The notes under the pieces were generated by a model. It was not told the origin of the DNA. It worked only from the letters and a program-made list of their open reading frames with translations, and did no database searches. The position numbers and the translations under genes are program-made. Of a stretch of DNA of 39,499 nucleotides, positions 1 to 39,499 are shown one piece after another. Positions within the stretch are counted from its first letter, which is position 1. Every line of letters starts with the position of its first letter. This DNA comes from Rhodocyclaceae bacterium (GTDB taxonomy: Bacteria > Pseudomonadota > Gammaproteobacteria > Burkholderiales > Rhodocyclaceae): NCBI GenBank assembly GCA_027492775.1, contig JAPUEC010000223.1, positions 1-39,499 on the forward strand, written 5' to 3'.

Positions 1-60
1 ACCGGGCGCAATGATGCCGAGGCGCATCTCGCGGCCCCGGCCGGAAAAGAGGGGAATTGA
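1..60 (+). CDS. hoxF: C-terminal end of a preceding gene, probably HoxF (partial)
   Basis: The frame open from base 1 ends in TGA at 58-60 and encodes only about 19 residues, ending in ...GKEGN. It stops two bases before the ATG chosen for hoxU, as expected inside a tightly packed hox operon where hoxF (the NADH- and FMN-binding diaphorase subunit) precedes hoxU. The peptide is too short to identify by sequence, so the assignment rests on gene order. Confidence 0.4.
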   Translation, partial: TGRNDAEAHLAAPAGKEGN

Positions 61-62
61 AG

Positions 63-782
63 ATGGCGAAAACCTTCACGCTCGACGGTGTCGCCATTCC
101 CTTCGAAGAGGGCCAGACCATTCTCCAGGCGGCCGAAAAGGCCGGTATCTTTATTCCGCGCCTTTGCTACCACCCGGAATTCAAGCCGCATGGCTCCTGC
201 AAGCTTTGCACGGTGCGGGTCAATGGCTGGACCACTTCCTCGTGCACCATGCGCGCCGCCGAGGGTCAGGTGGTCGAGAACAATACGGATGAGCTGAACG
301 GCTATCGCCGCACCCTGACGCAAATGCTGTTCGTCGAGGGCAACCATTTCTGCCCGGCCTGCGTGAAGAGCGGCGACTGCAAGTTGCAGGCAACCGCCTA
401 CCACCTCGGGATGATGAGTCCGCACTTCGACCATTTCTTCCCGAATCGCGAAGTCGATGCCTCCCATCCGGATTTCGTGCTCGACTTCAACCGCTGCATT
501 CTCTGTTCGCTCTGTGTGCGGGCGAGCCGGGAGGTCGACGGCAAGAACGTTTTCGCCTTGGGCGGGCGCGGCATCAAGACCAAGCTCATCGTCAATTCCA
601 AATCCGGCAAACTCCGCGATACCGATTTCGCCATCACCGACAAGGCGGCGGAAATTTGCCCGGTGGGCGTGCATGTCAGGAAGCGGCGCGGGTCGCCCGT
701 TCCCATTGGCGAGCGTCGCTACGATCGCGCGCCGATCTCCGAGCTGCCAACCCCCGCTTCACCCGAGGAGGGCCAGGCATGA
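63..782 (+). CDS. hoxU: NAD-reducing hydrogenase diaphorase small subunit HoxU
   Basis: HoxU is the Fe-S electron-transfer subunit of the soluble NAD-linked bidirectional [NiFe] hydrogenase (group 3d); it resembles the N-terminal part of complex I NuoG. The 239-residue protein has a plant-type [2Fe-2S] domain with a CYHPEF...GSCKLC...SSC cysteine pattern near residues 37-65. A second region carries FCPACVKSGDC, and a third carries CILCSLC followed by a CPVG motif, matching HoxU and NuoG cluster ligands. An upstream in-frame TTG at 57 exists, but the ATG at 63 is preceded by GAGGGG at good spacing, so it is preferred. The stop overlaps the hoxY start as ATGA. The length is close to the family norm. 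Confidence 0.9.
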   Translation: MAKTFTLDGVAIPFEEGQTILQAAEKAGIFIPRLCYHPEFKPHGSCKLCTVRVNGWTTSSCTMRAAEGQVVENNTDELNGYRRTLTQMLFVEGNHFCPACVKSGDCKLQATAYHLGMMSPHFDHFFPNREVDASHPDFVLDFNRCILCSLCVRASREVDGKNVFALGGRGIKTKLIVNSKSGKLRDTDFAITDKAAEICPVGVHVRKRRGSPVPIGERRYDRAPISELPTPASPEEGQA

Positions 783-1318
783 GCGTCCCGGCCAAGAAAT
801 TGAAAGTGGCGACCTGCGCGCTCGCGGGGTGCTTCGGCTGCCATATTTCACTGCTCGACATCGACGAGCGCTTTTTCGACCTGCTGGATCTGGTCGAGCT
901 CGACCGTTCGCCTTTCACCGATTTCAAGCGTTGCGGCCCTTGCGATATCGGCATTGTCGAGGGCGGGTTGTGCAACGCCGACAACGTCAATGTGCTGCGG
1001 GAATTCCGCGCCAACTGCAAGATCATCGTCGCCGTCGGCGCCTGTGCCATCAACGGCGGTCTGCCGGCGCAGCGCAACAACGTCCCGCTGCAGGAGATCC
1101 TCGACGAGGTTTATGGCAGCGCCGCCAACGGCGTGATCCCGAACGATCCGGAATTGCCGCTGCCGCTCGACAAGGTGCACCCGATCCACGAGGTGGTGAA
1201 GGTTGATTATTTCATTCCCGGTTGTCCGCCGTCGGCGGACGCCCTGTGGCAGGTGCTGACGGATTTGTTGGCCGGCAGGCAACCCGAACTGGGCCGCGAG
1301 CTCCTGCACTACGATTGA
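779..1318 (+). CDS. hoxY: NAD-reducing hydrogenase small subunit HoxY
   Basis: HoxY is the small subunit of the hydrogenase module and holds the proximal [4Fe-4S] cluster that passes electrons between the NiFe site in HoxH and the HoxFU diaphorase. The 179-residue product shows the expected ligands: CALAGCFGCH near the N-terminus, CGPCD and GACA in the middle, and PGCPPS near the C-terminus. It is short, like the compact HoxY proteins, and has no twin-arginine signal, consistent with a cytoplasmic enzyme. The ATG overlaps the hoxU stop by four bases, so translation is probably coupled. hoxH starts 14 bases after its stop. Confidence 0.93.
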   Translation: MSVPAKKLKVATCALAGCFGCHISLLDIDERFFDLLDLVELDRSPFTDFKRCGPCDIGIVEGGLCNADNVNVLREFRANCKIIVAVGACAINGGLPAQRNNVPLQEILDEVYGSAANGVIPNDPELPLPLDKVHPIHEVVKVDYFIPGCPPSADALWQVLTDLLAGRQPELGRELLHYD

Positions 1319-1332
1319 TTGAGACCAAGCGC

Positions 1333-2802
1333 ATGACCTACAACCTGGAAACCGCCCAGAACCCCGAACGACTGCGCCGCATCGCCATTGATCCCATCTC
1401 GCGTGTCGAAGGCCACGGCAAGGTCACCTTGCTGCTCGACGACCAGAACAAGGTCTATCAGGTGCGGCTGCATGTCGTCGAATTCCGCGGCTTCGAGCGC
1501 TTCATCCAGGGCCGTCCCTATTGGGAAGTGCCGGTCATGGTGCAGCGCCTTTGCGGCATCTGCCCGGTCTCGCATCATCTCGCCGCCGCCAAGGCGCTGG
1601 ATGCCGTCGTCGGCGCCAAGGTTCTGACGCAGACGGCCGAAAAGATGCGCCGCCTCATGCATTACGGCCAGATCTTCCAATCCCACGCCTTGCATTTCTT
1701 CCACCTCGCCTCGCCGGACCTGCTGTTCGGTTTTGGCAGCGGTGTCGGCTACCGCAATATCATGGGCGTGGTCGAGGATTATCCGGAAATTGCCAAGCAG
1801 GGCGTGCTGATGCGCAAGTTCGGGCAGGAGATCATCCGCCTCGCCACGGGCAAGCGCGTGCATGGCAACGGCGCAGTTCCGGGGGGCGTGGTCAAGGCGC
1901 TGACGACCGCGGAACGGGACCATCTGCTCAATGGGATCTACGAGATGGTCTCCTGGGCTCGCGGTGCGGTCAGCATTGCCAAGCGGTTGCACAGCCAGGA
2001 CCCGGGCATGTACAACAGCTTCGGGGTGATCCGCTCCAACTTTCTTTCGCTGGCGGGAACGCAGGGTGAAATGGACCTCTACGACGGCCACCTGCGGGCG
2101 CGGGACGATCTCGGCAAGCTCATCTTCGATGGCGTCGATTATCGCCGCTACCAGGACGTCATTGGTGAAGAAACCAAGTCCTGGACCTACATGAAATTTC
2201 CCTACATCAAGACGCTCGGCAGCAAACATGGCTGGTACAAGGTGGGGCCGCTGGCGCGGGTGCAGAACTGCGACTACATCGATACCCCGCTCGCCGAGAT
2301 CGAGCGCCGGGAATTCGTCGATTACGCCGGAAACACGCCCATGCATGCGCCGCTGGCATATCACTGGACGCGCATGATCGAACTCCTGCACGCGGTCGAG
2401 ATGATCAAGTCCCTGCTGCAGGACGACGATATTTGCGGCACCGACCTGCTGGTCACCAGCGGCCAGCGTCAGTACGAAGGCGTGGGTGTCATCGAGGCGC
2501 CGCGCGGTACGCTCTTCCACCATTACCAAGTCAATGAGGACGACATCGTCACCATGGCCAACTTGATCGTGGCGACGACCCACAACAACGAACCCATGAA
2601 CGAAGCGGTTCGCCATGTGGCGCGTCGCTATCTGCATGGACGCGAGATTACGGAAGGCCTGCTCAACCATATCGAAGTCGCCATCCGCGCCTTCGACCCC
2701 TGTCTTTCCTGCGCCACGCATGCCTTGGGCAAGATGCCGCTCACCGTCGATCTGGTGGATGCTGACGGTACGCTGGTGCATTCCCTCTCGCAGGGCGGAT
2801 GA
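1333..2802 (+). CDS. hoxH: NAD-reducing hydrogenase large subunit HoxH
   Basis: HoxH carries the NiFe(CN)2CO active site of the cytoplasmic bidirectional hydrogenase. The N-terminal nickel motif is RLCGICP (Cys74, Cys77) and the C-terminal motif is DPCLSCATH (Cys457, Cys460, His463). After His463 a 26-residue tail begins ALGKMPL; in this family the tail is removed by a specific protease once nickel is inserted, and hoxW follows directly. The open frame extends upstream into hoxY, but the ATG at 1333 gives MTYNLETA and 489 residues, almost exactly the size of known HoxH proteins, so it is taken as the start. All expected metal ligands are present, so the enzyme should be active. Confidence 0.95.
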   Translation: MTYNLETAQNPERLRRIAIDPISRVEGHGKVTLLLDDQNKVYQVRLHVVEFRGFERFIQGRPYWEVPVMVQRLCGICPVSHHLAAAKALDAVVGAKVLTQTAEKMRRLMHYGQIFQSHALHFFHLASPDLLFGFGSGVGYRNIMGVVEDYPEIAKQGVLMRKFGQEIIRLATGKRVHGNGAVPGGVVKALTTAERDHLLNGIYEMVSWARGAVSIAKRLHSQDPGMYNSFGVIRSNFLSLAGTQGEMDLYDGHLRARDDLGKLIFDGVDYRRYQDVIGEETKSWTYMKFPYIKTLGSKHGWYKVGPLARVQNCDYIDTPLAEIERREFVDYAGNTPMHAPLAYHWTRMIELLHAVEMIKSLLQDDDICGTDLLVTSGQRQYEGVGVIEAPRGTLFHHYQVNEDDIVTMANLIVATTHNNEPMNEAVRHVARRYLHGREITEGLLNHIEVAIRAFDPCLSCATHALGKMPLTVDLVDADGTLVHSLSQGG

Positions 2803-3305
2803 ACGTCCCGCCCGTTGTCGTCATCGCCATCGGCAATCCCAGCCGTGGCGACGACGCACTCGGTCCGCTTCTGAGCGAACGGCTTGCCGATTGGGTGGCA
2901 GGCGAGGGATGCACGCATGAAATCGAATTGATCGACGATTTCCAGTTGCAGGTCGAGCATGCAGTGGATATGCAGGGTCGCCGCCTGGTGCTGTTCGTGG
3001 ATGCGGGAATCGAGACGCCGGCCCCATTCAGCTTCAATGCGCTTCAGGCCACCAAGGATTTCGGCCCCACGACCCACGCTATTTCGCCCGGCGCGGTGCT
3101 GCATGTCTATTCCCAGACGCTCGGCGGCGAACCGCCTCCCGCATTCGTGCTCTGCATTCGCGGCGCGTCGTTCGAACTTGGGGCGGCATTGACGGCGCAG
3201 GCGGCCGCCAATCTCGAAGCGGCCTTCGAGGAAGCCACCCGGCTGCTCGCTTGTGCCGATGTCGAGTATTGGCGCAAGCGCCTTACGGCTCCGGCCGGTG
3301 AGTGA
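2799..3305 (+). CDS. hoxW: Hydrogenase maturation protease HoxW
   Basis: A 168-residue protein of the HybD/HoxW endopeptidase family, which removes the C-terminal peptide from nickel-loaded hydrogenase large subunits. It begins with the family motif IGNPSRGDDALG, containing an acidic nickel-sensing residue, and has a second acidic site in LFVDAGIE. The start overlaps the hoxH stop (ATGA), and the position after hoxH makes HoxH the natural substrate. It is clearly different from the second protease at 22896, which sits in the group 4 hydrogenase operon. The C-terminus is about 60 bases from the end of the opposing usp gene. Confidence 0.88.
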   Translation: MNVPPVVVIAIGNPSRGDDALGPLLSERLADWVAGEGCTHEIELIDDFQLQVEHAVDMQGRRLVLFVDAGIETPAPFSFNALQATKDFGPTTHAISPGAVLHVYSQTLGGEPPPAFVLCIRGASFELGAALTAQAAANLEAAFEEATRLLACADVEYWRKRLTAPAGE

Positions 3306-3369
3306 AAGACGAGCCGCCCGGCGGCCCTTGATTATCCGACGCCTCCGCCAAGCCGGGCAATCCGGGGTT

Positions 3370-3813
3370 TTACCGATAAACCAGCACCGGAATGTTGGAG
3401 TGCGTCAGAACCTTGTTGGTCTCGCTGCCGAGAAGGAAGCCGCTCAACCCCCGGCGCCCGTGGGAGGCCATGAAGATCAGGTCGCAGCCGGCGCTTCCGG
3501 CGGCGGCGATGATGGCCTCGTAGGGCACATCGTTGGTTTCGGTGACCGTGTCGTATTCGACCCCGGCGTTTGCGCAGAGGCGGGCGACCTCGCCCAGGTA
3601 TTCGCTCGCCTGGCGCTCGGTCATGGCGGCAAAGTCTTCAGGCGTCGTCGGGTCGATCAGGGCGCCCTCGCCGAAATAGGCGACGGGATATTCGGGCTTG
3701 GCGAAAAATATGGTGACCTTCGCGCCGGCGTCTTTGGCAAAGGCAATGGCGCGCTCGGCGGTTTTTTTGGAGAGTTCAGAACCGTCGGTAGGCAAAAGGA
3801 TATGCTTGAACAT
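3370..3813 (-). CDS. Universal stress protein, UspA family
   Basis: A 147-residue single-domain Usp protein (Rossmann-like, alpha/beta). The N-terminal LLPTDGSE strand-loop and the C-terminal nucleotide-binding pattern GRRGLSGFLLGSET are both present, so it probably binds ATP. The open frame reaches further upstream, but the ATG at 3813 has a strong GGAGGAAC ribosome binding site and begins MFKHILLP, the usual Usp start. It is convergent with hoxW and divergent from phaC. A stress or energy-limitation role is known for the family; the specific function here cannot be read from sequence. Confidence 0.88.
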   Translation of the reverse strand: MFKHILLPTDGSELSKKTAERAIAFAKDAGAKVTIFFAKPEYPVAYFGEGALIDPTTPEDFAAMTERQASEYLGEVARLCANAGVEYDTVTETNDVPYEAIIAAAGSAGCDLIFMASHGRRGLSGFLLGSETNKVLTHSNIPVLVYR

Positions 3814-4063
3814 GGTTGTTCCTCCGTCAGTGCCCGGTTTGCGCCAGGAATGACGCCTCTGCCGGACTCCGCGCCGGGTGGCGCTACTACTTGTCATGTT
3901 ACGCCAAACGCCCTTGAATTCAAGCTGGACGCAGGAGAGAAGCCGATGCGTATCAATCGCCCAACACCCATATTTTTTTCCATGCGAACCGGAGGGATTT
4001 GCACGCTACCCCCCGGGCCGGCCTGTGATATAAGTAGGGAAATTGCTAATTACGGAGCGAGTG

Positions 4064-5824
4064 ATGCCCAAAACAGCTTCTTCAGAAAGCCTTCAAAGCA
4101 GCGGTGATTCCGGTCTGCACGAACTCAGTCAGATCGAGAAGGCTACCAGCGCCATCTGCAAGTCGATGGATCCGTTCGGCGCCGTGGCGTCGCTGGTCAA
4201 TGCTCAGATGGCCTGGGCGGTGCATCCGCAGGAATATCTGCGGGCGGTCAGCGGCCTTTCGGGTGATCTCATGGCCTTGCAGGGCCACATCTTCCGCCGC
4301 GCCATGGGCATTCCGTCCGAGGACGTGATCGAGCCCAATGCCGACGACGCGCGTTTCGCCGAGCCGGTTTGGAAGACCGAGGCGAGCTGGGACATCATCA
4401 AGGAGTGGTACCTGGCCTTCACCCACCGCTGGCAGGACATGTATTACGAGACGCCGGGCATTTCAGACAAGGAGCGCCGGCGCGCCGCCTTCTGGTCGCG
4501 CAAATGGCTCAACATGATGGCGCCGACCAACACCTTCTGGCTCAACCCCATCGCGATACGGCGCTGCATCGATACGCGGGGCGAGAGCGTCATCAAGGGC
4601 ATGAAGAACTTCATGCGCGACGCCAAGGCCAAGAACATCCTGATGGTCGATCCGGACGCCTTCATCGTCGGCAAGGACCTCGGTTTGACGCCGGGCAAGG
4701 TGGTGTTCCGCAACCGGCTGCTGGAAATCATCCACTACGCGCCGACGACGGAAAAGGTTCGTGAAACGCCGATCGTCATCATCACGCCCTGGATCAACAA
4801 GTTCTACATCCTCGACCTGCTGCCCAAGAAGAGCATGCTCAAGTACTTGACGGACCAAGGGTTTTCCGTGTTCGTCACGAGCTGGAAGAATCCCACCGCG
4901 GACATGGCCAGCGTCACGCTCGACGACTACCTGCTTGAGGGCGTCTCCGAGGCGGTGCGCGTCGCCAGCGAATTCTGCAAGGTGCCGCAAGTCAACCTCG
5001 TCGGCTACTGCATCGGCGGTACGCTGGTCAGCACCTACATGGCCTGGGCCAATCGGCGCTATGGGCCGGACAAGACGCCGGTCAAGAGCTGGACGCTATT
5101 CACGACCCTCACCGATTTCGCCCGGCCCGGCGATATCGAGGTTTTCATCGACGAGACGACGATCGAGGCGATGGAGAAGATGATGGCCAAGAAGGGCTAT
5201 CTCGATGGCACCGAAATGGCGTCCTCCTTCCGTATGCTGCGTTCCAACGGCCTGATCTGGAACTACTGGGTGCACAGCTATCTGCTCGGCGAAGACCTGC
5301 CGCCGTTCGACGTCCTGTTCTGGAACATGGATTCGACGCGCATGCCTTACGCCATGCACTCGTTCTATCTGCGCGAGATGTACCTGCACAACAACCTGAT
5401 CAAACGGGACAAGCTGCGCATCGCCGGCGAGTTGATCGACCTCAACCAGATCACTCAACCGCTCTACGCGGTGACGGCGGAGGACGACCACATCGCGCCC
5501 TGGAAAGAGTGCTACCGCATCCGCAAGTACATCAACATCAAGGCGCCGATGCGTTTCGTCCTCTCGACCTCGGGCCACATCCTCGGCATCGTCAACCCGC
5601 CGGTGAATCCGCCCAAGCGTGCTTTCTGGATCGCCGATCCCGAACGCAACGAGCACTGGGAGCGTTGGCATGAACGTGCGGAAAAGCACGCCGGTTCCTG
5701 GTGGGACAACTGGACGGAGTGGCTCAACGAGCGGAGTGGCGATCTGGTTCCGGCTTATCCGGCGAGCAACAAGCAATTCCCTGCCTTGGCCGACGCCCCC
5801 GGGACCTACGTCCTGGAAAAATAG
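4064..5824 (+). CDS. phaC: Class I poly(3-hydroxyalkanoate) synthase PhaC
   Basis: The enzyme polymerises (R)-3-hydroxyacyl-CoA into polyhydroxybutyrate-type granules, storing carbon and reducing power. The protein is 586 residues, matching class I synthases. It has the lipase-like box GYCIGG with nucleophile Cys316, a catalytic Asp in AEDDHIAPW (about 475) and His505 in SGHILG, spaced as in known class I enzymes. The N-terminal region contains the conserved PFLNP-like stretch in the form FWLNP. The ATG at 4064 is chosen because GGAG lies 6 bases upstream; in-frame TTG 4043 and GTG 4061 are less likely. No phaA, phaB or phasin is adjacent. A strong hairpin terminator follows, so it is likely monocistronic. 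Confidence 0.95.
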   Translation: MPKTASSESLQSSGDSGLHELSQIEKATSAICKSMDPFGAVASLVNAQMAWAVHPQEYLRAVSGLSGDLMALQGHIFRRAMGIPSEDVIEPNADDARFAEPVWKTEASWDIIKEWYLAFTHRWQDMYYETPGISDKERRRAAFWSRKWLNMMAPTNTFWLNPIAIRRCIDTRGESVIKGMKNFMRDAKAKNILMVDPDAFIVGKDLGLTPGKVVFRNRLLEIIHYAPTTEKVRETPIVIITPWINKFYILDLLPKKSMLKYLTDQGFSVFVTSWKNPTADMASVTLDDYLLEGVSEAVRVASEFCKVPQVNLVGYCIGGTLVSTYMAWANRRYGPDKTPVKSWTLFTTLTDFARPGDIEVFIDETTIEAMEKMMAKKGYLDGTEMASSFRMLRSNGLIWNYWVHSYLLGEDLPPFDVLFWNMDSTRMPYAMHSFYLREMYLHNNLIKRDKLRIAGELIDLNQITQPLYAVTAEDDHIAPWKECYRIRKYINIKAPMRFVLSTSGHILGIVNPPVNPPKRAFWIADPERNEHWERWHERAEKHAGSWWDNWTEWLNERSGDLVPAYPASNKQFPALADAPGTYVLEK

Positions 5825-5854
5825 CGTTCGCGCCCCCTGGCGCGGTAAGGCATC

Positions 5855-5889
5855 AAAAATGCCGGTCGTTGCATACGACCGGCATTTTT
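5855..5889. terminator. Rho-independent terminator after phaC
   Basis: A perfect 15-bp inverted repeat (5855-5869 and 5875-5889) with a 5-base loop starts with five A and ends in a T run. The shape suits termination on either strand. It separates phaC from the hemerythrin operon. Confidence 0.9.
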
Positions 5890-5925
5890 ATTTGCAACGC
5901 CATTGGGCGCAGGTTTTTTCCATTT

Positions 5926-5968
5926 TTGACTCGAATCAATGTCTCATGCTGCCGCTTCTCACGACAAT
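5926..5968 (+). promoter_or_regulatory. FNR-box promoter of the hemerythrin operon
   Basis: TTGAC-TCGA-ATCAA at 5926-5939 matches the FNR/ANR consensus TTGAT-N4-ATCAA at 9 of 10 defined bases. A -10-like GACAAT lies at 5963-5968. This places the box close to -42 from the inferred start site, the arrangement of class II FNR-activated promoters. An fnr gene lies 2 kb downstream. Confidence 0.65.
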
Positions 5969-5997
5969 GGGTCATACCCTTTCAACGGAGAACCACC

Positions 5998-6453
5998 ATG
6001 ACCGTCATTCGCCAATTCATGACCGGCGACCATCGCCATTGCGACGATCTTTTCGCCGGGACAGAACAAGCCGTCGCCCGGAACGATCCAAAGGCAGCGG
6101 CAGAAGCCTTCCGCAAGTTCCAGGCGGCGATGCTGGCGCACTTCGAAAGCGAGGAGGAAACCCTTTTCCCCAGCTTCGACGCGCATTCGGGGGGCATGTG
6201 CGGTCCGACGCGGATGATGCGGATGGAGCACCAGCAGATGCGCTCCCTGTTCGAAGAAGCCAGCGAAGCGCTTGACGCCGGCGATCTGGAAAACTATCAG
6301 GGCGTGGCGGATACGCTGCTGATCATGATGCAGCAACACAACATGAAGGAAGAAAACGTTCTCTACCCCATGTGCGACCAACATCTCGCGCTCGAGGCCG
6401 ACGATCTCGTCGCCCGGCTCGAAGCCACCCAGACTGCTCATGTCACACCCTAA
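5998..6453 (+). CDS. Hemerythrin-like (HHE domain) protein
   Basis: A 151-residue four-helix hemerythrin-type protein. Candidate di-iron ligands are spread as in the family: H in TGDHRH, HFESEEE, MEHQQM, and QQHNMKEENVLYP. Such proteins bind O2 or NO, or act in iron and redox stress responses; the exact ligand cannot be told from sequence. The ATG at 5998 has an ACGGAG ribosome site upstream. It is the first gene of a tightly overlapping operon with the DUF2249, membrane and SirB2 genes. The upstream FNR box points to low-oxygen induction, which suits a sensor or scavenger of O2 or NO. Confidence 0.88.
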   Translation: MTVIRQFMTGDHRHCDDLFAGTEQAVARNDPKAAAEAFRKFQAAMLAHFESEEETLFPSFDAHSGGMCGPTRMMRMEHQQMRSLFEEASEALDAGDLENYQGVADTLLIMMQQHNMKEENVLYPMCDQHLALEADDLVARLEATQTAHVTP

Positions 6454-6670
6454 AACCGAACATGTGGTCGACGCCCGGTATCTGGAGCCTCCGGAGCCGT
6501 TCGTCCTGACCATGGACGCGCTCGATCTGCTGGCCCCGGGGGAGAAATTGCTCCTGCTGCTCTTTCGCGAGCCCCATCCGCTCTACAAAGTCTTGCGCCA
6601 GAACGGCTATCGTTACGAATCCGAGCTGACCGCCGACGGCACCTTTGAAATCCTGATCTGGCGGGAGTGA
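6440..6670 (+). CDS. DUF2249 domain protein (TusA-like fold)
   Basis: A 76-residue protein with the DUF2249 pattern: an N-terminal DARYLEPPEPF stretch, a central LLLLLFREPHPLY, and a C-terminal YESELTADGTFEILIWR. This small alpha/beta family resembles the TusA/SirA fold but lacks its catalytic Cys, and it often occurs beside hemerythrins and NO-related membrane proteins, as here. The start overlaps the end of the hemerythrin gene by 14 bases and its stop overlaps the next ATG. The function is not established. Confidence 0.8.
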   Translation: MSHPKTEHVVDARYLEPPEPFVLTMDALDLLAPGEKLLLLLFREPHPLYKVLRQNGYRYESELTADGTFEILIWRE

Positions 6671-7941
6671 TGCTGACGCTGCTGGATTTCGACAAGGCTC
6701 CGCCTTTCTCCGCGCCGCTACGCTTCTTCCTGACGGCGCCGCTGTTTCTTGCGCTCGCAGGCGCGCTCCTGCTGGTCGAAGGGCCGTCGATACTCGTCTC
6801 GCGCTGGATGCCCGGCGCCTTGGCGGCGACCCATCTCGTTACCATCGGATTCATGCTGCTCACCATGGTGGGTGCGCTGTTCCAGATCCTGCCGGTGGTC
6901 ACCGGTGCCAGCATCTCGCATCCCCTGGCGATCTCCCGATTCGTCCATGTTGCGTTGAGCCTGGGGGCCTTGCTGCTCGCCGGCGCCTTTATCTTCGGCC
7001 ATCCACCTTTATTCACGCTTGCTGCCGCCCTGCTTGCGGCAGGGGTGCTGGTTTTCGTAACGGCGGCCGGGGTGGCGCTGTGGCGCGTGCCCACCACCAG
7101 CCCGACCATCCGCGGCGTCAAGCTTGCCTTGCCCGGATTGGTGGGCGTCATCTTCCTCGGTGTCTGGCTTGCCTTGGCGCTCTCACGGGGCTGGGCGGTG
7201 CCCTTGGTGGAGATGGTCAATCTGCATGCGGCCTGGGGTTTCGCCGCCTGGGGCGGCACCGTTCTCGCGGCTGTGTGCTATGTGGCGGTGCCGATGTTCC
7301 ATCTCACGCCGCCTTACCGCGCCCGCCCGAGCTGGTGGATTCCGCCCTTGTTCCTCGGGCTGGCAGCGTCATGGGCGGTGGCGGTCGTGATCGAGGCGCC
7401 ATGGCTCGGACGCCTCTCCGAAGGCGGCCTCTCCCTGCTGGGCGCGGCGTTTGCGCTCTACACCCTTTATCTTCAAGCGCAACGGCGGCGGGCGCGTATC
7501 GACGTGCCGACGCGTTATTGGCAATTCGGCCTGGTGAGCGTCACGGCGGCGATGGGGATGGGTTTTCTCGCGGCCCTGTACCCGGAATTCACCGAATTGC
7601 CGGAGTGGGCGCCGTTGTTCGGCGTCCTCCTGGCGCTCGGAGGCTTTACTACCCTGATCATCGGCATGCTCTACCGCATCGTGCCCTTCCTGGTCTGGCT
7701 GCATCTGCACCAGACGGGAACCGCGCCCAGCGTCGGCAAGATACTGCCGGAAAAACGCATGCGGCCCCAGATGTGGGTCCATTTCGCCGCGGTTGGGCTC
7801 GTCATCGCTTCCGTCTTCCTGCCTGAACACCTGGCTCGCCCCGCAGGCATGGCGCTGACGGTGGCGGCGGCGTATCTGCTGTTAAACCTTTTCAGCGCAG
7901 CAAGGGTCTATAGCTGCTTGCGACCACGGAAAGAGACCTGA
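6670..7941 (+). CDS. Multipass membrane protein, NnrS- or heme-copper-oxidase-subunit-I-like
   Basis: A 423-residue protein that is hydrophobic over most of its length, with about 12 possible membrane segments. Conserved-looking His residues lie in or near helices: THLVTIGFMLL, SISHPLAI, NLHAAWGF, PMFHLTP, and LHLHQTG. The segment around GALFQILPVVTG resembles membrane proteins related to NnrS or to subunit I of heme-copper oxidases, so heme or metal binding is possible. It starts one base before the end of the DUF2249 stop (TGATG) and its own stop overlaps the sirB2 start. The exact family is not certain; gene company points to NO or low-oxygen physiology. Confidence 0.6.
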   Translation: MLTLLDFDKAPPFSAPLRFFLTAPLFLALAGALLLVEGPSILVSRWMPGALAATHLVTIGFMLLTMVGALFQILPVVTGASISHPLAISRFVHVALSLGALLLAGAFIFGHPPLFTLAAALLAAGVLVFVTAAGVALWRVPTTSPTIRGVKLALPGLVGVIFLGVWLALALSRGWAVPLVEMVNLHAAWGFAAWGGTVLAAVCYVAVPMFHLTPPYRARPSWWIPPLFLGLAASWAVAVVIEAPWLGRLSEGGLSLLGAAFALYTLYLQAQRRRARIDVPTRYWQFGLVSVTAAMGMGFLAALYPEFTELPEWAPLFGVLLALGGFTTLIIGMLYRIVPFLVWLHLHQTGTAPSVGKILPEKRMRPQMWVHFAAVGLVIASVFLPEHLARPAGMALTVAAAYLLLNLFSAARVYSCLRPRKET

Positions 7942-8315
7942 TGTACCCGATGCTCAAGCACCTGCATGTGACCTTCGTGGTTTTGAGCGGTGTTGGATTT
8001 CTGGTGCGCGGGATGTGGATGCTGGCGGATTCGCCGCACCTGAAGGCGCGTTGGGTCCGGATCTGGCCGCATGTGGTCGATACCTTGCTTCTCGCCAGCG
8101 CGCTGGGGCTGGCCTTTATCAGCGGCCAATATCCTTTTGCCCAGAACTGGCTGACGGCAAAGGTCGTGGGGCTGGTGGCCTACATAGTATGCGGCACCAT
8201 GGCGCTGAAAAGGGGAAAAACCAAACAGACGCGCGCCGCGTTTTTTGTCGTGGCGCTGCTGATCTTTGCCTATATCGTCGGTGTGGCGCTGACGCGCAAC
8301 CCCTATCTGGGATGA
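7941..8315 (+). CDS. sirB2: SirB2 family membrane protein
   Basis: A 124-residue protein with four hydrophobic segments matching the SirB2 family: the start MYPMLKHLHVTFVVLSG, an FLVRGMWM segment, RIWPHVVDTLLL, and a C-terminal helix ending near NPYLG. The family has no settled biochemical role. The ATG overlaps the stop of the previous gene. The last 13 bases overlap the 3' end of fnr on the other strand, so the two transcripts converge with no room for a normal intergenic terminator. Confidence 0.82.
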   Translation: MYPMLKHLHVTFVVLSGVGFLVRGMWMLADSPHLKARWVRIWPHVVDTLLLASALGLAFISGQYPFAQNWLTAKVVGLVAYIVCGTMALKRGKTKQTRAAFFVVALLIFAYIVGVALTRNPYLG

Positions 8316-9043
8316 TTCATCAGCCGCTTGAGGCCGGGAATATTGAGAATCCGGATATGTTTTTGCTGAACGGCGACCAGGCCTTCTTCTTGAAAACGCG
8401 AGAAGGCGCGGGAGACGGTCTCGAACTTGAGACCCAGATAACTGCCGATTTCCTCGCGCGTCATGCGCAGATAGAACTCTGCCGGCGAGTAACCCCGTGC
8501 CGTGAAACGCTGCGAGAGGTTGAGCAGAAATGCGGCGAGCCGCTCCTCGGCGCGCATGGTGCCGAGCAAGAGCATGACGCCGTGGTCGCGGACGATCTCG
8601 CGGCTCATGACCTTGTGGAAATGCTTCTGCAGCGTGTGGATTTCACGCGAGAGGCTTTCGAGATGGGAGAAGGGGATGATGCAGACTTCGCTGTCTTCCA
8701 GGGCGACGGCGTTGCAGCTGTGGACTTCGGTGCTGATGCCGTCGAGGCCGAGCAATTCGCCCGTCATCTGGAACCCCGTGACCTGATCGCGCCCGTCTTC
8801 CATCAAGACGTCGGTCTTGAAGAAGCCGCTGTGAATGGCGTAGATGGAATCGAACGGCTGTCCGGCGCGGTAGAGGTGTTCGCCGCGTTTCAACCGGCGA
8901 CGATTGGCAACAAGATCATCGAACCGTTTGAGCTCGATGTCGGACAAACCCAAAGGCAGGCAGAGCTCATAGAGATTGCAATTCGAGCAGGCGGTTTTGA
9001 TCACCGACAAGGTAATCTCTTTGGGCGAAACATTCGTGCGCAC
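8303..9043 (-). CDS. fnr: FNR/ANR-type oxygen-sensing transcription regulator
   Basis: A 246-residue CRP/FNR-family regulator. Three N-terminal cysteines (19, 22, 28) in CSNCNLYELC and Cys121 in EVCIIPF match the four ligands of the O2-labile [4Fe-4S] cluster of FNR. The recognition helix contains ETVSR, which specifies TTGAT half-sites. The frame opens at a TTG at 9049, but the GTG at 9043 has GGAG 7 bases upstream, so it is preferred. An FNR-type site (9061-9074) lies just upstream in the divergent region shared with hemN, suggesting autoregulation. Likely targets visible here are hemN and the hemerythrin operon. Confidence 0.92.
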   Translation of the reverse strand: MRTNVSPKEITLSVIKTACSNCNLYELCLPLGLSDIELKRFDDLVANRRRLKRGEHLYRAGQPFDSIYAIHSGFFKTDVLMEDGRDQVTGFQMTGELLGLDGISTEVHSCNAVALEDSEVCIIPFSHLESLSREIHTLQKHFHKVMSREIVRDHGVMLLLGTMRAEERLAAFLLNLSQRFTARGYSPAEFYLRMTREEIGSYLGLKFETVSRAFSRFQEEGLVAVQQKHIRILNIPGLKRLMNHPR

Positions 9044-9060
9044 AGTCAATCTCCGCGTGC

Positions 9061-9102
9061 TTGATCCAGGTCAAGGGCCTGTTCATACCACCCACGCATA
9101 AT
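9061..9102 (+). promoter_or_regulatory. FNR-box class II promoter of hemN, shared with fnr
   Basis: TTGAT-CCAG-GTCAA at 9061-9074 matches the FNR consensus at 9 of 10 defined bases. CATAAT at 9097-9102 is a good -10, putting the box centre at about -41.5 from the predicted start, the classic activating position. The same box lies 18 bases upstream of the fnr start codon, where binding would tend to repress fnr. Confidence 0.75.
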
Positions 9103-9128
9103 CTGTATATTGAGAAACGGCGTTTTCA

Positions 9129-10523
9129 ATGAGCTTTGCAACTGAACACCTTGTCTTCGACCCCCAGGTCATTCGGAGGTTCGACGTCAATGGGCCCCGG
9201 TATACCTCCTACCCAACTGCCGACCGCTTCGTTGAGGCATTCAACGCGGAAGCGTACCGGCTATGGCTGGGGAAGCGGAATATCGGGGGTATCAGCCGAC
9301 CGCTCTCATTATACTTCCACATCCCCTTCTGTAACACCATTTGCTACTACTGCGCCTGCAACAAGATCATCACCAAGGATCACGGCCGCAGCGCCAAATA
9401 CCTGAAATATCTCGCCCGCGAGGTCGCGCTGCAAAGCGAATGTCTCGACGGTCCGCACGACGTCATCCAGCTGCATTGGGGCGGCGGCACCCCGACCTTC
9501 CTTTCGCACGACGAAATGCGCCAGCTCATGGCGGCGACGCGTCAGCATTTCCGCCTGCTCGACGGCGGGGAATATTCGATCGAAGTCGATCCGCGCAAGG
9601 TCGATGTCGAAACCGTTCAGCTACTCGGCGAGCTTGGGTTCAACCGCATGAGCGTCGGGGTCCAGGATTTTGACGAGCGCGTGCAGCAGGCGGTCAACCG
9701 CATCCAGACCGAGGAAGAGACGGAGGCGGTGATCACGGCCGCCCGGAACAGCGGCTTCAAATCGGTATCGATCGACCTGATCTACGGCCTGCCCAAGCAG
9801 ACGGTGATTGGGTTCAACCGCACCATTGAACGCGTGCTGGCGATGAATCCGGATCGCCTGTCGATCTACAACTACGCCCATCTGCCAAGCCTTTTCAAGC
9901 CGCAGCGTCGCATCAGCGAGGGCGAACTGCCGTCGCCCGACGCCCGCTTGCAGATCCTTTCGCTCACCATCCGCAAACTGACCGAGGCCGGTTACGTCTA
10001 TATCGGCATGGACCATTTCGCCAAGCCCGACGACGAACTGGCGGTGGCGCAGCGTCAGGGGCGCCTGCACCGCAATTTCCAGGGGTACTCGACCTACGCC
10101 GACTGCGACCTCATGGCCTTTGGCATCTCGGCGATCAGCAAGGTCGGCCCGACCTACTGCCAGAATATCAAGACCCTCGATGAATACTACGATCGCCTCG
10201 ACAATGGCATCCTGCCCATCGTCCGCGGCATCGAGCTGAATGCGGACGATATCCTGCGCCGCTCCATCATCCAGGCGTTGATGTGCCATTTCGAGCTTTC
10301 CATCGAAGCGATTGAAAGCTCGCACCTCATCGATTTCTCCAAATATTTCGCCTCGGAACTGGACGACCTGCGCGAACTCGAGCGCGCCGGCCTGGTGAAG
10401 ATCGACCGCGAGTGGCTGTCGGTGCTGCCGCCGGGACGCCTCCTGGTGCGCGCCATTTCGATGATTTTCGACCGCTACCTGCGGGCGGACCGCCAGCGTA
10501 CGCGCTACTCCAAGGTCATCTAG
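9129..10523 (+). CDS. hemN: Oxygen-independent coproporphyrinogen III dehydrogenase HemN
   Basis: A radical-SAM enzyme that decarboxylates coproporphyrinogen III to protoporphyrinogen IX for heme synthesis without O2. The 464-residue protein has the HemN-specific cluster motif in HIPFCNTICYYCAC (Cys68, 72, 75, 77), the GGGTP SAM-binding loop and the SVGVQDF segment. The N-terminal region RYTSYPTADRF is typical of true HemN rather than HemW. The length equals known HemN proteins. It is transcribed divergently from fnr under a class II FNR promoter, the usual arrangement for anaerobic heme supply. Confidence 0.95.
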   Translation: MSFATEHLVFDPQVIRRFDVNGPRYTSYPTADRFVEAFNAEAYRLWLGKRNIGGISRPLSLYFHIPFCNTICYYCACNKIITKDHGRSAKYLKYLAREVALQSECLDGPHDVIQLHWGGGTPTFLSHDEMRQLMAATRQHFRLLDGGEYSIEVDPRKVDVETVQLLGELGFNRMSVGVQDFDERVQQAVNRIQTEEETEAVITAARNSGFKSVSIDLIYGLPKQTVIGFNRTIERVLAMNPDRLSIYNYAHLPSLFKPQRRISEGELPSPDARLQILSLTIRKLTEAGYVYIGMDHFAKPDDELAVAQRQGRLHRNFQGYSTYADCDLMAFGISAISKVGPTYCQNIKTLDEYYDRLDNGILPIVRGIELNADDILRRSIIQALMCHFELSIEAIESSHLIDFSKYFASELDDLRELERAGLVKIDREWLSVLPPGRLLVRAISMIFDRYLRADRQRTRYSKVI

Positions 10524-10579
10524 GCCGACTTCACGCGGCTGGTGTACCCTTGTCCTTCGTTCCCGGATGAAGCTCGGCG

Positions 10580-11233
10580 ATGCTGTCTGTCTATCCCTCC
10601 CTTTTTCTCGTCGGCCTTCTCGGCGGGGTGCATTGCGTCGGCATGTGCGGCGGTATCGTCGGCGCGCTTTCGCTGGGCGGGCCGTCGCGGTGGCCTTTGC
10701 ATCTTGCCTATAACGGCGGCCGCATCGTTTCCTATGCATTGGCCGGTGCGCTGGCGGGTGGGCTGGGGAGCGCCGGACTGGCGTTAGAGGGGCAATGGCC
10801 GGTCCGCCTGGCGCTTTACGTTTTCGCCAATCTCATGTTGGTCGCCCTGGGGCTTTATCTCGCCGGCGCCACCGGATTGCTCGCGCCGGTCGAGCGCCTG
10901 GGCGGAGTCTTGTGGCGACGGCTGCAACCGCTTACGCGGCGATTCCTGCCCGCCCGCAACATCGGGCAAGCATTCCCGCTCGGCCTCCTTTGGGGCTGGC
11001 TGCCCTGCGGATTGGTCTATAGTGCGCTGGTGACCGCTCTCGGCACGGGTTCTTCCGGGGAGGGGGCACTGGCGATGCTGGCCTTCGGCCTGGGCACCTT
11101 GCCCAACCTCCTGCTCGCCGGATTGCTGCTGGCGCGCTTGCGGGAATGGACCAGACATCGGGCGGTCCGCATGGTTGCCGGCGCCCTGGTGGCGGCATTC
11201 GGCGTTTTCGGGCTGATTGCCGTCCTGAAATGA
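10580..11233 (+). CDS. SafE/TauE-like (UreH-type) membrane protein
   Basis: A 217-residue membrane protein with about six hydrophobic segments. The N-terminal GGVHCVGMCGG and the mirrored central GLLWGWLPCGLVYSAL, each with Cys or His residues in a helix, are hallmarks of the sulfite-exporter-like/UreH transmembrane family. Members near cbb3 oxidase, hemN and fnr genes are thought to help metal handling or oxidase assembly; no cco genes are seen in this window. It begins 56 bases after hemN and is followed by a UspA gene after 12 bases. The substrate is unknown. Confidence 0.78.
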   Translation: MLSVYPSLFLVGLLGGVHCVGMCGGIVGALSLGGPSRWPLHLAYNGGRIVSYALAGALAGGLGSAGLALEGQWPVRLALYVFANLMLVALGLYLAGATGLLAPVERLGGVLWRRLQPLTRRFLPARNIGQAFPLGLLWGWLPCGLVYSALVTALGTGSSGEGALAMLAFGLGTLPNLLLAGLLLARLREWTRHRAVRMVAGALVAAFGVFGLIAVLK

Positions 11234-11245
11234 TATGAGGCCAAT

Positions 11246-11671
11246 ATGAAAATTCTATTGCCGGTCGATGGCTCTGACTGCGCCCTGCGCGCCGCCGAGG
11301 CGTTGGTCACCCTGGCAGCGGGCTTGCGCGAAAGACCCGAGGTGCATGTGCTTCATGTTCACCCGCCCATTCCCATCGGCCTTGTCCAGGCGCATGTCGG
11401 CGCGGAAGCGATCCAGCGCCATTACCGCGAAGAAAGCGAGGCCGAGATGTTGCCGGTGCGGCAGGCGCTGAAAGCCGCTGGCATCGTTTTCGTGCCCCAT
11501 ATCCATGTCGGCGAGCCGGCGCCGGTGATCGTCAAGCTTGCCGGCGAACTGGCCTGCGCCCTGATCCTGATGGGGACGCATGGTCGCGGCATGATCGGCA
11601 ATGCCATGCTGGGATCGGTGGCGGCGAAAGTCGTGCACCTGGCGCCTTGTCCGGTGGAACTGGTGAAATGA
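11246..11671 (+). CDS. Universal stress protein, UspA family
   Basis: A 141-residue Usp domain protein beginning MKILLPVDGSDCALRA and ending with the ATP-binding pattern GRGMIGNAMLGSVAAKV. It lies 12 bases after the SafE-like gene, and its stop overlaps the copA start (ATGA), so it is probably co-transcribed with both. Usp genes are commonly found among FNR-controlled genes; nothing in the sequence identifies a specific ligand beyond probable ATP. It differs clearly from the Usp gene at 3370. Confidence 0.9.
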   Translation: MKILLPVDGSDCALRAAEALVTLAAGLRERPEVHVLHVHPPIPIGLVQAHVGAEAIQRHYREESEAEMLPVRQALKAAGIVFVPHIHVGEPAPVIVKLAGELACALILMGTHGRGMIGNAMLGSVAAKVVHLAPCPVELVK

Positions 11672-13866
11672 GCGGCAACGGAAATCCCCGCGTCGTCGAG
11701 TTCGCCATCGGCGGCATGACCTGCGCCGCCTGCTCGACGCGGCTGGAGAAAGTGCTGAACCGCCTTCCCGGGGTCGAGGCCAACGTCAACCTCGCCTCGG
11801 AACGGGCGCGGGTGCGGCTTTCCGGTGAGAAGGACGAAAACGACGTCGTCGCCGCGGTTGCCAAGGCGGGATTCTCGGCCGCGCCAGCCGACGCTCAAAC
11901 GCACGCGGCGGAAAAGGCGAAGAAGGCCGCAGCCTATCTCGTCGAGCGGCGGCGCTTCTGGATCTCGGTCGCGCTGACGCTGCCGCTGGTGGCGCAGATG
12001 TTCTTCATGCTCGGCGGCTCGCATGCCGAGTTGCCGCGCTGGGTTCAATTTGCCCTGGCCACCCCGGTCCAGTTCTGGGTGGGCTGGCGTTTCTACGATG
12101 GTGCTTATAAAACCCTGCGCGGCGGCGGCGCCAACATGGATGTCCTGGTGGCGTTGGGTACCAGTATGGCCTGGGGGTTTTCCGCCGCGGTGACCGCGCT
12201 CGGACTCGATCAGCACGTCTATTTCGAAGCCGGGGCGGCCGTCATCACCCTTGTCTTGCTCGGCAAGCTCCTCGAAGCGCGGGCCAAGGCCAGGACTTCG
12301 GAAGCGATTGAAGCGCTGGTCCGCCTGCAACCCAAGACCGCCCGCGTCGAGCGCGACGGACAACTGCTCGAAGTGGCGGTGGAAAGCCTGATGCCGGGCG
12401 ACGTTTTCATCGTTCGCCCGGGCGACGCGGTGCCGGTCGATGGCGAGGTCATCGATGGCCGTTCGAGCGTCAATGAAGCCATGCTCACCGGCGAGAGCAT
12501 GCCGGTGAAAAAGACCGCGGGCGAACGCGTCTTTGCCGCCACCACCAACGGTGAGGGCATGCTGCGTTGCCGTGCCACCGGCGTCGGTGAGCATACCCTG
12601 CTGGCGGGGATCATCCACATGGTGGGCGAGGCGCAGGGCTCGAAGGCGCCAGTGCAGCGTCTGGCCGACCGCATTTCGGGCATCTTCGTGCCGGTGGTGT
12701 GCGTCATCGCGCTGCTTACTTTCCTTGCCTGGTGGCTCTCGGGTAGCCCGTTCTCCCTGGCACTGGTCAATGCCGTTGCGGTGCTGGTTATCGCCTGCCC
12801 CTGCGCGCTGGGATTGGCGACGCCGACCGCGATCATGGTGGGTACGGCGCAAGGCGCCAAGGCGGGAATACTGGTGAAGAACGCGGAAGCGCTCGAGCGG
12901 GCGGAAAAAATCACCGTCGTGGCGCTGGACAAGACCGGCACCCTGACCCTGGGGCGCCCGAGCGTGACCGACGTCGTTGCCCTTTCGGGCGACGCGGGTA
13001 CGGCATTGGCATTGGCGGCGGCGTTGGAAAAAGGATCGGAACATCCTCTGGCGCGCGCCATTCTCGAGCGGGCCGGCGACGCGCTCCCCGCATCGCTCGA
13101 GGATTTCGAGGCCAAGCCCGGTTTCGGGGTCGAGGGCCGCAGCGCGGGGCGTGCCTTGCGCTTGGGTGCGCCGGAATGGGCGGGCTGCGCCAGCCCTGAA
13201 ATCGATCGCCTGCGCGCCGAGGGCAAGACGGTCATCGGGCTCTCCGCCGATGGCGAGGGTTTGGCGCTCTTCGCCATCGCCGACCCGCTCAGGCCGCGGT
13301 CCAAAGGTGCGGTGGCTCGACTCAAGGCGCGCGGCATCCGGGTGGTGATGTTGACCGGCGACAACGCGGCGACCGCAGCCGCCATCGCCCGTCAGGCAGG
13401 CATCGACGAAGTCAGGGCGGGCATTCTTCCCGGCGGCAAGGCGGCGGTGATCGCGGAATTGAAAGCGGGTGGGGCAGTGGTCGCCATGGTGGGCGACGGT
13501 ATCAACGACGCCCCGGCGCTGGCGGCGGCCGATGTCAGCCTCGCTATCGGCGCCGGCTCCGATGCGGCGATCGAAGCCGCAGATCTGACGTTGATCCGCA
13601 ACGATCCGGCCAGCATCGGCGACGCCATTGATCTTTCACAAGCGACGCTGAGGAAGATCAGGCAGAATCTGTTTTTTGCTTTCGTCTATAACTTATTGGG
13701 TATCCCGCTGGCGGCGATGGGCATGCTCAACCCGGTGGTTGCCGGTGCGGCGATGGCAATGAGCTCGGTTTCGGTGGTCACAAGTTCATTGCTCTTGCGA
13801 CGCTGGCAACCGGCGAACGGTGAAACGGATGACGCAGAACAAGAACACGGGTCGGCCAGGCCATGA
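11668..13866 (+). CDS. copA: P1B-type Cu(I)-exporting ATPase CopA
   Basis: A 732-residue P-type ATPase that would move Cu(I) out of the cytoplasm. Order of parts: one N-terminal HMA domain with GMTCAAC (Cys19, Cys22), membrane helices, an actuator loop with TGESMP, the metal-site CPC (377-379) in IACPCALG, the phosphorylation site DKTGT (Asp421), an SEHPLA nucleotide-binding His, and the hinge GDGINDAP. The last two helices contain YNLLGIP and MAMSSVSVV, as in Cu(I) pumps. It lacks the extra N-terminal region usual in CcoI/FixI, so export is likelier than oxidase assembly. ATG 11668 is chosen over the upstream TTG; its overlap with the usp stop suggests translational coupling. Its 3' end overlaps the next gene by about 38 bases. 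Confidence 0.92.
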   Translation: MSGNGNPRVVEFAIGGMTCAACSTRLEKVLNRLPGVEANVNLASERARVRLSGEKDENDVVAAVAKAGFSAAPADAQTHAAEKAKKAAAYLVERRRFWISVALTLPLVAQMFFMLGGSHAELPRWVQFALATPVQFWVGWRFYDGAYKTLRGGGANMDVLVALGTSMAWGFSAAVTALGLDQHVYFEAGAAVITLVLLGKLLEARAKARTSEAIEALVRLQPKTARVERDGQLLEVAVESLMPGDVFIVRPGDAVPVDGEVIDGRSSVNEAMLTGESMPVKKTAGERVFAATTNGEGMLRCRATGVGEHTLLAGIIHMVGEAQGSKAPVQRLADRISGIFVPVVCVIALLTFLAWWLSGSPFSLALVNAVAVLVIACPCALGLATPTAIMVGTAQGAKAGILVKNAEALERAEKITVVALDKTGTLTLGRPSVTDVVALSGDAGTALALAAALEKGSEHPLARAILERAGDALPASLEDFEAKPGFGVEGRSAGRALRLGAPEWAGCASPEIDRLRAEGKTVIGLSADGEGLALFAIADPLRPRSKGAVARLKARGIRVVMLTGDNAATAAAIARQAGIDEVRAGILPGGKAAVIAELKAGGAVVAMVGDGINDAPALAAADVSLAIGAGSDAAIEAADLTLIRNDPASIGDAIDLSQATLRKIRQNLFFAFVYNLLGIPLAAMGMLNPVVAGAAMAMSSVSVVTSSLLLRRWQPANGETDDAEQEHGSARP

Positions 13867-16333
13867 ACGAGGTCTCGAGGAAACGCTCGATACTCGCGAG
13901 CCGCTGACTTACCACATCGATTTCCAGAGCGGCCGTTATCGATCCGTCAGCGCCGCCGTCGCCGATCTTTTCGGCCTCGCGCAGGGCGACTTCCTCGTTG
14001 CTGGCCTGGGCGTCGTCCGCCGCAGCATGCGGGCCGGCGCCTGGCGTCGCATGGTCGTGCGTCTTCACCGCTTGTCGCGCAACCATCCGGGCGGCCGGAC
14101 GCAGATGGAAGCGCGCTATGCGCTTCGCCTGGCCGACGGCAAGCTCCATTATTTTTCCGATCGCCTCACCCTGGAATGCGATGCGAAGGGACGGCCGATT
14201 TCGGGTCACGGGATCGTCGCCGACGTCACCGAACGCGTCATGATCGAACATGCGCTGCGTGAGAGCGAGGAGCGCTTCCAAGAACTGCTTGGCAGCCTCG
14301 ATGAGATGGTCTGGTGCTATGCCGTCGACACCCAGCGGGTTCTTTACGTCAATGACGCGGTGGAGCGCATTTACAAGCGCGCCAAGGCGGATTTTCTCGC
14401 TTGTCCCAGGCTCTGGCGCACGGCCATCCATCACGACGACCGGCCCTTGGCCGATGCCGCCGCCCATCGCGTGCTGGAAACCGGCCGGGCGGAGTGCGAT
14501 TGCCGCATCCTCGACGCGCATGGCGAAATCCATTGGCTGCACTTCAGCCTTTACCGCATCGACCGCGACGGCCCCCGTAACTATCGCGTGGTCGGCGTTG
14601 GCGTGGATATCACCGAGCGCAAACGGGTCGAACTGGCGCTGGCCGAAAACGAGGAATTGCTCCGCATCACCATGAATTCGGCCCAGGTCGGGTTTTTTGT
14701 CGTGCAGGACGGCAAATTGGCGTTCGTCAACCCGCTGCTGCCGCAGCTCTTCGGATACACGGCGGAGGAAATGATCGGCATGAGCCCGCTCAATCTCACC
14801 GCGCCCGAAAAGCGGGACATGGTGCTGGATCAGCAGCGCCGCCGGGCAGCCGGGGAGGGTGGAAAGTCCTATGAAAGCGTGGCGCTGCGCAAGGATGGCT
14901 CGACCTTCCCGGTGATGGACCTGGCGTCGCCAGCCAATTTCCGGGGGCGTATGGCTTCCGTCGGCACGGTGTTCGATCTCACCGAGCGCAAGGAAGCCGA
15001 AAAACGTATTCTCGAACTGGCGTTCTTCGATCCCCTGACCAAGCTGCCCAACCGGCGCCTGCTCGAAGACCGCTTCAACCAGGCCCTGGCCCAGGCGGAG
15101 CGCAAGCAAGGCAAGATTGCGGTCTTTTTCCTCGATCTCGACAATTTCAAGCGGGTCAATGATTCACTCGGCCACAGTGTCGGCGACCTGTTGCTCTGCG
15201 CGGTTGCCGAGCGTATCCAGAAGATCGTGCGCCGGGAAGATACGGTGGCGCGCCTCGGCGGGGACGAGTTCATCATGGTTTTGCCCAACGCCGACGGCGA
15301 GCACGCCGCCGAACTGGCGCGCCGCTTCATGGGCGTGTGCTCGGAACCTTTCCTGCTCGGCACGCATGAACTCAGCATCACGCCTTCGGTCGGCATCAGC
15401 CTCTATCCGGACGACGGCGGGGATTTCGAGGCGCTGCTCAAGAACGCCGACACCGCCATGTATCAGGCGAAGGAGGCGGGGCGGCAGAATTTCCAGTTCT
15501 ACGCCCACAACATGAACGTTGCGACGCTCGAGCGGCTGTTGCTCGAGAACAGTCTGCGGCAGGCGCTGAGCAACGATCAATTCATGCTCGTCTATCAGCC
15601 GCTGGTGGCGCTCAAGACCGGCGATATCGTTGGCTGCGAGGCGCTGATCCGCTGGCGCCACCCGGAACTCGGCATGGTGCCGCCGGCCCGCTTCATTCCG
15701 GTTGCCGAAGACACCGGCCTCATCAATGCCATCGGCGAATGGGTGTTGAACGAAGCCTGCGGCCAGGCCAAGGCGTGGCAAGACGCCGGTCTGGCCCCCT
15801 TGACCATGGCGGTCAATGTCTCGCCGGTGCAGTTCCGGCAGAGCGGATTTGTGGCCATGGTGGCGGGCATCCTTGCATCGTCGGGGCTGGAGTCGGAGTA
15901 TCTGGAGCTCGAATTGACCGAGCGCACCGTGATGCACGACGCGGAAGCCAATCTCGATACGCTGTCGTCGCTGCATCGTATGGGCGTCGCGCTGGCGGTG
16001 GACGATTTCGGCACCGGATATTCATCGCTGGCTTACCTCAAGCGTTTTCCGGTGGGGAAACTCAAAATCGACCAGTCCTTCGTCCGAGACATCGTCGAAG
16101 ATGCGGACGATCTCGCCATCGCGGCGACGGTGGTCAGTATCGGCCATAGCCTGCGGCTCGACGTGCTGGCGGAAGGCGTCGAGAACGAACAGCAGTTGCG
16201 TCTGCTCGAAGCGCGTCACTGCGATCTGGCGCAGGGGTATCATTTCAGCGTGCCGCTGCCGCCCGGCGAGTTCGCCGAGCTGTTGCGCGGGCAGCCATTC
16301 CGGAAAATGGAGGGAAAATGGAAGACGTGGTGA
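13829..16333 (+). CDS. PAS-containing GGDEF-EAL cyclic di-GMP enzyme
   Basis: An 834-residue soluble protein. About three PAS-like regions (roughly 25-145, 150-260 and 275-390, the last two each ending in a D(I/L)TERK motif) precede a GGDEF domain with intact GGDEF (477-481) and an RRED inhibitory site five residues before it. An EAL domain follows, with CEALIRW (Glu604) and DDFGTGYSS. Both synthesis and breakdown of c-di-GMP are therefore possible. No membrane segment is visible. Its start lies inside the copA coding region (ATG 13829; GTG 13820 also possible) and its end overlaps the CopZ-like gene, so it is embedded in a copper operon. The PAS signal is unknown. Confidence 0.9.
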   Translation: MTQNKNTGRPGHERGLEETLDTREPLTYHIDFQSGRYRSVSAAVADLFGLAQGDFLVAGLGVVRRSMRAGAWRRMVVRLHRLSRNHPGGRTQMEARYALRLADGKLHYFSDRLTLECDAKGRPISGHGIVADVTERVMIEHALRESEERFQELLGSLDEMVWCYAVDTQRVLYVNDAVERIYKRAKADFLACPRLWRTAIHHDDRPLADAAAHRVLETGRAECDCRILDAHGEIHWLHFSLYRIDRDGPRNYRVVGVGVDITERKRVELALAENEELLRITMNSAQVGFFVVQDGKLAFVNPLLPQLFGYTAEEMIGMSPLNLTAPEKRDMVLDQQRRRAAGEGGKSYESVALRKDGSTFPVMDLASPANFRGRMASVGTVFDLTERKEAEKRILELAFFDPLTKLPNRRLLEDRFNQALAQAERKQGKIAVFFLDLDNFKRVNDSLGHSVGDLLLCAVAERIQKIVRREDTVARLGGDEFIMVLPNADGEHAAELARRFMGVCSEPFLLGTHELSITPSVGISLYPDDGGDFEALLKNADTAMYQAKEAGRQNFQFYAHNMNVATLERLLLENSLRQALSNDQFMLVYQPLVALKTGDIVGCEALIRWRHPELGMVPPARFIPVAEDTGLINAIGEWVLNEACGQAKAWQDAGLAPLTMAVNVSPVQFRQSGFVAMVAGILASSGLESEYLELELTERTVMHDAEANLDTLSSLHRMGVALAVDDFGTGYSSLAYLKRFPVGKLKIDQSFVRDIVEDADDLAIAATVVSIGHSLRLDVLAEGVENEQQLRLLEARHCDLAQGYHFSVPLPPGEFAELLRGQPFRKMEGKWKTW

Positions 16334-16530
16334 TCAAAGTGGGCGGCATGAGCTGCCAGGGGTGTGTCAAGAACGTGACCGGCGTGCTCTCGGCGCTGGC
16401 CGGCGTCGATCAGGCCGAAGTGTCGCTCGAAGCGGGTACGGCCCATGTGGTTTTCGACCCGGCCAAGGTCCAACGGGCGGATTTGAAAGCCGCCATCGAA
16501 GATGCCGGTTTCGACGCCGACTTGCCCTGA
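16318..16530 (+). CDS. CopZ-like heavy-metal-binding chaperone (HMA domain)
   Basis: A 70-residue single HMA domain with GMSCQGC (Cys13, Cys16), the Cu(I)-binding loop of Atx1/CopZ proteins, and the usual beta-alpha-beta-beta-alpha-beta pattern. It likely delivers Cu(I) to the CopA pump encoded 2.5 kb upstream in the same transcription unit. Its ribosome site GGAGGG lies inside the end of the GGDEF-EAL gene, and the coding regions overlap by 16 bases. selD starts 12 bases downstream. Confidence 0.88.
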   Translation: MEDVVIKVGGMSCQGCVKNVTGVLSALAGVDQAEVSLEAGTAHVVFDPAKVQRADLKAAIEDAGFDADLP

Positions 16531-16542
16531 GGCTGCGCCGGT

Positions 16543-17592
16543 ATGAATCCGCTCGACCCCATCCGCCTGACCCAGCTCTCTCACGGGGGTGGCTGTGGCT
16601 GCAAAATCGCGCCCGGCGTCCTGGAAAAAATCCTGGCACAAGGCATCGGCGGATTGGTGCCGCCGCAATTGCTCGTCGGTCGCGAGACCAGCGACGACGC
16701 GGCGGTTTATCAGATTAACGACAATCAGGCGATTGTGGCGACGACCGATTTTTTCATGCCCATCGTCGACGACCCGCGTGATTTCGGCAGGATCGCCGCC
16801 ACCAACGCGATTTCGGACATCTATGCCATGGGCGGGACGCCGCTCTTCGCTCTGGCGCTGGTCGGCATGCCGGTTGCCACCTTGCCGCTGGAGGTCATCG
16901 CCCGCATTCTCGAGGGCGGGGAGGCGGCCTGCGCCGGGGCAGGCATTCCCGTGGCCGGCGGCCATACCATCGACTCGGTCGAGCCGATTTACGGCTTGGC
17001 GGTGATCGGTATCGTCAATCCCCGGCACTTGAAGCGCAATTCCAGTGCGCGCGCCGGCGACAAGATCATTCTCGGCAAACCGCTGGGCGTCGGGATTTAT
17101 AGCGCCGCGTTGAAGAAAGATAAACTGTCGCCACCCGATTACGCGGCCATGATCGAGCTCACCACCCGCTTGAACACGCCCGGGCCGGTGCTTTCCTGCC
17201 TTTCCGGCGTGCATGCGCTCACGGACGTTACCGGCTTCGGGCTGCTCGGCCATCTATGGGAAGTGTGCAAGGGTTCGAATCTCTCGGCGGAAATCGATTT
17301 CGCCAAAATTCCTCTCTTGCCCTCCGCCTCGGCGTTGGCCGATGCGGGATTTATCACCGGCGCGTCGGCGCGCAACTGGTCGAGCTACGGCGGCAACGTC
17401 GAATTGATTGCGCCCCTCGGCGACACCGAACAGGCGCTCTTGACCGATCCGCAGACCTCCGGGGGCTTGCTCGTCGCCTGCGCCCCGGAGGGTGTGACGG
17501 AGGTTCTGTCCGGCTTCCTGCAACACGGCTTCAACTTCGCTTCGGTCATCGGCCAAATGGCCGATGGGCAACCGCACATCACGGTGCGGTAA
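16543..17592 (+). CDS. selD: Selenide, water dikinase SelD
   Basis: SelD makes selenophosphate from selenide and ATP, for selenocysteine or for 2-selenouridine in tRNA. The 349-residue protein has the catalytic motif GGGCGCK (Cys18, Cys20, Lys21), all with ordinary Cys codons, and downstream ATP- and Mg-binding signatures such as TTDFF, ATNAISDIYAMGG and GGHTI. The length matches the family. It follows the CopZ-like gene by 12 bases. No selA, selB, selU or visible Sec-containing gene lies in the window; the FDH-like gene nearby has Gly where Sec would be, so the user of selenophosphate must lie elsewhere. Confidence 0.95.
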   Translation: MNPLDPIRLTQLSHGGGCGCKIAPGVLEKILAQGIGGLVPPQLLVGRETSDDAAVYQINDNQAIVATTDFFMPIVDDPRDFGRIAATNAISDIYAMGGTPLFALALVGMPVATLPLEVIARILEGGEAACAGAGIPVAGGHTIDSVEPIYGLAVIGIVNPRHLKRNSSARAGDKIILGKPLGVGIYSAALKKDKLSPPDYAAMIELTTRLNTPGPVLSCLSGVHALTDVTGFGLLGHLWEVCKGSNLSAEIDFAKIPLLPSASALADAGFITGASARNWSSYGGNVELIAPLGDTEQALLTDPQTSGGLLVACAPEGVTEVLSGFLQHGFNFASVIGQMADGQPHITVR

Positions 17593-17619
17593 GCACATCG
17601 GTCGCATACCCCCAAGGGT

Positions 17620-17642
17620 GCGGCGATTGCAATGATCGCCGC
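17620..17642 (+). terminator. Possible terminator after selD
   Basis: A perfect 8-bp GC-rich stem (17620-17627 with 17635-17642) and a 7-base loop lie 27 bases after the selD stop. Only a weak T-rich stretch follows, so termination efficiency is uncertain. Between this and the Rex operators (17643-17831) I see no gene. Confidence 0.45.
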
Positions 17643-17831
17643 CAGCCTATTTTCATCGAATAAAAAGATGAAGTCGTCAAAAGGTTGACCTCCCTCAAAG
17701 CGCGACTATTACGTTCGCCTGAGAATTGCGCCCCAATGGTGGGGAAAATGTCTCTCCGGGGTCCTCGGCAGTATTCAAGATTGTGGTTCAACGAATGTTT
17801 TTAATCGGTGCTATGACCTTAGTAAATTCAT

Positions 17832-17865
17832 TTGTGAAAATTTTCACAATGTGATATATTTCACA
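17832..17865 (+). promoter_or_regulatory. Two adjacent Rex operators overlying the rex-hydrogenase promoter
   Basis: Site 1 (17832-17849) is a perfect 18-bp palindrome, TTGTGAAAATTTTCACAA, matching the Rex consensus TTGTGAA-N4-TTCACAA. Site 2 (17850-17865), TGTGATATATTTCACA, is a near-perfect Rex site and abuts it; the centres are 17 bp apart. A promoter fits directly on them: -35 TTGTGA at 17832-17837, a 17-bp spacer, and -10 TATATT at 17855-17860. Rex binding would block RNA polymerase. The rex start codon is at 17889, so autoregulation and control of the downstream hydrogenase genes are expected. Confidence 0.88.
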
Positions 17866-17888
17866 CACACGGTTACAGAGCGCGAACA

Positions 17889-19022
17889 ATGAATTTAATT
17901 CCGGAACGGACCATCGAAAGGCTTTGCGCCTATCGGCGAATCCTGTTTCTTTGGCGCCAGCAGGACAAGCAACGCTTTCATTCGCGTGAGCTTGCCGAGG
18001 CTGCCGGAATTACGTCCGCCCAAGTACGCCGTGACCTCATGTCCCTGAAAGCCATCGGCACGCCCAAGAATGGTTACTTCACCGACAACATCATCGATGA
18101 ACTCGGCCTGATCATTGAAGGCGAGACCGGGCAGCGCGTCGTCCTCATCGGCGCGGGCAATCTTGGCAACGCCATCGTGACTTACTTCGATGGCCGGCGC
18201 CCCGATCTCAATATCGTCGCCGTCTTCGACAACGACCCGGGAAAGATCGGCAAGACGGTAGCCTCCGTTCCCTGCCTGCCCGTCGACCAGCTTGGCCGCA
18301 CGGTCAAGGAAAAAGACGTGTTGCTCGGCATCGTCACCGTGCCTGGCAGCCTCGCCCAGGAAATGGCCAATCTGCTAATCGAAGCGGGCGTCAAGGCCAT
18401 CATCAATTTCACCCCGGCGAAGCTCAAGGTTCCGGCCGAGGTCTTCGTCGAAGACGTCGATATCTCCATCGCCATCGAGAAGTCCGCCTATTTCGCGCGC
18501 ACCCGCGCTCAGCAGAAGGAAGCGGGTTATGTCGCCTCCGCGACCAAGGCCGGCGAGATTAAGGCGATGCGGAAAAAAGTGTTGTGCATTGATGACGACA
18601 AGGATGTCATCGATAGTTATCGCGCCATCCTGAAGGGGGCCGATTACGACGTCGAAGTCGCATTCGACGGGGAAACCGGGGTGAAGATGGCCGGCGAAAC
18701 TAGGCCCGACCTGATCATCCTGGATGTCATGATGAAAAGCCCGACCGAAGGTTTCGCCGTGGCGAAGAAACTCCGCCAGGATGCGGCTCTCCGGTCGACG
18801 CCGATCCTGATGCTTACGGCCATCGCCAGTGAGCTGAAGTTCGGGTTCGACAAGGACAAAGACGGTTCGGCGTTGCCGGTGGATGCTTTCGTCGACAAGC
18901 CCGTGGCGCCTTTTACCCTCCTGTCGGCAATCCGCAAGCTCTTGAGGTTGCCCAAGGACCAGATCAACACGGAAGGTGGCGGGGAAGACTTTCCGTTTGC
19001 CTCCCAGATTATTACTGCGTGA
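17889..19022 (+). CDS. rex: Rex NADH-sensing repressor fused to a response-regulator receiver domain
   Basis: A 377-residue protein of two parts. Residues 1-210 are a full Rex: a winged helix with SAQVRRDL (43-50), a Rossmann NAD(H) site GAGNLGNA (88-95), and the domain-swap helix around IAIEKSAYFA. Rex normally ends near residue 210. Here a linker leads to a receiver domain (about 228-352) with acidic DDD 235-237, phospho-acceptor Asp279 in LILDVMM-like context, Thr310 and Lys337, so it appears able to be phosphorylated. Rex represses targets when bound to NAD+ and leaves DNA when NADH rises. Its own promoter has two Rex sites. The FDH-like gene begins 22 bases downstream, so rex is likely the first gene of the hydrogenase operon. 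Confidence 0.93.
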   Translation: MNLIPERTIERLCAYRRILFLWRQQDKQRFHSRELAEAAGITSAQVRRDLMSLKAIGTPKNGYFTDNIIDELGLIIEGETGQRVVLIGAGNLGNAIVTYFDGRRPDLNIVAVFDNDPGKIGKTVASVPCLPVDQLGRTVKEKDVLLGIVTVPGSLAQEMANLLIEAGVKAIINFTPAKLKVPAEVFVEDVDISIAIEKSAYFARTRAQQKEAGYVASATKAGEIKAMRKKVLCIDDDKDVIDSYRAILKGADYDVEVAFDGETGVKMAGETRPDLIILDVMMKSPTEGFAVAKKLRQDAALRSTPILMLTAIASELKFGFDKDKDGSALPVDAFVDKPVAPFTLLSAIRKLLRLPKDQINTEGGGEDFPFASQIITA

Positions 19023-19044
19023 AACGAAAGGCTCGTGAGACCTT

Positions 19045-20946
19045 ATGAACTATAAGCCGTGCGTGTGCAATCTCTGCGGGACCGGTTGCGGACAATTTCT
19101 GAAAACCGACGGTAAGAAGGTTTTTGGCGTTGCGCCCAATCAGGCTCATCCCGTCAGCAAGGGCAAGCTCTGCATTCGGGGCTGGCATATCAACGAACTG
19201 CTCAATACGAACGAGAGAATCACCACGCCTCTCATTCGCGAGAATGGCCAGTTGCGCGTCGCTTCGTACGAGGAGGCCATCTCCCTCGTCGCCAAGCGGA
19301 TGGCGGAATTCAACGGCCCTGCGGGCGAAATCGGCGTCATGGCCTCGGCCCGCTCCTCGAACGAGAATGGCTTCACCCTGGCCAAGCTGACGCGCGATGT
19401 CTTCAAGACCACCGTGCTCGGCATCAGCGCCGAAGCCGGCCATCGCAACAGTATGTCCTCGCTCAACCACGCTTTCGGCTATCCCGGCGCGGTCGGCAGC
19501 CTGACCAATATCGACAAGGCCGATTACATCCTGGTCGTCGGTACCGACATCACCCGCCAGAACCCGATCATCGGTGGAAACATCCACGCCGCCCAGCGTC
19601 GTGGCGCGCGGGTCGTGACCCTGGCCAGCTCCCGCACCCAGATCGCCAAGCTCTCGACCAAGCACTTCCAGCAAAAGCCGGGAACCAAGGGCCTGTTCAT
19701 CAACGCCCTGGCCAAGGCGCTGCACTCGGTGCGCACCATCAACCACGAGCGGCCGGGGACCATCGACCTGCTGCCCGGGTATGCCCCGTACGTCGAGGCG
19801 CTGCGCACCATTTCCTCGATCGCCCTGGAAGAGGCAAGCGGCATCCACTACGAGGACATCGAAGCCGAAGCGCGTTTCATCGACCAGGCCAAGAATGTGG
19901 TGATCCTCTTCTCGACCGGCATCTCCGGCCTCGACAAGCCGACCATCGATGCCATCACCAATCTCGCCGTGCTCTCCGACAAGATGGACAGCGAGTACTC
20001 GGCGATCATCCCGGTGGCGGGCATCAGCAACCTGCAAGGCAGCTTCGACATGGGCGTTTCGGGCGAACCGGGACACAGCGTGTTCAAGAGCCTGGCCGAG
20101 CCGAATTCCCCGCTCAAGGCCTTGTTCGTCGTCGATCACGACGACGGCATCATCCGCAACAAGGAACGCATCGCCGCCCTCGATTTCGTCGTCTATGCCA
20201 GCGCCTACAAGAACCCGTTCATGGATCTGGCGCATGTGGTGTTCCCGCTGCCCACCTTCAATGAGGGTGACGGCACCTACACGACCTCCGATCGTCGCGT
20301 GCAAGTAACGCTGAAGAATATGGACAATCCGGGCAATGCGCTCCCGGGCTGGCAACTCCATCAGCTGATCGCAGAAAAGGCCGGTCAGCGCTGGGGTTAC
20401 ACCGATGCCGCCAATGTCTTCGCCGATATCGCCAAGACCGTTCCGGGCTACGCCGATCTGAGCCATGAGCGCCTCGCCAAGGGCTTCGGTCAGCACTGGG
20501 ATCCGAAAGCGTTCGCCACCGCCGGCAAGAAGAAATTCCACGCCATCAAGATCGAATACAAGGAACCCGTCACCAGCGAGCAATTCCCGTTCGCGCTGAT
20601 GATCGGCAAGGCCCAGCACTTCTGGCACCAGAACAACCTGATGCGCAAGACGCTGATTCCGCGCCGCGAGTACGACCAGACCCTGCTGCTCTATCCGCAG
20701 GGCTATGTCGAGATTTGCCCGGAAGACGCCAAGAAGCTCAAGGTCCGCGACAAGTGGCTGGTGAATGTGTCGTCCAGCTCGGGCACGACCATGAAGATCG
20801 CCGTCAAGATCAACGACGACGTTCAGTCTGGCACCGCGTATATCCCGTATTTCATTAAAAACATGATTTCCGATTTTCTCATCAGGTATGACAACGCCTT
20901 CGCTGCTGGCGAAGAGAGCGTCATTCCTGTCCGGATTGAGGAATGA
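19045..20946 (+). CDS. Formate-dehydrogenase-like molybdopterin-oxidoreductase subunit lacking catalytic Cys/Sec
   Basis: A 633-residue member of the FdhF/NuoG superfamily. The N-terminal [4Fe-4S] ligands are CNLCGTGC (8, 11, 15) and GKLCIRG (Cys43). Ungapped comparison with remembered E. coli FdhF from the D(K/N)xD strand back to the active site puts Gly132 at the Sec/Cys position, with the next His (133) kept. The FDH stretch NPVRGQNNVQG reads IPVAGISNLQG, so the Arg is also lost, and the C-terminal pterin region looks altered. Formate oxidation is therefore unlikely; an electron-conducting role like NuoG is inferred. It is followed by the beta-subunit gene with an ATGA overlap or a 14-base gap, depending on start. 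Confidence 0.82.
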   Translation: MNYKPCVCNLCGTGCGQFLKTDGKKVFGVAPNQAHPVSKGKLCIRGWHINELLNTNERITTPLIRENGQLRVASYEEAISLVAKRMAEFNGPAGEIGVMASARSSNENGFTLAKLTRDVFKTTVLGISAEAGHRNSMSSLNHAFGYPGAVGSLTNIDKADYILVVGTDITRQNPIIGGNIHAAQRRGARVVTLASSRTQIAKLSTKHFQQKPGTKGLFINALAKALHSVRTINHERPGTIDLLPGYAPYVEALRTISSIALEEASGIHYEDIEAEARFIDQAKNVVILFSTGISGLDKPTIDAITNLAVLSDKMDSEYSAIIPVAGISNLQGSFDMGVSGEPGHSVFKSLAEPNSPLKALFVVDHDDGIIRNKERIAALDFVVYASAYKNPFMDLAHVVFPLPTFNEGDGTYTTSDRRVQVTLKNMDNPGNALPGWQLHQLIAEKAGQRWGYTDAANVFADIAKTVPGYADLSHERLAKGFGQHWDPKAFATAGKKKFHAIKIEYKEPVTSEQFPFALMIGKAQHFWHQNNLMRKTLIPRREYDQTLLLYPQGYVEICPEDAKKLKVRDKWLVNVSSSSGTTMKIAVKINDDVQSGTAYIPYFIKNMISDFLIRYDNAFAAGEESVIPVRIEE

Positions 20947-20960
20947 ACGGAGTGGCTTCA

Positions 20961-22019
20961 ATGTACATACTGACTTCTGACGAAATCAAGCAGCTGGCCG
21001 ACGAGTTCAAGGGATCGTACGACGTCTACGGGCCGCAGGTTCATGGTCAAACCGGACAGGTGTTCTTCGACATCGTTTCCGACACCAAGGACATCGACCT
21101 CGACGCTGCCATCCCCTCCATGCCGGTGAAGGAAATCCTCTTCCCGCAAATGGAGACCATCCTCAAATACCGCTACGACGCCGCTGCCCAAAGCGTCACC
21201 ATGGACAAGCAGTATTTCGAGAAGCCCAAGGTGCTGTTCGGCTTGCGTCCCTGTGACCTCGCCGGCATCCAGGTGCTCGACCGCTTTTTCATCGGCCAGG
21301 AATTTGTCGATGACGTCTATCTGACGCATCGGCAAAAATGCCTGCTCATCACCAACACCTGCACCCGACCCTGGGACCAGTGCTTCTGCGTTTGCACGCA
21401 CACCGGGCCGGCGGCGGAAGAGGGATTCGACCTCGATCTGACCAAGATCCAAGGCGGTTACCTGGTGCAGGTGGGCAGCGCCAAGGGCCAGGCCGTCGCC
21501 GACGCGCACAACTGGACGAAGGCCGACGATTCCGCCAAGGCCAAGAAGGATGCGGTGGTCGACAAGTCGATCTCGCTCTTCCCGGAAATGGCCAAGGACA
21601 ACAAGGCCTGGATCTCCCGCGCCATGAACCGCATGACCACCGGCTTCGCCAAGCAGGATGTTTGGGAGTACATCGGCAACCAGTGCTTCGAGTGCGGCGC
21701 CTGCTCTTTCGTCTGCCCGACCTGCTCCTGCTTCAATATCGAGGACGCCAAGGGCGGCTGCGACGGCGAATGCGACCGCCTGCGGACGCGCGACTCCTGC
21801 TCCTTCGAGGGCTACACCCGGATGGCGGGTGACCACAACCCGCGTGCTCCGGTGGAAGACCGCCGCAACAAGCGCTTCTTCTGCAAGCTCTCGTACTCTC
21901 AATCCAAGAAATACATGCGCCCCGGCTGTATCGGTTGCGGTCGGTGCCAGTGGGTGTGCCCAGGAGACATCGGCCTGCCGAATGTCGTCCAGTACATCCG
22001 TAGAGAAACCAGCGAATAG
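20961..22019 (+). CDS. Sulfhydrogenase beta-subunit-like Fe-S protein (HydB/AsrA family)
   Basis: A 352-residue cytoplasmic electron-transfer protein resembling the beta subunit of archaeal sulfhydrogenases and AsrA of anaerobic sulfite reductase. The family motif FGLRPCDLAGIQ is present, followed by Cys-rich CTRPWDQCFC and two C-terminal ferredoxin-type clusters: CFECGACSFVCPTC and CIGCGRCQWVCP. It would connect the flavin subunit (next gene) to other Fe-S centres of the complex. An ATG at 20943 overlaps the previous stop, but the ATG at 20961 has GGAG 8 bases upstream and gives MYILTSDE, so it is preferred. Confidence 0.87.
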   Translation: MYILTSDEIKQLADEFKGSYDVYGPQVHGQTGQVFFDIVSDTKDIDLDAAIPSMPVKEILFPQMETILKYRYDAAAQSVTMDKQYFEKPKVLFGLRPCDLAGIQVLDRFFIGQEFVDDVYLTHRQKCLLITNTCTRPWDQCFCVCTHTGPAAEEGFDLDLTKIQGGYLVQVGSAKGQAVADAHNWTKADDSAKAKKDAVVDKSISLFPEMAKDNKAWISRAMNRMTTGFAKQDVWEYIGNQCFECGACSFVCPTCSCFNIEDAKGGCDGECDRLRTRDSCSFEGYTRMAGDHNPRAPVEDRRNKRFFCKLSYSQSKKYMRPGCIGCGRCQWVCPGDIGLPNVVQYIRRETSE

Positions 22020-22026
22020 GTGAACC

Positions 22027-22899
22027 ATGTACCAGTCCAAACATACGCACGAGGCGTGTAAGAAAGACGGCGTTTGCCCGATCGTCACTTTCCCCGAGGT
22101 CGTCAATATCGACGAAATCAAGGATGAGGCGCCCGAGGTCAAGACATTCTACATGTCCTTTCTCGATAAGGAAGTCGAGAAGGAATTCAAGCTGAAATCC
22201 GGCCAGTTCATCATGTGCACGGTCTTCGGCGCGGGCGAGTTCGCGGTTTCCCTGCCACCTTCCCCGGAAAACGACCGTTTCCACATCACCGTTCGCGCCG
22301 TCGGCAAGGTTACCAATGCGCTGCATGCATTGAAGCCGGGCGACACGCTGGGTGTCCGCGGTCCTTTCGGCAACGGCTTTCCCTTCGAGGACATCAAGGG
22401 CAAGAACATCATCTACGTCGCCGGCGGTATCGGCCTGATTCCGTTGCGCAGCTCGATCATCCACGCGCTGCAGCACCGCGATGAGTTCGGCCGCATTATC
22501 CTGCTCTACGGTTCCCGCTCCGCCAAGGACCTGCTGTATCAGGAAGACATCAAGGAATGGAAGAAGACCGACGGCTTCGAGACCTTCATCACCATCGACC
22601 GCAACGAACCGGGTTGGGACGGTGAAGTCGGCTACGTCAATACGCTGATCGAAAAGGCGAACGTGCCGGTGGATAACACCGTGGCCTTCGTCTGCGGCCC
22701 CCCGATCATGTTCAACAGCGTCATCGACGACTTCCTGAAGCGCGGCATGAGCGAAGACAACATCATCTCCACGCTCGAACGCCAGATGAAGTGCGGTATC
22801 GGCAAGTGCCAGCACTGCGCCATCGGCCGCACCCTGGTCTGTACCGACGGCCCGGTCTACACCTACCGTCAGATCAAGACGCTGGGCGAAGTCATATGA
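22027..22899 (+). CDS. Sulfhydrogenase gamma-subunit-like FAD/NAD(P)-binding reductase (HydG/AsrB family)
   Basis: A 290-residue ferredoxin-reductase-type flavoprotein. Residues about 35-120 form the FAD domain (GQFIMC...FAVSLPPSP), followed by an NAD(P) domain with VAGGIGLIPLRS and FVCGPP. A C-terminal [2Fe-2S] site has CGIGKCQHC plus a later Cys in TLVCTDGP. It should be the entry or exit point for NAD(P)H electrons; NADH versus NADPH preference cannot be told. It lies 7 bases after the beta subunit, with an AGGTGA ribosome site, and its stop overlaps the protease ATG. Confidence 0.9.
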   Translation: MYQSKHTHEACKKDGVCPIVTFPEVVNIDEIKDEAPEVKTFYMSFLDKEVEKEFKLKSGQFIMCTVFGAGEFAVSLPPSPENDRFHITVRAVGKVTNALHALKPGDTLGVRGPFGNGFPFEDIKGKNIIYVAGGIGLIPLRSSIIHALQHRDEFGRIILLYGSRSAKDLLYQEDIKEWKKTDGFETFITIDRNEPGWDGEVGYVNTLIEKANVPVDNTVAFVCGPPIMFNSVIDDFLKRGMSEDNIISTLERQMKCGIGKCQHCAIGRTLVCTDGPVYTYRQIKTLGEVI

Positions 22900-23384
22900 T
22901 TCCGTTCGAACACGGCCTGCGCGAGATTTTGTCCCAGCCGACGTGCATCGTCGGCGTGGGCAACCTCATGCGCAACGACGATGCCGTCGGCGTGATGATC
23001 GCCGACCGCCTGGGGCAGGATCTTTCCGCCCTCAATGGCGCCAGCGTCGTCCTCGCCGAGGATGTCATCGAGAATCACGTGTTCCGCATCGCCGAGGGCG
23101 ATGCCAAGAACGTGCTGATGATCGATGCCGTCTCCGCGGATGCGGAAGTCGGGTCGGTGGTCCTGGGCAAGCTCGAGGATCTGGAACGAGTCGCCAACAA
23201 CGGCTTCTCGACCCACAAGCTGGCGCTCTCGACGGCCGGCAGCATCCTCAAGCACTACGGTAAGGACGTCTACCTGCTTGGCATCGTGGCCGCCAATACG
23301 GATTACGGCACTGAAGTTTCACAAGAAATTCTGGATAGCGCTGAAACGGTCATCGACCTCGTTCGTGCGAACAGCAAGGAGTAA
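22896..23384 (+). CDS. Hydrogenase maturation protease (HycI/HybD family)
   Basis: A 162-residue nickel-dependent-maturation endopeptidase. The N-terminal GVGNLMRNDDAVG, the second acidic site in LMIDAVSAD, and the His in STHKLALS are the expected family residues. The start overlaps the gamma-subunit stop (ATGA). Its likely substrate is the group 4 large subunit encoded at 25285, which has a C-terminal tail after DPCFSCTDR. A separate protease, HoxW, serves the Hox enzyme. Confidence 0.88.
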   Translation: MIPFEHGLREILSQPTCIVGVGNLMRNDDAVGVMIADRLGQDLSALNGASVVLAEDVIENHVFRIAEGDAKNVLMIDAVSADAEVGSVVLGKLEDLERVANNGFSTHKLALSTAGSILKHYGKDVYLLGIVAANTDYGTEVSQEILDSAETVIDLVRANSKE

Positions 23385-23390
23385 TTAAAG

Positions 23391-25259
23391 ATGGATTTCA
23401 ATATCTACAGCGGTTTGTTGGCGGGCATCCTGGTGCTCCTCGCCTCAGCGGTCGTGACCCCGCTGTTCGCCGGCCAGCGCAAGTTCGCGGGCGGGCTGAA
23501 CTTCGTGTTCTGCCTGGTCGCGGCGCTGATCTTCGCCGGCATCGCCGTCAAGGTGCTGACCGGTGCTGCCGAAGCCGGGACCTTCGTCCTCAAGCTCGGC
23601 GGTTTCGACATCCCCTTCCTCATCGACGGCTTCTCGGCGCTCTTCCTGGCGCTTATCGCCTTGATGTCGGCGCTTACCGCGTTCTACTGCATCGGCTACA
23701 TGGAGATGGATCATTATCGCCACTACAGCCTGCGCGGCTTCATGGTGGCCTACCCCATCTTCATCGCCGGCATGGTCGGTATCGTCACGGTCGATGACCT
23801 GACCACCGGCTTCACCATCGCCTGGCAAATGATGACGCTCGCTTCCTTCTTCCTGATCCGCTTCGACCACCAGGACAAGGACATCACGCGCAGCGCCAAC
23901 AAGTACCTGATTCTGATGGAACTGGCCTGGGTCGTCATCCTCATCGCCGCTCTCATGATTCCGGGCAGCCACGCCGGCTCCACCCTGCATCACCTGACCG
24001 AAGGCCTCGGCCAAGCGGGCGCGCCGCGCGGCATGGTCTACGCCCTGCTGCTGTTCGGCTTCGGCATGAAGGCCGGCATGTTCCCCCTCGGCCAGCTCTG
24101 GTTGCCGGACGCGCACTCCTCCGCACCGTCGCCGATCAGCGCGCTGCTCTCCGGCGTGATGATCAAGACCGGCGTCTATGGCATCGTCCGCACGCTGTTC
24201 TGGATGGTCCCGGCCGATTTCGCCATCACCGATGGCCGCAACCTCGGCCTAGTGCTGGCTTGCTTCGGCGTGGTCACGCTGTTCATCGGCACGATCCAGG
24301 CGCTGAAGCAGCATGACGCCAAACGTCTGCATGCCTACCACTCAATCGGCCAGATGGGCTACATCCTGCTCGGCATCGGCATCGCCCAGTACTTCCTGCT
24401 CTCCAGCAGCCCGGTATTGCAAGGCATCGCCGTGCTCGCCCTCATCGGCGGCATCTACCACACTTTCAACCACGCGCTCTTCAAGGGGCTGCTCTTCCTC
24501 TGCACCGGCAGCGTCCAGTACGCCACCGGCACCAAGGATCTGGACAAGCTGGGCGGTCTCCTGCGCATCATGCCCCTGACAGCGCTGACGGCAGCGGTGG
24601 CTTCGGCCTCGATCGCCGGCATCCCCGCCTGCAGCGGTTTCATGAGCAAGTGGGCGGTGATCTCCAGCAGCCTGCTGGGTGGCAAGGAGGCCGGCATCAT
24701 CGTCCTCTTCGGCGTCATCGCCCTGATGACCAGCGCCATCACGCTCGCCTCCTACGTCAAGTTCTTCGGCATGGCCTTCACTTCCAGCGGTGTCGAGTGG
24801 AACGAGAAGAAGGGCCTCAAGGAAGTCGGCGGCGTCATGCTCTTCCCGAAGATCATCCTGGCGATCATCTGCCTGGTGCAAGGTTTCTTCCCCTGGCTCT
24901 TCGTGACGCTCTTCAGCAAGGTCTTCGCCATGTCGGAAGGTTCGCTCATCCAGGCGGCTTTCACCGGACCGGCGGCCGATGCCACACTGGCCAAGTCCTA
25001 CGCCGGCGTGACGTTCAACCTGGCTTCGGGTGCGCCGGTGGCGTTCATCATGCCGCTCGTGCTGCTTGCCATGCTGGCCGTAGCCTTCCTGTTCGCCGCC
25101 TGGCTGCGCCGCGCTGGTGGCGCCGAGCAGCGTACCGCGCCGGTATGGCTGTGCGGCTACCAGACCCTGAACAACGACAACCGCTACCTGAGTAGCCACA
25201 TTTACGCCGCCTTCAAGAAGTTCATGAAGTGGACCGGCGGCAACGTTCACGGGGCCTGA
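23391..25259 (+). CDS. Group 4 hydrogenase antiporter-like membrane subunit (HycC/HyfB/NuoL-like)
   Basis: A 622-residue integral membrane protein with about 15-16 hydrophobic segments, related to complex I NuoL and Mrp antiporter subunits; it would couple electron flow to ion movement. A helix-7 lysine in FGMKAGMFP, a helix-8 lysine in GVMIKTG, and the conserved AYHSIGQ histidine are present. The usual helix-5 Glu in a (F/A)WE context is Gln146 here (AWQMMTLAS, codon CAA at 23826-23828). The C-terminal WLCGYQ stretch resembles HycC (WVCGYD). It is the only antiporter-like subunit in the operon. The AAGGAG ribosome site is strong. Confidence 0.9.
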   Translation: MDFNIYSGLLAGILVLLASAVVTPLFAGQRKFAGGLNFVFCLVAALIFAGIAVKVLTGAAEAGTFVLKLGGFDIPFLIDGFSALFLALIALMSALTAFYCIGYMEMDHYRHYSLRGFMVAYPIFIAGMVGIVTVDDLTTGFTIAWQMMTLASFFLIRFDHQDKDITRSANKYLILMELAWVVILIAALMIPGSHAGSTLHHLTEGLGQAGAPRGMVYALLLFGFGMKAGMFPLGQLWLPDAHSSAPSPISALLSGVMIKTGVYGIVRTLFWMVPADFAITDGRNLGLVLACFGVVTLFIGTIQALKQHDAKRLHAYHSIGQMGYILLGIGIAQYFLLSSSPVLQGIAVLALIGGIYHTFNHALFKGLLFLCTGSVQYATGTKDLDKLGGLLRIMPLTALTAAVASASIAGIPACSGFMSKWAVISSSLLGGKEAGIIVLFGVIALMTSAITLASYVKFFGMAFTSSGVEWNEKKGLKEVGGVMLFPKIILAIICLVQGFFPWLFVTLFSKVFAMSEGSLIQAAFTGPAADATLAKSYAGVTFNLASGAPVAFIMPLVLLAMLAVAFLFAAWLRRAGGAEQRTAPVWLCGYQTLNNDNRYLSSHIYAAFKKFMKWTGGNVHGA

Positions 25260-25284
25260 GCCCAAGATTTCGAGAGGTTACATC

Positions 25285-26946
25285 ATGAGAAAAGAACTTG
25301 AAGCGAAACTGAAGGCGGACCTTCAAGACGGCATTGTCTGTGTCGAGAAGACGGACGAGCGCACCATCTCGGTCGAGATGAAGCGCGAGTCAGTCAAGGC
25401 GGCAGCCAATATCGTCAAAGAGGCCGGTGGCCGTTATCTGTGCAGTATCGGCTACGACAACATCGAGCGCGATCAGACCCTCGGTCTGGTGCACGCGTTC
25501 GCCTTCGACAAGGAAAGCCGGTTCGTCAATCTGCGGACGAGCGCACCGGTCTCCGACCCGGTGGTCGAGTCGATCACTCCTATCATTCCGTCGGCCGGCT
25601 GGTCCGAGCGCGAATACATGGACCTCCTGGGGTTCAAGTTCGCCAACCATCCGAAGCCGAAGAAGCTGATCGTCGCCGACGATTGGCCAACCGACGTCTT
25701 CCCGATGCGCAAGGAAGTGCCGCACGATTTCATGCCGCAAGGTGCGGAAGACGTTGCTTACCAGCTGGACGAGGCCCCCCCGGGCACCAAGATCGTCCCG
25801 GTCGGCCCCTTCCATCCGTGTCTGCACGAGCCTGAACACTTCGCGGTGTATGTCGACGGTGAAACGATCAAAGGCTGCGATTACCGCGGCTTCATGACCC
25901 ACCGCGGCATCGAGAAGCTGTGCCAGACCCAGGTCAGCTACAACGAAATCCCGTTCATCGCCGAACGGATCTGCGGCATCTGCGGCTCGGTGCATGCCAC
26001 CGCCTACGCCCAGTGCGTCGAATCCGCCGCCGGCATCCAGATCCCGCGCCGCGCTGAGTACATCCGCACGGTCATGCTGGAAATCGAACGTATCCACTCG
26101 CATCTGCTGTGGCTCGGCGTTGCCGGCCACCTGATCGGCTTCGACACCGTGTTCATGCAAGCCTGGCGTGTCCGCGAACAGCTGATGTGGCTGTGCGAGC
26201 GCATGACCGGCAACCGCAAGACCTACGGCATGGTGCTGGTCGGCGGTGTTCGTCGTGACATCACCCCGGAGGTCGCCGACGATATCCGCGCCGTGATCAA
26301 GAAGATCGAGGAAGAGTTGATCGTCATTCACCGCGCGATCGAGAAGGACACCTCCATCCACAAGCGGACCAAGGGTGTCGGCAAGATCACCAAGCAGGAA
26401 GCGATCGACTGGAGCCTGGTCGGCCCCGTCGCCCGCGCCCGTGGCGTCGATATCGACGTTCGCCGTGACATGCCTTATGCCGCCTACGATGAAATGAAGT
26501 TCGAAGTGCCGGTGATGGATAGCTGCGACGTCTGGGCGACCCTGGTGATCCGCGTCGTCGAGACCTTCGAGGCGATCAAGATCATCCGCCAGGCCCTGGA
26601 CAAGATGCCCGGCGGCGAATACTTCGTCGAGTTCAAGGACAGGGTGCCGGCGCTACGCCATGCCATCTCCACCGTCGAAGCCCCGCGTGGCGAATCGGTG
26701 CATTACGTCATCACCGGCGAGGAAAACCGTCCGGAACGCTGGCGTGTGCGTGCCCCGACCTACCCGAATCTTCAGGGTGTGCCGGCCATGCTGCTGAACG
26801 ATCAGTTCGCCGACTTCCCCATCATCGTCGGCAGTATCGACCCGTGCTTCTCCTGTACGGACCGTGTCGCCGTCATCGATGTGAATTCGGGCAAGTCCAG
26901 TTCCCTCACCAAGGCCGAGCTGGAACGCCTGTCGCGGAAGAACTAG
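25285..26946 (+). CDS. Group 4 [NiFe] hydrogenase large subunit (HycE-like) with NuoC-like N-terminus
   Basis: A 553-residue fusion typical of HycE/HyfG. Residues about 1-165 form a NuoC-like domain (SEREYMDLLGFKFANHP), and the rest is the NuoD-like catalytic subunit. Both nickel motifs are intact: RICGICGSVH (Cys230, Cys233) and DPCFSCTDR (Cys521, Cys524), so this is a genuine hydrogenase and not a complex I relative. A 26-residue tail beginning VAVIDV follows the Arg, as in HycE before HycI cleavage. The gene lies between the membrane subunits and encodes the H2-making or H2-oxidising site facing the cytoplasm. Confidence 0.94.
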   Translation: MRKELEAKLKADLQDGIVCVEKTDERTISVEMKRESVKAAANIVKEAGGRYLCSIGYDNIERDQTLGLVHAFAFDKESRFVNLRTSAPVSDPVVESITPIIPSAGWSEREYMDLLGFKFANHPKPKKLIVADDWPTDVFPMRKEVPHDFMPQGAEDVAYQLDEAPPGTKIVPVGPFHPCLHEPEHFAVYVDGETIKGCDYRGFMTHRGIEKLCQTQVSYNEIPFIAERICGICGSVHATAYAQCVESAAGIQIPRRAEYIRTVMLEIERIHSHLLWLGVAGHLIGFDTVFMQAWRVREQLMWLCERMTGNRKTYGMVLVGGVRRDITPEVADDIRAVIKKIEEELIVIHRAIEKDTSIHKRTKGVGKITKQEAIDWSLVGPVARARGVDIDVRRDMPYAAYDEMKFEVPVMDSCDVWATLVIRVVETFEAIKIIRQALDKMPGGEYFVEFKDRVPALRHAISTVEAPRGESVHYVITGEENRPERWRVRAPTYPNLQGVPAMLLNDQFADFPIIVGSIDPCFSCTDRVAVIDVNSGKSSSLTKAELERLSRKN

Positions 26947-26960
26947 GAAAGAGTGCAACT

Positions 26961-27884
26961 ATGAACAACATTCTCGGAAACAACGGCGGCTACCTGATGG
27001 TTTTCGTCAATCTCGTGCTGTTCCTGGCGCTGGCGCCGTTCTTCGACGGCATCATCCGTCGGGTGACGGCCCGCGTGCAGAGCCGGCAGGGTCCGGTGCT
27101 GGTCCAGTCTTACTTCGATCTACTGAAGCTTCTCGGTAAGGAGAACATCGACGCCACCGGCATGCTGCCTTTCCGTCTCGCGCCACTGGTCGCCTTCGGC
27201 TCCATGCTCTGCGTCATCGCCGTTCTGCCGGTCGCCGGCATGGCGACGGCACTGACGCCTTACGCCGATACCATCTCGCTGGTTTATCTGCTGACCCTGG
27301 GCGGCGTGGCGGTTCTGCTCGGCGCCTTTGCCAGCAAGAACATCTACGCCCTCATCGGTGCCAGCCGCGAAATGACGACCATGATCATGGTCGAGCCGAT
27401 CCTTTTCATGGTGCTCATGCTTGGCGTCATGAAGACCGGCAGCCTTGATCTCAATGCCGTCATCTATGGCACGCCGAGCATGAACTACGGCATTCCCGGC
27501 ATCGTCATGGTGATCGTCTCCCTCTTCGCCTTGCAGGCGTTCGTTGCCCGCCAGCCGTTCGACATCGCCGAAGCGGAGCAGGAAGTGTTGGGTGGCCCCT
27601 TCATCGAGTACAGCGGCCCGAACTACGCGCTCTTCAAGTACTACCTGATGCTGAAGCAGATGTTCTACGCCTACCTGCCGATTGCCATGTTTGTGCCCCT
27701 GGCGCGCACCGGCAGCGTGGTGGTGGATGTGGTCATCCAGATGGCGCTGACCGCCGTCGTGTTCGTGCTCATCGGCATCCTGTCCTCGACGCACCCGCGC
27801 TTCCGGATTGACCAGGCGCTGCGCTACTTCGCCGGCCTCTTCCTGATTTCGCTCTGCGCGATCGCTGGCGCCCTGTTCGGCTAG
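26961..27884 (+). CDS. Group 4 hydrogenase membrane subunit (HycD/HyfC/NuoH-like)
   Basis: A 307-residue protein with about eight membrane segments, the anchor that joins the catalytic arm to the membrane domain. Conserved NuoH-type features are seen: RVQSRQGP near the N-terminus, SREMTTMI in a loop, and PFDIAEAEQEVLGGPFIEYSG with its acidic cluster near the quinone-like channel. The reading frame is open farther upstream inside the large-subunit gene, but the ATG at 26961 (MNNILGNN) sits 14 bases after that stop and is the sensible start. Confidence 0.92.
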   Translation: MNNILGNNGGYLMVFVNLVLFLALAPFFDGIIRRVTARVQSRQGPVLVQSYFDLLKLLGKENIDATGMLPFRLAPLVAFGSMLCVIAVLPVAGMATALTPYADTISLVYLLTLGGVAVLLGAFASKNIYALIGASREMTTMIMVEPILFMVLMLGVMKTGSLDLNAVIYGTPSMNYGIPGIVMVIVSLFALQAFVARQPFDIAEAEQEVLGGPFIEYSGPNYALFKYYLMLKQMFYAYLPIAMFVPLARTGSVVVDVVIQMALTAVVFVLIGILSSTHPRFRIDQALRYFAGLFLISLCAIAGALFG

Positions 27885-27907
27885 ACCTAAGGAAACGGAG
27901 AAATACC

Positions 27908-28444
27908 ATGTGGCTTACTAGCAAAATCAAGCAGATCCTGATGGTCATGAAGCCAGGGGTCGTCACGCTCGACTACCCGAACGTGCAACCGCCGCCGCCG
28001 CCCAACTTCCGCGGCGCGCCGGTGTGGGATCACCACAAGTGCATTGGCTGCGGCGGTTGTTCCGACCACTGCGTTTCGCGCTGCATCCTGACCCGCGACG
28101 TCTGCCAGGAAGTGCGCGTCATGTTGTACGACGGCTCCCGCTGCACCTACTGCGGCCGCTGTGCCGACGTCTGCCCGGAAGACGCCATCACCATGAGCAC
28201 CGAGTATCGGCTCGCCTGCGCCGACGCCAACGACGTCACCACGCGCATGGAACTGTTCATGCTGACCTGCCAGCGCTGCGGTCGTTGCTACGAAATGGAG
28301 AACACCAACGTTCTCGACCGTATCGACCTGAAGGGCTTCCGTTACGACAGCCTGGAGACCCGCGCGATGGTCCGCACGACCACCGAGACTTTGTCGCTGG
28401 AAACGCTGGCCGCAACCGAAAACTACCAGCGGCCCAGCAAATAG
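27908..28444 (+). CDS. Group 4 hydrogenase ferredoxin-like subunit (HycF/HyfH/NuoI-like)
   Basis: A 178-residue protein with two [4Fe-4S] motifs, CIGCGGCSDHC followed by Cys, and CTYCGRCADVCP. A further Cys triplet, CQRCGRC near residue 120, resembles the extra Cys motif seen in HycF-type subunits but not in NuoI. It would wire incoming electrons to the small subunit. It starts 23 bases after the NuoH-like gene, with GGAAACGGAG upstream, and ends 9 bases before the NuoB-like gene. The proline-rich QPPPPPNF stretch near residue 31 probably packs against a neighbouring subunit. Confidence 0.9.
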   Translation: MWLTSKIKQILMVMKPGVVTLDYPNVQPPPPPNFRGAPVWDHHKCIGCGGCSDHCVSRCILTRDVCQEVRVMLYDGSRCTYCGRCADVCPEDAITMSTEYRLACADANDVTTRMELFMLTCQRCGRCYEMENTNVLDRIDLKGFRYDSLETRAMVRTTTETLSLETLAATENYQRPSK

Positions 28445-28453
28445 GAGTGCAGC

Positions 28454-28981
28454 ATGCTTAAGAACCTATGCAAGAAGATGTTCACCAAGTCGATCTGGGT
28501 CTACCACTGCAACACCGGTGCCTGTAACGGCTGCGACATCGAAATTCTCAATATCCTGACGCCGTTCTACGACGTCGAGCGTTTCGGCATCAAGCTCGTC
28601 GCCTCGCCGCGCCATGCGGATGCGATGCTGATCTCCGGCGCCGTGACTCGTCCGACCCTGCCACTGGTGAAGCGCGCCTACGAGGCCATTCCGTCACCCA
28701 AGCTGGTGTTCGGTATCGGCTCTTGCGCGACCGGCGGCGGCGCCTGGTTCGACACCTACAACGTGACGGGCGGCGTCAGCAAGGCGGTTCCGGTCAATTA
28801 CTACATTCCCGGCTGCCCGCCGCGCCCCGAGGCCATTCTGTACGGCGTCGCCCTGGCCCTGGGCCTGGTCGACAAGAAGGTCGCACCGATCGAACTCAAG
28901 CAGATGGAGTTCCCGATCGACCAGTACGAGCGCAACGAGGCTTGGGAAAAGCGTAACGTCATCTATGAACTGGTGAAGTAA
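28454..28981 (+). CDS. Group 4 hydrogenase small subunit (HycG/HyfI/NuoB-like)
   Basis: A 175-residue small subunit with the ligands of the cluster next to the NiFe site: CNTGACNGCDIE, GSCATGGG and PGCPPRPEA. It matches the compact HycG/HyfI form. It is the last structural gene of the complex; GGAG lies a few bases upstream of the ATG. A response-regulator gene begins 29 bases after its stop, likely in the same transcript. Confidence 0.93.
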   Translation: MLKNLCKKMFTKSIWVYHCNTGACNGCDIEILNILTPFYDVERFGIKLVASPRHADAMLISGAVTRPTLPLVKRAYEAIPSPKLVFGIGSCATGGGAWFDTYNVTGGVSKAVPVNYYIPGCPPRPEAILYGVALALGLVDKKVAPIELKQMEFPIDQYERNEAWEKRNVIYELVK

Positions 28982-29010
28982 GCGCCCGGCAACCGAGGAG
29001 TTTTACGAAA

Positions 29011-29406
29011 ATGAAAAAGATTTTGCTCGTTGATGACGACAAGGATTTGTGCCAAAACCTGGAAACGGTCCTCAAGTCGCATGGTTACGAAGTCGCGGTC
29101 GCGTATTCCGCCGTCGAGGGCTTGCAACAGGCCCTCGCCATCAAGCCTGACGCCATCGTTCTCGATGTGTTGATGGAGACGGACACGGCCGGCTTCGAAA
29201 TGCTCTACCAGTTGCGTAGCGCGGACAAATCGTCCCGCTATGCCGCTATTTGCAATACTCCGGTCATTCTGTTGACGGCAATCAACCAGATCACTCACTT
29301 CCGCTTCTCCCTGAGTGATAAGGACAGCTATCTGCCCAAGAACAACGGCATGCTGACCAAGCCGGTTCAAATCGACGATCTGCTGAGCAGGCTGAGCGAG
29401 TTGTAG
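29011..29406 (+). CDS. Stand-alone response-regulator receiver protein
   Basis: A 131-residue single receiver domain with no output domain. It has DDD at 8-10, phospho-acceptor Asp52 in VLDVLM, Thr in LLTAI and Lys in LTKPV, so it should be phosphorylatable. It shares unusual features with the receiver of the Rex fusion: a LDV(M/L)M-x5-GF segment and an extended loop after LTAI reading F-x-F-S/D-x-x-DKD before the KPV motif. This suggests both descend from the same receiver type and may share a kinase. The GAGGAG ribosome site is good; a terminator follows 60 bases later. Confidence 0.9.
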   Translation: MKKILLVDDDKDLCQNLETVLKSHGYEVAVAYSAVEGLQQALAIKPDAIVLDVLMETDTAGFEMLYQLRSADKSSRYAAICNTPVILLTAINQITHFRFSLSDKDSYLPKNNGMLTKPVQIDDLLSRLSEL

Positions 29407-29464
29407 TATTCGGGGCTCCACCGGGGTCTCATCAAAGCAGCATCAACGCAGTACGGGTTGTCTC

Positions 29465-29501
29465 AAAACCCCCTTGGCCGAACCGGCCATCGGGGTTTTT
29501 T
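29465..29501 (+). terminator. Rho-independent terminator closing the hydrogenase operon
   Basis: Inverted repeat with AAAACCCC (29465-29472) pairing with GGGGTTTT (29492-29499) and an inner GC-rich stem, followed by T residues. It ends the transcript after the receiver gene. The kinase gene begins about 140 bases later, so it may have its own promoter or depend on read-through. Confidence 0.85.
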
Positions 29502-29643
29502 ATTGTCCGGAACTGCGGTCGTCCAAGACCGCCATCGAATCTCACCGGCCCTTGAATGCTTCAAGCCGGCCCCAAATCGGGGCACAATGACGGCATAGGC
29601 AGTCGTGCACCGGCGCACGTCGGCAATCGAAGGGAAGAGGCGC

Positions 29644-30348
29644 TTGAACAAGGAACAGGAAGCAAAGGTACTGGATCTCATGGCCATCGTGGCACACGAG
29701 CTGATGAGCCCGGTCGCCACCATCCATACCACCGTCGACACGCTGCGCGGCGGCTATTTCGGCGAGTTTTCCCCGGAGCAGCGCAAAGGCCTCGAGACCA
29801 TCCTGCGCAATTGCCAGTATCTCGAAGACATCATCTGCTGCTACAGCGACCTGGTGAAGATGGAACTCGATAAGGTGGCGTTCAAGGAAGGGCCGGTTGA
29901 TCTCATCAAAGAGGTGGTCGAGGTCATCGTCAATCGCCCCGAGTATCAAGGCAATTTGAAGGAAATGCCCATCGTGACCGTCTATTCCGCCATTCCATCA
30001 GTCCTGGGCGATGCGGATGCGTTGAAGATTGCGGTCAACAATCTGGTCAACAACGCCGTCAAATATGGGAATCATGGCAGTCCGATCCGGGTCGAAGTCT
30101 GCCGCGAAGGCGATTCCGCGGTATTGGCCATTCGCAATGAAGGACCGGGCATCGCCGCGACGGATATTCAAGACCGCCTTTTCAAGCGATTCGAACGCTT
30201 GAAGCAAAAAGGCACCGAAGGCGTCAAAGGGTCGGGGCTCGGGCTCTATATCTGCAGGCAAATCGTCGAAAAGCACGGAGGCAGGATAGAAGCGCGATCC
30301 GATGCCGAGAGTTTCGTGGAATTCCGCATCTCTTTGAAGTTTGCCTGA
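29644..30348 (+). CDS. Soluble sensor-domain-less histidine kinase
   Basis: A 234-residue kinase made only of a dimerisation/phosphoacceptor domain (His18 in VAHELMSP) and an HATPase domain with NNLVNNAVKYG, the G1-type NEGPGIA and the G2-type GSGLGLYIC. No membrane segment, PAS, GAF or other input domain is visible, so any signal must come through a partner protein. TTG 29644 is preferred because AGGGAAGAGG lies just upstream; GTG 29605 is a longer alternative with no clear ribosome site. The position next to the receiver gene and the Rex-receiver operon suggests these are its targets. Confidence 0.88.
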   Translation: MNKEQEAKVLDLMAIVAHELMSPVATIHTTVDTLRGGYFGEFSPEQRKGLETILRNCQYLEDIICCYSDLVKMELDKVAFKEGPVDLIKEVVEVIVNRPEYQGNLKEMPIVTVYSAIPSVLGDADALKIAVNNLVNNAVKYGNHGSPIRVEVCREGDSAVLAIRNEGPGIAATDIQDRLFKRFERLKQKGTEGVKGSGLGLYICRQIVEKHGGRIEARSDAESFVEFRISLKFA

Positions 30349-30448
30349 CCGGGCGTTGCGGTTTTAGGCACTCGCGCGCTGGCGTCGAAATGTGGCCGAG
30401 CTTGCCTGCGGTCGCGGCAGCCAATTCCGGTCGGGCGATGGCTGGCTG

Positions 30449-30454
30449 TATAAT
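30449..30454 (+). promoter_or_regulatory. Candidate -10 element for ppa
   Basis: A perfect TATAAT lies 31 bases upstream of the ppa start codon, in the 137-base gap after the kinase gene. No convincing -35 is seen at the right distance. Confidence 0.45.
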
Positions 30455-30485
30455 CGGTTTTCCAACAACAACGAACGAGGCGAAC

Positions 30486-31034
30486 ATGGCTCTCCATAAC
30501 GTGCCTTCGGGAAAATCCCTACCCAACGATTTCAACGTCATCATCGAAATTCCCATGCATGCCGATCCCGTCAAATACGAGGTCGATAAGGAAAGCGGTG
30601 CAATTTTCGTCGACCGGTTCATGTCGACCGCCATGCACTACCCTTGCAACTATGGCTACATTCCCGACACTATCGCCGGCGACGGCGATCCGGTAGATGT
30701 GCTGGTGATGGCCCAGTTCGCCCTGCCGCCAGGAGTGGTCGTGCGTTGCCGGCCGGTGGGCATGCTCGACATGCAGGATGAAGCCGGAAACGACGCCAAG
30801 GTGCTGGCGGTGCCGGTCGACCAACTCACCCTGATGTATCGCGATGTCCATTCGCCGCGAGATTTACCCCAGATCCTGCTGGATCAGATTTCTCATTTCT
30901 TCCACCATTACAAGGACCTGGAGCCGGGCAAGTTCGTCAATGTCCTCGGCTGGTTGGGGGTGGAAGAAGCCTGCAAGGAAATCATGAAAGGCGCCCAACG
31001 CTACGTGGACGCCGTGGAAAAGCCGGCGTACTGA
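30486..31034 (+). CDS. ppa: Inorganic pyrophosphatase
   Basis: A 182-residue soluble family I pyrophosphatase that hydrolyses PPi to drive biosynthesis. Family signatures are clear: EIPMHADPVKYEVDK, the YPCNYGYIPDT segment and the Mg-binding signature GDGDPVDVLV. The ATG at 30486 follows ACGAGGCGAAC and gives the standard N-terminus. Its stop overlaps the nadE start (TGATG), so the two are probably translated together; nadE releases PPi, which fits. Confidence 0.95.
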   Translation: MALHNVPSGKSLPNDFNVIIEIPMHADPVKYEVDKESGAIFVDRFMSTAMHYPCNYGYIPDTIAGDGDPVDVLVMAQFALPPGVVVRCRPVGMLDMQDEAGNDAKVLAVPVDQLTLMYRDVHSPRDLPQILLDQISHFFHHYKDLEPGKFVNVLGWLGVEEACKEIMKGAQRYVDAVEKPAY

Positions 31035-32641
31035 TGCTGAAGATCGCCGTTGCCCAGTTCAATGCGGTCGTCGGCGATATCGCCGGCAACGCCGAGAAGA
31101 TCGCGCGTCAAGCGGAAGCAGCCAAGGCGCGCGGTGCCAATATTCTCCTGACGCCGGAATTGGCGCTCTGCGGCTATCCGCCGGAAGACCTGTTGCTGCG
31201 TCCCGACTTCTATGCGACCTGCGATGACGCACTGGATGAACTCGCCGCCAGCGTTGCCGGTATCGCCCTGGTCGTCGGCCACCCCGTGGCGGAGGGCAAG
31301 CGGCGCTTCAATGCTGCCACCGTGATTGAGAACGGTCGCCGCAAGGCGATGTATCGCAAATTGCGCTTGCCCAATACCGAGGTTTTCGACGAAGCGCGCT
31401 ATTTTGATGAAGGCGACGCCGCGTGTGTGCTCGATATCGGCGGCGTGCGCTGTGGCATCAATATCTGCCAGGATGTCTGGGAAAAGGGTGCTTCCGAACT
31501 GGCGCGGGCGACTGGCGCGGAGTTGCTGTTGGTCCTCAACGCCTCGCCCCTGCATCTGCACAAGCAATCACTGCGGCTCGAAGTGTTGCGCCAACGCATC
31601 GCCGGGACCGGCTTGCCCATGGTGTATGCCAATATGGTTGGCGGGCAGGACGAGTTGGTTTTCGATGGCGCGTCGATGGCGCTCGACAGCGCGGGCAAGG
31701 TCTGCATGCGGCTGCCCCAGTACGAAGAGGCGCTCGGGATCGTCGAGTACGCGGATGGGCGTTTGACCTCCGATACCGTGGCGCCGCTGCTCTCCGAGGA
31801 AGCCGAGGCCTATGGGGCGCTTGTTCTCGGGGTGCGCGACTATATCGGCAAGAACGGCTTCCCCGGCGCAATCATCGGGCTCTCTGGCGGCATCGACTCC
31901 GCGCTGACGCTCTGTATTGCTGCCGATGCGCTCGGGCCTGAAAAGGTACGGGCGGTGATGATGCCGTCCCCCTACACCGCGAAAATGAGCCTGGACGATT
32001 CTCGCGCCCTGATCGAGGCCCTGGGAGTACGCTACGACGAAATCGCCATCGAGCCGGCGATGCGCACCTTCGATGCCATGCTCGCCAAGGAATTCGCCGG
32101 ACTGGAGCAGGACACCACCGAGGAGAACATCCAGGCGCGGATTCGCGGCGTGCTTCTCATGGCGCTCTCGAACAAGACCGGCGCGCTCGTCCTGACGACG
32201 GGGAACAAGTCGGAAATGGCGGTTGGCTATGCCACGCTCTATGGCGACATGGCTGGCGGCTTCGCGGTCATCAAGGATGTATACAAGACGATGGTGTATC
32301 GCCTGTCGCGTTATCGCAACACCATCTCCAAGGTGATTCCGGAGAACATCATTGTCCGCCCGCCTTCCGCCGAACTGCGACCGGACCAGACTGACCAGGA
32401 TTCGCTTCCGCCCTACGAGGTTCTGGATGCGATCGTGAAGAGCTACATGGAAGAGGATCGCAGCGCGCGTCAGATCGTTGCCGACGGCCACCCGGAAGAG
32501 GCGGTACGGCGGGTCGTGCGCCTGCTGCGTATTGCTGAATACAAGCGCCGGCAAGCCCCGATCGGAATTCGCATCACGCCGCGCGGCTTCGGCAAGGATT
32601 GGCGGTATCCTATTACCAACCGTTATCGGGACGCTTTCTAA
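31034..32641 (+). CDS. nadE: Glutamine-dependent NAD+ synthetase
   Basis: Converts deamido-NAD to NAD+ with ammonia taken from glutamine. The 535-residue protein is the two-domain form: an N-terminal nitrilase-type amidase with the triad Glu42, Lys109 and Cys145 (NICQDVWE), then a synthetase domain with the ATP-pyrophosphatase loop GLSGGIDSA near 282, TTGNKSE and the C-terminal RxxPIGIRI-like stretch. It overlaps ppa by one base. glnB starts 24 bases after its stop, a pairing that links NAD synthesis to nitrogen status. Confidence 0.95.
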   Translation: MLKIAVAQFNAVVGDIAGNAEKIARQAEAAKARGANILLTPELALCGYPPEDLLLRPDFYATCDDALDELAASVAGIALVVGHPVAEGKRRFNAATVIENGRRKAMYRKLRLPNTEVFDEARYFDEGDAACVLDIGGVRCGINICQDVWEKGASELARATGAELLLVLNASPLHLHKQSLRLEVLRQRIAGTGLPMVYANMVGGQDELVFDGASMALDSAGKVCMRLPQYEEALGIVEYADGRLTSDTVAPLLSEEAEAYGALVLGVRDYIGKNGFPGAIIGLSGGIDSALTLCIAADALGPEKVRAVMMPSPYTAKMSLDDSRALIEALGVRYDEIAIEPAMRTFDAMLAKEFAGLEQDTTEENIQARIRGVLLMALSNKTGALVLTTGNKSEMAVGYATLYGDMAGGFAVIKDVYKTMVYRLSRYRNTISKVIPENIIVRPPSAELRPDQTDQDSLPPYEVLDAIVKSYMEEDRSARQIVADGHPEEAVRRVVRLLRIAEYKRRQAPIGIRITPRGFGKDWRYPITNRYRDAF

Positions 32642-33004
<363 letters not shown>

Positions 33005-33024
33005 TTTAACCGATGGAGAGGGCG

Positions 33025-33366
33025 ATGGACGGAGAATCGTACGACCTGAATGCCTTGCGGCAGCGCCTCATGGCCGTCCTCGTGGCGGATGGAAACAAGG
33101 CCGAACTTTATCCTTATGAAACGGAAAAACATTTTCCGCGCATCCTCGCCCGCATCGTCGAGTTATGGAGGACCCCGGACCTCGATCCTTATTTCGAAGG
33201 GCTATTGACCACGACGCGCCATGATCGCCAGGGTTTTCCCGAGAAAGTGGCGCTCGAAATCTTCTATCTCAGCAACCTGCATGCGTCCTACCGGCTTTCC
33301 ATGCTGACCCGCGTCAGCCCTTGGGATTGGTCGCCGGATGCGCTGGCCCACAAGAAGCTGCACTGA
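33025..33366 (+). CDS. Small uncharacterised protein
   Basis: A 113-residue soluble protein I do not recognise. It is rich in charged and aromatic residues, with stretches such as ELYPYETEKHFPRI, FEGLLTTTRHDRQGFP and VSPWDW. No signal peptide or membrane segment is seen. ATG 33025 is preferred over ATG 33013 because GGAG lies 6 bases before it. It follows glnB closely, so it is probably co-transcribed. Its 3' end overlaps the end of smr on the opposite strand by 53 bases. Confidence 0.7.
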   Translation: MDGESYDLNALRQRLMAVLVADGNKAELYPYETEKHFPRILARIVELWRTPDLDPYFEGLLTTTRHDRQGFPEKVALEIFYLSNLHASYRLSMLTRVSPWDWSPDALAHKKLH

Positions 33367-33928
33367 TTTTTCGCGAGGAGCGTAGGAGGGCGATCAGCGC
33401 CCCCTCGCCACCGTCCTGCGGCCGAGCCTGGCAATAGGCCAGCACTTCCTGCCGCTGCGCCAACCAACCCCGGACCAATTGACGCAGGATCGATTGCCGT
33501 CCCGGCGAACGCAGGCCCTTGCCATGCACGACGCGCACGCAGCGCGTGCCGCTTTGCAGCGCCTCGGCGAGAAAGGTGGCGAGCAGGTGCCGCGCTTCCT
33601 CGCGATTGAGGCCATGCAAGTCGATTTCGTCTTGCACTACCCAGCGGCCACGTCGCAAATCCCGGAGTACGCTGACGGAAAGGCCGTTGCGCAGGTAGTT
33701 CGGCTCGTCGCCGCCTTCCAGCCGATCCTGCAGCGCGATCGGCGCATGCATGGCTTCATGCAGGGCCGCGCGTTCGTCCGCCTCGCGCTGTACCGGCCTC
33801 GGCGGCGGCGACGGTGCCCCGAGATGGACACGGTTACTGGGTTTCAATGGCTGCGCATCCGCCACCGCGGCCCGGAAGAGATCAATATCCTCCAAGGCCG
33901 GCGTCGGCGGTGCGGATGTTCTGCGCAT
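33314..33928 (-). CDS. Smr domain protein
   Basis: A 204-residue protein with a C-terminal Smr domain: EIDLHGLNREEARHLL followed by the VVHGKGLRS loop, as in the small MutS-related family with possible nuclease activity. The N-terminal half is low-complexity and proline- or charge-rich, as in other proteobacterial Smr proteins. The frame is open further upstream, but the ATG at 33928 lies 20 bases after the trxB stop with GGGG nearby, so it is preferred. It is likely co-transcribed with trxB. Confidence 0.85.
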   Translation of the reverse strand: MRRTSAPPTPALEDIDLFRAAVADAQPLKPSNRVHLGAPSPPPRPVQREADERAALHEAMHAPIALQDRLEGGDEPNYLRNGLSVSVLRDLRRGRWVVQDEIDLHGLNREEARHLLATFLAEALQSGTRCVRVVHGKGLRSPGRQSILRQLVRGWLAQRQEVLAYCQARPQDGGEGALIALLRSSRKISAASCGPAHPATNPKG

Positions 33929-33948
33929 GCGCTGCCCCGGAAGTGACT

Positions 33949-35290
<1,342 letters not shown>

Positions 35291-35965
35291 ATGGCCGACG
35301 GACAGACGATTCCAGGGTGTGGCTTGAGCCTTGTCGTGTTACGCAACCTCCCCCTTTTCTCTGGGCTGGAGCAAGCGGAGCTCGAAAAGCTGGGGCAAGT
35401 TGCGGTTCGGCGCCGCGCCACCCGCGGCGAGTTCATCGTGCGCGCGGGCGAAGCCACGGACTCGCTCTTCATCCTGGTCAGCGGCAACGCCAAAGTCACC
35501 AATTGCGACGAGGAAGGGCGTGAAATCATCTTGGCCATCCTCGGCCCCGGCGAATTTTTTGGCGAAATGGGCCTGATCGACGGCAGCCCGCGCTCCGCAA
35601 GCGTCGTGGCGCAGCAGACCTGCGAATTGCTGGTGATGACCCGCGCCGATTTCCATCGCTGCATGCAGAACAATTTCCAGGTGGCGTTAAAGCTGATGCG
35701 TATCCTGGTGCAGCGTCTCCGCGAGGCCGACCGCAAGATCGAAAGCCTGGCGCTGCTCGATGTTTATGGTCGCGTTGCCCGATTGTTGCTGGAGATGTCG
35801 GTGGTGGAAAATGGCCGGCGGGTGGTGACGCGCAAGGTTTCGAAGCAGGATATGGCGCGCATGATCGGCGCTTCGCGCGAGATGGTCAGCAAGGTCATGC
35901 GCGATCTGGAAAATAGCGGTTATGTCACCTACGAGGGCGATTTGATGGTCATCGTCGAGGCGTAG
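35291..35965 (+). CDS. Crp/Fnr family regulator, CRP-like
   Basis: A 224-residue regulator with an N-terminal cyclic-nucleotide-binding domain and a C-terminal winged helix. The binding-pocket motif [18 protein letters not shown] resembles the cAMP site of CRP (Glu, Arg-Ser), and the helix [20 protein letters not shown] resembles CRP/Clp rather than FNR. No N-terminal Fe-S cysteine cluster is present, so it is not a second FNR. Whether it binds cAMP or another nucleotide is open. It starts divergently from trxB and lies 2 bases before ftsK, so it may be co-transcribed with ftsK and lolA. Confidence 0.88.
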
Positions 35966-35967
35966 GG

Positions 35968-38277
35968 ATGGCGAGACGCAATCCGGAAAAATCGGCCAGC
36001 CCGCTGCCCGACAAGATCGGCACCCTGTTGCAGGAATCCCATTGGCTCGTGTTGGGCGCGGTTGCGCTTTTCCTCTCGCTCGCCTTATGGGGCTACCACC
36101 CGGCCGATCCAGGGTGGAGCCATGCCACTTCGGTGGGAAGTCTGCACAATCCGGCCGGCCGGATCGGCGCCTGGCTGGCCGATATGCTTCGTTACCTCTT
36201 CGGTCTCTCCTCCTGGCTTTGGGTGCTGCTGCTTTTTATGTTCGTCTGGCGGGGTTATCACCATCTCAACGGCAGGCTCGAAGGCGAACGATCGGATCGT
36301 CGCCCGCTTTATTTCACCCTGGTCGGTTTTGTGATCCTGCTGGTCTCCTGTTCAACCCTCGAGGCCTTGCGTTTTTATGGAATCAAAGCGGCCTTACCTT
36401 TGGCGCCGGGGGGCATGCTGGGCGTGGAGTTTGGGCGAATCGCCATGCGCGGCCTCGGCTATACGGGCGCGACGCTGACCCTGCTCGCCATGATTGCCGT
36501 GGGTTGGAGCGTTTTCTCGGGCATGTCCTGGCTGACCGCCTTCGAGCGTCTGGGATGGTTGCTGGAATCCGGGGTCTGCCTCGTGCGCGGCTTGTACGAC
36601 CGCTGGCAGGATCGCCGCATCGGCCGGGGTGTGGCGCAACAACGCGAAGTCGTGGTCGAAGAAGAGAAGCGCCGGGTTGAGCACCATGAACCGATTTTGA
36701 TCGAAACCCCGGCACCCGAGGCACCGCTTTCCGCCAAGGTGGAGAAGCGTATCGAGCGCGAGAAGCAGGGCGCGCTTTTCCCCGAGGCGATCATTGGCGG
36801 CCAGTTGCCGCCCTTGCACCTGCTCGATCCGCCGCCGCCCCAAACCGAGCTGCCGAGCACCGAAACACTCGAATTCACTTCGCGTCTGATCGAGCGCAAG
36901 CTCGCCGACTTCGGTGTCCAGGTCAAGGTCGTGGCCGCTTTGCCAGGGCCGGTGGTGACGCGTTATGAAATTGAGCCGAACGTGGGCGTCAAGGGGTCGC
37001 AAATCGTCAATCTGGCGCGCGATCTCGCACGGGCACTGGCCCTGGTTTCCGTCCGCGTGGTCGAGACGGTGCCGGGAAAATCCTGCATGGCGCTCGAACT
37101 GCCTAATAACCGTCGCCAGATCGTCAAGCTCTCCGAAATCATTGCGAGCAAAGCCTACAATGACATGGTCAGCCCGCTGACCATCAGCCTGGGTAAGGAC
37201 ATTGGTGGTCAGCCGATGGTGATCGATCTGGCGAAGACGCCGCACTTGCTGGTCGCCGGCACCACCGGTTCGGGAAAGTCAGTGGGGATCAACGCCATGA
37301 TCCTGTCGCTGGTCTACAAGTCGGAACCCGATCAGGTGCGCCTCATCCTGGTCGACCCGAAGATGCTCGAACTCTCCATCTACGAAGGCATTCCCCACCT
37401 GCTGGCGCCGGTCGTGACCGACATGAAGCACGCGGCCAATGCCCTCAACTGGTGTGTTGGCGAAATGGAGCGCCGCTACAAGCTGATGTCGGCCATGGGT
37501 GTGCGCAATCTCGCCGGCTTCAATGCCAAGGTCAAGGAAGCGCAGAAGCGGGGCGAGCACATCCCCAATCCGCTGACCCTGACGCCGGAAACGCCTGAGC
37601 CGCTGACGACCATGCCGTTCATTGTGGTGGTGATCGACGAGCTTGCCGATCTGATGATGGTGGTCGGCAAGAAAGTCGAGGAATTAATCGCCCGCCTCGC
37701 GCAAAAGGCCCGCGCCGCCGGTATCCACCTGACGCTGGCGACGCAGCGTCCCAGCGTGGACGTCATTACCGGCTTGATCAAGGCCAATATTCCCACCCGC
37801 ATCGCGTTCCAGGTTTCGAGCAAGATCGATTCCCGGACTATCCTCGACCAGATGGGCGCCGAGGCATTGCTTGGTCAGGGCGACATGCTCTATCTGGCGC
37901 CCGGTACCGGGTATCCGACGCGCGTGCATGGCGCTTTTGTCAGCGACGACGAGGTCCACCGCGTTGTAGAACATCTGAAGACCACCGGTGCACCGGACTA
38001 TATCCACGACATTCTGGCGGGTTCTGCTGAAGATGACGAAGGCGGCGGTGGTGACAGCGATGGCGGGGATGCCGAGAGTGACCCGCTTTACGATCAGGCG
38101 GTGGATATCGTGCTGAAGAACCGCCGGGCCTCGATATCGCTCGTCCAGCGCCACTTGCGCATTGGCTACAACCGCGCGGCAAGGTTGATCGAAGCGATGG
38201 AAAAGGCGGGGTTGGTTTCGGAAATGGATGCCCGTGGTGGCCGCGAAGTATTGGGACGCAGGAGCGCCGAGGAATGA
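35968..38277 (+). CDS. ftsK: DNA translocase FtsK
   Basis: A septum-located ATPase that pumps chromosome ends apart and activates XerCD recombination at dif. The 769-residue protein has about four N-terminal membrane helices (roughly 25-190), a short linker, then a RecA-like motor with Walker A GTTGSGKS (431-438), Walker [11 protein letters not shown], and a C-terminal winged-helix gamma domain (about 705-769; [11 protein letters not shown]). This is the short-linker form. It overlaps the lolA region, with ATGA at its stop. Confidence 0.96.
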
Positions 38278-38279
38278 CA

Positions 38280-38900
38280 ATGAGTATTCGAAGCTTGAAA
38301 CTGCTGGGTTGCCTGCTCGCCTTCGTGCCCATGCTGGCCGAGGCGGGTTCAGTCGAACAATTGCGCCAGTTTCTTGAAGGCACCAAAACCTTGCGCGCCG
38401 ACTTCACCCAGACAGTGGTGGCGAAGAACGGACGCAAGCCGCAGCAATCCTCAGGCACGCTGGCGATTTCCCGCCCGGGCAAGTTGCGCTGGGAAATCAA
38501 AAAGCCTTATCCGCAACTCATGGTGGGCGATGGGCAAAAATTCTGGATTTATGACCAGGAGTTGGCGCAGGTGACCGTCAAGAAAGTCACCCAGGCGATC
38601 GGCGGAACGCCGGCGGCGCTGCTGGCTGGCGGAAATGTCCTTGAACGCGATTTCACCCTCAAGGATGTTGGTGAATCCGACAATCTGAATTGGGTGGAAG
38701 CGACGCCGAAAAGCACCGAAAGCGGCTTCGAAAAGGTACGCCTCGGTTTTGCGGGAAGCGAACTTCGTGGCATGGAATTGCACGACAACTTCGGTCAGAT
38801 GACTTACCTGAGATTTTCCAGGATCGAGCGTAATCCTTCGTTACCGCCGGGGTTGTTCCATTTCAAACCGCCGGCTGGCGCCGATGTCATTGGGGAATAA
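38280..38900 (+). CDS. lolA: Outer-membrane lipoprotein carrier protein LolA
   Basis: A periplasmic chaperone that ferries lipoproteins from LolCDE to LolB. The 206-residue precursor has an N-terminal signal peptide (hydrophobic LLGCLLAFVPML, probable cleavage after AEA), then the LolA pattern LRADFTQTV, GTLAISRPGKLRWE and QKFWIYDQEL. The ATG at 38280 is preferred over 38274 because GAGG lies 7 bases before it. It follows ftsK directly, a common gamma- and betaproteobacterial order. Confidence 0.94.
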   Translation: MSIRSLKLLGCLLAFVPMLAEAGSVEQLRQFLEGTKTLRADFTQTVVAKNGRKPQQSSGTLAISRPGKLRWEIKKPYPQLMVGDGQKFWIYDQELAQVTVKKVTQAIGGTPAALLAGGNVLERDFTLKDVGESDNLNWVEATPKSTESGFEKVRLGFAGSELRGMELHDNFGQMTYLRFSRIERNPSLPPGLFHFKPPAGADVIGE

Positions 38901-39499
38901 ATGGGTGCCATTAACAGCAGCGCGCTGAAGACAGCAAAAAGTTCATTCCGCAATACCGCTGGAGGTTGTAATATTTCCTCGGTGATGTATCAGGAATATG
39001 GCTTAGTGCTGCCCCTCTTGCCCGATTTGGAAGCGATATCCGGTTGCCGTGACCGGCGCCTGCTTGGGCAACTCATTGTCGCCACGGCCGGGAAGCTCTT
39101 GGGTGAAGAAGCCGATGTCGCCTTGTTCCGCAAGGAGCAGGACGACACGAAACTGAGTTTGTCCCATGGCCCGACGGTTATGGCCGCAGCGCTCGGCCCG
39201 TGGGTGAAATTGCTCGAAACGACCATTTTTCCCGAGGGAATCGTTACCGATACGGTCGACGGTCGGACGTACGGCGTCCTTCCGCTCCAGTCCTCCGAGG
39301 TCAGTTCATCAAAAACATTACTTGCTTTTGCCGTTGATGCCGCGATCGCCACGGAAAATATCGATAATCTGCTCTGCATTGCCCGCCTTTATGGCAATCA
39401 CGTCAAGCTTCTCGATTACAGCGAACTGGATTCGCTGACCCGACTGCTCAACCGCAAGACCTTTGACGAAACCTTCGACCGCCTGCTGATGGCCAGTGG
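38901..39499 (+). CDS. Diguanylate cyclase (GGDEF), 5' part only
   Basis: The open frame beginning right after the lolA stop runs off the window end. About 170 residues form an N-terminal region I do not recognise; the last visible stretch, DSLTRLLNRKTFDE, is the start of a GGDEF domain. The catalytic GGDEF motif itself lies outside the window. ATG 38901 abuts the lolA stop; ATG 38985 is an alternative start. No membrane segment is seen in the visible part. Confidence 0.78.
   Translation, partial: MGAINSSALKTAKSSFRNTAGGCNISSVMYQEYGLVLPLLPDLEAISGCRDRRLLGQLIVATAGKLLGEEADVALFRKEQDDTKLSLSHGPTVMAAALGPWVKLLETTIFPEGIVTDTVDGRTYGVLPLQSSEVSSSKTLLAFAVDAAIATENIDNLLCIARLYGNHVKLLDYSELDSLTRLLNRKTFDETFDRLLMAS

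Follow-up and report, generated by a model that had tools for sequence, protein, structure and literature searches.

Does the locus described here encode a repressor in which redox sensing and two-component signalling meet in one polypeptide? Within the window (the whole stretch of 39,499 nucleotides of Rhodocyclaceae DNA that was analysed), a single uninterrupted frame at 17889–19022 on the forward strand, starting with ATG and 377 amino acids long, had been interpreted in a first-pass annotation as a Rex repressor fused to a complete receiver domain. To our knowledge, Rex is known as a repressor answering NADH/NAD+ alone. A conserved receiver fusion would mean that evolution has added a phosphorelay input to Rex, here in a setting, the control of an NADH-linked hydrogenase, whose physiological logic is clear.

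Domains and conservation of the fusion protein

Profile searches bear out the two-domain architecture. Indeed, the NCBIfam model NF003995 covers residues 3–209 (E = 1.5e-57; 194.6 bits versus a cut-off of 126), the Pfam domains Put_DNA-bind_N (4.7e-14) and CoA_binding (4.6e-17) are detected in the same part, and the top PDB sequence matches of the fusion are Rex throughout, with E-values down to 2.5e-32. This Rex part (17895–18515, forward strand) combines a winged helix-turn-helix with an NAD(H)-binding fold, in which the GxGxxG motif reads GAGNLG (residues 88–93). Arg17, Tyr99 and Asp191 correspond to Arg16, Tyr98 and Asp188 of T-Rex and are invariant in an alignment of six homologues. In T-Rex, Asp188, located at the start of the swap helix, pairs with Arg16′ or Tyr98′ according to the nucleotide, and the last Rex helix drives dimerization (PMC6125430).

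The receiver domain occupies residues 227–352 (18567–18944, forward strand), of which residues 231–348 match Pfam Response_reg PF00072 (2.8e-16; 60.1 bits versus 30.2). The acidic pair Asp235/Asp236, the phospho-acceptor Asp279 (codon at 18723–18725), Thr310 and Lys337 are all found where the annotation had placed them; Asp236, Asp279, Thr310 and Lys337 are invariant across the six homologues, and position 235 is either Asp or Glu. As judged from the alignment, the Rex switch residues and the receiver catalytic residues are intact and conserved, which supports the possible merger of NADH/NAD+ and phosphorelay inputs that had been suggested at the outset. The AlphaFold2 model, a monomer built from a 34-row alignment, has a mean pLDDT of 90.6; its two domains are well ordered, values below 50 being restricted to residues 220–225. 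The domain-swap helix, the last of the Rex part, is predicted to be extended, spanning residues 192–220 (18462–18548, forward strand) with the receiver at its end. When this model was searched with Foldseek, Rex crystal structures matched the first part, and receivers ranked lower in the list.

Full-length homologues were retrieved from two of the three other genomes of the genus (G002 and G003), an Oligoflexia metagenome-assembled genome (MAG), an Acidobacteria MAG and a second Acidobacteriota genome (G493). These five proteins are 55–62% identical to that of the window, the Rex part (59–67%) and the receiver (59–69%) being far better kept than the linker (0–14%). Such a distribution bears directly on whether an error of sequencing or assembly could have joined two genes, a risk raised by the annotation itself. 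The assembly is indeed a draft of 261 contigs, and Rex and receiver genes are adjacent in other genomes; however, the same in-frame fusion occurs in six genomes belonging to three phyla, with matched lengths and equally conserved domains, so that a joining error is refuted and its probability negligible. It is also highly improbable that translation starting internally at Met226 yields a separate receiver as well, a free phosphate acceptor beside the full-length protein. An ATG does lie in the region of 18567–18569, preceded by a weak AAGG, and the Oligoflexia homologue likewise has a Met near its receiver start, but the matching Met is missing in G002 and G003 and the ribosome site is weak. 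This candidate was rejected, the start codon not being conserved.

Phylogenies of both domains point to a common origin. The six fusions form one clade in the 74-row Rex tree (100/99) and one clade in the receiver tree (97/94), from which a single ancient fusion that spread, mostly with its operon, may be deduced. Since the second, ordinary Rex of G429 sits far from the fused Rex in the tree, the latter is distinct from the resident Acidobacteriota Rex. The rarity of Rex in the host group, remarked upon in the annotation, is confirmed: Rex-family matches occur in 3 of 369 genomes of the class (two above the cut-off), and the only strong match in the order is the window's own genome (1/399), three more being barely above the cut-off. 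With Rex nearly missing from class and order, horizontal spread of the fusion gene, mostly together with its operon, is the simplest reading of these sequences. Rex was not found in G001, the fourth genome of the genus. A Rex-family match was obtained in 118 of 297 Acidobacteriota genomes, and two, upon inspection of long open frames, contain the fusion; in the phylum of the Oligoflexia MAG, a fusion-length Rex frame above the cut-off exists in that genome only. Among the matches listed for the phyla of G432 (247 genomes) and G430 (82 genomes), none spans both domains, and full-length Rex–receiver proteins were not found in a plasmid collection of 72,556 records.

Operators and the hydrogenase operon

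The strongest functional evidence was absent from the first-pass annotation: it consists of Rex operators at the gene's own promoter, a hydrogenase operon, and unfused Rex, kinase and receiver neighbours in other genomes. Upstream of the fusion gene lie two predicted operators, TTGTGAAAATTTTCACAA at 17832–17849, an exact match to the published Rex consensus TTGTGAANNNNTTCACAA (PMC6391272), and ATGTGATATATTTCACAC at 17849–17866, which overlaps the former by one base and thereby sets a 17-bp period. The perfect operator was not matched in any of 2000 shuffled versions of the upstream sequence. Rex-type sites lie at most about 90 bases from the start codon in all six fusion genes, and TGTGA half-sites are exactly 17 bp apart at all six promoters (shuffles: at most 1/2000). 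A putative promoter (17832–17860, forward strand; −35 TTGTGA, 17-bp spacer, −10 TATATT) would lie under both operators, and a TTGTG[A/T]–17 bp–TA..[A/T]T arrangement, readable as a promoter under the sites, recurs in five of the six. Directly upstream of this promoter region is a selenophosphate synthase-like gene, selD (16543–17592).

A search for the exact pattern TGTGA-N6-TCACA located it at only two places in the 3.17-Mb genome of the window, both at the fusion gene, and did not find it in the genome of G001, the genus member without Rex. In G002, tandem sites precede hoxF, which belongs to a soluble NAD-linked hydrogenase and is divergent to the fusion gene, and another perfect site adjoins the gene of an Fe-alcohol dehydrogenase, which would be a sensible Rex target. 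Taken together, the genome-wide counts and the G002 sites argue for a small, mainly local regulon. In G003, two Rex-like sites 46 bp apart (L158, 1501 and 1547) were seen upstream of a gene of the YeeE/YedE-type sulphur-transport family.

The fusion gene and the hydrogenase genes that follow lie on one strand, with short gaps or overlaps. They encode a formate-dehydrogenase/NuoG-like subunit (19045–20946), a 4Fe-4S subunit of the hydrogenase electron-input module (20943–22019), a diaphorase-like flavin/NAD(P)-binding subunit (22027–22899) that is 76–91% identical across fusion loci, a HycI-type hydrogenase maturation protease (22896–23384, with a putative start codon), a NuoL/antiporter-like membrane subunit (23391–25259), the large subunit of a group-4 [NiFe] hydrogenase as a 30 kDa + 49 kDa fusion (25285–26946), a NuoH-like membrane subunit (26844–27884, its real start probably further in), a HyfH-like ferredoxin subunit (27908–28444) and a HyfI-like small subunit (28454–28981). 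Because the large subunit keeps both nickel-ligand CxxC motifs (RICGIC at 228 and DPCFSC at 519), the enzyme should be an active hydrogenase. Formate hydrogenlyase was ruled out as the identity of the operon, a Gly being aligned where the active-site Sec/Cys of the formate-dehydrogenase-like subunit belongs; an electron-carrying role is consequently more likely for this subunit, which is probably a relic within an NAD(P)H-linked group-4 hydrogenase. Compared with the homologues in L098, the active-site position, Gly in the window, reads Thr in G493 as judged by eye, and the next His is kept. The combination of an NAD(P) subunit with an electron-carrying one suggests that the operon encodes an NAD(P)H-linked, ion-pumping hydrogenase of the membrane type. 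A second set of hydrogenase genes, similar to hoxU, hoxY and hoxH of soluble NAD-linked [NiFe] hydrogenases, is located at the left contig edge (57–2802).

Two signalling genes follow on the same strand, namely a free receiver, REC2 (29011–29406), with its D/D/T/K residues intact, and a histidine kinase without recognised sensor domain, which carries the HisKA H-box HELMSP and a HATPase domain and is the candidate partner of the fusion. This kinase had been pointed out before, at 29644; the gene is present, and its frame runs from 29605 to 30348. The order from fusion to hydrogenase operon is shared by G002, G428 and G493, and by G429 up to the end of the fetched stretch. The end of the operon in G002 is occupied by a Cache-type kinase gene together with a receiver-kinase gene; in G003 such a pair directly follows the fusion gene, and the hydrogenase operon is not adjacent. 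These Cache-sensor kinase/receiver-kinase pairs linked to the fusion gene (L055:5453–7393, L055:7263–8456 and L056:1549–4564) differ from the situation in the window, which retains only the kinase without recognised sensor.

The sister clade of the fused Rex in the Rex tree (99/81, with an open fork inside) comprises Rex proteins of ordinary length from the phylum Calditrichota, from G977, from the Bacteroidetes MAG G439 and from the Acidobacteriota genome G670. Several of their rex genes lie a few genes from those of a bifurcating-type HydABC [FeFe] hydrogenase, and the same loci hold a receiver, a receiver-kinase and a kinase fused to an [FeFe]-hydrogenase-like domain; Pfam domain assignments at the unfused loci cover L145, L110 and L111. 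A receiver of the fusion's type adjoins rex in divergent orientation at L136–L138, and at L004 (a planctomycete) and L111 (Calditrichaeota G430) genes for receiver, kinase and Rex directly precede those of the same 4Fe-4S and flavin subunits. In the Acidobacteriota genome G561 (L105:1234–3422), rex and a free receiver gene lie one after the other on the same strand, in the order seen in the fusion. Two separate genes, L145:2462–4477 and L111:6402–8408, encode [FeFe]-hydrogenase-like and FeS domains fused to a histidine kinase, beside a receiver and near rex; such a protein may be the kinase through which H2 or redox state is sensed at these loci. As Rex and two-component genes are repeatedly neighbours in hydrogen metabolism, the fusion would weld two of them, and the unfused sets of Calditrichota, Planctomycetota, Bacteroidota and others suggest that the same link may be used without fusion.

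A dual-input model and its alternatives

We consider it probable that the fusion protein represses hydrogen metabolism locally and takes two inputs, NADH and a two-component signal. At low NADH/NAD+, dimers bound to both overlapping operators would block the access of RNA polymerase; accumulating NADH would close the dimer and make it release the DNA, thereby switching on a hydrogenase able to dispose of reductant as H2. A linked histidine kinase would pass phosphate to Asp279 of the receiver carried on the lengthened swap helix, and the phosphorylated receiver may then change the operator affinity or the cooperativity of neighbouring dimers, the signal being transmitted through that helix. 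A single polypeptide would in this way integrate redox state and kinase signal. Attached to the distal end of the swap helix, with the switch residue Asp191 near the other end, the receiver is well placed to modulate a switch motion like that of T-Rex. We slightly favour stronger repression upon phosphorylation, the receivers then linking neighbouring dimers, because tandem operators with a 17-bp period go together with the fusions and the unfused relatives mostly have a single site. Several points count against the dual-input reading: no recognised sensor domain is present in the kinase of the window, whose partner may instead be REC2; G003 has its hydrogenase operon away from the fusion; the structural model is a monomer with low confidence at residues 220–225, so that any placement of the receivers in the dimer is tentative; and the TTGTGA-N6-TCACAA palindrome resembles CRP sites.

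This last resemblance raises the question of whether the palindromes at 17832–17866 belong to another regulator of the CRP/FNR type, the Rex part having its targets elsewhere. The CRP consensus is also TGTGA-N6-TCACA, and a Crp/Fnr family protein is encoded at 35291–35965 of the window. Yet the genome counts given above, with both occurrences at the fusion gene and none in the Rex-less genus member, make it doubtful that the sites belong to a CRP regulon; moreover, the first site agrees with the Rex consensus in its outer TT...AA, and the same tandem sites accompany fusion promoters in three phyla, which leaves this explanation very unlikely. A less remote alternative, though still an unlikely one, is that NADH is the sole control and the receiver a phosphorylation-independent structural or docking module, for example one by which dimers touch each other or the hydrogenase complex. 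Some receivers do work without phosphorylation, and tandem operators would fit a role in dimer–dimer contacts. Such a module is nevertheless less compatible with the retention of Asp/Glu235, Asp236, Asp279, Thr310 and Lys337 over three phyla at a domain identity of 59–69%, and with the kinase genes linked to the fusion in the window, G002 and G003.

The dual-input reading can be extended, tentatively and at somewhat less than even confidence, to a class of Rex–receiver proteins whose swap helix is the common target of NADH and phosphorylation and whose receivers, through their contacts, bring neighbouring dimers together on tandem operators of 17-bp period, forming a two-signal gate for NADH-linked hydrogenases. 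A single event would have given rise to the class, starting from Rex, receiver and kinase encoded separately, and its transfer between phyla would mostly have included the hydrogenase operon. As the operators are defined, with seemingly one tandem pair in the genome of the window, a single protein and a single DNA fragment would suffice for a direct test of the idea.

Comparison with known systems

Searches of the open-licence literature yielded no paper on Rex fused to a receiver; thus, the architecture, which the annotation had allowed might already be well described, appears to be undescribed, even if automatic database entries may exist. In its winged helix-turn-helix, its NAD(H) domain with GxGxxG and its Arg/Tyr/Asp triad, the protein resembles the Rex family as represented in T. 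aquaticus, B. subtilis and T. maritima, and the predicted operator consensus, autoregulation pattern and hydrogenase targets would also be shared. Unlike known Rex proteins, it has a C-terminal swap helix predicted to be longer and followed by a full receiver, tandem overlapping operators with a 17-bp period and an apparently local rather than global regulon. Rex of Caldicellulosiruptor bescii represses the [NiFe] Ech and [FeFe] Hyd hydrogenases as well as itself through TTGTGAANNNNTTCACAA (PMC6391272); the consensus is as here and hydrogenase control as predicted here, whereas no receiver is reported in that protein. With two-component response regulators (OmpR/PhoB-type and others), the fusion has in common an intact D/D/T/K receiver and histidine kinase genes nearby, but its receiver is C-terminal and its output domain, Rex, senses a metabolite in its own right instead of being a simple DNA-binding domain. 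Parallels are also offered by the unfused sets (G977, G1235 and G1183 of the Calditrichota, and G439), where Rex, kinase and receiver lie near an NADH-linked hydrogenase and a Rex-type operator precedes several rex genes, as at the fusion loci; these sets differ in their separate Rex and receiver, their mainly bifurcating [FeFe] hydrogenase and their mostly single operators.
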